Positions 1 through 64,000 of a stretch of 64,000 nt of DNA are shown in pieces; position 1 is the stretch's first letter; each line of letters begins with the position of its first letter. The position numbers were made by a program, and so were the translations under genes. The stretch spans positions 3,835,001 to 3,899,000 of the forward strand of contig NC_019974.1 in the NCBI RefSeq assembly GCF_000328685.1, written 5' to 3'. This DNA is from Natronococcus occultus SP4. Lineage in GTDB: Archaea; Halobacteriota; Halobacteria; Halobacteriales; Natrialbaceae. Under the pieces are notes generated by a model. It was not told the DNA's origin. It worked only from the letters and a program-made list of their open reading frames with translations, and did no database searches.

Positions 1-1551
1 ACCGCGGACGCCGCCGTGAATGTGGTTCTCTTCGAGCGTCGAACCGGTCGCCTCCGGCGCCAGGTAGGCGCCGGCCTCGTCGCCGGTCGACTCGAGCTCG
101 GCGTTGCGAACCAAGTTGTCGGCGCCGCGGTCGACGTAGGGGTACCGACTGGCCTCGAGGGTCGCCCGCTCGACGGTCGCGTTCTCTCCCGTCACCACGA
201 GCGCGTCGCGGTCGACGCCGTCGCGACCCGGCTGATCGACCTCGAGGTCGGTGAACTCGCAGCCGTTGCGCTCACAGCGAATCCCGGACCGAAACCCAGC
301 GGTATCGCCGGCGGCGCCCGCGACGCGGAGCCCCTCGGCCAGAACGCGGTCCCGGCTGTCGGCGCCTCTGATCCAGACCGGGTAGCCGCCCGCGGTCTCG
401 TGGGTGATCGTCGTCTCCCGGATCGTCGTCTCGCCCGCTCGCGGTGAGATCACGATCCCGTGGTTGACGGCCTCGCCCTCGATATCGACGTCAACGTCCT
501 CGATATGTGCGCTCTCGCAGGTGTTGAGCACCGACAGCGCGTGGCTCGTCGGCTGGGGAGATGTAATCGTGATCTCGGCATCGCTCACCAGCAGATCTTC
601 GCCGGTTTCGAGGCGAATCGGTCGCTGCGAGCGATCGTGCGGTCCAGTTTCGTCGACTTCGACGGTTACGCCCCTGATCTCGCTGCCCGACCCGCCGATA
701 CGAACGTTCGCGCCGTTACTGTTCCTGAAGGTTCCGCCTTCGACGACGTAGGTCCCGTCCTCGTTGGTCGCGTACAGACCGTTATCCGGGAACCCTCCGA
801 GTTCGCAGTCGCGAAACTCGAGGTGACCGACGTTCGTGTTCGCCTCGATTCCGATCGGGCCGCGCCAGCCGTTGCCGGCGTGGACCGTCTCGTCGATGTG
901 CTTGCCGCCGTCGGGCGCTCGAAACCGTTCGACGACCCCCGTCCCCTCCGGATCGGTGAGCGCGAACAGTCCCGGCCCCGACGTTCCGCTGTCGTGGACC
1001 CCGCGAATCGTGATATCCCGCACCTCGAGCCGATCCGAGACGCTGGCCTCGATCACCCTGATCCCGGTGTCCGGAGCCGTCTGGTCGACGTCGAACCCGT
1101 CGAACGTCAGCCGTCCGCCGGGGTTGTACGAAACGCCCAGACGGAACAGGCGGGTCTGTGGCCCGTCGAACGCGTGGTAGTCGGCCGGAACAAGCGTCGC
1201 GTCCTCGCCGAAGAAGCCGACGTTCTCGAACCCGGTGAACCGGAACTGGCTGTCCATGTAGTATCGCCCCTCCGGGAACACGAAGGCGGTGTCGTCGGAT
1301 CGAAGCTCCTCGAGGACGGGCGTGATCGACTCGGAGCCGGTGTTGTCGGCCCCGGCCTCGACGACGTCGACGACGTCGTCGTACCCCTCCCGTGACGCGG
1401 CGCCCGAGGTGGTCCCCGCTCCCAGCAGTCCGAACGCGGCCGCCCCTGCCACCGCGGTACCCCGCAGGAACGACCGCCTGTTCGGACTCCGCTCGTCCGT
1501 CGTTCGCGTACCCGTTGCTATCCGCTCGCCCGCGTCACTTCCGTTCACCAT
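1..1551 (-). CDS. Tat-exported right-handed beta-helix (pectate-lyase-like) protein, 3' end outside window
   Basis: Open for 517 codons from an ATG at 1551 down to the window edge, so the C-terminus is missing. The N-terminus carries a twin-arginine signal: RR at residues 25-26 in RRSFLRG, then an Ala/Gly-rich hydrophobic stretch. This predicts export, in a folded state, by the Tat pathway, whose TatC genes lie at 15-18.5 kb. After the signal comes a segment typical of pectate-lyase-superfamily proteins (a short region around DVVEAGADNTGSESI followed by FVFPEGRYYM). Then come many short repeated strands with Asn/Gly turns (for example GGTFRNSNGANVRIGGSGSE), as expected for a parallel beta-helix. 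Such proteins bind or cleave polysaccharides, but no catalytic residues could be assigned, so the substrate is unknown. AT-rich DNA at 1561-1600 probably holds the promoter. Confidence 0.8.
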   Translation of the reverse strand, partial: MVNGSDAGERIATGTRTTDERSPNRRSFLRGTAVAGAAAFGLLGAGTTSGAASREGYDDVVDVVEAGADNTGSESITPVLEELRSDDTAFVFPEGRYYMDSQFRFTGFENVGFFGEDATLVPADYHAFDGPQTRLFRLGVSYNPGGRLTFDGFDVDQTAPDTGIRVIEASVSDRLEVRDITIRGVHDSGTSGPGLFALTDPEGTGVVERFRAPDGGKHIDETVHAGNGWRGPIGIEANTNVGHLEFRDCELGGFPDNGLYATNEDGTYVVEGGTFRNSNGANVRIGGSGSEIRGVTVEVDETGPHDRSQRPIRLETGEDLLVSDAEITITSPQPTSHALSVLNTCESAHIEDVDVDIEGEAVNHGIVISPRAGETTIRETTITHETAGGYPVWIRGADSRDRVLAEGLRVAGAAGDTAGFRSGIRCERNGCEFTDLEVDQPGRDGVDRDALVVTGENATVERATLEASRYPYVDRGADNLVRNAELESTGDEAGAYLAPEATGSTLEENHIHGGVRG

Positions 1552-1852
1552 TGACAGTCAAGATATATTTATAGTCTCCACCGTAATATATATTGTCCTA
1601 TCTGTTTGGAGAATAAATAAACTCCAGTAGGAGTCTCAAAATGGGGCGAGGACACCTGAACGGTCGTAACTTCCCGCGGGAAGACGAGTCGGAAGGCACG
1701 TGAGCCGACACTCCGCATCGCGAAGGCGGAAAGGATGATAGCAGGGGCCGCGTCGAAGGCTGCGCTGGGCCGTAGGGCGAGGACGCCGACAGACCGGAGT
1801 CCGGTACTCGGGCTGGAAGAGCCAGGCCGCGTCGGTCGGGGAAAAGGAGCGC
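1552..1852. other. 301-bp intergenic region with palindrome
   Basis: No convincing gene. The first 50 bases are AT-rich and contain two TATA-like stretches (about 1565-1574 and 1584-1592) that could serve the leftward gene ending in the window edge. A short hairpin (ACTCC/GGAGT around 1621-1634) and a perfect 14-bp palindrome (CTTCCCGCGGGAAG, 1670-1683) follow. The rest, 1690-1850, is GC-rich with several short complementary segments and could encode a structured RNA, but I recognise no known RNA family. Confidence 0.4.
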
Positions 1853-3472
1853 TCAGTTCATGTAGCCGAGGTCGGCCAGTCGGTCCGTGACTTCCTCGTC
1901 GGCTTCCGTGCGCTGCTCGTCTGTTTCACCGTCGTAGGCGGGATACGAGGTCGATCCGGCCGAATCGACGACCGGGATCACGCTCCCGTCCATTCGGTCG
2001 CTGTAGGGGACGTCGAACGACGCCAGGATCGTCGGTGCGACGTCGAACAGGTGCGCCCGTTCGAGGGGTTCGTCCTCGTCGACACCGTCTCCGGCGGCGG
2101 CGAAGACGCCGTCGAGCTTGTGGTTCCACGGTTCGGCCGCGGCGAAGTACTCGCCCCGGAGCTGTTCGGAGAGCGCGTGTTCGAAGTCGGTCGGGATCGT
2201 CACGATATCGACCGCGTCGTCGGCGTACTCGCCGTGGAAGTACTGCTCGCGGGGCGCGACGGTCTCGAAGATCGGCTCGCCGTCCGGCGTCTCGACGTCC
2301 TCGAGTTCACGGATGAGCTCCTCGCGGAGCTGCTCGTACTCGTCCTCCGAGACGACACCCTCCGGATCGCGACCCTCGAGGTTGATCCGAACGCCGAGTT
2401 CGGTACGTGCACGGACGTACGCCTGCGAGTTCTCGAAGTCGACCTGTTCGTTCGCGGTTCGTGCGACGCCACCCGGCGCGAACTTCTTGACGGTCTCGGC
2501 CAGCCCGAGCCGCTCGAGGACGACGCCGACGTTGCGAGCCGTAATCCCGAACCGGTCCGCGACGACCGCTGCGGCGCGCTCGCCGAGGCTAGGTTCCCAG
2601 GTGTCTGATTCCTCGCCCTTGCGGAGCTTGCGTCGCATCGGCGTCCAGGACGGCATTCCCTTCCCGGAAGTGGTCGTCTCGACGTACCCTCGATCCTTGA
2701 GGAACTCGTTGGCTCGGAACTCGTAGCCGTCGTACTCGCCCATCCCATGGTCACTGGCGAGGAAGACGTGGTCGGGATCGAACCGCTCCAGGATGGCGGC
2801 GATTTCGTCGTCGGTCGTTTCGTACACCGAGCGGACCTTCTCCTCGTCGCCGAAGAACTCGTGGAAGACGGTGTCGGTTTTCTGGAACTGGACGAATCCG
2901 AAGTCGGGATCGTACTCCTCGGCGAGATACCGAAACGCCGCACCGCGCATCCGGATCAGGTTCCGGTACTCTTTCATCTTCTCGGAGTCGGGTAGCGCGT
3001 CGTCGTCCCGGGCGTAGGAGGGGTAGACGCGATACTCCCCGATCGCCTCGCGAACCTCCTCGAGCAGTCCCTCCGGGTGACAGTCCGGACTCTCCGGACC
3101 GATGAACCCGGGGAGCAAGGCTCCGTCGAACTCCTCGGGCGGATGGGTAATCGGCGCGTTGACGACGACGCTCGAGTAACCGTGTCGGTCGAGCAGCGAC
3201 CAGAGCGTGTGTTCGTTGACGTCGTCGCTGCTGGTTACGTGCCAGTCATAACCGTCGTAGCCGACGAAGCCGAACGCGCCGTGTTTGCCCGGGTTTGCGC
3301 CCGTGTACATCGACGGCCAGGCGCTCGGCGTCCACGGCGGGATCTGTGACTCGAGGGGCGCGCTCGCTCCCTCGGAACAGAGACGGTGGATCGTCGGAAT
3401 CTCCTCCGTTTCGTCCAGGTCGTCGAAGACGGAGAGATCGCCCGCGTCGATCCCTATCAGTAGCGTGTTCAT
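1853..3472 (-). CDS. alkaline phosphatase superfamily protein (type I phosphodiesterase/nucleotide pyrophosphatase-like)
   Basis: 539 aa from the chosen ATG at 3472. The family usually opens directly with a strand ending in the first metal ligand, here MNTLLIGIDAGD. An in-frame ATG at 3532 would add 20 Glu/Ser/Asn-rich residues and looks less likely. Visible family motifs are the N-terminal IDAGD aspartate, the PPWTPSAWPSMYTG segment that usually holds the nucleophile Thr/Ser, TDTVFHEFF, and the metal-binding SDHGMGEYDG. These fit a two-metal phosphoesterase or phosphotransferase acting in the cytoplasm, since no signal peptide is seen. Haloarchaeal relatives often sit in glycan or nucleotide-sugar contexts, but here the neighbours give no substrate clue. 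It stands alone between a beta-helix protein and a MutS-like gene. Family assignment is firm; substrate is unknown. Confidence 0.85.
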   Translation of the reverse strand: MNTLLIGIDAGDLSVFDDLDETEEIPTIHRLCSEGASAPLESQIPPWTPSAWPSMYTGANPGKHGAFGFVGYDGYDWHVTSSDDVNEHTLWSLLDRHGYSSVVVNAPITHPPEEFDGALLPGFIGPESPDCHPEGLLEEVREAIGEYRVYPSYARDDDALPDSEKMKEYRNLIRMRGAAFRYLAEEYDPDFGFVQFQKTDTVFHEFFGDEEKVRSVYETTDDEIAAILERFDPDHVFLASDHGMGEYDGYEFRANEFLKDRGYVETTTSGKGMPSWTPMRRKLRKGEESDTWEPSLGERAAAVVADRFGITARNVGVVLERLGLAETVKKFAPGGVARTANEQVDFENSQAYVRARTELGVRINLEGRDPEGVVSEDEYEQLREELIRELEDVETPDGEPIFETVAPREQYFHGEYADDAVDIVTIPTDFEHALSEQLRGEYFAAAEPWNHKLDGVFAAAGDGVDEDEPLERAHLFDVAPTILASFDVPYSDRMDGSVIPVVDSAGSTSYPAYDGETDEQRTEADEEVTDRLADLGYMN

Positions 3473-3695
3473 ACCGGTAGATTCGTCGTTCGGTTCCGCT
3501 TCCTCGTTTCGAGACGGCGCGCTCCGTTCCATATTCTGGTGTGGGGGTGTTCGTTCATAGCAGACCGATGTCGAACCGGACGTAACCGCTTCGCTTCGAA
3601 GCGTGGATCGGCATCACCTTATTATCTCCTAATTAACGGTGTCTCCCGAACATAAATTATCTTCTGTTTGAATGTGTCCTCAGGAGACTAGTTGT

Positions 3696-5699
3696 CTAAT
3701 CGAACTTTTCGAGCAACGTCGCGTAGAACGAGCGTTCTCGGATCGATTCGGACTCTTGCTCGGACTCGTCGGCGAGTTTCTCCACGATCAGTTCGGGCGT
3801 CGAGCGGGCCAGCCGGTCTTTCACCGGCGAGCGATTGACCTCGAGTTCGCCGTCGACCAGCCCGACGGCCTCGATCCCGTCGACCGTAACGTCGAACCCG
3901 GCCGTCTCTCTGATCTCGCCCGCCAGGTGAGAGACGAAGACCGCGGTCGCGCCGTTGTCCTCGAGCGCCTCGAGGATACCCGCGATGATCTTGGCGCTGG
4001 CGCCGGGTTCGGTGATGCTCTCGAGTTCGTCGACCAGTACAAGCGACCCTTCCCCGCTTTGTGCCAGGTCTGCGAACTCCCTGACCGTCGACTCGAAAGC
4101 CCCCGCATCGAGGGTTCCCTGGGTCTTCGCGTGGTAGTGAAGATCGTCGAACCGCTGGAGCCGTGCGTCCTCGGCAGGCACCGGGAGCCCCATGTGGGCG
4201 AGGACGACGACGCTCGCCACCAGATCCAGCGTCGAGGTCTTCCCGCCGCTGTTGACCCCCGACAGCAGGGCGACGCCGGCAACCTCGTAGTCGACGGGGT
4301 CGATCGCCTCGACGGGTTCCTCGAGCAGCGGGGATCGACCGCCCTCGATGGCGAACCCGACGTCGTCGTCGACGACCGTCGGCATCGTACACGCGAACTC
4401 GTCGGCAAAACGGGCGACGGCGAGCTCGACGTCGAGTTCGAGCGCGTCACGGACGAGCTGTCGGGCAGCCTCGCGCTGATCGGCAAGGTCGGCCGCGAGC
4501 TCCCGCTTGAGTCGACTTGCGCGTCGCTCTCTGGCCGTCGTCAGCTCGGTCCGTAAGCGAGCGACCGCGTCCTCGTCGCGCTTGACCGGAAACGTCGGCT
4601 CGTCGGTGAAGATCCGACGGGCCAGCTCGGCCTCCCCGGGTTCCAAGGCGAGTGCGTCGCTCACGTGCTCACGGGCGGCCTCGACGGCGGCCGCGTGCTC
4701 GTCGGCCAGCTCTCGGGAGAGCAGCGAGTCGACACCCGCGCCGCGTTCGACCAGCGACAGCAGGTCCGACCCCTCGATTGTGACGTCCTGTTCGCGGATC
4801 GCCTCCCGGAGGTGATCGTTGGCGACGGTTTCGGCCGTCCCCACCGCGGCGTCGACGTCGTCTGCGGCCGCCGTCAGCCGGTCGAGCTCCTCGTCGCCGG
4901 CGACGGTTCCGTCCGCTGCGAGCCGGGAGAGGCCGCCCTCGAGTGCCGCGAGGTCGTAGTCCGAATCGAGCGCCGCGACGCGGTGAACCTCGATCGCAGC
5001 CCGGATCCGGTCGCGGTTGCGCGCGAAAAACGCCAGCGATCGCTCGGGGACGACTTCGGCCGGGTTCCCGAGCGCGTCCGGTTCGACGCGAACGTCGCCT
5101 TCGACGGTGATCCCCGCGAACGATTCGTCGAGTGCGATCACCGTCGCGTACCCGCGGGCCAGTTCGGCCAGTCCCTGGGCGTCCTCGACGACCTCGACCG
5201 GGAGTTCGGGGATCGCCTCCTTGGCCTCGGCGTAGCGTTCCGCGTCGGTCGTCGCCAGACAGCGCTCGCGGACCCGAACGTCGTCGGGTTCCCGAAGCGG
5301 TTCGACGCCCTCGAGCGCCTCGAGGACGTCGGGGTCGGGGTCGCGGGCGAGCGCGTCCTCGGTGAACGCCTGCACCTCCTCGATGCGCGAACGGCGGGCG
5401 CTTGGGTACAGCGTCTCGAGGCGTTGGGACGCGTAGTCGGTAACGGTGCGGTCTTTGAGTAACGCGAGCAGACTCCGGTAGACCTCGCGGGCCCGGTCGG
5501 TTGCGAGGAACTCGCCGGGATCGTCGTGTTCGTGTCGGATCGCGCCGCGCGCGATGCGAGCGGCCCGGCCCTGCGAGATACCGGGTGCCGACGCGATCGC
5601 CGCGACGTCGCCCGTTCGCAGCGCTCGCTCGGGATCGTCGAGGGCCGACAGCGACCGGGCGGTCTTCTCGCCGACGCCCGGGATCGACTCGAGGTCCAT
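3696..5699 (-). CDS. MutS-family ATPase with N-terminal helix-hairpin-helix domain
   Basis: 667 aa. Residues 1-55 form a helix-hairpin-helix DNA-binding region (two runs, SIPGVGEKTARSL and SAPGISQGRAARI). A helical, clamp-like middle follows, then a MutS-type ABC ATPase at about residues 470-620. The P-loop is GVNSGGKTS near residue 481, Walker B is SLVLVDELES near 553, and the signature-like region is EPGASAKI. Canonical MutS has GPNMGGKS/T, so the Met is replaced by Ser here. The protein lacks the N-terminal mismatch-recognition domain of MutS1 and has no C-terminal Smr nuclease domain, ending instead in an acidic tail. It is therefore closest to the MutS2/MutS5 class, with HhH supplying DNA binding. 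Likely role is recognition of recombination or branched DNA rather than post-replicative mismatch repair. It is transcribed alone. Confidence 0.85.
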   Translation of the reverse strand: MDLESIPGVGEKTARSLSALDDPERALRTGDVAAIASAPGISQGRAARIARGAIRHEHDDPGEFLATDRAREVYRSLLALLKDRTVTDYASQRLETLYPSARRSRIEEVQAFTEDALARDPDPDVLEALEGVEPLREPDDVRVRERCLATTDAERYAEAKEAIPELPVEVVEDAQGLAELARGYATVIALDESFAGITVEGDVRVEPDALGNPAEVVPERSLAFFARNRDRIRAAIEVHRVAALDSDYDLAALEGGLSRLAADGTVAGDEELDRLTAAADDVDAAVGTAETVANDHLREAIREQDVTIEGSDLLSLVERGAGVDSLLSRELADEHAAAVEAAREHVSDALALEPGEAELARRIFTDEPTFPVKRDEDAVARLRTELTTARERRASRLKRELAADLADQREAARQLVRDALELDVELAVARFADEFACTMPTVVDDDVGFAIEGGRSPLLEEPVEAIDPVDYEVAGVALLSGVNSGGKTSTLDLVASVVVLAHMGLPVPAEDARLQRFDDLHYHAKTQGTLDAGAFESTVREFADLAQSGEGSLVLVDELESITEPGASAKIIAGILEALEDNGATAVFVSHLAGEIRETAGFDVTVDGIEAVGLVDGELEVNRSPVKDRLARSTPELIVEKLADESEQESESIRERSFYATLLEKFD

Positions 5700-6004
5700 C
5701 GTTCTCGACCGGCGTATCAGACCGAAGTGAGAAAAATCCTCCCGTCCGAGCGGCCGTCAGCGGTGGTACCACTGGACACGAAGCCGGCGGTCGAATCGCG
5801 TTCGGTCAACGACCGGTGATCGACGACGATCGCTCCGTCCGTGAGGAGTGCAGACATCCGGATCCTCGAATACTCGAAACCGGACGGACTGACGGCGAGG
5901 ACCTTCACCGTTGAAGATCCGGAACGATAGCGTCTGGTGCGGACCGCGTCGGAGCTTGCGCGCTCCGGGGCGCTCGTTATCTTCCCGACCCCGCAAGTGA
6001 CGGT
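5700..6004. other. 305-bp intergenic region
   Basis: Lies between the divergent MutS-like gene and a small membrane protein gene. A TATA-like GTTATCT at 5976-5982 lies 26 bp before the ATG at 6005. A weaker CTGATAC (minus strand, about 5717-5724) sits near the expected distance from the MutS-like start at 5699. Short open frames on the minus strand cross the region but are Arg/Ser-rich and resemble no protein I know. Confidence 0.4.
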
Positions 6005-6229
6005 ATGGTACTCAAGAAGCTCCTCGGCTCGGCGGCGACGCGGTCGCTCACGGTCGTTTCGGTGCTCGGAAGCGCCAAGCGAGCGTACGAGCGCGGAAAC
6101 CACGTTCGCGCAGCCCTCATGCTCGGCGTCGCCGTCCTGGCCTGGAAGTGGGTCATGATCGGAATGGTCGCACAGGGGGTCGTCAACCTGGTTCGAACCG
6201 ACGACTCCGCCAACTCGAGCGCGGCGTAA
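6005..6229 (+). CDS. small membrane protein, unknown function
   Basis: 74 aa. A basic N-terminal segment (MVLKKLLGS... AKRAYERGNH) precedes one or two hydrophobic segments (RAALMLGVAVLAWKWVMIGM and following), and the tail is polar. It begins 26 bp downstream of a TATA-like GTTATCT, which suits a leaderless transcript. I recognise no family. The composition and promoter spacing argue that it is a real gene. Confidence 0.6.
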   Translation: MVLKKLLGSAATRSLTVVSVLGSAKRAYERGNHVRAALMLGVAVLAWKWVMIGMVAQGVVNLVRTDDSANSSAA

Positions 6230-6475
6230 CTAGTCGCCGAAGTCGGCCGTCTCGAAGCGCTCGGTCGTCAGTTCGTCGGCGAGATTCTTGACCTCCGACT
6301 ACAGGTCGTCGTTCAGGTCCTCGACCGCACCGACGCCGTGTCCGCCGCTTTTGGCCGTCCGGAGGCCGTTCTTGTTCAGCTCGCCGTCGCTCGCCGACGG
6401 CGAGGGACGGGTTCCGTGAAGCTCCGCTTCGGTACCGTCCGACCGTGACCGAGGACGCACAGCCGGCTGGTGCAG
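6230..6475 (-). pseudogene. decayed gene remnant, C-terminal part with internal stop
   Basis: Reading leftward from about 6475, one frame gives plausible acidic haloarchaeal protein (RSDGTEAELHGT..., GELNKNGLRTAKSGGHGVGAVEDLNDDL). A TAG at 6299-6301 interrupts it, and the frame then continues in the same style (SEVKNLADELTTERFETADFGD) to a TAG at 6230-6232. A single base change at 6301 would restore a continuous C-terminus. A start codon is found only in another frame near 6479 (MPAPAGCASS...), so a frameshift near the 5' end is also likely. No family recognised; the pseudogene call rests on the interrupted coding pattern. Confidence 0.4.
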
Positions 6476-6575
6476 GCATGATCGGTTCGACGAAACACCC
6501 CGTTAAGAGGACACGAACGGAAACCGTACGGACGCATATTCTGACTAATCACCGACGGTCACGATTTCAACAATC

Positions 6576-7667
6576 ATGAATACGAGTCTCGAAGTCGAGT
6601 ACTGGGTGATCGACGGCGATGGCGAACTCACCCCGCCCGAATCGCTCGCTGACCTCTCGGAGTACACCGAGCGGGAGTTCGTCGAACCGCTGTTCGAACT
6701 GAAGACGCCACCCTGCGAGTCGATCCCGGAGCTTCGGGCGACGTTCGTCAGCCAGCTCGAGGAGGTCCTCGAGACGGCCGAGCGGGCCGACAAGGGGCTG
6801 GTGCCGCTGGGAACGCCGCTCAACTGCGACGGCGTCGAGCGCCGCCCCGGCAAGCGTGGGCAGATCCAGAAGGACGTCCTCGGGCCGAAGTTCGATTACG
6901 CGAACTACTGTGCCGGAGCCCACCTCCACTTCGAGAAGCGCAACGTGACCGATCAACTCAACGCACTCATCGCGCTGGATCCGGCGCTGGCGCTGGTGAG
7001 CTCGTCGCCGTACTACCAGGGTGAGCGCGTCGCGAACAGCGCTCGGGCCCACTGTTACCGAAAGCGAGCCTACGCCGATTTCCCCAGACACGGGCAGCTC
7101 TGGAACTACGTCGAAAGCGTCGGCGAGTGGACCCGTCGACTCGAACGGTGCTTCGAAGAGTTCGAGGACGAGGCCCTCGCGGCCGGCGTCGAACCCGAGG
7201 CGATCGACGCGAACTTCTCCGTGGACGACGTCGTCTGGACGCCCGTTCGGCTACGCGACGAGATGCCGACCGTCGAGTGGCGCTCCCCCGACGCGGCGCT
7301 TCCGAGCCAGCTACTACAGCTGACCGAGGAGCTGTACGCGGTGATGGAGACGCTTCACGACACGAACGTCGAGATCGACGACGGCGACGGCGGTACCGAG
7401 GCCGGCCACGTCACCGACGAGGGGGTCCGGCTCCCCGACTACGATACCGTCTTCGATCTCGCCGGGGTCGCGATCCGGAACGGTCTCGGATCGACACCGA
7501 TCGTGAACTACCTCGATCGGATGGGGTTTTCCGTCCCCGACTACCACCCGATCGCGACCCAGATCGACGGCCGCCAGTACGTGACGAAAAGCGACGCCCG
7601 CGAGCTGCGCCTCGAGTACGCGAGCCGGCTCGAGTCCGACGTCGAACAGCTGGCTGCGACGATCTGA
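6576..7667 (+). CDS. gshA: glutamate-cysteine ligase family protein (GCS2), likely gamma-glutamylcysteine synthetase
   Basis: 363 aa, matching the ATP-dependent carboxylate-amine ligase GCS2 family. It opens with LEVEYWVIDGDGEL, the usual acidic nucleotide/metal-binding start. The middle holds YCAGAHLHFEKRN and SSSPYYQGERVANSARAHCYRKR, both typical of the active-site region, and PTVEWRSPDAALPS follows. Haloarchaea use gamma-glutamylcysteine rather than glutathione as major thiol, and this family supplies it from Glu, Cys and ATP in the cytoplasm. Most of this family in haloarchaea is annotated GshA, though some GCS2 members have other amine substrates. It converges tail-to-tail on a metal transporter gene with no gap. 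A TATA-like GCATATTC lies about 38 bp upstream. Confidence 0.82.
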   Translation: MNTSLEVEYWVIDGDGELTPPESLADLSEYTEREFVEPLFELKTPPCESIPELRATFVSQLEEVLETAERADKGLVPLGTPLNCDGVERRPGKRGQIQKDVLGPKFDYANYCAGAHLHFEKRNVTDQLNALIALDPALALVSSSPYYQGERVANSARAHCYRKRAYADFPRHGQLWNYVESVGEWTRRLERCFEEFEDEALAAGVEPEAIDANFSVDDVVWTPVRLRDEMPTVEWRSPDAALPSQLLQLTEELYAVMETLHDTNVEIDDGDGGTEAGHVTDEGVRLPDYDTVFDLAGVAIRNGLGSTPIVNYLDRMGFSVPDYHPIATQIDGRQYVTKSDARELRLEYASRLESDVEQLAATI

Positions 7668-8510
7668 TCAGACGAGCCCCGCGATGAACGCGATTCCCAT
7701 CCCGATCAGCACGACGGCGGTGATTGTCGGCAGATAGGGGGTGAGTCGCTCGATCCGTTCGCGGTAGTGCTCGTAGCCCGCGATCAACAGCAGCGTCGGG
7801 GCGATGATGGCGACGATGACCGCCAGCGAGTAGAGCAACATCAGCTCGAGGCAGGCCTCGGTCCCGACACAGATCGCCAGAATCTGGATCGGTTCCTCGT
7901 GGGCAAAGCCGAGCAGCAGGGCGGTCGTCCCGAGCGCGAGGAGTCCCCGCTCGGCGTGTTCCTCGCTCAGGTGCTGGTGACCGCCGCCAGGAAGCGCGGC
8001 CCGAAGCCGCTCGAGGACGCCGGGATCGCTTTCGTGGTCGTGCCGGTGGGAGTGGTGTCCCGACTCGACGCCGCCGTTGGTATGGTGGGCGTGCGAAACG
8101 TCGTGGTCGCCGTCCTCGCGATGGTCGTAATCGTGGCTGTGGCTCTCGCCGTGATCGTGTCCGTGGCCGTCGTCGTGATCGTGGGCGCCTTCTCCGTCGT
8201 GCTCGTGCATTCCGTGGCCGCCGTGGCGGTACTCGTGGACGCCCAGCAGGATCAGCAGCGTTCCGGCGACGTACCGGAGCCACGGCCCTTCCGCGAACGC
8301 GGCGAACGCGCTGAACCAGAAGTACGCCAGCACGAGGACGACGCTGCTGATCAGGTGGCCGACACCGAGGATCGACGCCGCCAGCAGCCCGGCGAGCCAG
8401 CGGCGATCCCTGTTGAGCGCGTACGTCGCCGCGATCGGCCAGCCGTGATCGGGTAACACGCCGTGGACGAACCCGATCAGAACGACGCCGGCGACGAGCC
8501 CCAGTTCCAT
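7668..8510 (-). CDS. nickel/cobalt transporter family membrane protein (NicO/RcnA/NiCoT-like)
   Basis: 280 aa, about six membrane segments. Residues 16-22 are HGVLPDH, which fits the HX4DH metal signature of the NiCoT superfamily, and a second histidine motif GFAHEEP lies later. Between the second or third and following membrane segments is a long His/Asp loop (about residues 94-165, with runs such as DHDDGHGHDHGESHSHDYDH), as in RcnA-type nickel/cobalt exporters. Expected role is transport of Ni2+ or Co2+ across the cytoplasmic membrane; direction cannot be told from sequence, but His-rich loops are commonest in exporters. It ends exactly against gshA and lies two genes from larE, a nickel-cofactor gene. 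Confidence 0.8.
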   Translation of the reverse strand: MELGLVAGVVLIGFVHGVLPDHGWPIAATYALNRDRRWLAGLLAASILGVGHLISSVVLVLAYFWFSAFAAFAEGPWLRYVAGTLLILLGVHEYRHGGHGMHEHDGEGAHDHDDGHGHDHGESHSHDYDHREDGDHDVSHAHHTNGGVESGHHSHRHDHESDPGVLERLRAALPGGGHQHLSEEHAERGLLALGTTALLLGFAHEEPIQILAICVGTEACLELMLLYSLAVIVAIIAPTLLLIAGYEHYRERIERLTPYLPTITAVVLIGMGIAFIAGLV

Positions 8511-8623
8511 ACCGTCGCTGAGTGATCGAGGGGGATACTGGTTGTTATGTTTCGAACCGGACGGCCGTAATACGGCTGTGAAGAGTTGTTAATCGGATAT
8601 CCGAGAATGATAATTTCGGCCGA

Positions 8624-9193
8624 TCAGTTGCCGTCGTCGTACTCGTACTCGTCTTCGGGATCCTCGACGCCCTCGGTTCGCGAGCCGACCCAGGCGCCGA
8701 GCGAGAGTCCGTAGACGAGGTGGGCCGCGTGGAACAGCGCGAGCTCGTCGGAATCGAGTCGAATGTCGAGCAGTTCTTTGAGCATGATCTGCGAGCCGAA
8801 GGCCGACAGCCCCATCCCGAACACCGATCCCCAGACGAGGCCTCGCTGCTCGGGTTCGATCGAGCGGTCGGCGTCGAACAGCGCGAACAGCGCGCCGAAG
8901 ATCACCCCGCCCTGGATACCGTAGACGAGGTGGAGAATCAACCCGATGACGGGATGCTCCTCCGGATCGTTCCCGCTGACGTACGTCGACCAGAAGTTCG
9001 CCGACGGCGGCAGGGAGCGCAGGATCGGCAGCCGGAACGCCGTCATAATCAGTGTCGCGACGAACCCTGCCTGGATCCCCCGGACCGCCGCACGCGCGGC
9101 GTGCTCGGCGCGGGATTCCCGGGCCGTTGCCCCGGTAGTGTCGGAGGCTCCCTTTTTCGACCGCAGTCGTCGGATACGTTCGGAGACGGTCAT
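8624..9193 (-). CDS. membrane protein of unknown function
   Basis: 189 aa. A basic cytoplasmic start (MTVSERIRRLRSKKG) is followed by about four hydrophobic segments (IQAGFVATLIMTAF, VIGLILHLVYGIQGGVIFGALFAL, GLVWGSVFGMGLSAFG, LFHAAHLVYGLSLGAWVG) and an acidic tail (DPEDEYEYDDGN). The repeated H-x2-Y-G pattern (HLVYGIQGG, HLVYGLSLG) suggests an internal duplication. The pattern is common among small haloarchaeal membrane proteins, but I cannot name a function. It lies upstream of, and in the same direction as, the nickel/cobalt transporter, with a 113-bp gap. Confidence 0.75.
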   Translation of the reverse strand: MTVSERIRRLRSKKGASDTTGATARESRAEHAARAAVRGIQAGFVATLIMTAFRLPILRSLPPSANFWSTYVSGNDPEEHPVIGLILHLVYGIQGGVIFGALFALFDADRSIEPEQRGLVWGSVFGMGLSAFGSQIMLKELLDIRLDSDELALFHAAHLVYGLSLGAWVGSRTEGVEDPEDEYEYDDGN

Positions 9194-9345
9194 GGTGCTC
9201 TCGTAGCATCTACCGCGAACAGGAACTTAACGCTCCGGCGTGCAGTGGACGGCCAGTACGCCACAGCGGGACGAACACTCGACGAGAACGAGGGGACGGC
9301 GGGGATCCGAAAACGCTTATTACAGACCAGTGTCACGTTCGGGGC

Positions 9346-10107
9346 GTGAGTTCGGTCGACTGGCCCTCAGTTGCGATCGGCGCCTACGCTGGTCTTCTCG
9401 GCGTCCTCGGCGGCGTCGCGGTCGGGGTCGAGGGAGCGGGACTGATCGTCGCCTGCGGACTCGTCTGTATCGGGATCGCCGTCGCGCTCGGCGGTCGCCC
9501 CGAGGCATGGGTCACAGCGGGCCGTCGACGGCTGCTCGCGGTGCCGATGGTCGGTCCGCTGGTGTCGGTCGTCGCCCTCGATGACGTCGGGGTCGCCGAC
9601 ATCTCGTTAGCGACGCGGTTCTCCCTGCTCGGGCTGGTGGCGCTCGGACTCGTCGTCTGGGTCCTCGGTACCCGAGTCTACGCCGCACACGCCGCGGGAG
9701 AACTGAGAGTCCGCTGGGTCGCAACCCCCGACCGGCGGAGACGGCGACGACTGCACGCCGCCACGCTGTTGTTCGGCGTCGGATCAGTCGGCGCGTTCGC
9801 TGGGACGCTGTACGGGCTCCCCTCGAGTTTCCTGACGGCTGGGGTCGTAGCGATCGTTGTTCTGCAGATCAGCGTGCGGCGGGACCGGGTGTACGAGGCC
9901 TGCGAGCATGGACTTCGGTACCAGGAGTCGGGAGCCGTCACCACCCGGTTTCTCCCCTGGGACCGCTTCGATGGGGTCCGCGAGACCGAGGACGCGGTCG
10001 TCCTCGAGCGCCGTCGGTGGCTCGACGAACGGATGGCCGGCGACGAGGTCCCCGCGGACGCCCGCGCGGCGCTTGCGACTGCGGTCGGAGACGCAGGCGG
10101 GGACTGA
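9346..10107 (+). CDS. membrane protein with C-terminal PH-like domain, unknown function
   Basis: 253 aa from a GTG at 9346. Four or five hydrophobic segments fill residues 1-190. The soluble end (VYEACEHGLRYQESGAVTTR, FLPWDRFDGVRETEDAVVLE) resembles the strand pattern of small PH-like domains attached to prokaryotic membrane proteins, which is an inference from pattern only. The ORF ends 68 bp before larE in the same direction, so the two may be co-transcribed. Function is unknown. Confidence 0.7.
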   Translation: MSSVDWPSVAIGAYAGLLGVLGGVAVGVEGAGLIVACGLVCIGIAVALGGRPEAWVTAGRRRLLAVPMVGPLVSVVALDDVGVADISLATRFSLLGLVALGLVVWVLGTRVYAAHAAGELRVRWVATPDRRRRRRLHAATLLFGVGSVGAFAGTLYGLPSSFLTAGVVAIVVLQISVRRDRVYEACEHGLRYQESGAVTTRFLPWDRFDGVRETEDAVVLERRRWLDERMAGDEVPADARAALATAVGDAGGD

Positions 10108-10175
10108 CCGAGCTAACGCGATCGGTGGCCGCCGAACGACAACGTACTTTTGCCCGTTCGGTTCGAACGAGGGCC

Positions 10176-11051
10176 ATGATCGAGGCGAAACTCGAGGACG
10201 CACGCGCGGACCTCGAGAGCCGCGACGGCGTGTTGGTCGCCTTCTCCGGCGGGGTCGATTCGAGCGTGGTGGCCGCCCTCGCGGAGGACGCGCTGGGCGA
10301 GGACGCGGTCGCCTGCACCGCCAAAAGCGAGACGCTGCCGGAGGCCGAACTCGAGGACGCGCGGCGGGTCGCCGACGAGATCGGTATCCGCCACGAGATC
10401 GTCGAGTTCTCCGAGCTCGACAGCGACGCCTTCGTCGAGAACGACGACGACCGGTGCTACCACTGTCGGACGATGCGACTGGGCGAGATGCTCGAAGCCG
10501 CCCGCGAGCTCGGGATCGAAACGGTCTGTGACGGGACCAACGCCGACGACCCGGGTGCGGGCCACCGTCCGGGGCTGCAGGCCGTCGAGGAGCTCGAGGT
10601 CCACTCCCCGCTGCTGGCCCACGACATCACCAAAGCGGAGGTTCGCGAGATCGCCGACCGGTACGGCCTCTCGGTGGCCGACAAGCCGTCGATGGCGTGT
10701 CTGTCCTCGCGCATCCCGACCGGGCTCGAGGTCACCGAGGATCGCCTGACGAGAGTCGAACGGGCGGAGGCGCTGCTCCGACAGTGGGGGTTCGACCAGT
10801 TCCGCGTCCGCGACCACGATGGGCTAGCTCGTATCGAGGTCTCGCCCGACGAGCTCGAACGGGCGCTCGAACTCGAGTTCGTCGAGACCGTTCGCGAGGA
10901 GCTCTCGGAGATCGGGTTCGACCACGTCACGCTCGATCTGCACGGCTACCGGACCGGGAGCGTCAGTCCCGGCGGGGAGAGCACGCACGACGAGAGCGAT
11001 GCCGGCGACGACACGGTCGTCGAGGACGTCTTCGCGACGGAGTCGAGCTGA
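10176..11051 (+). CDS. larE: ATP-dependent sacrificial sulfur transferase LarE
   Basis: 291 aa; the ATG at 10176 is chosen because the PP-loop then falls at residues 23-30 (FSGGVDSS), as usual for LarE. The family donates sulfur for the nickel-pincer nucleotide cofactor of lactate racemase and related enzymes, adenylating the pyridinium carboxylates. The single Cys at residue 175 in MACLSSRIPTG is at the place of the sacrificial cysteine of the Lactobacillus enzyme. Another cysteine pair (CYHCR) lies near residues 94-97. Other typical parts are CDGTNADD and the C-terminal FDHVTLDLHGYRTGS. LarB and LarC are not in the window. The Glu/Asp-rich tail is a halophile feature. Confidence 0.9.
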   Translation: MIEAKLEDARADLESRDGVLVAFSGGVDSSVVAALAEDALGEDAVACTAKSETLPEAELEDARRVADEIGIRHEIVEFSELDSDAFVENDDDRCYHCRTMRLGEMLEAARELGIETVCDGTNADDPGAGHRPGLQAVEELEVHSPLLAHDITKAEVREIADRYGLSVADKPSMACLSSRIPTGLEVTEDRLTRVERAEALLRQWGFDQFRVRDHDGLARIEVSPDELERALELEFVETVREELSEIGFDHVTLDLHGYRTGSVSPGGESTHDESDAGDDTVVEDVFATESS

Positions 11052-11132
11052 CGGTTCGGAGCCGGCGACTGCGAATCGTTGGCTGCGAGGCGTGCAAACA
11101 GTGATTCGGGAGGGCGTGGAAGTTGTGATACG

Positions 11133-12377
11133 ATGCACCCCGTAGAGACCGCGGCTCGGCGGCTCTCGGCCTACGACCAGTATCTCGACCCGCAGCGACG
11201 GAGCGAAATCCGCGAGCGGGCCGACGCGCTCGCGGGCGAACGGATCGCCCACGTCAACACGACCGCCGACGGCGGCGGAGTCGCGGAGATCCTGCACGCA
11301 CTGGTTCCGCTCTCGGCCGACGTCGGCGTCGACGTCGACTGGTACGTCATGGACGCGCCCGACGGGTTCTACGAGGTCACCAAGACGATCCACAACGGGC
11401 TACAGGGGGATCACACTCCGATCACCGGCGAGATGCGCGAGACGTACCGGCGCGTCACCCGCGAGAACGCGACCGCACTTGAGGAACGATACGACGCGAT
11501 CGTCCTCCACGATCCCCAGTCGCTGGGGATGGCGCCCGTCCTCGCCGACCGGTTTCCCGACGCGACCCTGCTCTGGCGCTGTCACATCGACCCGACGAAC
11601 GCGGCCCAACCCTACCTCGAGTTCGTCGAGTCATTTCTCGATCCGATCGATCGGACGATCGTCAGCCACCCGGCCTACGCCGAGGCGCTCGACGACGCGG
11701 ACGCGGCGATCGTCCACCCCGCGATCGATCCGCTGACCGAGAAGAACCGACCGCTCGAGGAGGTCCCGGCAGATCTGGAGGGAGGAAGTCCGGACGAGTA
11801 CCCGTTCGACGACGACCGTCCGCTGGTGGTTCAGGTCTCGCGGTTCGACCCCTGGAAGGATCCGCTGGGCGTGGTCGAAGCCTACCGGCGCGTCCGCGAG
11901 GCGGGATCCGACGTCCAGCTGGTGCTCGCCGGCGGGATGCCCGACGACGACCCCGAAGGGATCGAGATCCACCGCGAGGTCGCGGCTGAGACCGCGGACG
12001 ACGATGACGTGTACCTGCTGACGGATCTTCCGGACGTCGGAATCAACGTGCTCCAGCGATGCGCCGACGTCGCCGTCCAGAAGTCCCTTCGGGAAGGGTT
12101 CGCGCTGACCGTTTCCGAGACGCTGTGGAAGGAAACGCCGGTCGTCGGCACAAACGTCGGCGGTATCCCGCTCCAGATCGAGGACGGCGAGAACGGCTAC
12201 CTCGTCGATCCCGACGACATCGGTGCGACTGCGGATCGGCTCGCCCGGCTGCTCGCCGACGATGGGCTGCGAGCCCGACTCGGGAAACGGGGTCGGGAAA
12301 CCGTTCGCGATCGATTTCTCCTCCCGCGGCTGCTCGAGGAGTACCTTACCCTCCTCGAAGAGGGGATCAGTCGCTGA
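11133..12377 (+). CDS. treT: GT4-family glycosyltransferase, trehalose synthase TreT-like
   Basis: 414 aa from ATG 11133. The N-terminal Rossmann half holds HVNTTADGGGVAEILHALVP and DPQSLGMAPVLADRF, both characteristic of TreT, the trehalose glycosyltransferring synthase. That enzyme joins NDP-glucose and glucose into trehalose. The C-terminal half carries the GT-B nucleotide-sugar site, with VSRFDPWKDPLGVVEAYRR and the EGFALTVSETLWKETPVVGT motif with its conserved glutamate. Trehalose is a compatible solute, so osmotic or stress adaptation is the likely role. The gene lies 81 bp after larE in the same direction. Related GT4 enzymes in archaea vary in acceptor, so trehalose is probable but not certain. 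Confidence 0.85.
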   Translation: MHPVETAARRLSAYDQYLDPQRRSEIRERADALAGERIAHVNTTADGGGVAEILHALVPLSADVGVDVDWYVMDAPDGFYEVTKTIHNGLQGDHTPITGEMRETYRRVTRENATALEERYDAIVLHDPQSLGMAPVLADRFPDATLLWRCHIDPTNAAQPYLEFVESFLDPIDRTIVSHPAYAEALDDADAAIVHPAIDPLTEKNRPLEEVPADLEGGSPDEYPFDDDRPLVVQVSRFDPWKDPLGVVEAYRRVREAGSDVQLVLAGGMPDDDPEGIEIHREVAAETADDDDVYLLTDLPDVGINVLQRCADVAVQKSLREGFALTVSETLWKETPVVGTNVGGIPLQIEDGENGYLVDPDDIGATADRLARLLADDGLRARLGKRGRETVRDRFLLPRLLEEYLTLLEEGISR

Positions 12378-12529
12378 TCGTCCAGTAGTACCGGTTCCTG
12401 ATAGTCGTTCGTTCAGTGTATAACCGGATTCGGGGCGAAGAACCTGCCGACAGAAGGATTTCTGATTTTCTTTCGGAAATATTGCGCAAGTCGATACGAA
12501 CGTAGCCGTCCGGCGGGTATCGATGACCG

Positions 12530-12889
12530 ATGGACGACGAGGACGCCCCGTCCCCGTGGAGGATCGAAACCGACCGAACCTACAGCGCGGCCGACAGCGA
12601 CCGGGAGTTGCGCTACCTCGCGTACCGCCACGAGTCAGACGACCTGCGCGTGAAGGTCGCTCCCGCGGCCCTCGAGGGCGACTCCCACCCCGGCTACGCG
12701 CTCACGGTCACGAGCTACCCGGGACTGGAGCTCTCGGAGACGAAATCGGTCAGAACGGTGTTGACGTTCGAACGGTGCGATCGGATCGCACGCGAGTTCA
12801 TGGAGCTGTTTTCGGCGCGTTACGACGGCCCGGGAAGCCTCGAGGACGCCCTCGAGTACGCACACCGGCGGACGGCGGACCACCGGTAG
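12530..12889 (+). CDS. haloarchaeal hypothetical protein
   Basis: 119 aa, acidic and soluble. It opens with an Asp/Glu-rich stretch, then alternates strands and helices (ELRYLAYRHESDDLRVKVAP, YALTVTSYPGLELSETKSVR, RIAREFMELFSARY). Small single-domain proteins of this kind are widespread in haloarchaea without known role. It converges on the siroheme reductase gene with a 64-bp gap. No motif suggests catalysis. Confidence 0.7.
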   Translation: MDDEDAPSPWRIETDRTYSAADSDRELRYLAYRHESDDLRVKVAPAALEGDSHPGYALTVTSYPGLELSETKSVRTVLTFERCDRIAREFMELFSARYDGPGSLEDALEYAHRRTADHR

Positions 12890-12953
12890 CCGGTTCGCCG
12901 CGACCGAGGCGAACGGCGAAAGACGAACGAAGAAACGAGCCGCCGGCTCCCGT

Positions 12954-14726
12954 TCAGTCGTCGGAGGGAACCAGCGAGCTCTTGGCGGTCGCCTCCGCCA
13001 GCGACTCCGACTCCGCGAACGGGTACCAGGACTGCTTGGCGTCGGTCATGTACGGCGCCTCGAACTCCGTCTCCTCGGGTTCGCAGAACTCGATCAACGA
13101 CTCGGTCCCGGTCGCCTCGACCCACTGGCGGAACGTCTGTCCCTCTCGGCGGTGAGCCGCGAACGCCTCGAGCAGGTTCTTGATCGCACCCGGTGCCTCG
13201 TCGGCGGGGACCCGCTGTTGGACCCACTCGACGAACGACGGCTCCTCGCCGACCCCGCCGCCGACGCCGATGTCGAACGCCTCGACCATCTCGCCGTCCT
13301 TGCGGGCGCGCATCCCCTGGAGGCCGATGTCGGCGGTCATCGCCTGGCCGCAGTCGGCCGTACAGCCCGAGTAGTGCATCTTGATGCTCTCGACGTCATC
13401 GGGTAGGTCGACGTTCTTGTTGAGCCAGCGCAGCGTACGGGCCATCCGGGCTTTCGTCTCGGTCAGCGCGATCGAGCAAAACTCCGTCCCGGTACAGGCC
13501 ATCGCGCCGCGCTCGAACGGGCTCGGCTCGGGTCGGTACTCGGAGAGCAGCGGTTCGGCGAGCAGCTCCTCGAGGACGTCCTCGTGAACGTCGACGATCA
13601 CGGGGTTCTGCCGGCGCGTGAGCCGCAGTTCGCCGGAGCCGTACTCGTCGGCGAGGGCAGCGAGTTCGAGGGCGTCCTCGGCGGGCATGCGCCCGACCGG
13701 GACCGTTAGCCCGACGTAGTGCATCCCCTCGCCGGTCTGGTCGTGGACCCCGACGTGGTCTCGCTTCCCCGCGTCGGCGGGTTTGCCGGCGTTGTAGGTG
13801 TACTCCTCGCGGAAGCTCTCGCCCGCGGTTTCGAGTTCGAAGTCGACGTACTCCTCCTGAAGCGTCTCGCGGATCTCCTCCTCGCCCCAGTCCTCGACGA
13901 AAAAGCGCGAGCGGTTCTTGGAGCGGTTCTGACGGTCGCCGTACTCGTGGTAGAGCTCGACGAACCCACGGCCGACCTCGTAGGCGTTCTCGGGCCGGAC
14001 GAAGACGTCGAGCGGGCTCGCAGCGCGGGGCTGGCGACCGCCGAGGCCGCCGCCGATCCGGACGTTGAACCCGCGGACCGCCTCACCATCGATCTCCTTG
14101 CGCGCCGGCTCGAAGCCGATGTCGTTGAGCGTGTCCTGCGCACAGCCCGATTTCGAGCCCGTCACGCTGATGTTGAACTTCCGGGGCATGTTCGCCAGGG
14201 CGTCGTCGCCCCGGAGCTCCTCCTGGAACCGTTCGAGCAGCGGCCCCGAGTCGACGTACTCCTCGACCTTGCCGTGGAGGGCGCTGCCGGAGATGTTCCG
14301 CATCGTATCACCACCCGACGAGCGAGAGGAGACCCCGACCGACTCCAGTTTCTCCCAGATCTCGGGGACGTCCTCGAGTTTCAGCCAGTGGAGCTGGATC
14401 GACTGTCGGGTCGTCAGATCGATCCAGCCGTCGCCGAACTCGGGGTTCTCGACGGGTCCCGTCGCGTAGTCGCGGGCGACCTCGGCGATCGCTTGCAGCT
14501 GTCCTGGTTCGAGGACGCCGCTGGCGTTCGTCAGCCGCATCATGAAGTACGACTCCTGGCCGTCCCGCTGGTGAAAGAGCCCCCAGAACTTGAACCGGGT
14601 AAACCACTCCTCGCGCTCGTCCTCCGGGATCGCCTCGTACCCGCCGTCCTCGGCGAACTCGAGGATGTGTTCGCGAACCTCGTCGCCGTAGCAACCTTCC
14701 TTTTGTGCTTCCTTCTTATGCGCCAT
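12954..14726 (-). CDS. nirA: ferredoxin-dependent siroheme reductase, probably assimilatory nitrite reductase
   Basis: 590 aa from ATG 14726; a longer frame to 14780 exists but the conserved part begins MAHKKEAQKEGC. Two nitrite/sulfite reductase half-repeats are seen. Fe4S4-siroheme ligands are C411 and C417 (ACTGTEFC) with C455 and C459 (SGCTADCGQ). The reaction is six-electron reduction of nitrite to ammonia, or sulfite to sulfide, with ferredoxin as donor. The segment SSGGDTMRNISGS keeps the R-N seen in plant NirA. It lacks the cysteine that forms a Tyr-Cys link in many ferredoxin sulfite reductases, which favours nitrite. No nitrate transporter or reductase genes lie nearby, so sulfite remains possible. 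Confidence 0.85.
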   Translation of the reverse strand: MAHKKEAQKEGCYGDEVREHILEFAEDGGYEAIPEDEREEWFTRFKFWGLFHQRDGQESYFMMRLTNASGVLEPGQLQAIAEVARDYATGPVENPEFGDGWIDLTTRQSIQLHWLKLEDVPEIWEKLESVGVSSRSSGGDTMRNISGSALHGKVEEYVDSGPLLERFQEELRGDDALANMPRKFNISVTGSKSGCAQDTLNDIGFEPARKEIDGEAVRGFNVRIGGGLGGRQPRAASPLDVFVRPENAYEVGRGFVELYHEYGDRQNRSKNRSRFFVEDWGEEEIRETLQEEYVDFELETAGESFREEYTYNAGKPADAGKRDHVGVHDQTGEGMHYVGLTVPVGRMPAEDALELAALADEYGSGELRLTRRQNPVIVDVHEDVLEELLAEPLLSEYRPEPSPFERGAMACTGTEFCSIALTETKARMARTLRWLNKNVDLPDDVESIKMHYSGCTADCGQAMTADIGLQGMRARKDGEMVEAFDIGVGGGVGEEPSFVEWVQQRVPADEAPGAIKNLLEAFAAHRREGQTFRQWVEATGTESLIEFCEPEETEFEAPYMTDAKQSWYPFAESESLAEATAKSSLVPSDD

Positions 14727-15060
14727 TGTCGACCACCCTGATCTGACGATCGGACCCGGATCCACAGATTTTATCTCCAAACATGGGCGAAATCACGTTT
14801 CCTACACATGTTCCTAACCAATATAACTGTAATCGTTTACAGATGTCCCATTCTTCCAGTTATCGTACGTCAGCTCTTGGATCTCTAATCGAGTACAATC
14901 TGTATAAGGAGATATGCGTGAACGAAACGGGGTCGTCGACGACGGTTCCCAACGGTGGGCGTCGAAAACGGATCCGAACGGTTGTGGTATCGTCGGGACG
15001 AGTCGCGACTGAGAAGACGAAGCGCGTCCGCGAGGACCGGAGATCGTGACCCGGCGACCG

Positions 15061-16041
15061 CTACCTGCCGGTCCAGCGCAACAACAGCAGCGTCCCCTCG
15101 AACAGCAGGATCATCGTGACCGCGACGAGGATCGGCGCCATCATCGTCGGGTCGACGGTGAACATGAAGGACAGCCCCGCGAAGCCGGCCCAGAAGTAGA
15201 GCCGCTTGCTCTCGAGCCACTTCCGGGTCGTTACGCCCATCATGATCGCCAGCATCATGAACAGCGGAATCTGGAAGACGATCGCGAGGAAGCCGGTCAG
15301 GGTGATGATCAGATCGAACGTATCTCCAAGCGCGTAGGCGATCCCCGCGCTCCCCTCGGCGTAGAACGTGAAGTACTGGAAGAGGATCGGCAACACGAGC
15401 AGGTACGAAAAGATCATCCCCAGCGCTCCCAGAACGACGCTGGTCGGAACCGCCGCGAGGTAGTACTTGCGTTCGTTGGGGTACAGCCCCGGCTTCATGA
15501 ACAGGTAACACTGGTAGACGAACATCGGCAGCGCGACCATGATGCCAAGCAGCGCCGAGAGCTTGATCCGGGTCAGCCACAGCTCCAGCGGGTGGTAGAT
15601 GTGTGGCGGCGGCACCTGTTCGAACTGGGAGGGGAAGACGTTGTGCCAGACGTGATCGATCGCCTGGGAGGCCCACAGCAGCCCGATCGCGGTCCCGGCC
15701 GCACCGACGAGAAAGACGACCGCCAGCCGGAGCACCATCTCCTCGATGTGGTCGGCCAGGGGCATCTCCTCGTCGTCCGGCGGGGTCGAGATCCCGCCGA
15801 CGTCGTCGTCCGGATCGGGGTAGGCCGGTTCCGACTCCTCCTGGCGGTCGCCGACGATCCCCTCGCCGTCGGTCTCGAGTTCGGGTTCCTCGTCGTCGGC
15901 ACTCTCGAGCGCGCCGTCGTCGCCCGCCGTCCCGTCGTCTGCAGGTTCGGAATCGGCGTCGCTCGAGCCCTCAGCCGCGGGCTCGTCCCGCGGCTCCTCG
16001 GGGGGTTCGACGTCCCCATCGGTCGCCGACTCGTCCGACAT
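15061..16041 (-). CDS. tatC: twin-arginine translocase subunit TatC (TatCo type)
   Basis: 326 aa. A long acidic N-terminal extension (about residues 1-92, mostly Asp, Glu, Ser, Pro) precedes a single TatC domain with six membrane helices, starting MPLADHIEEMVLRL, the Tat signal-recognition region. Other conserved parts are FVYQCYLFMKPGLYPNERKY and FQIPLFMMLAIMMGV. Haloarchaea send most secreted proteins, folded, through Tat, and TatCo is one of the two characteristic components. The gene is divergent from the double TatC gene. A TATA-like box (AGTTATAGG on the plus strand, 16067-16075) lies about 29 bp before the start, suggesting a leaderless message. Confidence 0.95.
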   Translation of the reverse strand: MSDESATDGDVEPPEEPRDEPAAEGSSDADSEPADDGTAGDDGALESADDEEPELETDGEGIVGDRQEESEPAYPDPDDDVGGISTPPDDEEMPLADHIEEMVLRLAVVFLVGAAGTAIGLLWASQAIDHVWHNVFPSQFEQVPPPHIYHPLELWLTRIKLSALLGIMVALPMFVYQCYLFMKPGLYPNERKYYLAAVPTSVVLGALGMIFSYLLVLPILFQYFTFYAEGSAGIAYALGDTFDLIITLTGFLAIVFQIPLFMMLAIMMGVTTRKWLESKRLYFWAGFAGLSFMFTVDPTMMAPILVAVTMILLFEGTLLLLRWTGR

Positions 16042-16066
16042 CTACCGAGATATAGATAGCCCGCCA

Positions 16067-16075
16067 GTTATAGGC
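16067..16075 (-). promoter_or_regulatory. TATA-like box for tatC (TatCo)
   Basis: CCTATAACT on the minus strand, centred about 29 bp before the start codon at 16041, the spacing expected for a leaderless archaeal transcript. Confidence 0.55.
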
Positions 16076-16148
16076 CTTTTCTTACGGACACCGGAATCCG
16101 CGGCCGAGCCGCCGTCGGTTCCCGAGACGGCCGTTTCGTACACGAAAG

Positions 16149-16157
16149 GTTGATAAC
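16149..16157 (+). promoter_or_regulatory. TATA-like box for the double tatC gene
   Basis: GGTTGATAA centred about 31 bp before the ATG at 16185. Together with the opposite-strand box at 16067-16075 it gives back-to-back promoters in the 143-bp gap between the two Tat genes. Confidence 0.5.
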
Positions 16158-16184
16158 CGGATGTCAGCTACAATCCACCAGTAA

Positions 16185-18557
16185 ATGAGTTCTGCCGTCG
16201 ACGAGGACACGGCCCGCGCCATCAACACCGGCCGGGAAACGATCGGCGCGATGCTCTCGAGCCTCCAGACGCACCTCCAGAAGGTGTTTATCGTCTTCGT
16301 CCTCGGCTTCCTGGGTTCCTTCTACGCGCTGCGGGTCTGGATCTGGGACTTCCTCGAGGCGACCGCGACCTCGGAGATGAACCAGGTCGTCGCCGACGCG
16401 ACCGAGATCATTACCCGCACCCCCTTCGAGGTGATTCTGCTACAGGCGAAGATCGGAATGCTGGTCGGAATCATCGTCGCGATCCCGGCCCTGCTGTATT
16501 TCTCCCGTCAGAAGCTTCGCGAGCGCGGATTTAAGTCGAAGGTGCCGATCTCGCGGCTCCACATGGCCGGGTTCGCGATCACCTCGTTCGTCCTGTTCTG
16601 GGTCGGGATCTTCTACGCCTACGCGATCTTCTTCCCGTTCGCGTTCGACTTCCTCGGGGCCGTCGCGTTCGACGCCGGCGTCAACCCCAGTTGGGGGATC
16701 ACCGAGTTCACCGAGTTCATCGCCCTCCTGACGCTTTCCTTTGGCCTCGCGGCGCAGATGCCGCTGTTCATGGGCGTGCTCTCGTACACGGAGATCGTCC
16801 CTTACGAGACGTTCCGGGACAAGTGGCGCCACGCGGCGGTCGCGATCACGGTCTTCGGCGCGATGTTCTCCCCGCCGGACCCGTTCACGCTGATCATGTG
16901 GGCAATGCCGCTGTTCGCGCTGTACGTCTTCAGCCTCGGCCTCGCGAAGGTCGTCGCTAACGTTCGCCGCCGGGGCGCGGCCGAGCTCGACACCGGAACC
17001 GGACTGATGAAACGGCGGCTCGCCCAGTTCCTCGGCCTCATCGTCCTCAGCGGGATCGCCGCAGTCGTTTTCGTCAGCCAGGGCGGGTTCGCGTTCGTCA
17101 ACCAGGAGGTGTATCCGAACCTCCCCGGATGGCTCCAGCCAGAGGGCGGGACGCTCGGCTTCTGGGAGCTGTACGCCGAGTACGGCGCGCTGGGTATCGT
17201 CGCCATCGGGGCCATCGCTGCCGGCATCGTCGGCGGGCTCGTTCTGCTCGGGTACACGATAAAAGTCCTCCAGGAGCCCGTCTACCCGCGCGAGGACGAC
17301 ATCCGGGCCGCCCAGACCGCCGACGACGTCGACTTCGAGACGCTGACCGCCGACGACATCGAGGACGTCCCGGCGCCGGTCTTCCTGAACATGGAAGAGG
17401 AGGAGGCCCTCGAACGCTCCCGGAAGGCGATGTACGACGACAACCGGGAGAAGGCACAGGCGATCCTCGACCGGTACGACGGACTCCAGAAACAACAACA
17501 GCGGTCCGAGGACGGTCCCGGCGCGGACTCGAACGTCGGCGCGTCCGGCGGCGGGGCGGCAGGCGCCGGCGCCGGGAGCGGGGCCGCCGAGGGCGAGGAA
17601 GAAGAGGGACTGTTCTCGAGCACCGCCGCCGGAATGCTCGACGCCTTCACCGAAGAGGAGACGACCGAGGACGACATCGGCGGCTACGCCTACGACCTCG
17701 CCTTCATCTTCAACAGCCTCACCTCGAAGATGTTCTACATCGTCGGCGTGTTCATGGTCGTCCTCGGCGGCACCTTCGTCGCGCTCTACCAGGGCGGGTT
17801 CGGTGTCGTCCTGACCCAGTTCGTCGACCGCGTTCCGGCGAGCGCCCTCGCCGAGGTGACGGAGATGAGCGAGGAGGAGATCGCCGCCGCCGACTCGACC
17901 GAGGCGATGACGGAAATCCTCAACGAGGCGGGGCTGGTCATCGCGCTCCATCCCGTCGAGGTGTTGATCTTCATGGTGAAGGTCAGTACGATCCTGGCGA
18001 TCATCGCCGTCCTCCCGCTGATCATGTACTGGGCCTGGCCCGCCGCCAGGGAGCGCGGGCTCGTTCGGGGCGACCCGCGCGTATTCCTCGTCTGGGGCGG
18101 AGCGATCATCGGCGGGTTCGCGATGGGGCTCGTGCTTGGCTTCTACTGGATCGCGCCCGCGGTGATCTCGTATCTGATCACCGACGCCGTCGTCAACGGG
18201 ATGGAGATCTCCTACCGGATCAACAACTTCTCGTGGCTCGTGATCTACACGACGCTGGGCGTCGGGTTCCTGTTTAACATCATCGTCACGATGGCGCTGT
18301 TCCACGTCGGCGGGATCATCAACTACCGGACGATGCTCAACCGCTGGCGGCCCGTCGTCGTCGGAATCTTCACCGCGGCGGCGTTTTTCAGCCCGAAGGG
18401 GATCCTGACAATGTTGCTCGTCGCGATCCCGATCGCACTGACCTACGTACTCGGGCTCGCCGTCCTGTACGTCCTCACCGGGGGTGGTCGCTTCTTTGGC
18501 GGCGGTGGCGGCGGGACGGCCGACCCCGAGCCCGAAGCGACGCCGGCGGCCGAGTAA
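16185..18557 (+). CDS. tatC2: tandem-fused twin-arginine translocase TatC (TatCt, double TatC)
   Basis: 790 aa with two TatC-like halves. Half one is about residues 30-290 and contains FEVILLQAKIGMLVGIIVAI and MFSPPDPFTLIMW. Half two is about 505-765 and contains HPVEVLIFMVKVSTILAIIA and FFSPKGILTMLLV. They are joined by further membrane segments and a long acidic/Gly-rich linker near residues 370-500. Roughly 14 membrane helices match the halophile-specific TatCt, an essential part of the second Tat route in Haloferax. The Gly-rich tail (GGGRFFGGGGGG) is unusual but compatible. It is divergent from TatCo, so both Tat receptors share one regulatory gap. Likely substrates in this window include the beta-helix protein at 1-1551 and the copper lipoprotein at 54.6 kb. 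Confidence 0.95.
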   Translation: MSSAVDEDTARAINTGRETIGAMLSSLQTHLQKVFIVFVLGFLGSFYALRVWIWDFLEATATSEMNQVVADATEIITRTPFEVILLQAKIGMLVGIIVAIPALLYFSRQKLRERGFKSKVPISRLHMAGFAITSFVLFWVGIFYAYAIFFPFAFDFLGAVAFDAGVNPSWGITEFTEFIALLTLSFGLAAQMPLFMGVLSYTEIVPYETFRDKWRHAAVAITVFGAMFSPPDPFTLIMWAMPLFALYVFSLGLAKVVANVRRRGAAELDTGTGLMKRRLAQFLGLIVLSGIAAVVFVSQGGFAFVNQEVYPNLPGWLQPEGGTLGFWELYAEYGALGIVAIGAIAAGIVGGLVLLGYTIKVLQEPVYPREDDIRAAQTADDVDFETLTADDIEDVPAPVFLNMEEEEALERSRKAMYDDNREKAQAILDRYDGLQKQQQRSEDGPGADSNVGASGGGAAGAGAGSGAAEGEEEEGLFSSTAAGMLDAFTEEETTEDDIGGYAYDLAFIFNSLTSKMFYIVGVFMVVLGGTFVALYQGGFGVVLTQFVDRVPASALAEVTEMSEEEIAAADSTEAMTEILNEAGLVIALHPVEVLIFMVKVSTILAIIAVLPLIMYWAWPAARERGLVRGDPRVFLVWGGAIIGGFAMGLVLGFYWIAPAVISYLITDAVVNGMEISYRINNFSWLVIYTTLGVGFLFNIIVTMALFHVGGIINYRTMLNRWRPVVVGIFTAAAFFSPKGILTMLLVAIPIALTYVLGLAVLYVLTGGGRFFGGGGGGTADPEPEATPAAE

Positions 18558-18576
18558 CCCGGTCCGATCGCCGACG

Positions 18577-18584
18577 GCTTAAGG
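18577..18584 (+). promoter_or_regulatory. TATA-like box for the ribbon-helix-helix gene
   Basis: GCTTAAGG centred about 28 bp before the ATG at 18608, lying between the TatCt stop codon and the small regulator gene; indicates a separate leaderless promoter. Confidence 0.5.
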
Positions 18585-18607
18585 GGACGCCCTCCGAACG
18601 CCTACCT

Positions 18608-18796
18608 ATGCCCAAGATCAGCGTCGAAATCCCACAGGAGTTGCTCGACGACCTCGACGAGCACGTCGGCGACGACGGGAAGTTCGTCAACCGCAGCGAC
18701 GCCGTCCGCGCCTCGGTTCGCAAGACCCTCGATATTCTCGACGAAATCGACGATCGCCACGACCGCCTTGAGGACGGTGCCGGCCGCCAGTCGTAA
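18608..18796 (+). CDS. CopG/NikR-type ribbon-helix-helix transcriptional regulator
   Basis: 62 aa. The N-terminal strand (PKISVEIPQELLDDLDEHV) and helices (NRSDAVRASVRKTLDIL) form a ribbon-helix-helix DNA-binding dimer unit. The tail (IDDRHDRLEDGAGRQS) is polar, and there is no C-terminal metal-sensing ACT domain, so it is not a full NikR. Such proteins repress nearby genes or act as antitoxins, but no toxin gene is adjacent. The target is unknown; it has its own TATA-like box. Confidence 0.85.
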   Translation: MPKISVEIPQELLDDLDEHVGDDGKFVNRSDAVRASVRKTLDILDEIDDRHDRLEDGAGRQS

Positions 18797-18819
18797 TTAC
18801 CGTTCACGAGAACCAGATT

Positions 18820-18826
18820 GCTTATG
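18820..18826 (+). promoter_or_regulatory. TATA-like box for the 18852 gene
   Basis: GCTTATG centred 29 bp upstream of the ATG at 18852, supporting that start over an in-frame upstream ATG at 18768 that overlaps the preceding gene. Confidence 0.5.
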
Positions 18827-18851
18827 GGGGCTCGACGGTGTAGCCTTTGCC

Positions 18852-19097
18852 ATGACGACACCGACGACCGAGCCCGAGTCGACGGGCGAGACGGAAACGG
18901 TCGAGCTGCCGGCGACGGAAACGGTCCAGCGCGCCCTCCACGAGGCGACGGCACACCTCTACGACGAACTCGCCGTTGCAAGCGCCGACGAGACGGCTGA
19001 ACTACCGCCCGCGGTGTTCGACGACCTCGAGGAGCTGTACGTCGCCACCGCCGAGGACTCGGTGACGACCGTTCGGATCAGCTACGAGCGAGAGTGA
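18852..19097 (+). CDS. small acidic haloarchaeal protein, unknown function
   Basis: 81 aa. A Thr/Glu-rich start is followed by a helix (ATETVQRALHEATAHLYDELAVA) and a strand-like end (VATAEDSVTTVRISYERE). It resembles small haloarchaeal proteins of unknown role. It has its own TATA-like box and is convergent with the rlmE gene (84-bp gap). The short length limits interpretation. Confidence 0.6.
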   Translation: MTTPTTEPESTGETETVELPATETVQRALHEATAHLYDELAVASADETAELPPAVFDDLEELYVATAEDSVTTVRISYERE

Positions 19098-19181
19098 CTT
19101 CGTACGGTCTACTGTGAGTCAGCACCGGTGCAACCGCAGGGCAGTCGCGGTTGCTCCGATGAATCGTCACAGCAAACCGTA

Positions 19182-19967
19182 TCAGTCCCCGTCGATCCGC
19201 TCGGCGAATCCGAAGTTCGGCTTGACGTCCTCGACCCGCACCTCGACGACCTCGCCTTCCGCAGCGTCGGAGACGAACAATCGGTACCCCTCGACCGAGG
19301 CGATACCATCGCCCTCGCTGCCGACGTCGACGATCTCGACCTCGAGTTCGTCGCCGGGCCGGAGGGTGGTTGTGAGCCGACCCTTGGCGACGAAGTACAG
19401 CTCCGAGGACGACTCCCGTGAGGCGTCGGGCGCCGTCGCCCGAACGTACTGGAACTCGTCCTCGATATCGGCCCGGAGGTCGTCGACGTCGGGTCCCTCG
19501 AACACCTTCACGACGAGGTTCCCGCCGCTGCCGAGCAGCTCGAGAGCCGTCTCGAAGGCCTGCCGGGCGAGATGCAGCGACCGGGCCTGATCGAGCGAGT
19601 ATTCGCCAGACATGTTCGGTGCCATGTCCGAGATGACGACGTCCACCTCGCCGTCTGCGGCGTCGGTGACCCGATCCCGGGTCCGATCCTCGGTCATGTC
19701 GCCGCGGATCGTCTCGACGCGGTCGGTGCCGCCCGGCAGCTCGAGGTCCTTGATCCGCTGGAGGTCGACGCCGACGACCCGTCCCTGCGGCCCGACCCGC
19801 TCGGCGGCGACCTCGAGCCAGCCGCCGGGTGCCGCCCCCAGGTCGACGACGGTGTCGCCGCCGGAGATGACGTTCTCGAGGTCGTCGAGCTGCTTGAGCT
19901 TGTAGGCCGCTCGGCTGCGGTAGCCTTCCTGTTTCGCCTTGTTGTAGTAGTGATCTTTCCGTGTCAT
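19182..19967 (-). CDS. rlmE: 23S rRNA (uridine-2'-O)-methyltransferase RlmE (FtsJ) with C-terminal TRAM domain
   Basis: 261 aa. The first about 190 residues are a Rossmann methyltransferase: SAM motif VVDLGAAPGGWLEVA, acidic motif VVGVDLQ, and catalytic-region pieces SDMAPNMSG and NLVVKVFEG giving the K-D-K-E type active site together with the N-terminal SRAAYKL. The last about 65 residues (LRPGDELEVEIVDVGSEGDG and VRVEDVKPNFGFAERI) form a TRAM domain, an RNA-binding addition typical of archaeal RlmE. It methylates the A-loop uridine of 23S rRNA. It is transcribed alone. Confidence 0.93.
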   Translation of the reverse strand: MTRKDHYYNKAKQEGYRSRAAYKLKQLDDLENVISGGDTVVDLGAAPGGWLEVAAERVGPQGRVVGVDLQRIKDLELPGGTDRVETIRGDMTEDRTRDRVTDAADGEVDVVISDMAPNMSGEYSLDQARSLHLARQAFETALELLGSGGNLVVKVFEGPDVDDLRADIEDEFQYVRATAPDASRESSSELYFVAKGRLTTTLRPGDELEVEIVDVGSEGDGIASVEGYRLFVSDAAEGEVVEVRVEDVKPNFGFAERIDGD

Positions 19968-20086
19968 GGTTCGATCGCGCCGATCCGATCGACGATACGG
20001 ACGGATCGGCCGTATTCGTACCCCGAATAGGGACCTGAAGCGGAAAGACCTGCTGATACGGGGCGGTAGCGAGTTCGGGGCCGGAC

Positions 20087-20678
20087 TTATCGCTCCGACT
20101 CGGGGTCGCGGTCCTCGACGTCCGTTCCCTCGTCGACGTCGTCGGCGCGCTCGGAGGTGCGCTCCCGGTACTCCGTTTCGACGGCGTCGGGATCCGACGC
20201 CGACGGCCCCGCGGGCTCGTCGGCCTCGCCGGCGACGTCGTCCTCGCTCCCGCGCCGACCGACGTCCTCGTCGTCTGCGAGCTCGGCCACCGGATCATCG
20301 TCGGTCAGCTCGGTGGGATCGACCTCGAGTTCACGACTCGCCTCCGCCTCGAGCGACTCGAGTTCCTCGGCAGCGGCGCGCTCGTCCCCCGCAGACGAGC
20401 CTTCCTCCGGGGGTTCCGGCTCCGCCGGCGTTCTCTACCCCCGTCGCGAGACTCTCGGTCTGGAACCCGTCCTCGAGCCGGACCGACTCGTCGGTCACCC
20501 GGTCGACGGGATCGTCCGCGAGCGGGACGGCGTCGTCGGTCGACGCCGAGCCAGTGTCGTTCGCGTCCGGGTCGACGTAGGCGGTCCCGGGATCGACGGC
20601 GATAACGACGCCGAGCGACTCTCCCGTTGCGCTCTCGACGGGCTTGCCGATGTCGTCCTCGGTGAAGGTCGGACTCAT
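20087..20678 (-). pseudogene. PRC-barrel-like haloarchaeal protein, frameshifted
   Basis: The ATG at 20678 begins a clear domain (MSPTFTEDDIGKPVESATGE, then SLGVVIAVDPGTAYVDPD) with the look of a PRC-barrel. The frame stays acidic to about GFQTESLATGVEN near 20430, then turns into basic, Gly-rich sequence without an acidic bias. Another frame takes over at once (EPEPPEEGSSAGDERAAAEE) and runs acidic to a stop at 20087. Total span 592 bases, one more than a multiple of three. A single extra base within about 20415-20435 would explain it, for example one G in GGCGGAG. It may be a real frameshift or a sequencing error. Confidence 0.65.
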
Positions 20679-21041
20679 AGCCGAGCGTAACGCCGACCAC
20701 AACAAGCCGTTCGTGCCTGCACAGCACGGGCCGTATCGAGCGACGTCACGCCGACTCGAACGCCGCACGGTCATGGACGTTTCCGAAGTGAAGCGGCGTG
20801 CGAGTTCGCTTGACGTCGCTTCGCAACAACGCGATCGACGAGATCACCGACGAGGAGTCCGGCTGCGGGGAGTGTACCGAGTCCGTTCGGCCTTCGAACC
20901 GGCGGTCAGCGTCGCGCCGTCGCGTTCGACGTCGTGGGTGGATCGAGGTCGATCCCGTATTCCGTTCTTTTTCTTCGCGTCCGCGCCACGCCCGCGCGTA
21001 AAGAGTGCATTTTTATGGCGACCGTCCGTACCTCGAGCTAT
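20679..21041. other. 363-bp intergenic region upstream of PCNA
   Basis: No gene is convincing. A stretch near 20812-20890 reads in one plus frame as [20 protein letters not shown], which is acidic and might be a remnant, but it has no start codon in good context and breaks into Arg-rich sequence. The right end contains the PCNA promoter box at 21008-21016. Confidence 0.4.
21008..21016 (+). promoter_or_regulatory. TATA box of the PCNA gene
   Basis: CATTTTTAT centred 29 bp before the ATG at 21042. A strong AT block in GC-rich DNA at this distance indicates a leaderless transcript and fixes the start of the gene against longer frames. Confidence 0.7.
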
Positions 21042-21785
21042 ATGTTCAAGGCCATCGTGAGCGCGGAAACGCTCACCAGCGCGCTCGATTCGGTAAGCGT
21101 GCTGGTCGACGAGTGCAAGATACATCTCGAGGAGGACGGGCTCGAAATTCGAGCCGTCGATCCCGCGAACGTCGGGATGGTCGACCTCTCGCTCGAGGCA
21201 GCGGCGTTCGAATCCTACGAGGCCGACGGCGGACTGATCGGGGTCGATCTCTCGCGGCTCGAGGACATCGCCGGCATGGCCGACTCCGGACAGCTGATTC
21301 AGCTCGAACTCGACGAGGAGACCCGCAAGCTCCACATCCAGATCGACGGGCTCGAGTACACCCTGGCGCTGATCGACCCCGACTCGATCCGCCAGGAGCC
21401 GGACATCCCGGAACTGGACCTGCCCGCGCGGGTCGTCCTCGAGGGGAAAGACGTCAACCGCTCGGTGAAGGCCGCGGATATGGTCTCCGACCACATCGCC
21501 CTGGGCGTCGACGAGGGCGAGGAGTTCTTCTACGTCAACGCCGAGGGAGACACCGACGACGTCCACCTCGAGCTCACCCAGGAGGACCTGATCGATCTGC
21601 AGGTCGGGCCCGCTCACTCGCTGTTCTCGCTGGACTACCTGAAGGACATGGACAAGGCGATCCCCGGCGACGCCGAGGTCACCCTCGATCTGGGCGAGGA
21701 GTTCCCCGTCAAGATCTACTTCGGGTTCGCCGAGGGACAGGGACAGGTCACCTACATGCTGGCACCGCGGATCCAGAGCGACTGA
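21042..21785 (+). CDS. pcn: DNA polymerase sliding clamp (PCNA)
   Basis: 247 aa, the usual archaeal PCNA length. It begins [20 protein letters not shown] and contains two topologically similar halves. Conserved pieces are [19 protein letters not shown], the interdomain connecting loop near [17 protein letters not shown], and the C-terminal strand [12 protein letters not shown]. The homotrimer rings DNA and tethers polymerase, FEN1, ligase and RNase HII. The protein is highly acidic except around the inner ring, as in other haloarchaea. It is preceded by its own TATA box. Confidence 0.97.
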
Positions 21786-21906
21786 CGAGCAACACAGCGT
21801 CTTTTCGCGGTCGGTCTCGTAGCGCTCGTATCCGTGGGACGGTATCTCACCCGAGCCGGGATTTAAAGCGTCGATATGGGAAGCGGTGGGTCTACCAGTG
21901 ACCCCG

Positions 21907-22233
21907 ATGTACCGGTTTCGTATGCCCTCCACCAGCGATCCGAGCGACAGGCGGTACGAGGCGACGTTCGACCCCGACGACGACAGCGCAAGCGAGGCCG
22001 TCCTCGAGGCGGTCGGCGCGGCCGCAGACGTCGATCCGATCGAGCTCGAGCCGCTGTACGCCGTCATCGATCCGGACGCGCTCGACGCGCTGTGTACCCA
22101 CGCCCGCCGCACGGACGGGAACCGATCCCACAGCCTTCGGTTCTCCTACGGCGGCTTCGACGTCGACGTTCGCACCGACGGCCGGATCCGCGTCTCCGAT
22201 CCCTCCATCTCCGGGGCGGTGGCCGGCGACTGA
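21907..22233 (+). CDS. HalOD1-type output domain protein
   Basis: 108 aa from ATG 21907. The pattern RYEATFDPDDDSASEAVLEAV, DPIELEPLYAVIDPDALDAL, HSLRFSYGGFDVDVRTDGRI and a terminal ISGAV fits the haloarchaeal HalOD1 output domain, which occurs alone or at the end of signalling proteins; its molecular role is unknown. Alternative in-frame starts are GTG 21898 and ATG 21922. A TATA-like TTTAAA at 21862-21867 puts transcription start near 21892. It is convergent with an alpha/beta hydrolase gene, separated by a hairpin. Confidence 0.75.
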   Translation: MYRFRMPSTSDPSDRRYEATFDPDDDSASEAVLEAVGAAADVDPIELEPLYAVIDPDALDALCTHARRTDGNRSHSLRFSYGGFDVDVRTDGRIRVSDPSISGAVAGD

Positions 22234-22272
22234 GACGGTCCTCCGTGACGAGTTCCCGGCACAACCCCAGGA

Positions 22273-22295
22273 CAGCTCCGGCTGTGCCGGAGCTG
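22273..22295. terminator. hairpin between convergent genes
   Basis: CAGCTCCGGC, a 3-nt TGT loop, then GCCGGAGCTG: a perfect 10-bp stem between two genes transcribed toward each other. Its place suggests a two-way terminator, although no T-tract follows on either side. Confidence 0.5.
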
Positions 22296-22317
22296 ACGTC
22301 CGGGAGTCCGTACGACG

Positions 22318-23178
22318 CTACTCGTGGTCGTCCAGGAACGACAGCAGCGTCCTGTTGACCAGCTCCGAGTCCTCGATGAAGAAACAGTGGGAGCCGCCCT
22401 CGACGAGTTCGAGGCGCGTGTCGGGGATCTTCTCGTCGAGCAGCTTCCCGTTCGCGACCGGAAGGATCCTATCGTTCGTTCCGTGCATGATCAGCGTCGG
22501 GACCCGGATCCGCTGGAGGCGGTCGCTCACGTCGAACTCCAGAGCGGCTGCGGCCTGGGCCTCGCGGGTGGCCTCGCCGGCGTCTTGCTCCAGACGCCAC
22601 TCGATGATGCGATCCATCAGATGCGGGTTCCGGTTGGTGAACGGCTCGTTGAAGGCGGGGCGCATCCGGTGGCGGATGACCTCTCGTTCGCTCGCACCCT
22701 TCGGCGTATCGAACATCTGCTCCTGGGTTTCGTCGGGGATCGGGACGGCGTCGACACCGCCGTGGGTCGTACAACACAGCGTCAGCGTCTTCGCGCGAGA
22801 GTACTCCAGCGCGTAGCGCTGGGCGATCATCCCGCCCATGCTCGCGCCGACGATGTGTGCGTCGTAGATCCCGACATCGTCGAGGACGGCCTCCAGATCC
22901 GCGGCCAGTCCGCCGATCGAGTACCCCGCGAACTTGGCAATGAGCGGCGCACGGAGCGTGCGCGGAAGTCGAGCCAACAGCGGCGGGAGCCCGTCGTCGG
23001 AGCGGCCCGTCCCCCGGTTGTCGGGGGCGATTACACCGTACTCGCCGGCGACGGCCTCGCGCTGCCAGCGCCACATCCACCGACCGAAACCGAGTCCCTG
23101 CAGGAAGACGACCGGCGTCCCCTCCCCGTCGTCGCGTTCGTAGTAGATCGACACGCCGTCGCGAGTGACCCGTGGCAT
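22318..23178 (-). CDS. alpha/beta hydrolase
   Basis: 286 aa from ATG 23178 (MPRVTRDGVSIYYERDDGEG). Catalytic parts are visible: oxyanion region VFLQGLGFGRWMW, the nucleophile elbow GASMGG, the acid in HGTNDRILP and the histidine in GGSHCFF. APDNRGTGRSD is the usual strand-4 loop. It belongs to the group of small-molecule esterases, lactonases and C-C hydrolases; no signal peptide, so it is cytoplasmic. The substrate is not deducible. A longer frame to 23238 is possible but lacks family similarity. Confidence 0.85.
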   Translation of the reverse strand: MPRVTRDGVSIYYERDDGEGTPVVFLQGLGFGRWMWRWQREAVAGEYGVIAPDNRGTGRSDDGLPPLLARLPRTLRAPLIAKFAGYSIGGLAADLEAVLDDVGIYDAHIVGASMGGMIAQRYALEYSRAKTLTLCCTTHGGVDAVPIPDETQEQMFDTPKGASEREVIRHRMRPAFNEPFTNRNPHLMDRIIEWRLEQDAGEATREAQAAAALEFDVSDRLQRIRVPTLIMHGTNDRILPVANGKLLDEKIPDTRLELVEGGSHCFFIEDSELVNRTLLSFLDDHE

Positions 23179-23343
23179 ACGCGTGCCGACGCGTCCGACG
23201 CCCTTGAAATCGATCCTCGAGGCAGAGCCGGCCCGCAAATTTGTAACATCGTATTACCGCCGGTAACACCGTTTTAGCACCGATCGGTACGCGCGACACG
23301 ACAATCAGGGCGCTTAACCACCCCGAGTAACACTACGTTACCG

Positions 23344-24420
23344 ATGGAGCGACTGCACGCCCGGTACCCGTTTCTCGAGGCCGCCCGCGAGTCCGTGGCG
23401 ACCGAAGCCGTCGATCTCGCGACGATCGTCGAACAGGACGGGGCGGTCGTCGAGCGCGCGACCCAGCGCGTGAGGTCCGCGCTCGAGGACGGCGAGATCG
23501 GCGACCCCCACCGCGATCCCCGCACCGAACTGCTCTCCTATCCCGTCGCCCGCGTCCTCGTCTCGCTCGTCGACGAGGGAATCCTGATCCGCAAGTACGC
23601 CCGCGCCGAGGCCGAGGCCGCACATGAACGGTTTACGGCCGACTTCGAGGACACCGTCGAACTCAAAAGCGTCAGCTCGACCGGGCTGGACGTCGAGGAC
23701 CTGCTCCGGGAGTTCGACCTCGAGGACGCCGTTCGCTCGACGGCCGACGGCTACCGGATCGGGGTTGGGAGCTACCTCCCGCTCGCGGCTGGACTTCGGG
23801 ACGACCGATGGCGGCTCGTCAACCGCGCGCTCTCCGGCGGCGAGGTGCCGATCGAGGAGGACGAGCTCCACGCGTTGCTCCGGGAGGCGATCCGCGAGCG
23901 GATCGAGGAGGGGCTCCCCTTCGAGGTGCCAGACGCCATCGCGACGAGCCTCGAGGCCGAGGCCGCCGAGATCCGCGAGGTACTGGCCGAACTCGATCTC
24001 ACCCGCGAGATCGACACCGTCGTCCCCGACCTGTTCCCGCCGTGTATGAAGGCGCTGCTCGACGACATCCAGAAGGGCGAACACCTCCCCCACCACTCCC
24101 GTTTTGCAATCACGGCCTTCCTGACGAGCATCGGGATGTCGACCGACGAGATTGTCGAACTCTACCGGGTGAACTCGTCGTTCGGTGAGGAGATGACCCG
24201 CTACCAGACCGACCATATCGGCGGCGAGACGTCGCCGACGGAGTACTCCCCGCCCTCCTGTGCGACGATGCAGTCCTACGGGGACTGCGTGAACAAGGAC
24301 GACCTCTGCGAGCGGATCCCCCACCCGATGGCCTACTACGAGAAGCGACTCGATCAGACCGACGAGGACGCCCTCGAGGACTGGCGTGAGGGAGCCGAGG
24401 AATCACCAGCCGGGGACTGA
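23344..24420 (+). CDS. priL: DNA primase large subunit PriL
   Basis: 358 aa. The four cysteines that bind the Fe-S cluster of archaeal/eukaryotic primase large subunits are present: C234 (FPPCMKAL), C306 (PPSCATM), C315 (YGDCVN) and C322 (DDLCERI). The N-terminal helical domain contacts the catalytic subunit PriS, which is not in the window. PriL and PriS together make RNA primers for replication. HLPHHSRFAITAFL and GMSTDEIVELY are typical C-terminal domain stretches. The gene is near PCNA (1.6 kb away), but with opposite-strand genes in between. Confidence 0.96.
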   Translation: MERLHARYPFLEAARESVATEAVDLATIVEQDGAVVERATQRVRSALEDGEIGDPHRDPRTELLSYPVARVLVSLVDEGILIRKYARAEAEAAHERFTADFEDTVELKSVSSTGLDVEDLLREFDLEDAVRSTADGYRIGVGSYLPLAAGLRDDRWRLVNRALSGGEVPIEEDELHALLREAIRERIEEGLPFEVPDAIATSLEAEAAEIREVLAELDLTREIDTVVPDLFPPCMKALLDDIQKGEHLPHHSRFAITAFLTSIGMSTDEIVELYRVNSSFGEEMTRYQTDHIGGETSPTEYSPPSCATMQSYGDCVNKDDLCERIPHPMAYYEKRLDQTDEDALEDWREGAEESPAGD

Positions 24421-24526
24421 GCAACCGGACCGTTCGGTCGGGCCACCGACCACCAGCCTCGATCGAGGACGCCGAGACGGGACCGGGCGGCGGACCCCCC
24501 CATCAAGCGTGTCGGTTCAGACACAG

Positions 24527-24535
24527 GATTATGTG
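24527..24535 (+). promoter_or_regulatory. TATA-like box for the 59-aa membrane protein
   Basis: GATTATGTG centred 29 bp before the ATG at 24560; the only AT-rich block in the gap after priL, and good support that the short gene is expressed. Confidence 0.5.
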
Positions 24536-24559
24536 AACTCAGCCGATACTAGCTGCTAA

Positions 24560-24739
24560 ATGATACTCCAGGTTCCCGGCGGTCCGGAACTGATCGTACT
24601 CCTGTTGCTGGCGGTGTTTCTCCTCGGAATCCCGCTGTTGTTGATCATCGGCGTCTACGAGTATCTCGACAGAAAGCGCGGCTACGAACGGCGGATCGCC
24701 GCACTCGAGCGGCGAGTGGACGAACTCGAGGACGAGTAA
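24560..24739 (+). CDS. 59-aa single-span membrane protein with coiled-coil tail
   Basis: ATG at 24560, TAA at 24737-24739. Residues 9-33 are a continuous hydrophobic span (PELIVLLLLAVFLLGIPLLL and following); residues 36-59 are charged with a heptad-like pattern (RRIAALERRVDELEDE). The N-terminus (VPGGPELIVLLLLAV) resembles TatA/TatB starts, but the FGxxKLP hinge is absent, so I do not call it TatA. It may be a small scaffold or regulator. Preceded by a TATA-like box. Easily missed because of its length. Confidence 0.65.
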   Translation: MILQVPGGPELIVLLLLAVFLLGIPLLLIIGVYEYLDRKRGYERRIAALERRVDELEDE

Positions 24740-24806
24740 TCACGAGGCCAGGCCCCGCTCACCAGCGGCTACGGGGGTGGTGGGGAGAGACAGAAACGGA
24801 CATCGC

Positions 24807-25064
24807 CTACGCGGCGTTCTGTGCGTCCGCGTCCTCGTCGAGGCCGTCGGCCGGATCGTTCAGCAGGTATGCCAGAACGAACCCAACTGCCGTCAGCAGG
24901 AGGATGAAGCCGACGATCACGCCGACGAGCAACTCACCGCCCTCAGGGGAAAGCGCGCTGTCGGCACCCCCGTACTCGGAGCCGATGAACATCATGGCAC
25001 CGAGCATCAGGAAGACGGAGGATACGGCCACGACGATTTCGATGATCCGCTCGCGCTCGAGCAT
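24807..25064 (-). CDS. small two-span membrane protein
   Basis: 85 aa from ATG 25064. Two hydrophobic segments (IIEIVVAVSSVFLMLGAMMF and LLVGVIVGFILLLTAVGFVL) are separated by a short polar loop, and the tail is acidic (DPADGLDEDADAQNAA). The pattern MLERERIIEI at the start is typical of small haloarchaeal membrane proteins with no assigned role. It lies alone on the minus strand. Confidence 0.7.
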   Translation of the reverse strand: MLERERIIEIVVAVSSVFLMLGAMMFIGSEYGGADSALSPEGGELLVGVIVGFILLLTAVGFVLAYLLNDPADGLDEDADAQNAA

Positions 25065-25314
25065 TATATCGGAGATTTCGGCGGCCGGGGGAAAAGCGCT
25101 TCGAAGCGTCGCTCGAGTGAGCAGCGTCCACTCGAGCCGCAAGCGCGAGCCGTCGACAGTGCTCGTGAGACCGTCGAAACAGACGTTCTCATATAAGTCA
25201 CGGGCAGGCACAGGCAAGCAGACTCGTTATTTCGCCCGATCGTCTAGAATCGTCGAACAGACAGTCAAGTACGGAGCCGGCCGTCAGCCGGCAATTCACC
25301 GTTCGACGCAACCC

Positions 25315-25962
25315 ATGAAAACAACAGCGTCACCGAAGACACAGCTTCCCGTACCGTCCGACGACTCCCTGGCAGAGCGCTCGCGCCGGGCTCGCACCGA
25401 ACCGATGTCGGTGCTGGCGCTTGGCAACGGGCTCTATGAGGTCGAGTCCGCCAGCGACCGCACCTACCTCGTCGACCTCGAGGGGGGACGCTGTACCTGC
25501 CCCGATCACGTCTTCCGCGGGGTCCGGTGCAAGCACGTCCGCCGCGTCGCCATCGAGATCAACGAGGGCCAGACGCCCCCGCCCGGAAAGCGGGCCGTCG
25601 AGTGTCACGACTGCGACGAGCGCGTGTTCGTCGACGAGGACGCGACCGGGCCGGTCTACTGTGACCGCCACATCCTCTTCCCGGGCGACGCCGCCGTCGA
25701 CCGCGAGACCGGCGATCGGCTCACCGTCGTCGACGTCTCGGACCTGCGGGCCGACGCGGTCCGGATCGAGGCTACCGACGAGTCCGTCGCCGAGTACGCG
25801 ACGAACGAGCGCTACGCACCCGACGTCCCGGTGGTCGGGGCCGTCTACCCGCACGCGACGGTCGCGCCCAACGGCGTCGTTCCCGACTCCCTTCGGGTCT
25901 ACGTCTTCCCGCGGACCCGGCTCGAGAAGCGGGTTTCCGAGCGATGGGCCGCGACGGCGTAA
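25315..25962 (+). CDS. SWIM zinc-finger domain protein
   Basis: 215 aa; ATG 25315 chosen because the longer frame upstream overlaps the divergent gene and is not conserved in style. A SWIM motif (CTCPDHVFRGVRCKHVRR; CxC...CxH) lies near residues 61-78. A second Cys/His set follows (ECHDCDERV and YCDRH), possibly a separate zinc ribbon. SWIM fingers bind DNA or mediate protein contacts. The C-terminal about 100 residues (RLTVVDVSDLRADAVRIEAT onward) are small beta-rich sequence. Role unknown; regulation or repair are plausible guesses. Confidence 0.8.
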   Translation: MKTTASPKTQLPVPSDDSLAERSRRARTEPMSVLALGNGLYEVESASDRTYLVDLEGGRCTCPDHVFRGVRCKHVRRVAIEINEGQTPPPGKRAVECHDCDERVFVDEDATGPVYCDRHILFPGDAAVDRETGDRLTVVDVSDLRADAVRIEATDESVAEYATNERYAPDVPVVGAVYPHATVAPNGVVPDSLRVYVFPRTRLEKRVSERWAATA

Positions 25963-26030
25963 CAACGCTCGAGAACCGAAAACGAGTTGGATAGCTTTCG
26001 TTTTTGTCCCCTGCCACCGAGTGACAGGGT

Positions 26031-26351
26031 ATGGACGACGGGATCGACTACGGGCGCTACGAAGCGGGACGACACTGCACTACTGGGAGCTGGATCCCGC
26101 CCTACAGCGCGAGGTACGCCGCTCTACGACGACGCCGAGTACGAGTGGGCCCGGCCACGCCTCGCCGCGTTCGGCGAGACCGTCGGACACGAAATCGCGG
26201 ACAACGCCGACTACGTCAACGACCACGGCCCGAGCTCGAACCGTACGACAAGCGCGGGGAGATTCAGAACGCCGTTCGGTACCCGGCCGAACAGGACGAG
26301 GATCGGTTCACCCGTCTCGAATCGTTCACTCGAGATGTCTTCCGGCTATAA
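26031..26351 (+). pseudogene. acyl-CoA dehydrogenase-like N-terminal relic with frameshifts
   Basis: Stitched across three frames, the DNA reads MDDGIDYGRYEAGRH, then HYWELDPALQREVRR, then YDDAEYEWARPRLAAFGET and VGHEIADNADYVNDHGP, then PELEPYDKRGEIQNAVRYPA. This looks like the first about 95 residues of a haloarchaeal acyl-CoA dehydrogenase. Frame changes occur near 26075, 26124 and 26232. The remainder of the usual roughly 500-residue protein is absent, and AT-rich DNA follows. The gene is therefore dead. The family name comes from remembered sequence pattern and should be checked by search. Confidence 0.55.
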
Positions 26352-26492
26352 TAATACAGCGTACAATAAATTCATGGACGCAAGTATATAATAGCAAACG
26401 ATGGAACTCCGCCGCTCGGAGGTCGACGAGACTGACGTGTCGTCGACGGCTCACACCGTTCGCCCTCGGTTCCGACGGAGGCGTCCGTAACG
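26352..26492. other. AT-rich gap before the histidine kinase gene
   Basis: Contains AT blocks at 26346-26356 and 26382-26392 (AGTATATAATAG), the most AT-rich sequence nearby. A 29-codon frame, 26401-26490, ends just before the kinase start but matches nothing I know. The second AT block is the likeliest promoter element for the kinase. Confidence 0.4.
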
Positions 26493-28172
26493 ATGCTCGG
26501 TGTCACCAGCTGGAATCTCGTTCTGGCGAGCCACCTCGCTACCGCCCTGCTGATGGTCGGGCTCGGTGGCTACGTCGCCCGCGATCATTCCGGAAAACCA
26601 CTCGGGCAGCTGTTCGTCCTCATGGTCGGCGCTCTCGCCGTCTGGGTCGTCGGCTCGCTGGCTCGGCTGTTTACCCTCGATCCGACGGCGTATGTCGTGC
26701 TCACCGCGGTCAAGTATTTCGGCGTGACGACGGCGCCGATCTGGTTCGTCCTGTTTGCGCTGCGATACGCCGGACACGACCGCTTCGTGAGCCGTCGGTT
26801 CGCCGCAGCGTTGCTCGTCGGTCCCGTCGCGACGGTGCTGGTCGTCCTTACGACGGAGTTCCACGGCCTCTTTTACGCCGAGTTCGCCGTCACCAGCGTC
26901 GGAGAGCACCAGGTCTTGACGCGGGATCGAGGGGCGTGGTTCTGGCTGTTCGCCGCGTTCGGCTGGGGACTGCTCGCCGCCGGAACGGTGTTGCTCCTGC
27001 TGGCAACGATCGGCCAACCGGCGCTCTACCAGAAGCAGTCTGTCGTCATCGTCCTCGGCGTGCTCGTCCCCTGGATCGTCGGCCTCGCGTACGTCTTCGG
27101 CGACTGGCCCCACCCGGCGATCGATCCGACGCCGCTGGGGTTCGCGGTTACGGCCGTCCTCTTCGTTATCGGCGTCTTCACGACCCGGCTTATCGACGTC
27201 GTCCCCGTCGCTCGCTCGCGGCTGCTCGACGCGCTCGACGACGGCATGATCGTCGTCGACGCCGACGATCGACTCCTCGACGCCAACGCCACCGCACAGC
27301 GGCTGTTCGTGGACGACGCGGTCGGTACCGACGTCACCGCGGCGCTTCCGGACGGGTTCGCCGTCGACGGCGGCGAACACGTCGTCGAGACCGAGACGGG
27401 TCGGCGGGTGTTTCGTCCCCGGTCGATCGAACTGACCGACGACCTCGGGCGAAACACCGGCCGCGTCATCTACCTCGACGACGTGACCGACGTCGTCGAA
27501 CGCGAGCGCCGCAGCGTCCTCCAGCGGGTGCTCCGGCACAACATCCGCAACGATCTGAACGTCACTGTCGGCTCCCTCGACGTCCTCGAAGAGCGGGTCG
27601 ATCCCGCCGAGCGGGAGTACGTCGAGCGGGCCCGGGAGAGCGCGAACCGGGTGATCGAACTGAGCGAGAAGGCCCGTCGGTTCGAGCGCGCGCTCGACGC
27701 ACGGGACGGGCTGACGACCGTCCCCGCCGCGACCGTCGTCGATCGGGTTCTGGAGGAGCTCCGGGCGGAGTACCCCCGAGCAGAGATCACTTTCGAGCGG
27801 AGCTACGACTCGACCGCCGACACCGCGGCCACCGTCGTCGCCGAGGACGTCCTTGGCGCCGCGGTCGCGAACCTCGTCGAGAACGCGATCGTCCACGCGG
27901 AGGTCGAACGGCCGTCGGTCACCGTCCGGGTGGTCGCCGACGAGGACGCCGTTCGGATCCAGGTCGCCGACGAGGGGCCCGGGATCCCCGACACGGAGCT
28001 CGACGCGCTCTCGGCTACCGACGAGGACCCGCTCGAGCACGGCAGTGGGTTCGGGCTCTGGCTGGTGAAGTGGACGGTCTCGCTGTCGGGCGGCGAGCTC
28101 GCCTTCGAGTCGAACGAGCCCCGGGGTAGCGTGGTCACCGTGACGCTTTCGGCCACCGAGACCGACGACTGA
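26493..28172 (+). CDS. membrane sensor histidine kinase (7TM - PAS-like - HisKA/HATPase)
   Basis: 559 aa. Residues about 1-235 contain seven hydrophobic spans of the histidine-kinase N-terminal 7TM type. A PAS-like domain follows (LLDALDDGMIVVDADDRLLD to about residue 330, ending GRVIYLDDVTDVV). The phosphoacceptor H-box is VLRHNIRNDLNV near residue 350. ATP-binding parts are N-box NLVENAIVHA, G1 DEGPGIP, and G2 HGSGFGLWLVKW. The protein autophosphorylates on His in response to an unknown membrane or intracellular signal. No response-regulator gene is adjacent, so its partner is elsewhere. Confidence 0.92.
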   Translation: MLGVTSWNLVLASHLATALLMVGLGGYVARDHSGKPLGQLFVLMVGALAVWVVGSLARLFTLDPTAYVVLTAVKYFGVTTAPIWFVLFALRYAGHDRFVSRRFAAALLVGPVATVLVVLTTEFHGLFYAEFAVTSVGEHQVLTRDRGAWFWLFAAFGWGLLAAGTVLLLLATIGQPALYQKQSVVIVLGVLVPWIVGLAYVFGDWPHPAIDPTPLGFAVTAVLFVIGVFTTRLIDVVPVARSRLLDALDDGMIVVDADDRLLDANATAQRLFVDDAVGTDVTAALPDGFAVDGGEHVVETETGRRVFRPRSIELTDDLGRNTGRVIYLDDVTDVVERERRSVLQRVLRHNIRNDLNVTVGSLDVLEERVDPAEREYVERARESANRVIELSEKARRFERALDARDGLTTVPAATVVDRVLEELRAEYPRAEITFERSYDSTADTAATVVAEDVLGAAVANLVENAIVHAEVERPSVTVRVVADEDAVRIQVADEGPGIPDTELDALSATDEDPLEHGSGFGLWLVKWTVSLSGGELAFESNEPRGSVVTVTLSATETDD

Positions 28173-28173
28173 C

Positions 28174-28686
28174 CTACTCGAGCAGCTCCGCCGCCTCCTC
28201 GACGTCCATCACACCCTGTTTGACCGCGTTCAGCACGCGGACGACGTCCTCGTCGGGACCCTCGTCGCCGACCTCCGCGAGGGTGACCTTTTCCGAGTCG
28301 CCGACGAACTCGGGGAAGTCGGTGCCGTCGGCGAGCGCGGTCTCTTTCTTGACGCGGTAGTTCCCACCGTCGGTGACGTGGAGATCCGCGGGGTGGAAGA
28401 AGTACCAGTCCTCGCGGTCGAAGCGGACACCGATCCGTGGTTTGGCGCCGAAGTTCCGGGCGAAGTAGGTCAGCGCTTCGACCTCCTCGCCGGTGAGGTA
28501 GATCGGGTCGCCGGCGCTGGATTTGGCCTCGATCGCGTAGAAGGTGTCGCCGTCGCCGGCGAGGACGTCGGGGAGTTCGCGGTCGGTCGCTGCACCGCTT
28601 GCGGGCGCGCGCATGACCGCGAACCCGGCCTCGTCGAGCGCGTTGACGAGCTCTCGTTCACGGCGGCCGCCCTTCGCGTGGGACAT
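28174..28686 (-). CDS. hjc: Holliday junction resolvase Hjc
   Basis: 170 aa. The archaeal Hjc nuclease core occupies about residues 1-120: the catalytic Glu in [11 protein letters not shown], Asp in ELPDVLAG, and the E-x-K pair in YAIEAKSS. It cuts four-way DNA junctions during recombinational repair. The last about 50 residues form an acidic extension ([20 protein letters not shown]...), commonly seen in haloarchaea. It abuts the kinase stop codon with one base between convergent ends. Confidence 0.93.
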
Positions 28687-28734
28687 ACCGATGCGTCACC
28701 GACGAACGATAATAAACGAGGCGAACCGATCACC

Positions 28735-29550
28735 TCAGGCGAGCGTCGTCAGGAACTCGACGCTGACGGCCATCATGTTCTCGAGCTCCTCGGGTGCAAA
28801 CTGGAGCACGAGATAGAGGATGGCGAACTGGAAGGCGTTGAACGCGGCGTGGGCCGCCGTCGGCACGATGAGGTTGTCCGTTCTCGCATAGAGGTAGCCG
28901 AAGATCACCGAGCCACCGAAGACGACCGCCAGCGAGACGCCGATCGCACCGAGCGGGGCGAGCGACCCGTCAGTCGCCAGCGCGTAGGCGGGGATGTGAA
29001 CCAGCGCGAAGATAACGCTGGTGACGATGACCGCACCCATCCGGGAGAAGGCGGCGTACAGCCGCTTCTGGATCACGTTCCGGAAGAGGAACTCCTCGGC
29101 CGGCGCGTTAAACAGGAAGACGATAACGATCATGAGCAACACCATGTTCGGGTCGTCTCCGATCAGCTGCATGACCTGGTTCTCCGAGGACGGCAGTTCG
29201 AACAGCGTCGCGACGACGTTGACGGCCATCACGAACGCGATGCTCCCGACGACCCCCGCCAGGACGTACTTCCAGCCCCGTCGGGACGGCATCCGCAGGT
29301 CGAGCCACTCCCAGCCGCGTTCGGTCCACCACAGATAGAGTCCGCCGACGAGGAAGAAGCCAAGGAAGTTCAGCGTCATCAGGAGGAAGATAGACGCGTT
29401 CGAGGCCTCGCCCGGCGATTCGAGCAGCGTCGGATCCAGCAGGAACGCCGGAATCGTGACGAACTCCGCCGCCAGGAGGCCGGCGATCGAAAGCGAGACG
29501 GCGACGAGCACCGAGCGTGCGTACCCGTCGGCCTGGTCTACGGTCGACAT
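28735..29550 (-). CDS. CPBP-family intramembrane metalloprotease
   Basis: 271 aa with about eight membrane spans. The CPBP (Abi/Rce1-like) motifs are present: AEEFLFRNVIQKR (EExxxR), FALVHIPAYA, and HAAFNAFQF near the C-terminus. Members are membrane proteases that process CAAX proteins in eukaryotes; in archaea substrates are unknown. The protein is transcribed alone, downstream of the ahcY-side genes on the same strand with a 188-bp gap. Confidence 0.9.
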   Translation of the reverse strand: MSTVDQADGYARSVLVAVSLSIAGLLAAEFVTIPAFLLDPTLLESPGEASNASIFLLMTLNFLGFFLVGGLYLWWTERGWEWLDLRMPSRRGWKYVLAGVVGSIAFVMAVNVVATLFELPSSENQVMQLIGDDPNMVLLMIVIVFLFNAPAEEFLFRNVIQKRLYAAFSRMGAVIVTSVIFALVHIPAYALATDGSLAPLGAIGVSLAVVFGGSVIFGYLYARTDNLIVPTAAHAAFNAFQFAILYLVLQFAPEELENMMAVSVEFLTTLA

Positions 29551-29738
29551 ACGCCGAGCTACGAACAGCAGCTCCTTGGGCGTTCCTCTTTCAGAATCCG
29601 GGGAACGCAGCCGTGCAGGTGTCGGAGTTCAGGTAGCGATCGACGATCGGGACGTCCTCGAGTCGGCGCCGAGGACCGACCCGCGGCGGGGACGTGATAC
29701 GAGCGGTCAACCGTACGGATGGGGAAACGAGCGGAACC

Positions 29739-31022
29739 CTACGTCCCGTGGTCCCAGCTATCCATGTACTCGCGCTGGGTGTCGGTCAGCGCGTCGAACT
29801 CGACGCCCTCTGCCTCGAGTTTGATCTCGGCGATCTCCTGATCGAGCTCGTCGGGCACCTCGTGGACGCCCGCGTCGTAGGCGTCGCTGTTCTCGAGCAG
29901 TTCGCGCACACAGACCGCCTGCACGCCGAAGGACTGGTCCATGACCTCGACGGGGTGGCCCAGCGAGACGGGCGCGGCGAGGTTGACGAGCCGTCCCTCC
30001 GCGACGACGTTCAGCCGGCGGCCGTCCTCGAGCTCGTACGCCTCGACGCCGTCTCGAGCCTCGTAGCGGTCGACCGCGAGCTCGTCGAGCGCCTCGAGGT
30101 CGATCTCGATGTCGAAGTGGCCGGCGTTGGCCAGCAGGACGCCGTCGTCCATCTTCTCGAAGTGCTCCTCGACGATGACGTCCCGGTTGCCCGTCGTCGT
30201 CAGGAAGACGTCGCCCTTCTCGGCCGCGTCGGCCATCGGCATGACCTCGTAGCCTTCCATGTGGGCCTCCAGTGCCCGACGGGGTTCGACCTCGGTGACG
30301 ATGACGTTCGCGTTCTGGCCCGACGCCTTCCGGGCGACGCCCTTCCCGCAGTAGCCGAAGCCGGCGACGACGACGTCCTTGCCGGCCCACGAGAGGTTCG
30401 TGGTCATCGCGATCGAGGCCAGCGAGGACTCGCCGGTGCCGTGGACGTTGTCGAACAGGCGCTTCATGGGCGTGTCGTTGACCGCGAAGACGGGGTAGTC
30501 GAGCGCGCCGTCCTCGTCCATCGCGCGCAGCCGGTGAACGCCCGTGGTGGTCTCCTCCGCACCGCCGACGATGCCGTCGATCAGCTCGGGGTAGTCCTCG
30601 TGGATCGCGGCGACGAGGTCCATCCCGTCGTCGACGGTGACGGTGGGTTCGTGGGCGATGACGGCCTCGATGGCGTCGTAGTACTCCTCGTCGTCGACGC
30701 CGCGTTTCGCGTAGCTGGTGATCGACTCGTGGGCGTCCAGCGCCGCAGAAACGTCGTCGTGGGTCGAGAGCGGATTACAGCCCGTCACCGCAACGTCGGC
30801 GCCGCCCTCCGCGAGGGTCTCGACGAGCATCGCCGTCTTCGCCTCGACGTGCATCGCCATCGCGATGCGCTCGCCCTCGAAGGGCTGGTCGTCGACGAAC
30901 TCCTCGCGGACGTGCTCGAGGATGGGCATGTGCTGGGCGGCCCAGTCCATCTTGCGACGACCCTCCTCCCGTGCGGACTCGAGGTCGTCCAGCTGATCGC
31001 TGATCGGCGGATAGTCGGTCAT
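29739..31022 (-). CDS. ahcY: adenosylhomocysteinase (S-adenosylhomocysteine hydrolase)
   Basis: 427 aa. The NAD-binding fingerprint is VVVAGFGYCGKGVARKASG. Substrate and cofactor pieces include CNPLSTHDDVSAAL, MDEDGALDYPVFAVNDTPMK, NVHGTGESSLASI, and GHFDIEIDLEAL. It splits S-adenosylhomocysteine into adenosine and homocysteine, removing the product inhibitor of SAM methyltransferases. The C-terminus (DALTDTQREYMDSWDHGT) differs from the usual K-P-x-x-Y-R-Y ending, which is normal for archaeal members. Two genes upstream, on the same strand, is a deaminase that may act in the same pathway. Confidence 0.95.
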   Translation of the reverse strand: MTDYPPISDQLDDLESAREEGRRKMDWAAQHMPILEHVREEFVDDQPFEGERIAMAMHVEAKTAMLVETLAEGGADVAVTGCNPLSTHDDVSAALDAHESITSYAKRGVDDEEYYDAIEAVIAHEPTVTVDDGMDLVAAIHEDYPELIDGIVGGAEETTTGVHRLRAMDEDGALDYPVFAVNDTPMKRLFDNVHGTGESSLASIAMTTNLSWAGKDVVVAGFGYCGKGVARKASGQNANVIVTEVEPRRALEAHMEGYEVMPMADAAEKGDVFLTTTGNRDVIVEEHFEKMDDGVLLANAGHFDIEIDLEALDELAVDRYEARDGVEAYELEDGRRLNVVAEGRLVNLAAPVSLGHPVEVMDQSFGVQAVCVRELLENSDAYDAGVHEVPDELDQEIAEIKLEAEGVEFDALTDTQREYMDSWDHGT

Positions 31023-31085
31023 GTGTCGGTGGAGGGACAGGGCGGGGAAAACGCTACCGAAGTGCCGGGGAAGCGACCGCTCCTG

Positions 31086-31469
31086 CTACCGAGACCGCTC
31101 GTCGGCGAGCCGAAGCGCGATACTGCCTACCAGAAGGCCGATGCCGAACGCGGGGAGTCGTGCGGCCTCCGTCTCAGTGCCGGCGACGGCAGCCGCAAGG
31201 GTCCAACTCGCGGCCGCAACGACCGCCGCCAACGCGACGATTCCTGCGAAGCCGACGGTCGTGCGGTCCGTTCGGCGCAGGATCACCAGCAGCAGCGGGC
31301 CGGTCGCGACCCCGGCGACGAGTGGGATCGCCGCACCGACCGACGCAAACGCCCGCACGTTTACGACCAAGAGATGGGTGCCAGTCAGCAGAAACAGTCC
31401 GAGAGCCAGTTGTCGGAGTAGCAGACTCGAGGGCGCGTACGCGGCGTCGGTCGGGCGCGCGCCCGACAT
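31086..31469 (-). CDS. small multi-span membrane protein
   Basis: 127 aa with four hydrophobic segments (LALGLFLLTGTHLLVVNV, VGAAIPLVAGVATGPLLLVI, GIVALAAVVAAASWTLAAAV, FGIGLLVGSIALRL). A polar start and a basic end (RLADERSR) give no motif. It sits between the deaminase gene and ahcY in the same direction, 63 bp before ahcY. Function unknown. Confidence 0.65.
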   Translation of the reverse strand: MSGARPTDAAYAPSSLLLRQLALGLFLLTGTHLLVVNVRAFASVGAAIPLVAGVATGPLLLVILRRTDRTTVGFAGIVALAAVVAAASWTLAAAVAGTETEAARLPAFGIGLLVGSIALRLADERSR

Positions 31470-31581
31470 CTGTCAATATACCATTATTGTGTACCAATAT
31501 AACTGTTTGGTCGCGTCTAGGTGAGCCGTCGGCCGCCAAACCGAACGACGGTCACAGAACCGGTCGAGCCAACCCGTCGCA

Positions 31582-32874
31582 CTACTCCTCGGCGCGGGCG
31601 ACCAGCGACTCGGCAGCCTCGCTCGCCCGCTCGAGCACCGCGTCCTCCTCGAGGGTCAGTACCTCCCGATCCCGCATGAGAACCTGCCCGTCACAGATCG
31701 TGTGGCGGACGTCGGACGCGGCCGCGGCGTAGGCGAGGTGGCTCACCAGGTCGTGGACCGGCGTCAGGTGGGGTTCCTCGAGGTCGATCACCGCCAGATC
31801 GGCGGGCGCGCCTTCCTCGAGGCGACCCGACTCGAGCCCGATCGCGTCGGCCGTGCGGTGAGTCAGCATCTCGGCGATCCGCTCGGCGGGTATCGCGCTG
31901 GCGTCCTCGGCGGCGAGCTTGCCGATCATCGCGGCGTCGCGGGCCTCGTCTAACATCGAGAGGTCGTTGTTCGACGCCGCGCCGTCGGTCCCGAGCCCGA
32001 CCGTCACGCCCGCATCGAGCATGCGCTGGACCGGCGCCATCCCGCTTGCCAGTTTCATGTTCGAGGCCGGACAGTGGATCACGCCCGTCCCCGCCTCCGC
32101 GAGCAGCCCGATCTCGCTCTCGTCGACGTGGACGCCGTGGGCGACGAAGTCCTGGGACTCGAGCATCCCCAGCTCGGCGGCGTACGCGAGAGGGCGAACG
32201 CCCTCTGACTCGACGATCGGAGTCACCTCGTCCGCCGTCTCGTTGGCGTGGTAGTGAAGCGGAACGCCGGCTTCGCGGGCTTTCGGCACATACTCGGCGA
32301 GGTACTCCCGATCGACGGTCGTCAGCGAGTGGGGCATAAACGCCGTCGAGATCCGCCCGTTCGCGGCACCGTCGTACTCGCGGGCGAACGCGAGGCTCGT
32401 CTCCAGATCCTCGTGGGCCCCCGCGTCGTCCTTGGCGACGGTGACGACGCCGTGGCCGAGCCGCCCGCGCAACCCAGCCCGATCGACGGCGTCGACGATC
32501 TCGGGCATCTCGAAGTACATGTCCGCGAAGCCGGTCGTCCCACTTTTTATCATCTCGACTAAGCCCAGCTCCGCGCCGACCCGGACGTCCTCGGCCGTAA
32601 GTTCGCCCTCGGCCGGCCAGATGTCCTCGCGGAGCCAGCTCTCGAGGGGTTTGTCGTCGGCGTACCCCCGCAGCAGCGTCATCGCGACGTGGCTGTGGCC
32701 GTTGACGAACCCGGGCGTCACCAGCGAGCCCGAGGCGTCGAGGACGTCCTCGCCCGCGAGATCGTCGCCGATCTCGAGGATCTCGCCGTCGTCCCGATCG
32801 ATCAGTACGTCCGCACGCGGTATCGTCCCGTCGGGCAACAGCACCCGTCCGCCGGTGATCGAAAGCGTCGCCAT
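31582..32874 (-). CDS. dadD: amidohydrolase: 5'-deoxyadenosine / methylthioadenosine / S-adenosylhomocysteine deaminase type
   Basis: 430 aa from ATG 32874 (MATLSITGGRVLLPDGTIPR). Metal ligands of the amidohydrolase superfamily are visible: HSHVAMTLLRGYADD (HxH), HYHANETADEV, AHGVHVDESE, and GTDGAASNNDLSML. This is the MtaD/DadD/SAH-deaminase subgroup, which deaminates the adenine of adenosine derivatives to inosine. Placement 1.9 kb from ahcY suggests it handles adenosine, 5'-deoxyadenosine, or SAH itself. The three activities cannot be told apart by eye. A frame to 33162 is open but the first about 96 residues look non-coding. Confidence 0.85.
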   Translation of the reverse strand: MATLSITGGRVLLPDGTIPRADVLIDRDDGEILEIGDDLAGEDVLDASGSLVTPGFVNGHSHVAMTLLRGYADDKPLESWLREDIWPAEGELTAEDVRVGAELGLVEMIKSGTTGFADMYFEMPEIVDAVDRAGLRGRLGHGVVTVAKDDAGAHEDLETSLAFAREYDGAANGRISTAFMPHSLTTVDREYLAEYVPKAREAGVPLHYHANETADEVTPIVESEGVRPLAYAAELGMLESQDFVAHGVHVDESEIGLLAEAGTGVIHCPASNMKLASGMAPVQRMLDAGVTVGLGTDGAASNNDLSMLDEARDAAMIGKLAAEDASAIPAERIAEMLTHRTADAIGLESGRLEEGAPADLAVIDLEEPHLTPVHDLVSHLAYAAAASDVRHTICDGQVLMRDREVLTLEEDAVLERASEAAESLVARAEE

Positions 32875-33418
32875 CGGTTCGAGTTTCTCGTCGGCCCGCC
32901 TTAGGGTGTCGATTCGGCGATCGGAAACCGCGGCCGCGACCGTTCGGACACGTGAACTGTCGACCGTTTCGGAGCGACAACGCCGACACCGACCGGTTAT
33001 CGCGTCGATAGCAGCGATCCGCGTCACACCAAACTGGTCGCGTAGACTGCCGAACCCGGATGAGGGAAGCAACGTCGATCGTTCGTGAATCGAAATCGAG
33101 GACGCCGACGAGAACGAGCGACGGAGCACCCGGCAGCTGCCGGCCGCGGGCCCGGTTCTCAAATACGTAAACTTCCCGAACAGTTTATCCGCCTTTCAGC
33201 GGCTATAGCGGGCTTTGGAGGGCGAGAAACTGTAGTAGTATTCGTACGGTTCCTTAAGAGATTAAACACTATACTCGGTAAAACCCACCCATTATGTGAG
33301 ATGAATCGTCAACAGTACGCGGCGAAGAGACCTCGAAGCGGGCGTTTCTCGCCGGTTCACCGAGCAAGGGGGGACCGCTCTCGAGTAGCCGCCATCGCCG
33401 ACGGAGCACGGTGGTAGC
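32875..33418. other. 544-bp gap between divergent genes
   Basis: No gene supported. It has Arg-rich shadow frames only. A lower-GC stretch at 33160-33300 carries several TATA-like bits (for example TTAAACACTATAC near 33264-33276 and CATTATGTG near 33291) that may belong to the deacetylase promoter, but spacing to the ATG at 33419 is long. Confidence 0.4.
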
Positions 33419-34369
33419 ATGGGATCGGTCGTTATCTCACTCGACGCCGAGCTCGGCTGGGGGTTTCACGACAGGGAGGTCCCGGCGTCGCTACTCCGGG
33501 ATAGCCGCGACAACTGGCTGCATCTTCGAGATCTGTTTGACGCCTACGAGATTTCGGCGACGTGGGCGGTTACCGGTCACCTGTTTCTGGACGCCTGTCA
33601 CCACAGTCACCGGAACCACCCCGCAGGCGAGCGGTGCTGTCAGCACGGCGTCGGTGATCTCGCGGCGAACGATGTCTGGTGTGGCACGGAGCTCGTCGAG
33701 GAGATCGCGACCGCAGACGTCGACCACGAGATCGCCGGCCACGGATTCACGCACGTCCACCTCGAGCACGAACGAATGAGCGAGGAGTTCGCGACCCGGG
33801 AGATCGAGAACTGCGCTCGAGCCGCGGCTCGGCAGGGGTACGACCTGTCGTCGTTCGTCTTCCCCGTCAACAGGGTCCGTCACCGCGATGTCCTTGCGGA
33901 GCACGGGTTCGAGTGTTACCGTGGCGTCAACCGCCTTCACGAGGACTGCGGAACCGTAGAGCGACAGCTCACGAAGGTCTCGAGCGCCGTCGTCGGGAAA
34001 CCGACACCGCCGATCGTCGAGCCCGAGATCGACGAACACGGGCTGGTCAACGTGCCGGCGTCGGTCTTCCTGTTCAACTTCGGCAGCGAGTACGAGAAGC
34101 CGTTCTCCGCGCTCGGCGAGGACCCGGTCGTCAGGCAGGTCGAAGCTGGGATCGACGAGGTCGCGGACGCAGACGATGGCGTGTTACACCTCTGGTTGCA
34201 CCCTCATAACCTCCGGACGTCGTCCCACCACCGACGGCTTCGGTCGATCGTCCGGTACATCGACCGTCGGCGTCAAACCGACGGTCTGCAGGTCGAGACG
34301 ATGGCCGACGTGGCCAACCGCGTGCGCCGGACCGAGCGGTCCCGAACCGAGCCCGCGAGGGTGGTGTAA
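33419..34369 (+). CDS. polysaccharide deacetylase family protein with Cys/His-rich insertion
   Basis: 316 aa. The NodB-type fold shows SLDAELGWGF (residues 7-16) holding the first Asp and HGFTH at 108-112 giving the H-x3-H metal pair. No signal peptide, so it probably modifies cytoplasmic, lipid-linked or nucleotide-sugar glycans. Between the two motifs, residues 60-88 contain C60, H61, H62, H64, H67, C73, C74, H76 and C88. This density is unusual for the family and suggests an added metal site. The end carries LWLHPHNLRTSSHHR, a likely further metal or substrate histidine region. It is followed 10 bp later by a GNAT gene, forming a pair. Confidence 0.85.
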   Translation: MGSVVISLDAELGWGFHDREVPASLLRDSRDNWLHLRDLFDAYEISATWAVTGHLFLDACHHSHRNHPAGERCCQHGVGDLAANDVWCGTELVEEIATADVDHEIAGHGFTHVHLEHERMSEEFATREIENCARAAARQGYDLSSFVFPVNRVRHRDVLAEHGFECYRGVNRLHEDCGTVERQLTKVSSAVVGKPTPPIVEPEIDEHGLVNVPASVFLFNFGSEYEKPFSALGEDPVVRQVEAGIDEVADADDGVLHLWLHPHNLRTSSHHRRLRSIVRYIDRRRQTDGLQVETMADVANRVRRTERSRTEPARVV

Positions 34370-34378
34370 CGCCGGCCG

Positions 34379-35473
34379 ATGTCGGACGCCTACGAAATTC
34401 GTCCGTACGAACCGGCCGACAGGGACGCGTTTCTCGGACTGTTCGAGGACGTCCTGGGCGGACGGATGGGCGCCGATTGGTTCGCCTGGAAGTACGAGGC
34501 GAACCCGTACGCCGATGGCGTCCCGATCGTCCTCGCCGAACAGGGTGACGAGCTCGTGGGCGCGCGGGCGTTCTTCCCGCTTCGGCTCGCTGCGGGCGAG
34601 GACGGCTACGACGCGTTCCAGCCCTGCGACACGATGGTCCACCCCGACCACCAGCGAAAGGGGCTGTTCACCCGGATGACCGAGCGGGCGATCGAACGCT
34701 ACGCCGACGACGTCGACCTCTACTTCAACTTCCCGAACCACCAGTCGCTGCCGGGCAACCGCAAGCTCGGCTGGCGGATCGTCGGCGAGCGGGAGAGCTA
34801 CTACCGGATCCAGAACCCGACCGCGTGGATCCCGCAGCTCGACCCCGTCGAGCCGATCGCCCGCGCGGTCGCGAGCGGGTACGGTTCGATCAGGGACCGA
34901 CTCGCCGATACGGGAGCCGGTCTGAAGCGAACGCACTACGACGGGATTCCGACCGCGACGCTCGCGGCGCTCGCCGGCGTCGAGACGATCCCGGCGTTTC
35001 ACGTCGTCCGCGACGAGCAGTTCTACGAGTGGCGCTTCGAGAACCCGCTGTGGACCTACCGCAGCGTCGTCGCGCGTCGCGACGGCGAACCGGTCGCCGC
35101 GCTCGTCTACGCCCGACGGGAGCGGACCGACGGCCCGACGACCGTCCGTCTCGTCGACGCGCTGCCGCTCGCGGACGGCACAGAGGCCTATCGGACGGTC
35201 CTCTTCTCCGGGCTCCTCGCGGACGTCGTTCGAGCGAACCGGGACGCCGACATCCTCGTCGCTCCCGGGTCGGCGCTCCCGCGGGAGCTGCTCCGAGCGA
35301 GAGGGTTCCACAGCGATCAGCGGGCGCCACTGACGTGGGCGACGTCGTCCTCGACCCACGTCGTCCGTCCGTCCGGAGTCGATCCGGAGCCGACCGACTG
35401 GCGCCGCTCCGGGCGCCGACTGACGGAGCCGGACAACTGGCGGCTCGCGCTGTGTGAGCTCGACAGCGGGTGA
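34379..35473 (+). CDS. GNAT-family N-acetyltransferase (long, two-domain)
   Basis: 364 aa, longer than a single GNAT domain. The first about 150 residues show the acyl-CoA site (DTMVHPDHQRKGLFTRMTER) preceded by a strand-rich core. The C-terminal part (YARRERTDGPTTVRLVDALP, SALPRELLRARGFHSDQRAP) looks like a second, degenerate GNAT half. Such proteins acetylate amino sugars or amines. Starting 10 bp after the deacetylase gene, it may act on the amine the deacetylase exposes; that is inference. Cytoplasmic. Confidence 0.85.
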   Translation: MSDAYEIRPYEPADRDAFLGLFEDVLGGRMGADWFAWKYEANPYADGVPIVLAEQGDELVGARAFFPLRLAAGEDGYDAFQPCDTMVHPDHQRKGLFTRMTERAIERYADDVDLYFNFPNHQSLPGNRKLGWRIVGERESYYRIQNPTAWIPQLDPVEPIARAVASGYGSIRDRLADTGAGLKRTHYDGIPTATLAALAGVETIPAFHVVRDEQFYEWRFENPLWTYRSVVARRDGEPVAALVYARRERTDGPTTVRLVDALPLADGTEAYRTVLFSGLLADVVRANRDADILVAPGSALPRELLRARGFHSDQRAPLTWATSSSTHVVRPSGVDPEPTDWRRSGRRLTEPDNWRLALCELDSG

Positions 35474-35485
35474 GTGGAGGCGGCG

Positions 35486-37012
35486 CTACCGGAGACTCGA
35501 ACCGAACTTCCCGATCGGATCGGGTGCCGACTCGAGGAAGTCGATGATCTCGTCGACGTCGACCGCCCCGAACAGGAGCGACAGCGCCAGAAAGACCACG
35601 GCGCCGACCGGCGGAACGACGATCAGCGAGACCGGGAGTTCGACGAGAACCAGCGGGATGGCCGAGCCACGAAGGAACTCCGTGAGGAGAAAGATCGGTA
35701 TCGCGGCGGCGACACCGACGACGAGAGCCCGCGGGATGCGCGCGTCGGCAGCCGGGTAGAACCCGATCTGTCTGGCGCTCCAGAGGTGGAAGACGAACAT
35801 CAGCCCGTAGCTGACACTGGTCGCGACGGCGGCACCGTACATTCCGTACTGGGGGATCAACAGACCGTTGAGGGTGACGTTGACGACCGCCGCCGCACCG
35901 GTCGCGATGATCAGCGTTCGGAGGTCGCCTTTCCCCTGTCCGATCGCGAGTACCGGACGGGCCAGTGCGAACCCGACGCAGCCGGGTAGCAACAGGAGGA
36001 TCGGTACGTAGCTGGCGATGTAGTCGTCGGGGTAGATGATCGGCAGCGCGATCGGGGCAAGCGCCGCGAGCCCGATCGCAAGCAGCAGGGTGAACAACAG
36101 CGTATACCGGGTGATGCGTGCTGCAAGCGAGTTGATCCGCTCGCGGTCGTTGTTCGCCCAGATGTTCGACGTCGAGTGCAGGAGGACGTTCTGCAGTGCC
36201 AGCGGGACGATCCAGAGGAACTCCGCGAGAGTCAGTGCGATCCGGTAGTAGGCGGTCTCCTGTGACGTGCTCAGGAACCCGAGCATCATGACGTCGATCT
36301 CGTACAGCGACGTCAGACAGAGAATCAACACGATGCTGAGCCCGTTGTACATGAAGAGCTCGCGCCGCGGAAACTCCCGCGAGGGGATCTTGAACAGCGC
36401 CGTCGTCAACGACACCCGGTAGTGAATTACCGCCAGCCCGATCAGCGACGTCACCACCGCACCGGCCATGTGGCCGATCAGCACGCCGGGGACGCCGTAG
36501 CCGAGGTACGCGAGGCCGACGCCGACGGTGATAAACAGGACCTTGTCGAGGAAGAGCAGCGGCTCGGAGTAGCGCTCGAGGCCAAAACCCATGAGCGTCC
36601 GGCGGGTGTACTCCCGAAACTGGGAGGTAAACACGAGCAGCGAGAGCAGGTAGAAGTACGTCTGGTAGGAGGTGCCAAGATGGTTCTGGATGAAGCCGGA
36701 CTGGGCAGCCAGCGCGAGGAGGAAACAGCCGACCGCCGCGAGCAACAGCGCCAGCCGAAGGTAGAATCCGACGACGTGTTCGTCCCAGTAGGGACGATCG
36801 CGGTCCTCAGCCACGTACTTTCGGACGCCGTCGCCGACACCCGTACTGACGAAGATCATATAGATGGCAAACACCGACATCAGGAACGCGTAGTCACCGT
36901 ACCCTTCCCCGAGAAACCGGGTCAAAAGCGGCGAGGAGAGAAAGTCGAGGCTGATGAGGAGAAACTTCACGCCGACGATCGAGAGAAAGGCGCTGGTGAT
37001 GCTCCGCTTCAT
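35486..37012 (-). CDS. flippase of the oligosaccharide/polysaccharide export family (Wzx-like)
   Basis: 508 aa with 12-14 membrane spans of the MOP superfamily. It starts MKRSITSAFLSIVGVKFLLI, with the typical LTRFLGEGYGDYAFL near residue 35. It is expected to flip lipid-linked oligosaccharide to the outside for glycoprotein or polysaccharide assembly. It converges with the GNAT gene (12-bp gap) and lies in the local glycan group with deacetylase, FkbM methyltransferase and GlmM. Confidence 0.9.
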   Translation of the reverse strand: MKRSITSAFLSIVGVKFLLISLDFLSSPLLTRFLGEGYGDYAFLMSVFAIYMIFVSTGVGDGVRKYVAEDRDRPYWDEHVVGFYLRLALLLAAVGCFLLALAAQSGFIQNHLGTSYQTYFYLLSLLVFTSQFREYTRRTLMGFGLERYSEPLLFLDKVLFITVGVGLAYLGYGVPGVLIGHMAGAVVTSLIGLAVIHYRVSLTTALFKIPSREFPRRELFMYNGLSIVLILCLTSLYEIDVMMLGFLSTSQETAYYRIALTLAEFLWIVPLALQNVLLHSTSNIWANNDRERINSLAARITRYTLLFTLLLAIGLAALAPIALPIIYPDDYIASYVPILLLLPGCVGFALARPVLAIGQGKGDLRTLIIATGAAAVVNVTLNGLLIPQYGMYGAAVATSVSYGLMFVFHLWSARQIGFYPAADARIPRALVVGVAAAIPIFLLTEFLRGSAIPLVLVELPVSLIVVPPVGAVVFLALSLLFGAVDVDEIIDFLESAPDPIGKFGSSLR

Positions 37013-37324
37013 TCGTTAGAGGGGATTTCGAACGGCGCCCGAAGAGTGCATCGAGTTCCGGTGCCGGCCGAGTGCGAGCGGACTGGATCCGTCCCCGCCG
37101 AATAGCGCACTCCGACCAGGGACGACGGTCGCGGTTCGAAACCGTCCCACCGATCCCGGAACAGGAGCCGGCAGAGCGGAGAGAGGAGCGAGCGACAGCG
37201 TAGAATCATATTCGACCGTACCGATCCACCGGGGATTATTATACAGGGGCTAAGGGCGGCGAGAGTCGCGCATTCCGGCCGAGACGGTTCGAGAGACGCT
37301 CCCGTGCCCGTAGCTGCCGTGCGA
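37013..37324. other. 312-bp intergenic region
   Basis: Between two minus-strand genes. It contains one AT-rich stretch (ATTATTATACAG, 37236-37247) suitable as a promoter element, but it lies over 200 bp from the flippase start. A long minus-strand frame here is Arg/Ser-rich and overlaps the methyltransferase gene; I judge it non-coding. Confidence 0.4.
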
Positions 37325-38110
37325 TCAGTCCGCACCCGGCTCGCAACGCCAGTACCCCTCCCGCTCGTCGATCCGGTAGCCAACGTCTCGGAGGGCCGTC
37401 CTCGTCTCGGCCGGCACGTCGTCCCCGAGACCGTCGGCGTGGATCTCGACGAGGACGGTCGGCTCCTCGCGCTCGAGGACGTCCGCGGCGCCGCTGATCA
37501 CAGCGGGTGCGGCCCCCTCGGCGTCGATCTTGATCGCGTCGGGTGCCGGCAGGGCTGCAGCGAGCTCGTCCAGCCGACGGACCGGAACCGATCGGACGTC
37601 GGCGACCGACGCCTCCCAGCGAGTGGCACCGTCCCGGTCGAACGCCGAGAGCTCGGGGTACGTCGAGACGTAGAACGGCCGCTCGCCGGAGCCGTCGCCG
37701 ACCCCACACCGTCGGAGCTCGATCCGGTCCCCGAGCCCGTTCAGCCGGACGTTCGCGCCAAACCGGGCGGCGGTTCGGGGCGCTGGTTCGAAGGCGACGA
37801 TCCGGCGGTCCGGCGCCCCGGTTGCCAGTGCGAGCGCGTAGATCCCGACGTTCGCGCCGACGTCGTAGACGACGGCCGAGGGGCCACAACAGGCCTCGAG
37901 CTCCGCGAGCATTCGGTCGTCGCCGTGGCGGTTGAGCGGTTCGTAACACCGGAACGTTCCGGCGGGTGTCCGGTTGGGACGAACGACCAGCTCCCGGTCG
38001 TAGTTGAGCGCCGCCAACCGGTAGTAGGCGCCGTACCCGACCCCGCGAAGGGCCCGGAACGCGCGACTCTCGAGCACCGATCCCTCGAGTCGTTCGCGGA
38101 CGTCGGTCAC
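37325..38110 (-). CDS. FkbM-family SAM-dependent methyltransferase
   Basis: 261 aa from a GTG at 38110, whose first bases overlap the stop codon of the upstream gene (GTGA). The SAM motif is VVYDVGANVGIYALALA, followed by IVAFEPAPRTAARFGANV. The active-site segment IKIDAEGAAPAVISGAADVL is the FkbM signature. FkbM enzymes O-methylate sugars or natural products; in haloarchaea they often methylate surface glycans. The overlap with the beta-propeller gene means they are translated as a pair. Confidence 0.9.
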   Translation of the reverse strand: MTDVRERLEGSVLESRAFRALRGVGYGAYYRLAALNYDRELVVRPNRTPAGTFRCYEPLNRHGDDRMLAELEACCGPSAVVYDVGANVGIYALALATGAPDRRIVAFEPAPRTAARFGANVRLNGLGDRIELRRCGVGDGSGERPFYVSTYPELSAFDRDGATRWEASVADVRSVPVRRLDELAAALPAPDAIKIDAEGAAPAVISGAADVLEREEPTVLVEIHADGLGDDVPAETRTALRDVGYRIDEREGYWRCEPGAD

Positions 38111-38937
38111 GCGGTGTGGACGGCCAGAGCCGCGACGCCGTCGACGCCAAGGGGCTGGGAGCGCCACTCGCCGTCGGTCGCCGCGAGAAACGTCCCGTCG
38201 CGGGTGACGGCGTAGGGCGTGTCGCCATAGCCGACGTCGACGATCGGCCCCGGTGCGTCGAGCTGGCGCCACTCGCCGACGTCCTCGTGGTAGTCGAAGA
38301 CCCCCGTCTCCGAGATCGCGTGTGCGCGACGGAGGCTCCCCGGCTCGGAGCGGGGATCCACGGCGACGACGTCGAACGGTTCCTCGCGGACGCCCATCCA
38401 GCCGTTGCCGAGCTTGTAGAGCCCGTCGGCGGTCGCGGCGAGGGGGACCCCCGGGGCCGAGACGTCGGCGACGTCGGTAAGCCCGGCGTGATCGAGCCCG
38501 CCGTCGTGAACCCGGTAGACGCCCCGGTCGGTCGCCAGGAGGTCCCCGTCGATCGCCCGGACCGTCGGCTCGAACGACTCGGCGAGCGTCGTCCAGGCGC
38601 CGTCCTCGTGACGGCCGACCCGTCCGTCCGGGCTCGCGGCGAGCAGTTCCGATCCGTCGGCGCCGACCGCCCTCGCGGGGCCGAACCCGGTATCCGTAAG
38701 GACGGCGTCGCCCGTCCCGTCGGTCGGGTCGAGCAGCCGGACGTCCTCGTCGGTCGCGACGGCGACGTGCTCGTCGGTCGCAGCGGCGTCGACGGCGTCA
38801 CAGCGGGCCTGGAGGCCGAACTCGCCGACGGTTTCGCCGGAGACGCGAACGCGAACGACGCCGAGCGAGCTCGCGACGTAGGCGCGCGTGGCTCCTTCCC
38901 GGTCGCCGTAGACGCGTTTCTCCTCGATCGAATCCAT
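38107..38937 (-). CDS. HVO_0234-like beta-propeller protein
   Basis: 276 aa from ATG 38937 (MDSIEEKRVYGDREGATRAY). The sequence is a run of short repeat units, each ending in a strand then a Gly/Asp turn (VAVATDEDVRLLDPTDGTGD, LAASPDGRVGRHEDGAWTTL, LATDRGVYRVHDGG, YAVTRDGTFLAATDGEWRSQ), as in a beta-propeller. It resembles the family typified by Haloferax HVO_0234, whose role is unknown. No signal peptide. Its stop overlaps the FkbM start; its start is divergent from glmM with a 90-bp gap. Confidence 0.78.
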   Translation of the reverse strand: MDSIEEKRVYGDREGATRAYVASSLGVVRVRVSGETVGEFGLQARCDAVDAAATDEHVAVATDEDVRLLDPTDGTGDAVLTDTGFGPARAVGADGSELLAASPDGRVGRHEDGAWTTLAESFEPTVRAIDGDLLATDRGVYRVHDGGLDHAGLTDVADVSAPGVPLAATADGLYKLGNGWMGVREEPFDVVAVDPRSEPGSLRRAHAISETGVFDYHEDVGEWRQLDAPGPIVDVGYGDTPYAVTRDGTFLAATDGEWRSQPLGVDGVAALAVHTA

Positions 38938-39027
38938 ACCCGAACGGTCGGGGCGCCACCCCGAAAGCGTTCCGTCTGTCTCCCGGCTTCGGAACCCATT
39001 TGGGGGGGCCAGCCCGACTACCACGTG

Positions 39028-40392
39028 ATGCAAGTATTCGGATCTAGCGGGACGCGGGGCGTCGCCAACGAGGAGCTGACGCCCGCGTTCGTTCTGCGCG
39101 TCGCGAAGGCAGCGGGGACGGCCTGGGGGGTCGGCCGTATCGCGATCGCACGCGACACCCGCCACACCGGACAGATGCTCGCCGACGCCGCCGCCAGCGG
39201 CCTGGCGAGTACGGGGACCGACGTCGACCGGCTCGGAATCACGCCCACGCCCGGTGCCCAGGCCTACGCCGAGCGCGAGGACGTTCCGGTCATGGTCATC
39301 ACGGCCTCGCACAACCCGCCCCAGTACAACGGCGTCAAGCTCGTCGATAGCGACGGGGTCGAGCTCGCCGTCGCCGACCTCGAGAAGATCGAGGAGACGC
39401 TGCTTGCGGAGGCCTTCACAGTCGCCCCCTGGGACGAGACCGGGCGCGTTCGGGACGTCGAGGGAGCCAGACGAGAGTACATCGAGGAGCTGCTCGAGGC
39501 CGTCAATCGCGAGCGGATCGCAGACGCCGACCTGACGATCGCGCTCGACCCGGGTCACGGCGCGGGCTCGTTGACCAGTCCGGAGCTCTTCCGCCGGCTG
39601 GGCTGTCGGGTCGTCACCGTCAACGGGCAGCCCGACGGCCACTTCCCTGGTCGCGACCCCGAGCCGGTGCGCTCGAACCTGGGCGATCTGGGCCGACTCG
39701 TCCGTTCGACCGACGCCGACATCGGGATCGCCCACGACGGCGACGCCGACCGCGCGATCTTCTTCGACGAGGACGGCGAGTACGTCGAGGGCGACGCGAC
39801 GCTGGCGGCGCTCGCGGCGGCCGAGCTCGAGCCCGACGACACCACCGTCTCGGCGGTCAACGTCTCCCAGCGGCTGGTCGACGTCGTCAACGAGATCGGC
39901 GCCGAGCTCGAGCTGACGCCGATCGGCTCGACGAACATCATCACCCGGATCCGGGAGCTCGAGGCCAAGAACAAACACGTCCCCGTCGCGGGCGAGGGCA
40001 ACGGCGGGATCTTCTTCCCGAACTACCGGCTCACCCGCGACGGCGCCTACACGGCCGCGCGGTTCCTCGAGCTCGTCGCCGACGACCCAGTCAGCGAGAT
40101 TGTCGCCCCCTACAGCGGCTACGCGAACGTTCGGCGCAACATCGAGTACGAGTCGACGGCCGAGCGCGACGCGATGCTCGACGCCGCGGCCAACCACGCC
40201 CAGGAGGCCGACGCCGAGCTCAACACCCGCGACGGCTACCGGCTCGATCACGGGGACGCGTGGGTGCTGGCCCGGCCGTCCGGCACCGAGCCGCTCGTCC
40301 GGATCTACGCCGAGGCCCGCGACGGCGACCGGGCGAACGGGCTCGCCGACGAGATGTACGAGACCCTGGCCGAAGCGAAGACCGACGCCTGA
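39028..40392 (+). CDS. glmM: phosphoglucosamine mutase / phosphomannomutase
   Basis: 454 aa of the alpha-D-phosphohexomutase family. Motifs: sugar start MQVFGSSGTRGVANEELTP, phosphoserine loop VITASHNPPQYNGVKL, metal-binding AHDGDADRAIFFDEDGEYV, sugar loop GEGNGGIFFP, and phosphate-binding RPSGTEPLVRIYAEA. It swaps phosphate between C1 and C6 of glucosamine or mannose, giving activated sugar precursors for glycan synthesis. Length and motifs fit archaeal GlmM, but GlmM and phosphomannomutase are hard to separate. Divergent from the beta-propeller gene. Confidence 0.92.
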   Translation: MQVFGSSGTRGVANEELTPAFVLRVAKAAGTAWGVGRIAIARDTRHTGQMLADAAASGLASTGTDVDRLGITPTPGAQAYAEREDVPVMVITASHNPPQYNGVKLVDSDGVELAVADLEKIEETLLAEAFTVAPWDETGRVRDVEGARREYIEELLEAVNRERIADADLTIALDPGHGAGSLTSPELFRRLGCRVVTVNGQPDGHFPGRDPEPVRSNLGDLGRLVRSTDADIGIAHDGDADRAIFFDEDGEYVEGDATLAALAAAELEPDDTTVSAVNVSQRLVDVVNEIGAELELTPIGSTNIITRIRELEAKNKHVPVAGEGNGGIFFPNYRLTRDGAYTAARFLELVADDPVSEIVAPYSGYANVRRNIEYESTAERDAMLDAAANHAQEADAELNTRDGYRLDHGDAWVLARPSGTEPLVRIYAEARDGDRANGLADEMYETLAEAKTDA

Positions 40393-40457
40393 GGCGACGC
40401 TGCTGCCGGCAGCAGTCCTTTCCGTCGGCTCCATCTCGATGGCACACGAAGCTACAG

Positions 40458-41528
40458 ATGGGAGAGTCGACGCGGCGCCACGACGTAGCCGGCGAGGACG
40501 ACGCCCCACAGTCCCAGCCGGATCCGCTGGTCGGCTCGGGATCGCGGACCGACGCCGCGCTCCACTGGTGTTACCTCCACGGCGACCGACGGATCGTCTC
40601 CGGACTGCTACTCGTCGCCACGTTCGTCGCCGCCCTGCTGTTGATCCGGAGCTCGCTGATCACGCCGACCGAGGCCGACGACGTCGTCGCGATCTCCTCG
40701 ACGCTGATCGGCGGAATGCTCCCCTTCATTACCGTCGTGCTGGCGATCAACCAGCTGATCCTCTCCGAGGAGTTCGGGACCACCGGCGCCTTCTTCGAGC
40801 GGATCGAGGAGACCGCCGACTTCCGGGCGGCGATCGAGGACCACACCGGGATCCGACCCAGTCCCGCGGAGCCGTCCGCGCTGCTTCGAACGCTGATCGA
40901 GGCCAAGCGCCGAACCGCGCTGGGGTTGCAGAACGTCTGTCTGGACGCCGACCCCGAACTCCGCGAGGACGTCGAGGCGTTCGTCTCGACGACGGTACCG
41001 CGGGACGACGACACGATCGACGCCCTCGAGGGTGTGACGTTCGGCACCTTCGAACTGATCGCGGTCATCCTCCACTACAACGACCCCTGGCAGCTCCAGG
41101 AGGTCCGGAAGATCCACGAATCCCACCGATACCAGCTCTCGGAGGCCGCGGACAACCAGCTCGAACGCCTCGAGGACCTCCTGAGCGACATCCACGTCGC
41201 GCGCCAGTACTTCAAGACCGTCTACATGCAACAGGAGCTGGCTGACCTCTCGAAGATCCTGCTGTACGTCGGCTTCCCGACGCTGCTGGCCGGCGCCTTC
41301 GTCGTCCTCTCGTACGGAAATCTGCTGGCGCTCGAGTTACATCCATACGTCTACGTCCTGGTCGTCGCCGCGACGATCACGGCGCTGTTTAGCCCCTTCG
41401 CCGTCCTGTTGGCGTACGTCCTCCGGATCGCGACGATCGCGCGCCGGACGGCCGCCGACTTCGGCCCGTTCGTCCTCCAGCAACAGCTCCCTGGCGAGGA
41501 CCTCGAGACCAGCGACGCCGGCGACTGA
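40458..41528 (+). CDS. membrane protein, haloarchaeal hypothetical
   Basis: 356 aa from ATG 40458. Two hydrophobic spans lie near residues 48-66 and 75-97 (IVSGLLLVATFVAALLLI; GGMLPFITVVLAINQLIL). A long soluble helical region follows (about 100-255), then two more spans near 265-310 (ILLYVGFPTLLAGAFVVLSY; VYVLVVAATITALF). The arrangement hints at a membrane-anchored regulator or channel-like protein, but no motif identifies it. It follows glmM by 65 bp in the same direction. Confidence 0.75.
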   Translation: MGESTRRHDVAGEDDAPQSQPDPLVGSGSRTDAALHWCYLHGDRRIVSGLLLVATFVAALLLIRSSLITPTEADDVVAISSTLIGGMLPFITVVLAINQLILSEEFGTTGAFFERIEETADFRAAIEDHTGIRPSPAEPSALLRTLIEAKRRTALGLQNVCLDADPELREDVEAFVSTTVPRDDDTIDALEGVTFGTFELIAVILHYNDPWQLQEVRKIHESHRYQLSEAADNQLERLEDLLSDIHVARQYFKTVYMQQELADLSKILLYVGFPTLLAGAFVVLSYGNLLALELHPYVYVLVVAATITALFSPFAVLLAYVLRIATIARRTAADFGPFVLQQQLPGEDLETSDAGD

Positions 41529-41549
41529 GCTTGGACGGGCTACTGGCCG

Positions 41550-42059
41550 TCAGTGCCGGAGTTCCTCGCCGTACCGGGCACCAGCCCGCTCGGTCGCCAG
41601 CAGGATTCGGTGGGCGGCGACGAGCAAGACGACCGCGAGCACCATCAGCGTCCCCTCCCACAGCGTCGAGAGCAACCCCAGCGAGACGATCAGCGTCGTC
41701 GCGCAGGCGGGCGGGTGGCGAGTGTCGGTCGCGAGCATCCCGCCGACGGTCAACAGCGTCGCGACGACGGCGCTGGCCGCGAGCTGGAGCCCCGCGAACG
41801 AGCCCGGCGCCGTCGCCGAGGTCATGCTGACCCCGCCGGCGAAGGTGTGGTAGGCGACCAAACCGGCGACGACGCCAATCGCGTGGCCCCCGATCACCCG
41901 CCGGGGCGCGGTCGCGTCGCCGTCCTGGAACAGCGCCAGCACGAACGCGGACGGACCGAGGCTCGGGAACACCATCGGCAGCCCGGACAGCCAGGCGACC
42001 CCGGCCGTCGTCAGGATGAGAAGGCCCGTGTGCAGCGTCGTCCCCGTCCGGTCGTCCAT
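41550..42059 (-). CDS. HPP-family membrane protein
   Basis: 169 aa, four spans. The HPP motif is DTRHPPACATTLIVSLG, and LPMVFPSLGPSAFVLALF is another family segment. HPP proteins are integral membrane proteins; in plants and cyanobacteria some transport nitrite, so nitrite movement is possible here, though a nitrite transport role is not shown for archaea. Gene order on this strand is hisI, coiled-coil protein, uspA, then this gene. Confidence 0.85.
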   Translation of the reverse strand: MDDRTGTTLHTGLLILTTAGVAWLSGLPMVFPSLGPSAFVLALFQDGDATAPRRVIGGHAIGVVAGLVAYHTFAGGVSMTSATAPGSFAGLQLAASAVVATLLTVGGMLATDTRHPPACATTLIVSLGLLSTLWEGTLMVLAVVLLVAAHRILLATERAGARYGEELRH

Positions 42060-42108
42060 ACCGCTCCCTCGACGGCTGGGAAGGAAAACGTCGGTGATCC
42101 CGGAGCGC

Positions 42109-42522
42109 TCACGAGCCGTTCGGGACGATCGTCACCGGAACCGGCGACTGGCGGGCGACCTGCTCGGCGACGCTGCCAAGCAGCATCCGCGAGACGCCCG
42201 ATCGCCCCTCGCTGCCCATCACGATCGCGTCGGCGTCGGTCTCCACGACACACTCGAGGATCGCGTCGGCGGCCTGTCCCTCGAGGACGCGGGTCTCGAT
42301 TCGGGTGTCGCGCTCGTCGGCGAGCGCCCTGGCGTCCTCGAAGACGTCGGGCTGGCGCTCCTCGGTGGCCGCGGCCGACGGCTCGCCTGCGTACCCCGCC
42401 TCGAGGTCGTCGATCGCGTGAACGACGGTTATCTCGTCGTCGGGGAACCGTTCGAGGGCGTACTCGAGGGCTGCGCGTGCGGGCTCGGAGTCGTCCACCG
42501 GGACGAGCAGCTGGGTGGTCAT
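42109..42522 (-). CDS. universal stress protein UspA family
   Basis: 137 aa from ATG 42522 (MTTQLLVPVDDSEPARAALE). The ATP-binding pattern G-x2-G-x9-G-S is present in GSEGRSGVSRMLLGSVAEQV. Single USP domain; dimerises and often binds ATP; many haloarchaeal copies regulate neighbouring transporters. Here it lies 49 bp before an HPP membrane gene, suggesting it modulates that transporter. Confidence 0.9.
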   Translation of the reverse strand: MTTQLLVPVDDSEPARAALEYALERFPDDEITVVHAIDDLEAGYAGEPSAAATEERQPDVFEDARALADERDTRIETRVLEGQAADAILECVVETDADAIVMGSEGRSGVSRMLLGSVAEQVARQSPVPVTIVPNGS

Positions 42523-42572
42523 ACCATCACTACGGTCGGCGTGTCCTTCAGTCGTCGGCACGCGAACCGAGC

Positions 42573-43730
42573 TCAGACCGGATCGTCGTCCTCGAGGGCG
42601 TCCTCGAGTCGCTCCCGCTCGGCCCGCAGCGCCTCGAGCTCCGCGGCGACCTGCCCGTCCCGCAGTCGCTCCCGTTCCTCGGCCGTCAGCTGCTCGACGG
42701 CCTGGGCGGCCGTCTGGAGGCGGTCGTACGCCTCGTCGCGAGCGAGCAGCCGAACCTCACGGAGCGCGGCCACGGTCTCCTCGTCGGCGACCCGGTCGAC
42801 GAACGGACGGAGCTCCCGGCTCCGGCGCTCGAGGACGCCCGCGGGACCGGGGGGCCAGCCGATCGTCAGCGGCTCGGCGTCGATCCCCTCGAGGGAGGTC
42901 TGCTGGGTCGCCACCGTTCGCTTGAGCTCGTCGGCGTCCTCGACGTAGTGGGCGAGCTTCGACCGGGAGTAGTCGGCGTACTCGAGCAGCTCCGGGATCG
43001 TGTACTCGCCGGCGGGTCGCTCGCGGACGAACCGCTTCAGGTCCTCGGGGGGCCGCTCGAACGGGACGAACGGGTACCAGCGGCTGCGATCGAGCAGCGC
43101 GAACACCTCCCGCGCCGAGGCCTCGTCGCGGTACTCCCGGAACGCCGTTCGGACCAGCTCGTCGTAGCGTGCGATCGGCTCCCGGAGCCGTTCGACCGGG
43201 GCGTCCAGATCGGCCTCGGCCAGTTCGAGCAGCCGCTTGCGCTCGTCGAGCTCGTCGTCGATCGCCCGGAGCCGTCTGCTCGCGGCTTTGCGCGCCTCGG
43301 CGACCGCCTCGCGGGCCGCCTCGCGCTCCTCGAGCAGGTCGGCGTACTCCCTGGCGGGAGCGAGACGCTCGCGGGCCCGCTCGAAGTCAGACTCGCTCAG
43401 TCGGCGCTTGTCGAGGGCCTCGAGGGCCCCCTCGAACGCCTCGCGGGCCTCCAGGCCGTCGGACAGCCCGTCGACAAGCGAGTCGAACTTCCCCTCGAGT
43501 TCGACGTAGGCCTTGAAGTTCTCCCTGCCGGTCCCCGTCGCCCGGTCGACGTAGCGATCGAGGAGATCCGTCGCCTCGTGGTAGGCTGTGGTAGTCTCCT
43601 CGACGGTCTCGGGACCGCGCTCCTCGATCTCGCTGATTGCCCGTGCGTACCGGTCGCGGGCGTCCTCGAGCCCCTCGAGGGGCGTGCGCTCGGTCTCGGG
43701 ATCGTCCGAGCGAGAGACGGATTCGCTCAT
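42573..43730 (-). CDS. coiled-coil haloarchaeal protein of unknown function (DUF7118-like)
   Basis: 385 aa from ATG 43730, one base after the hisI stop. Long helical, charged stretches fill it (EEREAAREAVAEARKAASRR, ERERLRDGQVAAELEALRAE), with a central less charged block (DRSRWYPFVPFERPPEDLKR, GEYTIPELLEYADYSRSKLA). It looks like a cytoplasmic coiled-coil scaffold of unknown role. The tight coupling to hisI may reflect translational coupling only, since no histidine-pathway motif is present. Confidence 0.8.
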   Translation of the reverse strand: MSESVSRSDDPETERTPLEGLEDARDRYARAISEIEERGPETVEETTTAYHEATDLLDRYVDRATGTGRENFKAYVELEGKFDSLVDGLSDGLEAREAFEGALEALDKRRLSESDFERARERLAPAREYADLLEEREAAREAVAEARKAASRRLRAIDDELDERKRLLELAEADLDAPVERLREPIARYDELVRTAFREYRDEASAREVFALLDRSRWYPFVPFERPPEDLKRFVRERPAGEYTIPELLEYADYSRSKLAHYVEDADELKRTVATQQTSLEGIDAEPLTIGWPPGPAGVLERRSRELRPFVDRVADEETVAALREVRLLARDEAYDRLQTAAQAVEQLTAEERERLRDGQVAAELEALRAERERLEDALEDDDPV

Positions 43731-43731
43731 C

Positions 43732-44097
43732 TTACTCGTAGACCGCGTCGGGATCGAACACCTGTTCGCCGACGCGTTCCCCCTCGACGGTCCGGTAGAA
43801 ACAGGAGCGATGCCCCGTGTGGCAGGCCCCGCCCTCCTGGTCGACCAGGTACAGCAGCGTGTCGGCGTCACAGTCGACCCGGATTTCCGCGACCGCCTGC
43901 GTGTGGCCGCTCGTGGCGCCTTTCTCCCAGAGCTCCTCCCGGCTCCGGGAGTAGTAGTGAGCCCGTCCCGTCTCACGGGTGCGTTCGAGCGCCTCCGAGG
44001 AGACGTACGCGAGCATCAACACCTCGCCGGTGTCGGCGTCCTGTGCGACCGCGGGAACGAGCCCGTCCTCGCCGAAATCGACCGCGATCTCGTCCAT
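43732..44097 (-). CDS. hisI: phosphoribosyl-AMP cyclohydrolase HisI
   Basis: 121 aa from ATG 44097. Family pieces: [40 protein letters not shown], the metal site [13 protein letters not shown], and zinc-cysteine regions [18 protein letters not shown]. It opens the purine ring of phosphoribosyl-AMP in histidine synthesis. Short single-domain HisI, not fused to HisE, as usual in archaea. It is the first gene of a four-gene minus-strand run with little spacing; other his genes are not in the window. Confidence 0.94.
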
Positions 44098-44207
44098 GGC
44101 CGATCCCAGGGGCCTGCGGGCGATAGATCTTTTGCAGCGCGAACGACCCCCGGAGCAAGAGGCGGGCGCAAGCGGGCGAGCGCCGAACCGGTTCGGCGCT
44201 CGCCAAC

Positions 44208-44216
44208 ACTTATGGG
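44208..44216 (+). promoter_or_regulatory. TATA-like box for the cupin gene
   Basis: ACTTATGGG centred 28 bp before the ATG at 44240; fits a leaderless transcript and supports this start over the longer in-frame upstream reading. Confidence 0.55.
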
Positions 44217-44239
44217 CCGCCACGTGCTCGAATTCCGTG

Positions 44240-44560
44240 ATGGCATCGTACACAACCGCGAACTACCGCGACGGCGACGAACAGCACGGCCTCTATTTCC
44301 TCCGGGACGAGCTGAACTGCGAGAACGTGGGCGTCACCGTCCTCGAGTGTGACCCCGGCTGGGAGGGGATGGAACACGACCACGCCGACGAGGACCACGA
44401 GGAGGTGTACCTGCTGGTCGAGGGCGAGGCGACGGTCACCGTCGACGACGAGGACGTCGAGCTGGGCGAGGGCGACGCGGTCCGGATCCCGCCAGAGTCC
44501 GACCGACAGATCCACAACGGCGACCAGGAGAGTCGGTTCGTACTGATCGGTGCCCCCTGA
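44240..44560 (+). CDS. cupin-domain protein
   Basis: 106 aa, one small beta-barrel cupin. The first cupin motif is in [20 protein letters not shown], with histidine and glutamate ligands, and the second is the [20 protein letters not shown] segment with its histidine. Metal-dependent sugar or small-molecule binding is typical, but cupins vary widely. Divergent from hisI. An IS200/IS605-like hairpin begins 6 bases after its stop codon. Confidence 0.85.
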
Positions 44561-44566
44561 CTTCCT

Positions 44567-44586
44567 CCCACGACTGAAGTCGTGGG
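44567..44586. repeat. IS200/IS605-type terminal hairpin (solitary)
   Basis: CCCACGAC, a TGAA loop, GTCGTGGG: a perfect 8-bp stem starting 6 bases after the cupin stop and before serA. This hairpin with CTTCCTC in front is the recurring end of haloarchaeal IS200/IS605/IS1341-type elements. No transposase or second end lies nearby, so it is either a remnant or a mobile-derived terminator between convergent genes. Confidence 0.6.
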
Positions 44587-44646
44587 CGTTCTTCTCAAAC
44601 CTCTGTAACGCGTCGACCCGCGACGACGGCAGTCGGCCGGGAGTCG

Positions 44647-46233
44647 CTACGACTGACCGTTGAGGATGATGTAGTCGACGCCGAGGATCCGGTCGTCCTC
44701 GTTGAGCTCCGCCTTGGCTTCTTCGGGAACCTGACTGTCGACGTTGTAGACCGTCAGAGCCTCCCCACCGATCGTCTCGCGGGCGTTGAACATCCCGGCG
44801 ATGTTGACGCCGTGTTTGCCCATCACGCTCCCGATGAGACCGATAACGCCGGGTTCGTCGGTGTTACGGGTGACGACCATCTTCCCGTGCGGGATCGCGT
44901 CGACGCGGTAGCCGTCGACCCGGACGATTCGGGGGTCCTCGCCCGCAAAGAGCGTCCCGTCGACCGAAACCTCCTCGTCGCCGTTCCCGACGGTTACCGA
45001 GATCAGGCTCTGGAAGTCGGCTGCCTGACGGGTCTTGGACTCGGTGACCTCGACGCCCCGGTCCTCGGCGATCTGGGGAGCGTTGACCGCGTTGACCTGC
45101 CACTCCAGGGGCTCGAAGACGCCCTTGAGCGCCGAGGCGGTGACGAACTCCAGGTCCTCGTCGGCGATCTCGCCCTCGTAGGAGACCTCGACGCGCTCGG
45201 TGCGGTCGTCGAGCAGCTGGGCGGCGACCTTCCCCGCAGTCTCGGCGATGTCGATATACGGCTTTACGCGCGGGAACGCGCTCTCGTCGATCGAGGGCGC
45301 GTTCAGCGCGTTGGCGACCGGTTCTTCCTGGAACGCGGCGTTGACCTGTTCGGCCGTCGAGACGGCGACGTTCTCCTGGGCGGCCTCCGTCGAGGCACCC
45401 AGGTGCGGCGTGACGATGACGTCGTCGTGTTCCAGTAGCGGCGAGTCCTCGGCCAGGGGCTCCTCGGCGAAGACGTCCAGCGCCGCCCCCGCGAGGGTGC
45501 CGTCCTCGACCTTCGCGGCGAGGACGTCTTCCTGGACGATCCCCCCGCGGCCGACGTTGACGAGGTAGCCGCCCTCGAGCAGGTCGAGCTCCTCGGGGCC
45601 GATCATCCCCTCGGTCTCGGGGGTCAGCGGCGTGTGGATGGTCAGGAAGTCCGCCCGCTCGAGACACGGCTCGAACTCGACCAGTTCCGCACCCAGCCGA
45701 TCCGCGCGCTCCTCGGAGATGTACGGGTCGAACGCGACGACGTCCATCCCCAGCGAGTCGAGCTTTTTGGCGACCTCTTGGCCGACCCGACCCAGACCGA
45801 CGATCCCCAGGGTCTTGCCGTCGAGTTCGGCGCCGAGGTAATCGCTTTTGGCCCACTCGCCGTTCTTCAGGCGGATGTGAGCCTGCGGGATCGAGCGAGC
45901 GGTCGCGAACGTCATTGCGACGGTGTGTTCGGCCGCCGCACGGACGTTCCCCTCCGGCGCGTTGGCGACGATGACCCCGTGATCGGTCGCCGCCTCGATG
46001 TCGATGTTGTCGACCCCGATCCCGGCCCGACCGACGATGACCAGCTCCTCGGCCGCCTCGAGGACGTCCTCGGTCACTTCGGTTCCGGAACGAACGATCA
46101 ACCCGTGAGCGTCCGAGACCGCATCGAGCAGGTCGTCGTCCTCGAGTTCGTACCCCGTTTCGACCTCGTGGCCCGCCTCTCTGAGAACGTCCAGACCCGC
46201 GTCCGCGATCGGGTCCGTAACGAGCACCTTCAT
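44647..46233 (-). CDS. serA: D-3-phosphoglycerate dehydrogenase SerA
   Basis: 528 aa from ATG 46233 (MKVLVTDPIADAGLDVLREA). The catalytic domain holds LGIVGLGRVGQEVAKKL (NAD site), INVGRGGIVQEDVLAAKVED-like sequence, and the catalytic His in TPHLGASTEAAQ. After the dehydrogenase core come an allosteric-substrate-binding domain (about 320-450) and a C-terminal ACT domain (TRNTDEPGVIGLIGSVMGKH), as in long SerA. It oxidises 3-phosphoglycerate in the first step of serine synthesis; the ACT domain usually senses serine. SerB lies 3.2 kb away; a DMT transporter lies 84 bp upstream on the same strand. Confidence 0.95.
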   Translation of the reverse strand: MKVLVTDPIADAGLDVLREAGHEVETGYELEDDDLLDAVSDAHGLIVRSGTEVTEDVLEAAEELVIVGRAGIGVDNIDIEAATDHGVIVANAPEGNVRAAAEHTVAMTFATARSIPQAHIRLKNGEWAKSDYLGAELDGKTLGIVGLGRVGQEVAKKLDSLGMDVVAFDPYISEERADRLGAELVEFEPCLERADFLTIHTPLTPETEGMIGPEELDLLEGGYLVNVGRGGIVQEDVLAAKVEDGTLAGAALDVFAEEPLAEDSPLLEHDDVIVTPHLGASTEAAQENVAVSTAEQVNAAFQEEPVANALNAPSIDESAFPRVKPYIDIAETAGKVAAQLLDDRTERVEVSYEGEIADEDLEFVTASALKGVFEPLEWQVNAVNAPQIAEDRGVEVTESKTRQAADFQSLISVTVGNGDEEVSVDGTLFAGEDPRIVRVDGYRVDAIPHGKMVVTRNTDEPGVIGLIGSVMGKHGVNIAGMFNARETIGGEALTVYNVDSQVPEEAKAELNEDDRILGVDYIILNGQS

Positions 46234-46317
46234 GCGCGAGACACCGGGTTGGAACGGGTAAACCCTTCCGTTGTCGACATCGGGTGGCAAAAATGGTCGG
46301 TGACGACAGCGTCCGTT

Positions 46318-47220
46318 TCAGATCGTGATCAACACGGCGCCGAGGACGACCAGCACCGCCCCCGCGACGACCCCCCTCGTCACCCGCTCCAGGTCCCGCA
46401 GGAGCACCGCGGCGAACAGTAACGTAAAGAAGGGCGCGGTCGCGACCAGCGGGTCCACGATGGCGATCCGTCCGCCTTCGAGACCGAGCGCCGCCATCAG
46501 CGAGAGCATCGCGACGGTCGTCAGCAGGCCGCTGACCGCGAAGTAGCGGTAGGACCGACGCGGACGCTCGAGGACGTCGCGCCCGCCGACGGCGGCCGCG
46601 TAGGCGACCAGCGCGACCAGGCCGGCGGTCTCGTTGATCGCGACGGCCTCGAGCGCGGAGATCGGGGTCTCGAGAATCCCGTACCGGCGCGCGACGTTAG
46701 CGACGGCGAACGTCGCGGCCGCCAGGATCGGCCAGCCCAGATCCCGTAGCGTCCAGCCCTCGAGGTCGCCGCCCCGGGACAGCGTCAGGATCGAGAGGCC
46801 GGCGACCAGGACGACGATTCCAGTCCCCGTCACCGGACCCAGCGGTTCGCCCAGAACCGCGAGGGCGATCAGCGTCGCGAACAGCGGCCGCGTGCTCAGG
46901 ATCGTACTGTTGAGACCCGCGCCGACCCTGTCGACGCCGACGAAGATCGCGATCCGACCCAACGCCGTCCCGATCGCACCAGCGAAGGCAAAGACCGCCA
47001 GCACCTCGAGGGTCAACCCGGCGAACGCCGAGCGCCCGTAGACGACGGCGATGGCGGTCCAGTACCACAGCAGCTGAACGGCCACGACGACGAGCGCGGC
47101 CTGGATCGAACCGCCGCCGCTGGCCATCCCGCGCTTGTCGAAAACCGGCGCGAGCCCCCAGAGGATCGCCGGCACCAGCGCGAGCGCGACGACCTCGGCC
47201 CCGGCAGTCGGGCCGGTCAT
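46318..47220 (-). CDS. DMT/EamA-family transporter
   Basis: 300 aa with ten membrane spans in two repeats, as in the EamA group of drug/metabolite transporters. It starts MTGPTAGAEVVALALVPAIL. Typical of exporters of amino acids or other small molecules. It ends 84 bp before serA on the same strand, so serine or a related product is a possible substrate, but this is inference from position. Confidence 0.88.
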   Translation of the reverse strand: MTGPTAGAEVVALALVPAILWGLAPVFDKRGMASGGGSIQAALVVVAVQLLWYWTAIAVVYGRSAFAGLTLEVLAVFAFAGAIGTALGRIAIFVGVDRVGAGLNSTILSTRPLFATLIALAVLGEPLGPVTGTGIVVLVAGLSILTLSRGGDLEGWTLRDLGWPILAAATFAVANVARRYGILETPISALEAVAINETAGLVALVAYAAAVGGRDVLERPRRSYRYFAVSGLLTTVAMLSLMAALGLEGGRIAIVDPLVATAPFFTLLFAAVLLRDLERVTRGVVAGAVLVVLGAVLITI

Positions 47221-47383
47221 TCTCGGCGGGCGCGCGCCCGTTCGTCACCACCCATCGGTGGCAATCCGCGGGCGTCTCCGTTGACCGTTCCGGTTTCGAG
47301 GACGATTCGGGCCCGGACAAAAAGCGCTCGACCGAACATCCAACAGTATATTACTCGTCGTAGCGACGGCTTACACGTCCTCG

Positions 47384-48595
47384 ATGTCGCTCCAAACGTC
47401 CTCGTGGCGGTGGCTGCAGGTCGACGGCGTCGGTCAGTCGGTGCTGTCGATGTCGCTGCTCGAGTGGGAGTGGCTGTTGCTCTCGGTGATCATCGTCGGC
47501 TCGTACCTGTTGGCCCGGCTGGTCCACTGGCTCGGCAAGCGGTATCTTCCGCCGCTGGGGGAAGACGAGCCGAGCTCGTTCGGACGGGCGACCGCCGAGG
47601 AGATCTACACCCCGCTTGCGATCTCGATCCTGCTGATCGGGATCTCCGTCGCGTTACAGGCGTTCGGCGTCATCGACGCCCAGTCGCTGCTCAGCAACGC
47701 CGTCGCGACCGCCCTGACCGTACTGTGGGCCCGCGCGGCGATCCGAATTGGCAGCCGGTGGCTCGAGATCGCGAACGGCTCCGGAAGCGACTACGAGTTC
47801 GCGCCGATCTTCCAGAACTTCTGGAAGATCGGGATGGTCGCGATCGCGGCGCTTGTCATCGTCGCGATCTGGGACCTCCAGGTGACGCCGTTTCTGGCGT
47901 CGGCGGGTGTGCTGGGTATCGTCATCGGCTTCGCTGCCCAGGACGCGATCGGGAACCTGATCGGCGGTATCGCGCTGTACTTCGACAACACGTACAAGCC
48001 GGGCGACGTCATCCTGCTCGAGGAGGAGATGCGCGGCACCGTCGTCGACATCGGCATCCGATCGACGACCGTGCTGACCCCGGAGAACACGATGGTAACG
48101 GTACCGAACTCGGTGCTGAACTCGACCCAGGTCGTCAACCAGACGGCGCCCCGGCGCCACATCCGGGTCGACGTCTCGGTCTCTGCAGCGTACGGAACCG
48201 ACTACGAGACCGTCGAACGCATCGCCATGGAGGTCTGCGAGGACGCGCCGATGATCCGGAGCTCGCCCAAGCCGCGCCTGCTGTTTCGCGAGTTTGGTGA
48301 CTCCGCGCTCGTCTTCGAGCTCCAGGCCTACGTCGCCCACCCGCTGGCCGAGATCCGCGCGGTCGACCAGCTCAACCGTCGTATTTACGACCGGTTCAAC
48401 GAAGCGGGGATCACGATCCCGTTCCCCCAGCGCGAACTCTCCTTTCTCGACGACGAGGGGGCGGCCGACCAGCGGCTCGACTTTCGGGAGCGCGACGGAC
48501 CGCCAGGTGGTACTCGCGAGCCCGACGACGACCGCGGGGAGTCGCCGAACGAACCGACCGAGTCCTCGCCGAGCGGGGCCCGAACCGACGAGTAA
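47384..48595 (+). CDS. mscS: MscS-family mechanosensitive ion channel
   Basis: 403 aa. Three or more N-terminal spans precede the pore helix and MscS beta domain: FLASAGVLGIVIGFAAQDAI (TM3 pore region), then IGGIALYFDNTYKPGDVILL and STTVLTPENTMVTVPNSVLN, and the C-terminal vestibule domain with FREFGDSALVFELQAYVAHP. It opens on membrane tension to release solutes during osmotic down-shock, which is relevant to a halophile. The end is a charged disordered tail. Confidence 0.93.
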   Translation: MSLQTSSWRWLQVDGVGQSVLSMSLLEWEWLLLSVIIVGSYLLARLVHWLGKRYLPPLGEDEPSSFGRATAEEIYTPLAISILLIGISVALQAFGVIDAQSLLSNAVATALTVLWARAAIRIGSRWLEIANGSGSDYEFAPIFQNFWKIGMVAIAALVIVAIWDLQVTPFLASAGVLGIVIGFAAQDAIGNLIGGIALYFDNTYKPGDVILLEEEMRGTVVDIGIRSTTVLTPENTMVTVPNSVLNSTQVVNQTAPRRHIRVDVSVSAAYGTDYETVERIAMEVCEDAPMIRSSPKPRLLFREFGDSALVFELQAYVAHPLAEIRAVDQLNRRIYDRFNEAGITIPFPQRELSFLDDEGAADQRLDFRERDGPPGGTREPDDDRGESPNEPTESSPSGARTDE

Positions 48596-48604
48596 GCGGG
48601 CGGG

Positions 48605-49342
48605 TCAGCTCGCGTCCGCGTCGGTCGTTTCGATCGGTCCGTCCGCGAGCAGCCGCGGGAGGGCCGCGATGGCGGCGCCGAGGACGACGAAGAGAACGAC
48701 GGTAGCCGTCACGGAGAGAACCGACGAGAGGTCGACGGCGACCGAGAGGGTCTCGGGATCGGGCCCTACCTCGCCCGGATCGGGCTCGCCGTCCGCGGGC
48801 GACCACTGTGCGACCGCGCCGACCGCGACGGCCAGCGCGACGTAGCTCGCGGTCAGCGTACCGAACAGCTGTCCGGCGTCCGCGAGCGTCTCGAGGCGCA
48901 CGTACCGGACGAGCAGGTAGCCAGTGGTAGCGAGGACGACGACGGGAACTAGCGCGGAGACGTGGGAGGTGATCAGCCCGGTCGGTGCGTACGCCCCCTG
49001 GATCGGCTCGCCACCCTGCTCGAGTCCGGCGCCGTGGCTTCCCAGCAGCGTGAACGCGGCGATCACCCACTGGCTCGGCTCGTTTTCGGCCTGCGCGAAC
49101 ATCCCCGAGGCGAACATCGCGGCCGCGAGCTGGGCGGAGAGCAGAGCGGAGAGCGCGAACGCGACCGGTCCCGACACGGCGCCGACCGTCCAGGGTGCGT
49201 ACGCGACGACCGAGTGTCGACTTCGCTCGGGTCGTCGCTCCGGCGACTCGTCGTCCGAAGGGACGGACGCTTTTTCGGGTGCGGTCGGTTCGCCCTCGAG
49301 CGAGGGGCCCTTCTCGTACTCGAGTCGTCGCTCGCCTGACAT
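48605..49342 (-). CDS. haloarchaeal membrane protein, unknown function
   Basis: 245 aa from ATG 49342. A charged start (MSGERRLEYEKGPSLEGEPT) precedes five to six hydrophobic spans (AVSGPVAFALSALLSAQLAA; VPVVVLATTGYLLVRYV; TVVLFVVLGAAIAALP). It has no motif linking it to a known family. It is convergent with mscS (9-bp gap) and divergent from serB. Confidence 0.72.
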   Translation of the reverse strand: MSGERRLEYEKGPSLEGEPTAPEKASVPSDDESPERRPERSRHSVVAYAPWTVGAVSGPVAFALSALLSAQLAAAMFASGMFAQAENEPSQWVIAAFTLLGSHGAGLEQGGEPIQGAYAPTGLITSHVSALVPVVVLATTGYLLVRYVRLETLADAGQLFGTLTASYVALAVAVGAVAQWSPADGEPDPGEVGPDPETLSVAVDLSSVLSVTATVVLFVVLGAAIAALPRLLADGPIETTDADAS

Positions 49343-49450
49343 ACTCCGGCGATCGCGGCGCGACGATAACAGTTTTCGGGTCGACCGGCCCATCACGTCT
49401 TCGCGGCGGAACCTGAACTGGTTTATCCGGGGGGCCACAACCGACGGCTG

Positions 49451-50095
49451 ATGACAGTCGTTGCGTTCGATTTCGACGGGACGCTCTCGGACTCCGAGAT
49501 GACCGTCCTGCTTGGCAAACAGTGTGGCGTCGCCGACGAGATGGCCGAGATCACCGAACGGTCGATGAACGACGAGATCGAGTACGCCGAGAGCCTCCGC
49601 AGGCGGGCGGCGCTGCTCGAGGGACTCGAGGAGGACGCCGTCGCCGCGGCCTTCGCCGAGGTCGAACTCCGCGAGGGAGCGGCGGCGCTGATCGAGTCGC
49701 TGAACGACGCCGGCGTCACGACGGCGATCCTCACGGGCGGATTCGAGCGCGGCGTCGAGGCCGCCCTCGAGCGCGAGGACGTCGCGGTCGATCACGTCGT
49801 CTCGAACCGGCTGCCGATGGCCGAGGACCGACTCACCGGCGAGGTCGAGGGCCCGCTGATCGAGGGGACCAAAGACACCGCGCTCGAGGAGCTGACGAGC
49901 CGGGTCGGCGCCGAGCTGGAGGAGACGGTCGCGGTCGGAGACGGCGCGAACGATCTGCCGATGCTGCGGGTTGCCGGGCTTCCGATCGGGTTCGAGCCGA
50001 AGCCGGCCGTCGAACCCCACTGCGAGGTCGTCGTCGACTCGATGGCCGAGGTTCGGGACACGTTACTCGCCGAGGGCGTGCTGGATCGCGAGTAG
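49451..50095 (+). CDS. serB: HAD-family phosphoserine phosphatase SerB
   Basis: 214 aa. The HAD nucleophile motif is DFDGTLSDSE, the Thr/Ser motif II is TAILTGGFERG, and motif IV is VAVGDGANDLPML, in the order of IB-type phosphatases like SerB. Substrate best guess is L-phosphoserine, completing the path that SerA starts. Cytoplasmic. Other small phosphatases share the motifs, so activity on phosphoserine should be tested. Confidence 0.88.
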   Translation: MTVVAFDFDGTLSDSEMTVLLGKQCGVADEMAEITERSMNDEIEYAESLRRRAALLEGLEEDAVAAAFAEVELREGAAALIESLNDAGVTTAILTGGFERGVEAALEREDVAVDHVVSNRLPMAEDRLTGEVEGPLIEGTKDTALEELTSRVGAELEETVAVGDGANDLPMLRVAGLPIGFEPKPAVEPHCEVVVDSMAEVRDTLLAEGVLDRE

Positions 50096-50156
50096 CCCAG
50101 GGCCGTCAGCGATCGCTGAAATTCTGCGGTAATCGGCCATTTCGATACCGAGAGAG

Positions 50157-50163
50157 TTATTTA
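50157..50163 (+). promoter_or_regulatory. TATA-like box for the 50188 gene
   Basis: TTATTTA centred 28 bp before the ATG at 50188, in the 92-bp gap after serB. Confidence 0.55.
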
Positions 50164-50187
50164 CTCGGAGTCGAGTAAGTTGTCTCG

Positions 50188-50568
50188 ATGATGTGGCAAG
50201 ACCTGGTGTTCATGGTAGGCAGCACACTCTCGATCCTCTTTCTGGCCCCGACGCTGCGGGACGCGAGCGCCCGCGTCCCGCTGGGGACGAGCATTCCGTC
50301 GATGGCGATCGGGATGGTGTACGGCACGACGTTTCTCACCCTCGGGATGACCTTCTCGGCGCTGGGCGCCTACGCTGCGGGGTCGATGTGGTCGCTGATC
50401 GCGACGTTTCGCTCGCCCCAGCGGCCGGTCCATCGGCTGGTCCGCACGGTAGGTCTCGGCCTGTTCGCGCGGGACGTCCGCTACTGGATCGATCGCCGTC
50501 GCGGCGAACGTCAGCTGGCGGAGCAGTACGTCCCCCGAGAGGCGCCGTCGACCGCACACGCCGATTGA
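50188..50568 (+). CDS. membrane protein of unknown function
   Basis: 126 aa. Three likely spans: VFMVGSTLSILFLAPTL, IAIGMVYGTTFLTLGM-type sequence near residues 37-55 and SALGAYAAGSMWSLIATF. The end is basic (RDVRYWIDRRRGERQLAEQY). The start MMWQDLVFMVGSTLSI is a pattern I associate with small haloarchaeal membrane proteins. Convergent with metX (20-bp gap). Function unknown. Confidence 0.75.
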   Translation: MMWQDLVFMVGSTLSILFLAPTLRDASARVPLGTSIPSMAIGMVYGTTFLTLGMTFSALGAYAAGSMWSLIATFRSPQRPVHRLVRTVGLGLFARDVRYWIDRRRGERQLAEQYVPREAPSTAHAD

Positions 50569-50588
50569 GGGGCCCGCCGCGGGCGCCG

Positions 50589-51797
50589 TCACTTCGAAAA
50601 GAGGCTCGTGTGGACTGGCGCGAACGAGTCGTCCTCGTCCTTCGTTTCGGGATTCGTGTCCGTGATCGCCCGCCCGGAGAGCCCGTTCTCGAGCAGCTCC
50701 GACAGCGGCGGCCCGACCTTCTCGGGTTCGACGAGAAAGGCGTCGTGACCGTGATCGGAGTCGACGACGTGGTGGGCGGCGTCGACGTCGGCCTCGCGGG
50801 CGGCCTCGGCAACGACCTCGGCCTGCTCGACGGTGAAGTGCCAGTCGCCGGTAAAGGAGAGAAGTAACAGCTCGCCCTCGAACGCCGCCAGCGCGTCGGC
50901 GTCGGACTCGTACCCCGCCGAGAGATCGAAGTCGTCCATCGCGCGGGTCAGGTAGAGGTAGCTGTTGGCGTCGAACCGGTCGGTGAACTTCTCGGCCTGG
51001 TAGTCGAGGTAGGACTCGACCTCGCGGTAGGGGAAGAAGGCGGCCGCGGGATCCGGCGGGCTCTCGTGGACCGTCTCGCGGCCCGCCGACCGTCGGCCGA
51101 ACTTCCGGGCCATCGAGGACTTCGAGAGGTACATGATGTGGCCGATCTGGCGGGCGCGGGCCAGCCCGTCCTCGGGTTCGGGACCACCGTAGTAGTGGCC
51201 GCCGTTCCAGTCGGGGTCGCTCGTGATCGCTCGCCGGGCGACGGTGTCGAGCGCGAGACACTGCGCGTCGAGTCGCGCGGCGGTGGCGACCCCCGCGGCC
51301 CGGTCGACGTCGTCGGGGTACCGACGCAGCCAGTCCAGGACGTTCATCCCGCCGACGCTACCCCCGACGACGGCGTGGAGTCGACCGACGCCGAGCGCGT
51401 CGAGTAGCCGCCGCTGGGCGCGCGTCCAGTCGCCGATCGTCACAGGCGGGAAGTCGGTCCCGTACGGCTCCCCCGTCTCGGGGTTCGTGCTCGCCGGTCC
51501 CGTCGTCCCGTAACAAGAGCCGGGGACGTTCGCACAGACGACGTAGTACTCGGTGGTGTCGATCGCCTTTCCGGGACCGACGACGTCGCCCCACCAGGCC
51601 CGGGCCTGGCCCGCGGTCGCGTCGTCGGCGTCGGGACGGCGGGCGACGTGGGCGCTGCCGGTCAGCGCGTGACAGATCAACACCGCGTTGTCCCCCTCGA
51701 ACTCGCCGTAGGTCTCGTAGGCGACCTCGAGGCTCGGGATCGTCTCCCCCGAGAGGAACTGGAACTCCCCGAGGTCGATCGTCTCCTTGGTCGTCAC
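50589..51797 (-). CDS. metX: homoserine O-acetyltransferase MetX
   Basis: 402 aa from a GTG at 51797, two bases after the metY stop. It is an alpha/beta hydrolase-fold acyltransferase: [18 protein letters not shown] near the start, nucleophile Ser in [12 protein letters not shown], the Asp in [12 protein letters not shown], and the catalytic His in [10 protein letters not shown]. It acetylates homoserine with acetyl-CoA, giving the substrate for MetY in direct sulfur assimilation to homocysteine. The two genes are translationally coupled. Confidence 0.95.
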
Positions 51798-51799
51798 GG

Positions 51800-53140
51800 T
51801 TACTCCTCGCGAGCCGCGCGTGTCGCTTCGTCGATCGCCCCCTCGAGGTCGGCCAGGATGTCCGCCGGGTCCTCGACGCCGACCGAGAGCCGGACGAGAT
51901 CCGGCGTGACGCCGGCCTCCTCCTGCTCCTCGGGGGTGAGCTGCCCGTGGGTGGTGCTCGCGGGGTGGATCACCAGCGTCTTCGCGTCGCCGATGTTCGC
52001 CAGGAACTGGGCGAGCTCGACGTTCTCGCAGAAGGCCTTGCCCGCCTCGTACCCGCCGCGCTCGCCCGCGCCCTCGATGCCGAACGCGATCATTCCGCCG
52101 TAATCCGCGAGGTATCGCGAGGCGTTGTCGTGGGTCGGATGCGACTCGAGTCCGGGGTAGGTGACCCAGGCGACGTCGTCGTGGCTCTCGAGGTAGTCGG
52201 CGACGATCGCGGCGTTCTCGCAGTGTTTCTCGACGCGCAAGGGAAGACTCTCGAGTCCCTGCAGGGTCTGCCAGGCGTCGAACGGCGACTGCTGGTTGCC
52301 GAGGCTGCGCAGCGAGCGATAGCGCGCGGCCGCGGCGAAGGGAGCCTCCGGAAAGTCCCGCGAGAAGTCGACGTCGTGGTAGGCGTGGTTCTGGCCCGCA
52401 ATCTCGTCGTAGCCGTGCTCGCCCCAGGGGAAGGAACCGCCGTCGACGAGGACGCCTCCAACCGTCGTGCCCGAGCCGTGGAGCCACTTCGTCGTCGACT
52501 CCCAGACGACGTCGGCGCCGTGCTCGAGCGGTCGACACAGCGCGGGCGTGGCGAACGTGTTGTCCACCACGAGCGGGACGCCGTGCTCGTGGGCGATCTC
52601 GGCGACCCGTTCGAAGTCGGGGGTCACGAGCGACGGGTTGCCGACGGTCTCGACGTGGACGAAGGCGGTGTCGTCGTCGATCGCCGCCTCGTAGGCCTCG
52701 TACTCGAGGGTCGGGACGAACCGAGTCTCGATATCCCGGCGGGAGGCCGTCTTCGAAAAGTAGGCCGTCGTCCCGCCGTAGGTGTCCGTCGAGCAGACCA
52801 CGTTCTCGCCTGCCTCCGCGAGGATCAACACCGCCGAGTCGAGCGCGGCCATCCCGCTCCCGGTCGCGACCGCGCCCGCCCCGCCCTCCAGGGAGGCCAA
52901 CCGCTCCTCGAGGACCCGGACCGTCGGGTTGGCGATCCGCGAGTAGATGTACCCCTCTCCCTCGAGGGCGTACAGCTCCGCGGCGGTATCGGCGTCCTCG
53001 AAGGCGTAGGAGGTCGTCTGGTGGATCGGCGGCGCCATCGCGCCCGTCGTCGGATCGGCCGACTGACCGGCGTGGACGCTTCGGGTTCCGAATCGGGGGG
53101 CCGACGGCTCGCTGCGCCCGTCGCTCGCGTCGTCACTCAT
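51800..53140 (-). CDS. metY: O-acetylhomoserine sulfhydrylase MetY
   Basis: 446 aa. A Cys/Met-metabolism PLP enzyme: the start [20 protein letters not shown], the PLP Lys in [12 protein letters not shown], and [13 protein letters not shown]. The active site uses sulfide to turn O-acetylhomoserine into homocysteine. It forms an operon with metX (two-base gap). A TATA-like CATATGAA (minus strand, near 53165-53172) lies about 28 bp from the ATG at 53140, suggesting a leaderless transcript. Confidence 0.95.
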
Positions 53141-53252
53141 GTTTAGTACGCATACTACTCCACGTTCATATGCGTCCCAGTAACGGCAAAAACCGCAGGC
53201 CCCGCGCGGGCAGACGAACGGGTTGATAGGTCACGAACACGAACCACCCCCC

Positions 53253-54485
53253 GTGCACTCGAACGACCGGGAACGGATCCTCCTCGCGGCGGTCGTTTTT
53301 GCGGTGTTGTTTTCTCAGCTGCTGCTGTACCCGGGGGTCGCCACGCTCGTCGAAACCCTCGGGGCCGACGCGACGTCCTCGCCGGTTGCGGCGACCGCGC
53401 TTGACGCGAGCATGTGGTTCCTCGTCAGCGAGTTCGCCGCCTACGTCGCCTTCGTCGGTGTCTGGGGGCTCGCAAGCGACGCGACGGGCCGGCGCCGTCC
53501 GTTCATCGTCGTCGGAGCGCTCGCGGGCGCAATCGGATACGCCACCCTGGCCGCAGTTCCGGCGATCGGTTCGATCCCGTTCGAGGGCGTGCTGGCCCTG
53601 CGGGTCCTCCAGGGAACGATGACCATCGGCGCGTTCTCGCTGACGATGACGATGCTGATGGATCTCGAGGGCGGGCACGGACGCAACATGGGTGCGGCGG
53701 GGATCGCCATCGGACTCGGCGCCGCGCTCGGCGCCCCGATCGGCGGCCAGCTAACCGAACTGAACCCGCTCGCGCCGCTGGTCGCCGCGGCCGTCCTGCT
53801 GGTCTGTGTCGGGGCGCTGGTCTCGCTGGTGCCCGACCGCAGCGGCGGGCACCGTCGCTCCGCCCGCGCGCTCGTCGAGGGACTCCGACGGCAGCCGACG
53901 CTGACGATCCCCTACGCGTTCGGGTTCGTCGACCGACTGACCGCGGGCTTTTTCGCCCTCGTCGGAACGCTGTACTTCCAGGAGACGTTCGGGATCGGCC
54001 CCGCCGCGACCGGACTCTTGCTGGCCTGTTTTTTCGCCCCCTTCGCCCTGCTGCAGTACCCCCTCGGGGCGCTCTCGGATCGGATCGGACGGACGGCCCC
54101 GATCGTCGTCGGCTCGCTGTGTTACGGCGTCGGCATCCTCGCGGTCGGCGCCGCACCGTCGGTCGCGACGGCGGCGGTAGCGATGGTCGCCGTCGGCGTC
54201 CTCGGCGCGCTCGTCTCTCCCGCGACGATGGCGCTGGTCACCGATATCGCGCGCGAGCGAGAACGCGGGGTCGCGATGGCCGGGTTCAACCTCGCCGGCA
54301 GCCTCGGCTTTCTTGGCGGGTTCCTGATCGGCGGCACCGTCGCCGGAAACTACGGCTACGGCTCGGCCTTTCTCGTCGTCGGCGGCCTCGAGATCGCGAT
54401 CGCGTTAGTCGCCGTCCCCGCGTTCCTCCGGCTTTCGCTCGAGGACCCCGACCGGTTCCGAACCGGAGAACACGGTGACAGCTGA
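53253..54485 (+). CDS. MFS transporter
   Basis: 410 aa from a GTG at 53253, chosen because a TTGATA-like stretch lies about 27 bp upstream; a TTG at 53223 would add 10 residues. Twelve membrane helices in two six-helix halves; the loop between helices two and three is GLASDATGRRRPFIV, matching the MFS signature, repeated as GALSDRIGRTAPIV in the second half. Drug or metabolite export is usual; no substrate clue. Divergent from metY. Confidence 0.88.
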   Translation: MHSNDRERILLAAVVFAVLFSQLLLYPGVATLVETLGADATSSPVAATALDASMWFLVSEFAAYVAFVGVWGLASDATGRRRPFIVVGALAGAIGYATLAAVPAIGSIPFEGVLALRVLQGTMTIGAFSLTMTMLMDLEGGHGRNMGAAGIAIGLGAALGAPIGGQLTELNPLAPLVAAAVLLVCVGALVSLVPDRSGGHRRSARALVEGLRRQPTLTIPYAFGFVDRLTAGFFALVGTLYFQETFGIGPAATGLLLACFFAPFALLQYPLGALSDRIGRTAPIVVGSLCYGVGILAVGAAPSVATAAVAMVAVGVLGALVSPATMALVTDIARERERGVAMAGFNLAGSLGFLGGFLIGGTVAGNYGYGSAFLVVGGLEIAIALVAVPAFLRLSLEDPDRFRTGEHGDS

Positions 54486-54593
54486 GCCATCGTGACAACT
54501 TCAAAACATCTCTCGGCCGCGAAGTTATCCGCCCGTTATTACCGATATCTATGGTATGAGACCGCATAGCGACGTACGATCGGAGGGTTGCAA

Positions 54594-54600
54594 TTTTTAT
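54594..54600 (+). promoter_or_regulatory. TATA box of the copper lipoprotein gene
   Basis: TTTTTAT centred 28 bp before the ATG at 54625; identical in form and spacing to the PCNA box. Confidence 0.65.
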
Positions 54601-54624
54601 GTACCCAGTCCTAACCCATCGGTG

Positions 54625-55296
54625 ATGACACGAGATAACGGCATCTCCCGACGAACGGCGATGAAGGTTACGGGTGCTGCGGCCGCGACGACGCTGGTTG
54701 CCGGTTGTGGTGACAACGGCGACGACGACGAGAACGGCGACGACGACGAGAACGGCGAGAACGGCGCCGACGGCGACGGTGTCGAGATCGAGCCTGGCGA
54801 GACGATCGAGCTCGACGCACAGAGCGGTGGCTGGGTCGGCGTCGCTCCCGACGACATCGAGGACGAGGAGAACCCGACGCTGATCCTCGAGGAAGGCGAG
54901 GAGTACGAGATCGGCTGGGAAGAGGGCGACGGTTCCGCTCACAACATCGAGATCGTCGACGAGGACGACGAGATCGTCGACGACCTCGAGACCGACGAGG
55001 AGAACGAGGGTGGCGACGACCAGTTCCTCGACTTCGAGGCCAGCGAGGAGATGTACGAGTACGTCTGCCGTCCCCACGACAACGCGATGCGCGGCGCCTT
55101 CGAGATCGAGGAAGGCGAGAACGGCGCTGACGACGAAGAGAACGGCGCTGACGACGAGAACGGCGCCGACGACGAGAACGGCGCCGACGACGAGAACGGC
55201 GCCGACGACGAGAACGGCGCTGACGACGAGAACGGCGCCGACGACGAGAACGGCGCCGACGACGAAGACGACGAGCTCGTCGACGACGACGAGTAA
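54625..55296 (+). CDS. Tat lipoprotein of the halocyanin/plastocyanin family with acidic hexapeptide repeats
   Basis: 223 aa. Signal: RR at residues 9-10, hydrophobic Ala-rich core, lipobox LVAGC with Cys28 as the lipid-bearing residue; Tat export then membrane anchoring. After an Asp/Glu/Gly linker, residues about 50-165 are a type 1 copper domain: H106 (SAHNIEI), C148, H151 and M155 (CRPHDNAM) are the likely ligands, passing electrons near the membrane. The Cys-His-Met loop is C-x2-H-x3-M, one residue shorter than the usual halocyanin C-x2-H-x4-M. The C-terminus is eight near-perfect ENGADD repeats and an acidic end. Confidence 0.87.
   Translation: MTRDNGISRRTAMKVTGAAAATTLVAGCGDNGDDDENGDDDENGENGADGDGVEIEPGETIELDAQSGGWVGVAPDDIEDEENPTLILEEGEEYEIGWEEGDGSAHNIEIVDEDDEIVDDLETDEENEGGDDQFLDFEASEEMYEYVCRPHDNAMRGAFEIEEGENGADDEENGADDENGADDENGADDENGADDENGADDENGADDENGADDEDDELVDDDE
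55117..55263 (+). repeat. 18-bp tandem repeat coding for ENGADD
   Basis: Eight copies of an 18-bp unit (consensus GAGAACGGCGCCGACGAC), with one extra GAA codon after the first. Copies differ only at a few third positions (GCT or GCC), so they arose by recent expansion in frame. It makes a flexible acidic tail and is prone to length change. Confidence 0.9.
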
Positions 55297-55632
55297 CTCG
55301 GTCGCCCCGCGCTACAAAGTTCCATTTTTGCCGCGTCGGTACCGACGGAGTCGTACCTCCTCGAGCGACCGTGTCGCCGGTTTCACCTGGCTTTCGACAC
55401 CGTGCTGTCGGTGTCGGCCACTCACCCGAACAGGTGGACGGCGTCTGCCGACCGATCGGATCCGGTGACGAAAGCGACCGGTTTGATCTTCGAAAATTCG
55501 TTTCGTAGTACTGACTATCATACCCGCCTGGTATCGTGACGGGTGCTAGCGCCCCTCTGTGGATTCGGTACGCAGAGGCTCTCTACACCAGGATATCAAA
55601 ATTCAAGTCCCTCGGGAACCTCCCGTGATAAA
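55297..55632. other. 336-bp intergenic region with palindrome
   Basis: After the copper lipoprotein stop: a T-rich stretch (TCCATTTTTG, 55321-55330) followed by a perfect 14-bp palindrome (CGTCGGTACCGACG, 55334-55347), the likely terminator or a protein site. A TATA-like TCAAAATT at 55596-55603 is about 33 bp before the ATG at 55633. Nothing else recognised. Confidence 0.4.
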
Positions 55633-56658
55633 ATGACTTCACAGCGAGATATCTTTCTCTTCGTTGCGCTCGCGGTCGCCTGGGGGACCGCGTTCGGCGC
55701 GGTCGAGGTCGGCCTCGAGACGCTCCCGCCGATTCTCTTCGCCGCGCTCCGACTCGACGGTGCGACCCTCCTGTTTATCGCGGCCATCGCCGCGCTCGGC
55801 CACGAGTGGCGACCCCGAACCAGGGCGGACTGGACGACGATCGCGATCGCCGGCGGTCTCATCGTCGGCGGCCACTACGGGCTGATGTTTCTCGGACAAA
55901 CGTACGTCTCGAGCGCCGTCGCTGCGATCGTCCTCAGCCTGACGCCGATCGTGACCCCGCCGCTCGCGCTGGCGCTGTTGCCCCGGGAGCGGCTCCGCGC
56001 TCCGGCCGTCGTCGGCCTCGGGCTCGGGCTGGCCGGCGTCGTTTCGATCGCGCTGTCGGGGGGCTCCCTCGACGGCCAGATCGTCGGCGTCGGCCTGCTG
56101 CTTGGCTCGTCGCTGGTGTTCGCGATCGGCTCGGTGCTGACCGAGCGAACTCGCAGTACCCTGTCGCTGTTACCCCTCCAGACGTGGGCGATGGGTGTCG
56201 GCGCCCTCATGCTGCACGCGCTGAGCGTCGTCCACCCCGCAGAGAGCGCCGCCGGACTCGGTGCCGCGCTGACGACAGAAACGACCGCGGCGCTCGCGTA
56301 TCTGGCGGTCGTCTCCACCGCGGGCGGCTTCCTGGCGTACTTCGTGTTGCTCGAGCGCGTCGGAGCCAGCGAACTCAGCCTCGTCAACTACGCCTCGCCC
56401 GTCGTCGCCGCGGTCGTCGGCTGGGCGCTGCTCGGCGAGACGATCACGCTCGCGACGATCGGCGGGTTCGCGCTGATCATCGTCGGCTTCGCGCTGTGTA
56501 AGATCGACGCGCTCTGGAAGCTCGGCGCGCCGATCGTCGGCTACGGACCGACCAGACCTGCCGCAGGCGCGGCCAGGGCCGACGACGTCGTCGTGGACGG
56601 CAATGTCTACGTCGCCGGTACCGACGGCTACGGCAGCCCGGTGCAGTCGGCGGACTGA
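55633..56658 (+). CDS. EamA/DMT-family transporter
   Basis: 341 aa from ATG 55633 (MTSQRDIFLFVALAVAWGTA). Ten spans in two five-span repeats; LPPILFAALRLDGATLLFIA and YASPVVAAVVGWALLGETIT are typical of the EamA group. The tail from about residue 295 is soluble and polar (KLGAPIVGYGPTRPA, DVVVDGNVYVAGTDGYG), longer than usual. Likely exporter of a metabolite. It stands alone. Confidence 0.88.
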   Translation: MTSQRDIFLFVALAVAWGTAFGAVEVGLETLPPILFAALRLDGATLLFIAAIAALGHEWRPRTRADWTTIAIAGGLIVGGHYGLMFLGQTYVSSAVAAIVLSLTPIVTPPLALALLPRERLRAPAVVGLGLGLAGVVSIALSGGSLDGQIVGVGLLLGSSLVFAIGSVLTERTRSTLSLLPLQTWAMGVGALMLHALSVVHPAESAAGLGAALTTETTAALAYLAVVSTAGGFLAYFVLLERVGASELSLVNYASPVVAAVVGWALLGETITLATIGGFALIIVGFALCKIDALWKLGAPIVGYGPTRPAAGAARADDVVVDGNVYVAGTDGYGSPVQSAD

Positions 56659-56712
56659 CGGCGCCTCTCGAGAGCCACAAGACGTATCCCCGAGAGCGAA
56701 CGATCGAGCCGC

Positions 56713-56994
56713 GTGACCAGTAGCGTCCTCCCCGCCGCTGCGAACATCGATCTCGGGACCGCCGCGCTTCTCGCCGTATTCGGGCTGGGAGCGTTGGCCC
56801 TCCTCCTCGCCCGAATCGATCACGCCCTCGAGACGTTCGGCGGCGAGGACGTAGCGGTGTCGAAAACCAACTGTCCGGCCTGTGGCGCCCGCATCGCGGC
56901 CGAGGCCGACCGATGTCCGTACTGCGAACGCTCGTTCGACGACGAGGAGGGTGACGAGGACGGCCCACCGGACTACGGCTGGGTCGAGACGTAG
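56713..56994 (+). CDS. single-span membrane protein with zinc-ribbon
   Basis: 93 aa from a GTG at 56713. One hydrophobic span near residues 17-33 (AALLAVFGLGALALLLA) is followed by a double-CxxC zinc ribbon (CPACG...CPYC) and an acidic tail. Such zinc-ribbon tails bind partners or nucleic acid. It lies 90 bp before the aminotransferase and in the same direction. Role unknown. Confidence 0.75.
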   Translation: MTSSVLPAAANIDLGTAALLAVFGLGALALLLARIDHALETFGGEDVAVSKTNCPACGARIAAEADRCPYCERSFDDEEGDEDGPPDYGWVET

Positions 56995-57083
56995 CGGTGT
57001 CGGTTCGGCCGCTTCGCGACCGTCCGGGAGTCGCTGTGGCATTCACAAGTACCATACCGTCGCGCGACGCAGTGGCTCGTAAC

Positions 57084-58196
57084 GTGACCGAGAAACGCGA
57101 GTATACGGGTGACTACCCCGACAAGACGCTGTACATCCCGGGACCGACCGAGGTCCGCGAGGACGTCATCGAGGCGATGTGCGAACCGATGTTCGGCCAC
57201 CGGATGGATCGGATGACCGACCTCTATACCACGATCGTCGAGGACACGAAGGCGTTCCTCGGCACCGACAACGACGTGATCGTCCTCACGGGGTCGGGGA
57301 CCGAGTTCATGGAGAGTTCGATCCTCAACCTCGTCGACGACGACGTCCTCGTGACGACCTGTGGCAGCTTCAGCGAGCGCCAGGTCAACGTCGCCGAGCG
57401 GCTCGGAAAGAACGTCGATACCCTCGAGTACGAGTGGGGGCAGGCGGTCAAACCCGAGGACGTCCGGGCGACCCTCGAACAGGCCGACACCGACTACGAC
57501 GCCGTCACTTGCGTCATGAACGAGTCCTCGACGGGCGTTCGGAACCCGATCGAGGAGATCGGCGACGTCCTCGCCGAGTATCCGGACACTTACTTCATCG
57601 TGGACGCGGTCTCCGCGCTGGGCGGCGATTACGTCGATATCGACGCCCACGGGATCGACGTCCTCTTCACCTCGGTCCAGAAGGCCTTCGCCATGCCGCC
57701 CGGCCTCGCCGTCTGCGTGGTTAGCGACAAGGCCTACCAGCGTGAACTCGAGTCCGAGTCGGCCTCCTGGTACGGGGGGTTCCAGCGCTCGCTGGACTAC
57801 TACGACCGGAAGGGCCAGACCCACTCGACGCCCGCCATCCCGGTGATGCTCGCCTACCGCACGCAGATGAAACACATGCTCGAGGAGGGTCACGACGCCC
57901 GCGACGAGCGCCACCGCGAGATGGCCGAGTACACCCGCGAGTGGGCCCGCGACCACTTCGAGATGTTCCCCGAGGCGGGGTACGAGTCCCAGACGGTGAG
58001 CTGTATCGAGAACACACAGGGGATCGACGTCGCCGAAACCATCGACGCCGTCAGCGAGGAGTACGATATGGTGTTCTCGAACGGCTACGGCTCGCAGCTG
58101 GGCGAGCAGACGTTCCGCATCGGCCACATGGGCGAACACGACCGCGAGTCGATCGAGGCGCTGACCGACGCCATCGAGGACGTCGCCGGGCTCTAA
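57084..58196 (+). CDS. class V aminotransferase (alanine-glyoxylate / serine-pyruvate type)
   Basis: 370 aa from GTG 57084. It starts EYTGDYPDKTLYIPGPTEVR; the PLP Lys lies in TSVQKAFAMPPG, and FIVDAVSALGGDYVDIDAHG carries the PLP-pyridine Asp. The C-terminal small domain is complete. Members transaminate alanine and glyoxylate, serine and pyruvate or aspartate; in methanogens a relative serves as phosphoserine aminotransferase. With SerA and SerB in this window this enzyme could be the missing SerC step, but that is inference. Confidence 0.86.
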   Translation: MTEKREYTGDYPDKTLYIPGPTEVREDVIEAMCEPMFGHRMDRMTDLYTTIVEDTKAFLGTDNDVIVLTGSGTEFMESSILNLVDDDVLVTTCGSFSERQVNVAERLGKNVDTLEYEWGQAVKPEDVRATLEQADTDYDAVTCVMNESSTGVRNPIEEIGDVLAEYPDTYFIVDAVSALGGDYVDIDAHGIDVLFTSVQKAFAMPPGLAVCVVSDKAYQRELESESASWYGGFQRSLDYYDRKGQTHSTPAIPVMLAYRTQMKHMLEEGHDARDERHREMAEYTREWARDHFEMFPEAGYESQTVSCIENTQGIDVAETIDAVSEEYDMVFSNGYGSQLGEQTFRIGHMGEHDRESIEALTDAIEDVAGL

Positions 58197-58499
58197 GCGG
58201 CCGTCCTCGCCGCGAAGTCGACTCCCCTCTGTCCCGCGTTCAGCCACACCGAGTGGCGACGCCGGAGACAGCGCCGGCACCGGTCTCGTGGACCGTCACG
58301 CGGGAACTGTCACGATCGTTCTGGATATAGATATCATGATGCCGAGATATAGAGAGCTACTCCCATGGTACCAGTTACGTGGTCAGAGAAGTCTTCTTCA
58401 CCCATTTTGATTGGATGTGTCGTGGTAACTTGTGCCCAAAAGTACCAAAAGGATGAAAGGTTATATGCGTCGAGCGTGTACTTCGATCCGAAACAACCA
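58197..58499. other. 303-bp intergenic region
   Basis: Lies between two plus-strand genes. Several AT-rich sequences occur at 58321-58355 (for example GGATATAGATATC) and a TATA-like TTATATG at 58461-58467, about 36 bp before the next ATG. No structured RNA or gene was recognised. Confidence 0.4.
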
Positions 58500-58781
58500 A
58501 TGACGCGACACCCGGATCTCCAGCGACCCGAATCGACTCGAAAACGACACGCCGACTCCGGTTCGATCGGCGGCGCGCTCGCGTTCGTCCTCGCGGCGAT
58601 GGGACTGCTCGTCGCGCTCAGCTACCCGCTGGTCGTCGCTGCCGTCGTCGGCACCGTCGCGGCCGCGGCGCTTGTCTTCCGGCTCGGCGCGCCGGCGCTG
58701 GCCCGCGAGCTCCACGGCCGGATGACCGAACTCGAGGTCCCCGGCGTCGGAACCGTCCGAATCAGCGTCGACGTTCGATAA
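58500..58781 (+). CDS. small membrane protein, unknown function
   Basis: 93 aa from ATG 58500. A polar, basic start (MTRHPDLQRPESTRKRHADS) precedes two closely spaced spans (GALAFVLAAMGLLVALSYPL; VVGTVAAAALVFRL). The soluble end holds a beta-like segment (MTELEVPGVGTVRISVDVR). No family assigned. Convergent with the eif1A gene (107-bp gap). Confidence 0.65.
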   Translation: MTRHPDLQRPESTRKRHADSGSIGGALAFVLAAMGLLVALSYPLVVAAVVGTVAAAALVFRLGAPALARELHGRMTELEVPGVGTVRISVDVR

Positions 58782-58888
58782 CGCTCGTTTTTGCGAACTC
58801 CTGTGACTGCCGGACACGCCGATCGCTCGCGAGCCGTTGCTGTCGCTAAAGACTCGATCGGTCGTGGACAAAGCGCGGAGAATCGACG

Positions 58889-59179
58889 TTACTGAATGTG
58901 GCCTTCGCGACGGAGCTGATCGGCGTCGCTTTTCTCGTAGCGCCAGGTGATGTCGGCCTTCTCGTCCTGCCAGTCCCAGGGCTCGACGAGGACGACGTCG
59001 TCCTCGCGGATCCAGATGCGCTTTTGCATCTTTCCGGGGATTCGCGCGGTGCGTTCGGTCCCGTCGGCACACTGTACCTTGACGCGGTTCGCCCCGAGCA
59101 TGTTGGTGACGGTCGCGAACACCTCATCGTCGTCGGGCATCCGGAGATTGTTCCGACCGCCATCACCGTCGTCGCTCAT
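58889..59179 (-). CDS. eif1A: translation initiation factor aIF-1A
   Basis: 96 aa, the OB-fold initiation factor homologous to eukaryotic eIF1A and bacterial IF1. Typical pieces are [40 protein letters not shown] and [20 protein letters not shown]. It binds the ribosomal A site to help start-codon selection. The N-terminus is short and acidic. Confidence 0.95.
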
Positions 59180-59305
59180 ACCGCAGGCTTCGGGTTCGAT
59201 CGGTTTAATCCTTTATCGATTTCGTCGATCGGACCGCCACTGGCTGTCGATCTGGGGCCGTGACGAACCACGTCGCTTATCCCCCTGCTCTGGTCACTCA
59301 CCCGT

Positions 59306-59485
59306 ATGCTGAGGCATCTCGGGCCGCTCGGAATCGCCGGTATCGCGCTCTTGCTGGTCGGACTCGTCGTTATCGCCTACGAGAGTCTCCTGGTCGCCGC
59401 CGGACTGGCGCTCGTCCTACTGGGTCTCGGGCTGGCCGTAAAGGCGCTGGTCTCGAGCGTGTTCAGACAGTTCGGCATGATGTAG
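59306..59485 (+). CDS. 59-aa haloarchaeal membrane protein (DUF7470-like)
   Basis: ATG 59306 to TAG 59483-59485. Two hydrophobic spans make up nearly all of it (LGIAGIALLLVGLVVIAY; LVAAGLALVLLGLGLAV), with the ending VSSVFRQFGMM. The start MLRHLGPLGIAGIALLL and the end FGMM fit a small conserved haloarchaeal membrane protein family whose role is unknown. Convergent with the DUF460 gene (21-bp gap). Easily missed due to its length. Confidence 0.72.
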   Translation: MLRHLGPLGIAGIALLLVGLVVIAYESLLVAAGLALVLLGLGLAVKALVSSVFRQFGMM

Positions 59486-59506
59486 CCGTCGGCTCGCCAC
59501 CAGTTC

Positions 59507-61480
59507 TCAGACTTCGTTGTCTCCGGCTCGGTGTTCGCTGATGAGCTGATCGACCATCTCTGCCTTCCGATCGCGGGTGCGTTTCTCGGCGCGGTCGCGC
59601 CAGTCGTCGATCGCCGCCTCGACGTCGTCCTCGCGGGCGACGGCGAGTTCGTCGACCTCCTGCATCGCGACGTCGCCGGCCGGCCCGACCGGGATCTCGC
59701 TGTCGAAGAGGATCTCGTCGGCGATATCCGACAGCCCGCCCTCCTTCAGCACGATCCGGGGTTCGAACCCCGCGAGCAGCTCCGCGGTCGAACGGCCTGC
59801 ACCGCTGGCGTCGCGGAGGTAGACGACGTCGCCGGCCGCGATCCCGTACTGTTCGTCGGCCTCGCGGATCGCCCCCTTCGTGAACTTCTCGATCACCTTG
59901 ACGGGAACGAGCCCCTCCTTCTCGGCGGAGACGTCGCTGAAGTTCGAGTGGTCGAGCTTCCAGAGAGCCTTCATCCGCTCGACTTTCCCCTCGAGTGTCT
60001 CGACCTCCTCGCGGGCCTCGTCGCGCTCGCGCTCGAGGCGGTCGGCCTTCCGCTCGAGTCTGGAGACCTCCCGATCCTTGCGGACCTCCTTGCGCTCCTG
60101 GCGGCGAGCGCCGCTCAGGCTGTTCTCGAGTTCGTTGATACGCTCGTCTTTCTCCTCGAGACGATCCTCCAGCGTTCCGACGTGGGACTGGAGGCGTTCG
60201 ACCTGTTTCTTCAGATCCTTGATCCGTCGTTCCTCCTCGGTTAGCTCCCGAGGCTCGTGCTCGGTCGACTCCTCCTCGTCGCCGTCGTCTTCGGTCAGGT
60301 CGGTAAGGACGGCCTCGACGCTCTCCTCGCCGGCGACGACCCGGGCGATGACCTCGCCGCGGTCGATCCCCGGCGGAATCTTCTCGGCGATGCGCTCGAA
60401 CTGACTCTCGTGGTCGTCGGCGGCGTACAGCGCTGCGGCCATCGCGTCCCGCTGGTGGTCGTCGTCGTAGGAGTTGTCGCGGGTCCGGTGTTGTTTCTCG
60501 TCGACCGGAAGATCGCTGTCGGGGATCCAGCCCGCGGCGTCGAAGCTGCGGCGGAACTTCTCGACGGTTTCGGGCATCGGCGTCACGTCCGCGGCGACGA
60601 CGATCGGTCGTCCTCGCTCGACGATCCACTCGACGACGTCCGCGGTGTCGCTCGTCCGGGAGCTCCAGACGTCTAACACCTCGCCCTCGAGGCCGACGAT
60701 CGCGACCGCGGTCGTCGTCCCCGGATCGATGCCGACGACGACGTGATCCCGGCGCTTGGCCAGCGGTCGGAACTCGATCCCGTCGCGACGTTTCCGCTCG
60801 ATCTCGACCCGGACGTCGCCCGAGCGGTTCCGCGAGACCGGAATGTCCTGCGGGCGGGCCTCGACCGTAAAGACGGCGTTGGCGAACCCCCCGTAGGCCT
60901 CCCGCACCTCGCGGTCGTACGCGAGGTTCGCGTCCTCGAGTTCGGACTCGACCTCGCGGGCCCGTTTCTTGACCGAGCCGTGGATGCGGCGGGTGTAGCG
61001 GTCCTCGCTCCAGCCGCCGCTGCCCGTCGAGCGTCCCCGCGAGACCTTGACCGTCGTCGTATCCGTAAACGCAGAGACCTCGTGGCCGACGCTGTGTGCG
61101 GCCAGCCGGGCCGCGGCCTCGGCCTCCTGCATGGGCTGTTTCCCGTAGGGAATCCCGTGGCGTTTCGCGACGCGAGAGAGCGGTTCGGGCTGTTCGGCAC
61201 CCGTCACCTGGACGAGCTTCGTTCCGGCGGGAAGCGATCCCAAAAAGTGGATCAGCTGATCCTTGTCCGCCGCCAGCTCGTACATATTGTCAGTGGCGAC
61301 GATCGCCGGCTCCTCGTCGTCGATCAACCGTCTGAGTTTCCGGTGGGTGACGACGTCCCGATCGACGTCCTCGCCGTCGTAGACTGTCAGCGCGTACGAC
61401 GGGGCGTCCCCGCGCACGTCGCCGCTTTGGACGTCGACGCCGAAGACGACCGCGTCGAGCGCACTCGTTCGCGTGCTCAC
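59507..61480 (-). CDS. DUF460-family protein with RNase H-like fold and coiled coil
   Basis: 657 aa. The N-terminal part (VVFGVDVQSGDVRGDAPSYA; AIVATDNMYELAADKDQLIH) and the centre (VVVGIDPGTTTAVAIVGLEG near residue 248; VAADVTPMPETVEKF; DDHQRDAMAAALYA) resemble RNase H-like nuclease or Holliday-resolvase cores with acidic catalytic residues. After about residue 400 comes a long charged coiled coil (QVERLQSHVGTLEDRLEEKD and following), then a globular end with KVIEKFTKGAIREADEQYGI. The family is archaeal and unassigned; nucleic-acid processing is likely. Alone on its strand. Confidence 0.85.
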   Translation of the reverse strand: MSTRTSALDAVVFGVDVQSGDVRGDAPSYALTVYDGEDVDRDVVTHRKLRRLIDDEEPAIVATDNMYELAADKDQLIHFLGSLPAGTKLVQVTGAEQPEPLSRVAKRHGIPYGKQPMQEAEAAARLAAHSVGHEVSAFTDTTTVKVSRGRSTGSGGWSEDRYTRRIHGSVKKRAREVESELEDANLAYDREVREAYGGFANAVFTVEARPQDIPVSRNRSGDVRVEIERKRRDGIEFRPLAKRRDHVVVGIDPGTTTAVAIVGLEGEVLDVWSSRTSDTADVVEWIVERGRPIVVAADVTPMPETVEKFRRSFDAAGWIPDSDLPVDEKQHRTRDNSYDDDHQRDAMAAALYAADDHESQFERIAEKIPPGIDRGEVIARVVAGEESVEAVLTDLTEDDGDEEESTEHEPRELTEEERRIKDLKKQVERLQSHVGTLEDRLEEKDERINELENSLSGARRQERKEVRKDREVSRLERKADRLERERDEAREEVETLEGKVERMKALWKLDHSNFSDVSAEKEGLVPVKVIEKFTKGAIREADEQYGIAAGDVVYLRDASGAGRSTAELLAGFEPRIVLKEGGLSDIADEILFDSEIPVGPAGDVAMQEVDELAVAREDDVEAAIDDWRDRAEKRTRDRKAEMVDQLISEHRAGDNEV

Positions 61481-61524
61481 GGACGGTGGTAGGAACGAGC
61501 CAGGTATAAATCCGACGCGGGTTT

Positions 61525-62778
61525 TCAGTGGCGGCCGCCCGTCGATGCATCAGGGCTCTGCCGTCGCCGATCGGGGGCGAGACGCTCGTAGATTCGAGTG
61601 CCGACCGCCCGGACGGGGGATACTCCCATTACCCACGCGACCGGAGCGAGCAGCCCGAACCGTCCGAGCAGTCGACGGGAGGCCTCGTACCCCTCGACGA
61701 CTTCCCCGTCGTGCGACAGTACCAGCGCCGCGTCGCGGTCGAGGACGTCCCGATCGATCGGCGTCGACGGCGCCGAGGACTGCGGGACGAACCGCACCGA
61801 ATCGGTGGTGTCGAGGTGGACGAACGGAACGAGCGCGCGGGCATACGCGTGACAGCGGTCGTCGTACATCACCGTCGCCTCGTCGGCGGTCGCGAGTCGC
61901 CGATGGGCGACATCCCAGGCGGCAAACAGCGAGAGGACGAGGATCATGTCGACGAAGTAGAGTCCAAGCGTCAGGATCACGGCGACGTGAAAGCCGATCA
62001 GCCCGAGGACGGGGAGGGTAACGGACGTCCCGAGGACGGCGGCGACGAGCAGCGACAGCTGTACCAGCGCCGTGCCGACGAAGCCGACCCACGCCAGGAG
62101 TTCGTTGTCGACGAGCGGCGCGCCGAACGCGCGGTCGATACCGGTCAACTCGCCATAGAAGAGGATATCCCGCTGGAGCTCGGTCCCCGACAGCCAGATC
62201 TCGAGGGGGCCGTTCAGCGCCTTCCCCCAGGCCGAGCCGACGTAGATGATCGCGACCGCGAGCAGCCCCCACTTGAGTGCGCGCATCCTGTAGGTTCGGC
62301 TCGTCTCGCCGCGCAAAACGGCGTTCAGCTCCGCGATCGATCGATCGCTCGTCCGGCGAACCGCGTCGACGGAAAGGACGTCGTCCTCGGCGAACAGCGC
62401 GAACAGGAGGATCAGATACGCACAGACGAACAGCGATTCGACGGTGCCAGCCAGGTAGATCGTCGCCTTGACCGACAGCATGTGCATCAACAGGAGGCTC
62501 GCGAGACCGCCAGTCCATCGGGTTCGGTAACCGACGATGAACAGTACCAACAGGGCAGCGACGACCCACTGCTGGTAGGGAAGGAGTGTAAAAAAGAGGT
62601 CCTGGTGGAGAAAGCCGATCGTCTCGTCGACGTGGAAGTCGGGCCACTCCCCGTAGGCGCCCCACTCGAGCGCGAGGACGCGCCAGAGCACGTAGAGACC
62701 GAGCAGGACGCGGACGACCGCGAGGTTGACGGGCGACGGACGGGCGTCGTCGGCGACGTAGTTGACGAACGCGCTCAT
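61525..62778 (-). CDS. HTTM-domain membrane protein fused to a DCC-like domain
   Basis: 417 aa. Residues about 1-295 carry 8 or so spans of the HTTM type, related to vitamin K-dependent gamma-carboxylase (VLLGLYVLWRVLALEWGAYG; DETIGFLHQDLFFTLLPYQQ). Residues about 300-400 match a DCC/DUF393-type thiol-oxidoreductase pattern (VMYDDRCHAYARALV), but the usual D-x2-C-x2-C has become D-D-R-C-H-A-Y: C309 stays, the second cysteine is Y312. Function unknown. The start overlaps the stop of the next upstream gene by four bases (ATGA), so the two are coupled. Confidence 0.82.
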   Translation of the reverse strand: MSAFVNYVADDARPSPVNLAVVRVLLGLYVLWRVLALEWGAYGEWPDFHVDETIGFLHQDLFFTLLPYQQWVVAALLVLFIVGYRTRWTGGLASLLLMHMLSVKATIYLAGTVESLFVCAYLILLFALFAEDDVLSVDAVRRTSDRSIAELNAVLRGETSRTYRMRALKWGLLAVAIIYVGSAWGKALNGPLEIWLSGTELQRDILFYGELTGIDRAFGAPLVDNELLAWVGFVGTALVQLSLLVAAVLGTSVTLPVLGLIGFHVAVILTLGLYFVDMILVLSLFAAWDVAHRRLATADEATVMYDDRCHAYARALVPFVHLDTTDSVRFVPQSSAPSTPIDRDVLDRDAALVLSHDGEVVEGYEASRRLLGRFGLLAPVAWVMGVSPVRAVGTRIYERLAPDRRRQSPDASTGGRH

Positions 62779-63425
62779 CGGTCGTCCTCGTGTTCGGTGA
62801 CGGTGCCGTCGGTCGGATCGATCGTGACCCGAGGCCGTTCTTCGGTTGATTCGACCGCCGTATTGTCGTCGGTGTAGACGACCGTTCGCTCGTAGACCCG
62901 GAGCGCCTCGAACTCGCCGTAAGCCTCGAGTTCGTCGGCGGTCCAGGCCCGGTCGTCGACGTACCGGGGCGGCTGGAGGTGGTCGGTCGTCGATCGGTCG
63001 CCCGACTCGATTTCCTGGCGGTACTCCTGGGCGTTCGAGAGGTAGAACGCGGCCATCTCGAGGCGTTGCTCGTCGGTGTACTCCTCGCTGAGGTGGGCAC
63101 CGATCGTCGACGTCCGCGTTCCGGTTACCGGCGGCGTCGCACGGTCGTCAACGCGGAGTTCGTCGCCCGCCGAGTCGACGACCCGGATCTCGTAGTAGCT
63201 CTCCTCGTCCTCGGAGGGCTGGGCGAACTTGTGCATGTCGACGACGGGCAACAGCGGCATCCCGACCAGCGTAACGGCGAGCAGCGTCGTGAAAAAGCCA
63301 GCGAGCCAGACCTCCCTGGCGTACCGCCGACGGGCAACGGCGAGAACGCCGAGCGTCCCCAGAAAGAACAGCACGTACACTGCGGGGAAGAGAACGGTCG
63401 TCAGCTCAGTGAGGAGAGCACCCAA
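62775..63425 (-). CDS. membrane-anchored partner protein of the HTTM gene
   Basis: 216 aa. Two N-terminal spans (LFPAVYVLFFLGTLGVLAVA; AGFFTTLLAVTLVGMPLLPV) lead into a soluble domain rich in acidic residues (SYYEIRVVDSAGDELRVDDR onward) that should face outward. It resembles no family I know, but similar proteins follow HTTM genes in haloarchaea as far as I recall. The ATGA overlap with the HTTM gene and the shared direction argue for a complex. An AT-rich stretch at 63459-63470 may be the promoter. Confidence 0.7.
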   Translation of the reverse strand: MGALLTELTTVLFPAVYVLFFLGTLGVLAVARRRYAREVWLAGFFTTLLAVTLVGMPLLPVVDMHKFAQPSEDEESYYEIRVVDSAGDELRVDDRATPPVTGTRTSTIGAHLSEEYTDEQRLEMAAFYLSNAQEYRQEIESGDRSTTDHLQPPRYVDDRAWTADELEAYGEFEALRVYERTVVYTDDNTAVESTEERPRVTIDPTDGTVTEHEDDR

Positions 63426-63579
63426 TACGAACCACTACCACGTCCTCTCGGAACAGGTTATATAGGTTTTCTGGAGGGTAGCGGCCCCGAGAGTAAATTT
63501 TAGGCGTTAGAGATATGAGTAAAGGAGACGGTCGCGTCGGCAGTAGCTATTTGGTAGCGACACGCGTCGGCAAACGCGG

Positions 63580-64000
63580 ATGGAGTACACGACCCTCGGC
63601 TCGACCGGGATGGACGTCAGCAAGATCTGTCTGGGCTGTATGAGCTTCGGCAGCGGACAGGACTGGATGCTCGACGAGGACGAGAGTCGCGAGCTCATCG
63701 AGCGGGCGATCGAGCTCGGGATCACCTTCTTCGACACCGCCAACGTCTACTCGGCGGGCGAATCCGAGTCGATCCTCGGGGACGTGCTGGCCGACTACGA
63801 CCGCGAGGAGTTCGTCGTCGCCTCGAAGGTCAGGTTTCCCGGCGCCAGCGACCACCGTAACGCGGCGGGGCTCTCGCGGAAGACGATCGAACAGGAACTC
63901 GAGGCCTCCCTCGACCGTCTCGGGCTGGACACCCTCGATCTCTACCAGATCCACCGCTGGGATTACGACACGCCGATCGAGACGACGATGCGGGCTCTAG
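63580..64000 (+). CDS. aldo/keto reductase, 3' end outside window
   Basis: 140 complete codons in the window, ATG 63580 (MEYTTLGSTGMDVSKICLGC). The AKR catalytic set is seen: Asp and Tyr in FFDTANVYSAGESES, Lys in VVASKVRFPG and His in YQIHRWDYD. NADPH-dependent reduction of aldehydes or ketones, substrate unknown. The beginning fits the AKR family that includes YajO/Tas-like enzymes. The start is supported by the usual TTLG beginning of the family. Confidence 0.9.
   Translation, partial: MEYTTLGSTGMDVSKICLGCMSFGSGQDWMLDEDESRELIERAIELGITFFDTANVYSAGESESILGDVLADYDREEFVVASKVRFPGASDHRNAAGLSRKTIEQELEASLDRLGLDTLDLYQIHRWDYDTPIETTMRAL

Follow-up and report, generated by a model that had tools for sequence, protein, structure and literature searches.

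A haloarchaeal MutS5 ATPase with an N-terminal RuvA-like helix-hairpin-helix module, a probable clamp on branched recombination intermediates

The 64,000-nucleotide stretch of Natronococcus occultus SP4 DNA analysed here (the window; NC_019974.1, positions 3,835,001 to 3,899,000) carries an ordinary, near-universal haloarchaeal MutS5 gene. The protein, of a known kind and here in its Natronococcus version, probably clamps branched recombination intermediates in an ATP-gated manner rather than repairing mismatches. We put the probability that it is a dimeric, ATP-gated, non-cutting DNA-junction clamp of the archaeal MutS5 family, operating in recombination or gene conversion, at roughly 0.6. 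The layout established by sequence analysis and modelling comprises intact Walker A and B motifs and switch histidine, a MutS/MutS2-like predicted core and a RuvA-like helix-hairpin-helix (HhH) module, with no detectable Smr domain. What the analysis adds is the RuvA match, the overlay on MutS2 and MutS, an insert specific to the subfamily designated type A below, and the absence of the type B paralog from the host genome. The gene and its parts are as follows.

3696..5699, minus strand: coding sequence of the archaeal MutS5-like ATPase, 667 aa
5547..5696, minus strand: (HhH)2 module, RuvA domain II-like, residues 2-51 (Pfam HHH_5, family profile against RuvA)
5310..5507, minus strand: first helical part of the MutS core, residues 65-130 (overlay on MutS2 chains)
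5085..5270, minus strand: small alpha/beta (Rossmann-like) insert, residues 144-205 (AF2 model, alignment)
4398..5051, minus strand: second core part with lever and presumed clamp, residues 217-434 (AF2 model, MutS/MutS2 overlay)
3804..4379, minus strand: MutS-type (domain V) ATPase, residues 441-632 (Pfam MutS_V, PDB sequence matches)
4233..4259, minus strand: Walker A GVNSGGKTS, residues 481-489 (sequence, 27-row alignment)
4026..4043, minus strand: Walker B LVLVDE, residues 553-558 (sequence, alignments)
3702..3800, minus strand: C-terminal helical hairpin STPELIVEKL ... FYxxLLEKF, residues 634-666 (AF2 model, overlay, tails)

The reading frame opens with an ATG whose methionine occupies the same alignment column in 26 of 27 rows (the remaining row, L035, has a TTG codon), and 66 loci together with whole-genome searches show that the gene is real and conserved rather than a chance frame. 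Of the orthologs found, the N. jeotgali copy is the closest, at 93%, and the H. salinarum ortholog (L057) shares 68% identity with the window protein; it is presumably the MutS3 that the available part of one source describes as homologous to the MutS2 subfamily (PMC2816208), in a species for which another source, likewise available in part, counts three MutS proteins (PMC9997560). In the Halobaculum litoreum ortholog (L067, 6001-7976) the matched stretch is not readable in one frame. The MutS-type ATPase with a GVNSGGKTS motif, as read from the letters in a preliminary description of the gene, stands: Pfam MutS_V matches at about residues 477-592 (8.2e-10; 39.4 bits against a cut-off of 30.2), the Walker A sequence is invariant across all 27 rows of the haloarchaeal alignment, and both Walker B (LVLVDE) and the switch His, in the sequence SHL, are intact. 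The genome holds three MutS_V genes, namely the MutS5 gene and two members of the MutS1 clade.

An AF2 model built on the 27-row alignment (mean pLDDT 84.7, pTM 0.80; pLDDT < 50 in the poorly predicted Walker A loop at residues 484-486) returned MutS2 and MutS as its top Foldseek rows. In VIA overlays, B. subtilis MutS2 (7qv3_v) gave Z 25.9 and rmsd 5.7 over 426 aligned residues, model 65-667 against MutS2 1-517, and the Thermus MutS2 core (7vuf_B) gave Z 24.7, model 67-665 against 2-487, with MutS and MutS-beta rows tying with the MutS2 rows at Z of about 25. Core, lever and ATPase of bacterial MutS2 thus overlay on the window protein from MutS2 residue 1 onwards, and since the overlays start at model residues 63-67, equivalent to MutS2 residues 1-2, the HhH module precedes the point where MutS2 begins. 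Bacterial MutS2 differs in carrying a C-terminal Smr domain, whereas none was detected in the window protein, and an HhH module stands at its N-terminus; its Walker A motif is GVNSGGKT, as against GPNTGGKT in two bacterial MutS2 rows, and its score with the NCBIfam mutS2 model, 94.7 bits, does not reach the cut-off of 400. With MutS1 it shares the domain V ATPase and the overall core, but not the Walker A sequence, which is GPNMSGKS or GPNMGGKS in five MutS1 rows; connector domain II of MutS1 has no Pfam match, although the window protein has, elsewhere in the chain, the alpha/beta insert, whose fold assignment is tentative.

For Smr and for MutS_I to MutS_IV, including the mismatch-binding domain I, Pfam gave no match in the window protein up to E 10, a search in which the HMMER filters drop most weak matches. 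The Smr model likewise matched in 0 of 116 haloarchaeal genomes, in agreement with the absence of Smr from archaea; among 14 control genomes it matched in 9. A hidden Smr or mismatch-binding domain can therefore be set aside, as none was found in the Pfam, NCBIfam, genome or tail searches, and the originally noted lack of a C-terminal Smr holds. A function as a ribosome-collision factor, like that of B. subtilis MutS2, would accord with the appearance of the MutS2-collided-disome structure 7qv3 among the top structural rows; we nevertheless judge it very improbable, given that the overlay is limited to the MutS core, which MutS1 shares at the same Z, that Smr is lacking, and that the HhH module points to DNA. 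Even less credible is a reactivase-like or other non-DNA ATPase resembling KamC: KamC is the top NCBIfam match and at 95.5 bits scores slightly above MutS2, but both scores lie far below their cut-offs (300 and 400), and the protein has an HhH module and is near-universal in haloarchaea.

HhH is a general DNA-binding motif. The N-terminal HhH pair of the preliminary description was recovered by HHH_5 above the Pfam cut-off (about residues 1-51; 2.2e-06, 28.5 bits against 27), and the model predicts the module with a pLDDT of about 88-93; its first hairpin, PGVGEKTA, is standard, and the second, PGISQGRAARI, is degenerate, its second glycine missing. When the profile of the 32-row family was searched against the PDB, RuvA was the top match of the HhH part: the best 60 of 69 matches include RuvA chains of 11 different sequences, at E values from 8.6e-6 (7oa5_A) to 8.6e-4 (8gh8_A), ten of them ranking above UvrC (7.6e-4), with weaker matches to Rad51 (0.0068), topoisomerase V (0.0079), RadA (0.089) and XPF (0.17). 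For the single window sequence, UvrC was the sole PDB match of this part (E 0.051), and the NCBIfam ruvA model matched at E 0.0042 (16.7 bits against a cut-off of 85). We consider the RuvA likeness, as judged from these profile and sequence matches, modest; the window protein would share the (HhH)2 module with RuvA domain II, but has it fused to a MutS ATPase. Averaged over 27 haloarchaeal rows, the HhH block is less acidic than any of the four others, with a charge of -0.016 per residue (range -0.088 to 0.070) versus -0.08 to -0.14 for the others, the next being the first core block (mean -0.080, range -0.123 to -0.027); the lever helices of the window protein, residues 377-440, are nearly as neutral. 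A literature search, which covers subscription journals thinly, so that the HhH module may already be published, returned no paper joining MutS5, archaea and helix-hairpin-helix.

The alpha/beta insert, missing from ten type B rows, folds on its own into a small beta-alpha-beta-alpha-beta unit (pLDDT 86.1). In VIA it comes closest to designed Rossmann 2x2 folds (Z 7.2), followed at Z 5 to 6 by rows of T7 primase, topoisomerase I and small Toprims, all of them scores too low for a relation to be claimed, and Foldseek gave no significant match (best E 0.058). Inspection by eye of the 32-row alignment revealed no catalytic Glu or DxD of Toprim common to the type A rows. In view of weak fold matches among the VIA rows listed and no shared catalytic residues, we dropped the idea of a nuclease or an active Toprim.

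The two helices of the C-terminal hairpin span residues 634-649 and 653-666 in the model. Among tail rows picked by GVNSGGKT, all 114 unique type A tails, 102 from haloarchaea and 12 from elsewhere, have the motif FYxxL(L/K/R)x(K/R)F, 7-37 residues downstream of STPELI(V/L)x(K/R)L; this spacer is 10 in all 12 non-haloarchaeal tails, and the turn length varies in haloarchaea. A reading of FYxxLLxKF as a partner-binding peptide was abandoned, as both the model and the alignment of the other subfamilies make the motif the second helix of the hairpin. MutS offers an analogy for a C-terminal dimerisation element, and by that analogy the hairpin is presumed to be one.

A search with the window protein gave matches in every one of the 116 genomes sampled from the class, and 115 contain the ortholog (best match ≤1.9e-149, in one piece or in pieces spanning most of the protein); G021, the sole genome without it, has a best match of 1.2e-41, to a paralog; type B is present there. 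In a wider sample of the phylum, the A1 profile found matches at 1e-5 in 95 of 148 genomes, in many of them over the ATPase only, and in three families (f11, f17 and f25), presumed to be methanogens or relatives, there are rows matched over the HhH as well. To classify these proteins we used an alignment of 32 chosen rows (A2), in which Pfam finds HHH_5 in 19 members and MutS_V in 32, and a tree of 42 ATPase rows covering about 260 residues around Walker A, with just two MutS2 and five MutS1 rows and with long branches flagged by the program. Both distinguish four kinds in the archaeal family. Type A, which includes the window gene and spans haloarchaea, f11, f17 and f25, combines GVNSGGKT, HhH and the alpha/beta insert (clade support 99/94); type B has GANSGGKT and HhH without the insert, and among the rows here is found in haloarchaea only (100/100). 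Type C proper (L137, L138, L139 and L143, all of family f13) has GANSGGKT in proteins that start after the HhH, so that junction binding cannot be pinned on that module; type D (f14) is divergent, and L140, which the tree label 'C' also covers, branches basally and has the HhH. Haloarchaeal type A joins its non-haloarchaeal counterparts rather than type B, which makes the A/B split look more ancient than the haloarchaea.

The archaeal family is separated from MutS1 and MutS2 by a 100/99 split on this tree, long branches being flagged, and the MutS1 clade (100/100) excludes the window protein. Neither of the two results that would have told against the preliminary description, a concealed Smr or mismatch domain in profile searches or clustering with MutS1 on the tree, was thus obtained. 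Its notion of an exchange of Smr for HhH, on the other hand, finds no support: both MutS2 rows lie across the supported branch, Smr is found in 0 of 116 genomes, and four type C relatives have neither HhH nor Smr. The same tree bears on a role as a mismatch-repair accessory of MutS1 and MutL. Membership of the MutS ATPase family would suit such a role, as would the annotation of plasmid-borne paralogs as DNA mismatch repair protein, but domain I was not found by Pfam, the archaeal clade stands apart from MutS1, and a review, in the part available, sees no apparent repair role for the MutS5 subfamily in other organisms (PMC7776575); we consider it improbable.

The type B paralog is present in 104 of the 116 haloarchaeal genomes at 1e-150 and was not found in a whole-genome search of N. 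occultus itself, and every sampled haloarchaeon has at least one HhH-bearing MutS5, of type A or B (116/116). Mutual exclusion of the two types was considered and dropped as uninformative, as A is missing from 1, B from 12 and both from 0 of 116 genomes, where chance expects about 0.1 genome. Two type B genes (G029:C1:468968-470722 and G066:C15:57-1811) contain one in-frame stop each, a possible decay or assembly error, and in two genomes of family f2 (L135, L136) the type B gene lies a few kb from a MutS1-type gene.

No recombination-gene neighbourhood was found around MutS5 in 62 haloarchaeal and 12 other loci. Eight window genes were searched against the 62 loci with full flanks: a gene that we take to be LarE-like (window 10173-11051; matched in Pfam by NAD_synthase, Asn_synthase and further families of PP-loop type) is found no more than 6 kb from MutS5 in 28, often directly upstream and divergent, a DUF6789 gene recurs in 16, and the remaining five neighbours recur in 2 to 6. 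Clustering of genes from both sets of loci, with crude ORF calling that makes several clusters antisense frames, listed 22 clusters, of which two besides MutS5 mix the sets (8+1 and 5+3). Of the type B loci, two plasmid-borne genes adjoin genes encoding a bacterio-opsin-activator domain (L149) and a GAF domain (L150), respectively, and a third locus fetched, L151, has no such adjoining gene. In H. volcanii, mutS5b (HVO_1354) is near HVO_1357, a HalX/GAF/BAT/HTH-10 protein (PMC7824242, in part). From these like neighbours we infer that type B corresponds to mutS5b and type A to mutS5a (HVO_0191), H. volcanii being known here from the literature and not from sequence.

Archaeal MutS5 proteins (P. 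horikoshii MutS5, H. volcanii mutS5a and mutS5b) have a MutS-type ATPase and neither a mismatch nor a Smr domain, and archaeal MutS5 has a junction-stimulated ATPase and is not known to have nuclease activity. The subfamily of the window protein has in addition the N-terminal HhH pair and the insert, P. horikoshii MutS5 being compared by description only, and the name MutS5 for the window gene rests on haloarchaeal papers rather than on alignment with that protein. The H. volcanii set comprises mutS1a, mutS1b, mutS5a and mutS5b, according to the available part of PMC7776575. As cited from FEBS J 2017 in the accessible text of PMC11276520, P. horikoshii MutS5 binds Holliday junctions, and eukaryotic MutS-gamma (MSH4-MSH5), likened here by its proposed junction-binding role (a cited FEBS J title) and not by sequence comparison, would be a functional parallel. 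The same text describes an H. volcanii gene-conversion screen with deletions of 22 proteins and survival as read-out. It names six deletions without effect, neither mutS5a nor mutS5b among them, so by elimination both would belong to the 16 with reduced survival; mut deletions range from 3% to 156%, and both mutS5 genes can be deleted without growth defect (PMC11276520). Because both genes are in the affected group, the gene-conversion argument is independent of the A/B naming. In addition, mutS5b is up in perchlorate (PMC12175516, in part). P. furiosus MutS2 is described, in the accessible text, as having ATPase and DNA binding but no specific mismatch repair activity (PMC2943090).

These data also bear on a MutS2-like recombination suppressor that dismantles early intermediates or promotes their cleavage instead of stabilising them. 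The window protein overlays the MutS2 core, and the MutS2 proteins of Helicobacter and Thermus bind to branched DNA (PMC3200294, in part). However, Smr was found neither in the protein nor in any of 116 haloarchaeal genomes, no other nuclease family is among its Pfam matches, and deletion in H. volcanii lowers, again by elimination, apparent gene-conversion success (PMC11276520); suppression is hence unlikely, if less so than the other alternatives. Involvement in branched DNA or recombination control, as guessed in the preliminary description, fits the RuvA-like HhH, the clade apart from MutS1 and the junction and gene-conversion data of that source, as far as available; the distinct archaeal role it envisaged essentially restates what has already been proposed in print for MutS5.

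In the clamp model that we favour, two subunits would dimerise via the ATPase domain and the C-terminal hairpin, the HhH pair of each would grip DNA near the branch point, and the lever and clamp would enclose a DNA arm, with ATP binding and hydrolysis closing and opening the clamp on Holliday junctions or D-loops. The clamp may thereby stabilise junctions and steer their resolution by the separate nucleases Hjc, Hef and NucS in the setting of recombination and copy-equalising gene conversion. MutS5 itself would neither cut DNA nor sense mismatches, the latter falling to the two MutS1-type proteins of the genome.

The name MutS2 is misleading for haloarchaeal MutS5 proteins, and the RuvA-like HhH tip and the subfamily-specific insert deserve notice. 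The handling of Holliday junctions in archaea ahead of their resolution is an unsettled matter, as is the way in which polyploid haloarchaea even out their genome copies. Speculatively, the haloarchaeal and methanogen-side MutS5 branch may have gained a RuvA-type tip and a Rossmann-like docking insert and so become a single-polypeptide 'RuvA-MutS' clamp, which would organise Holliday junctions for Hjc and Hef and drive genome-copy equalisation in polyploid archaea.
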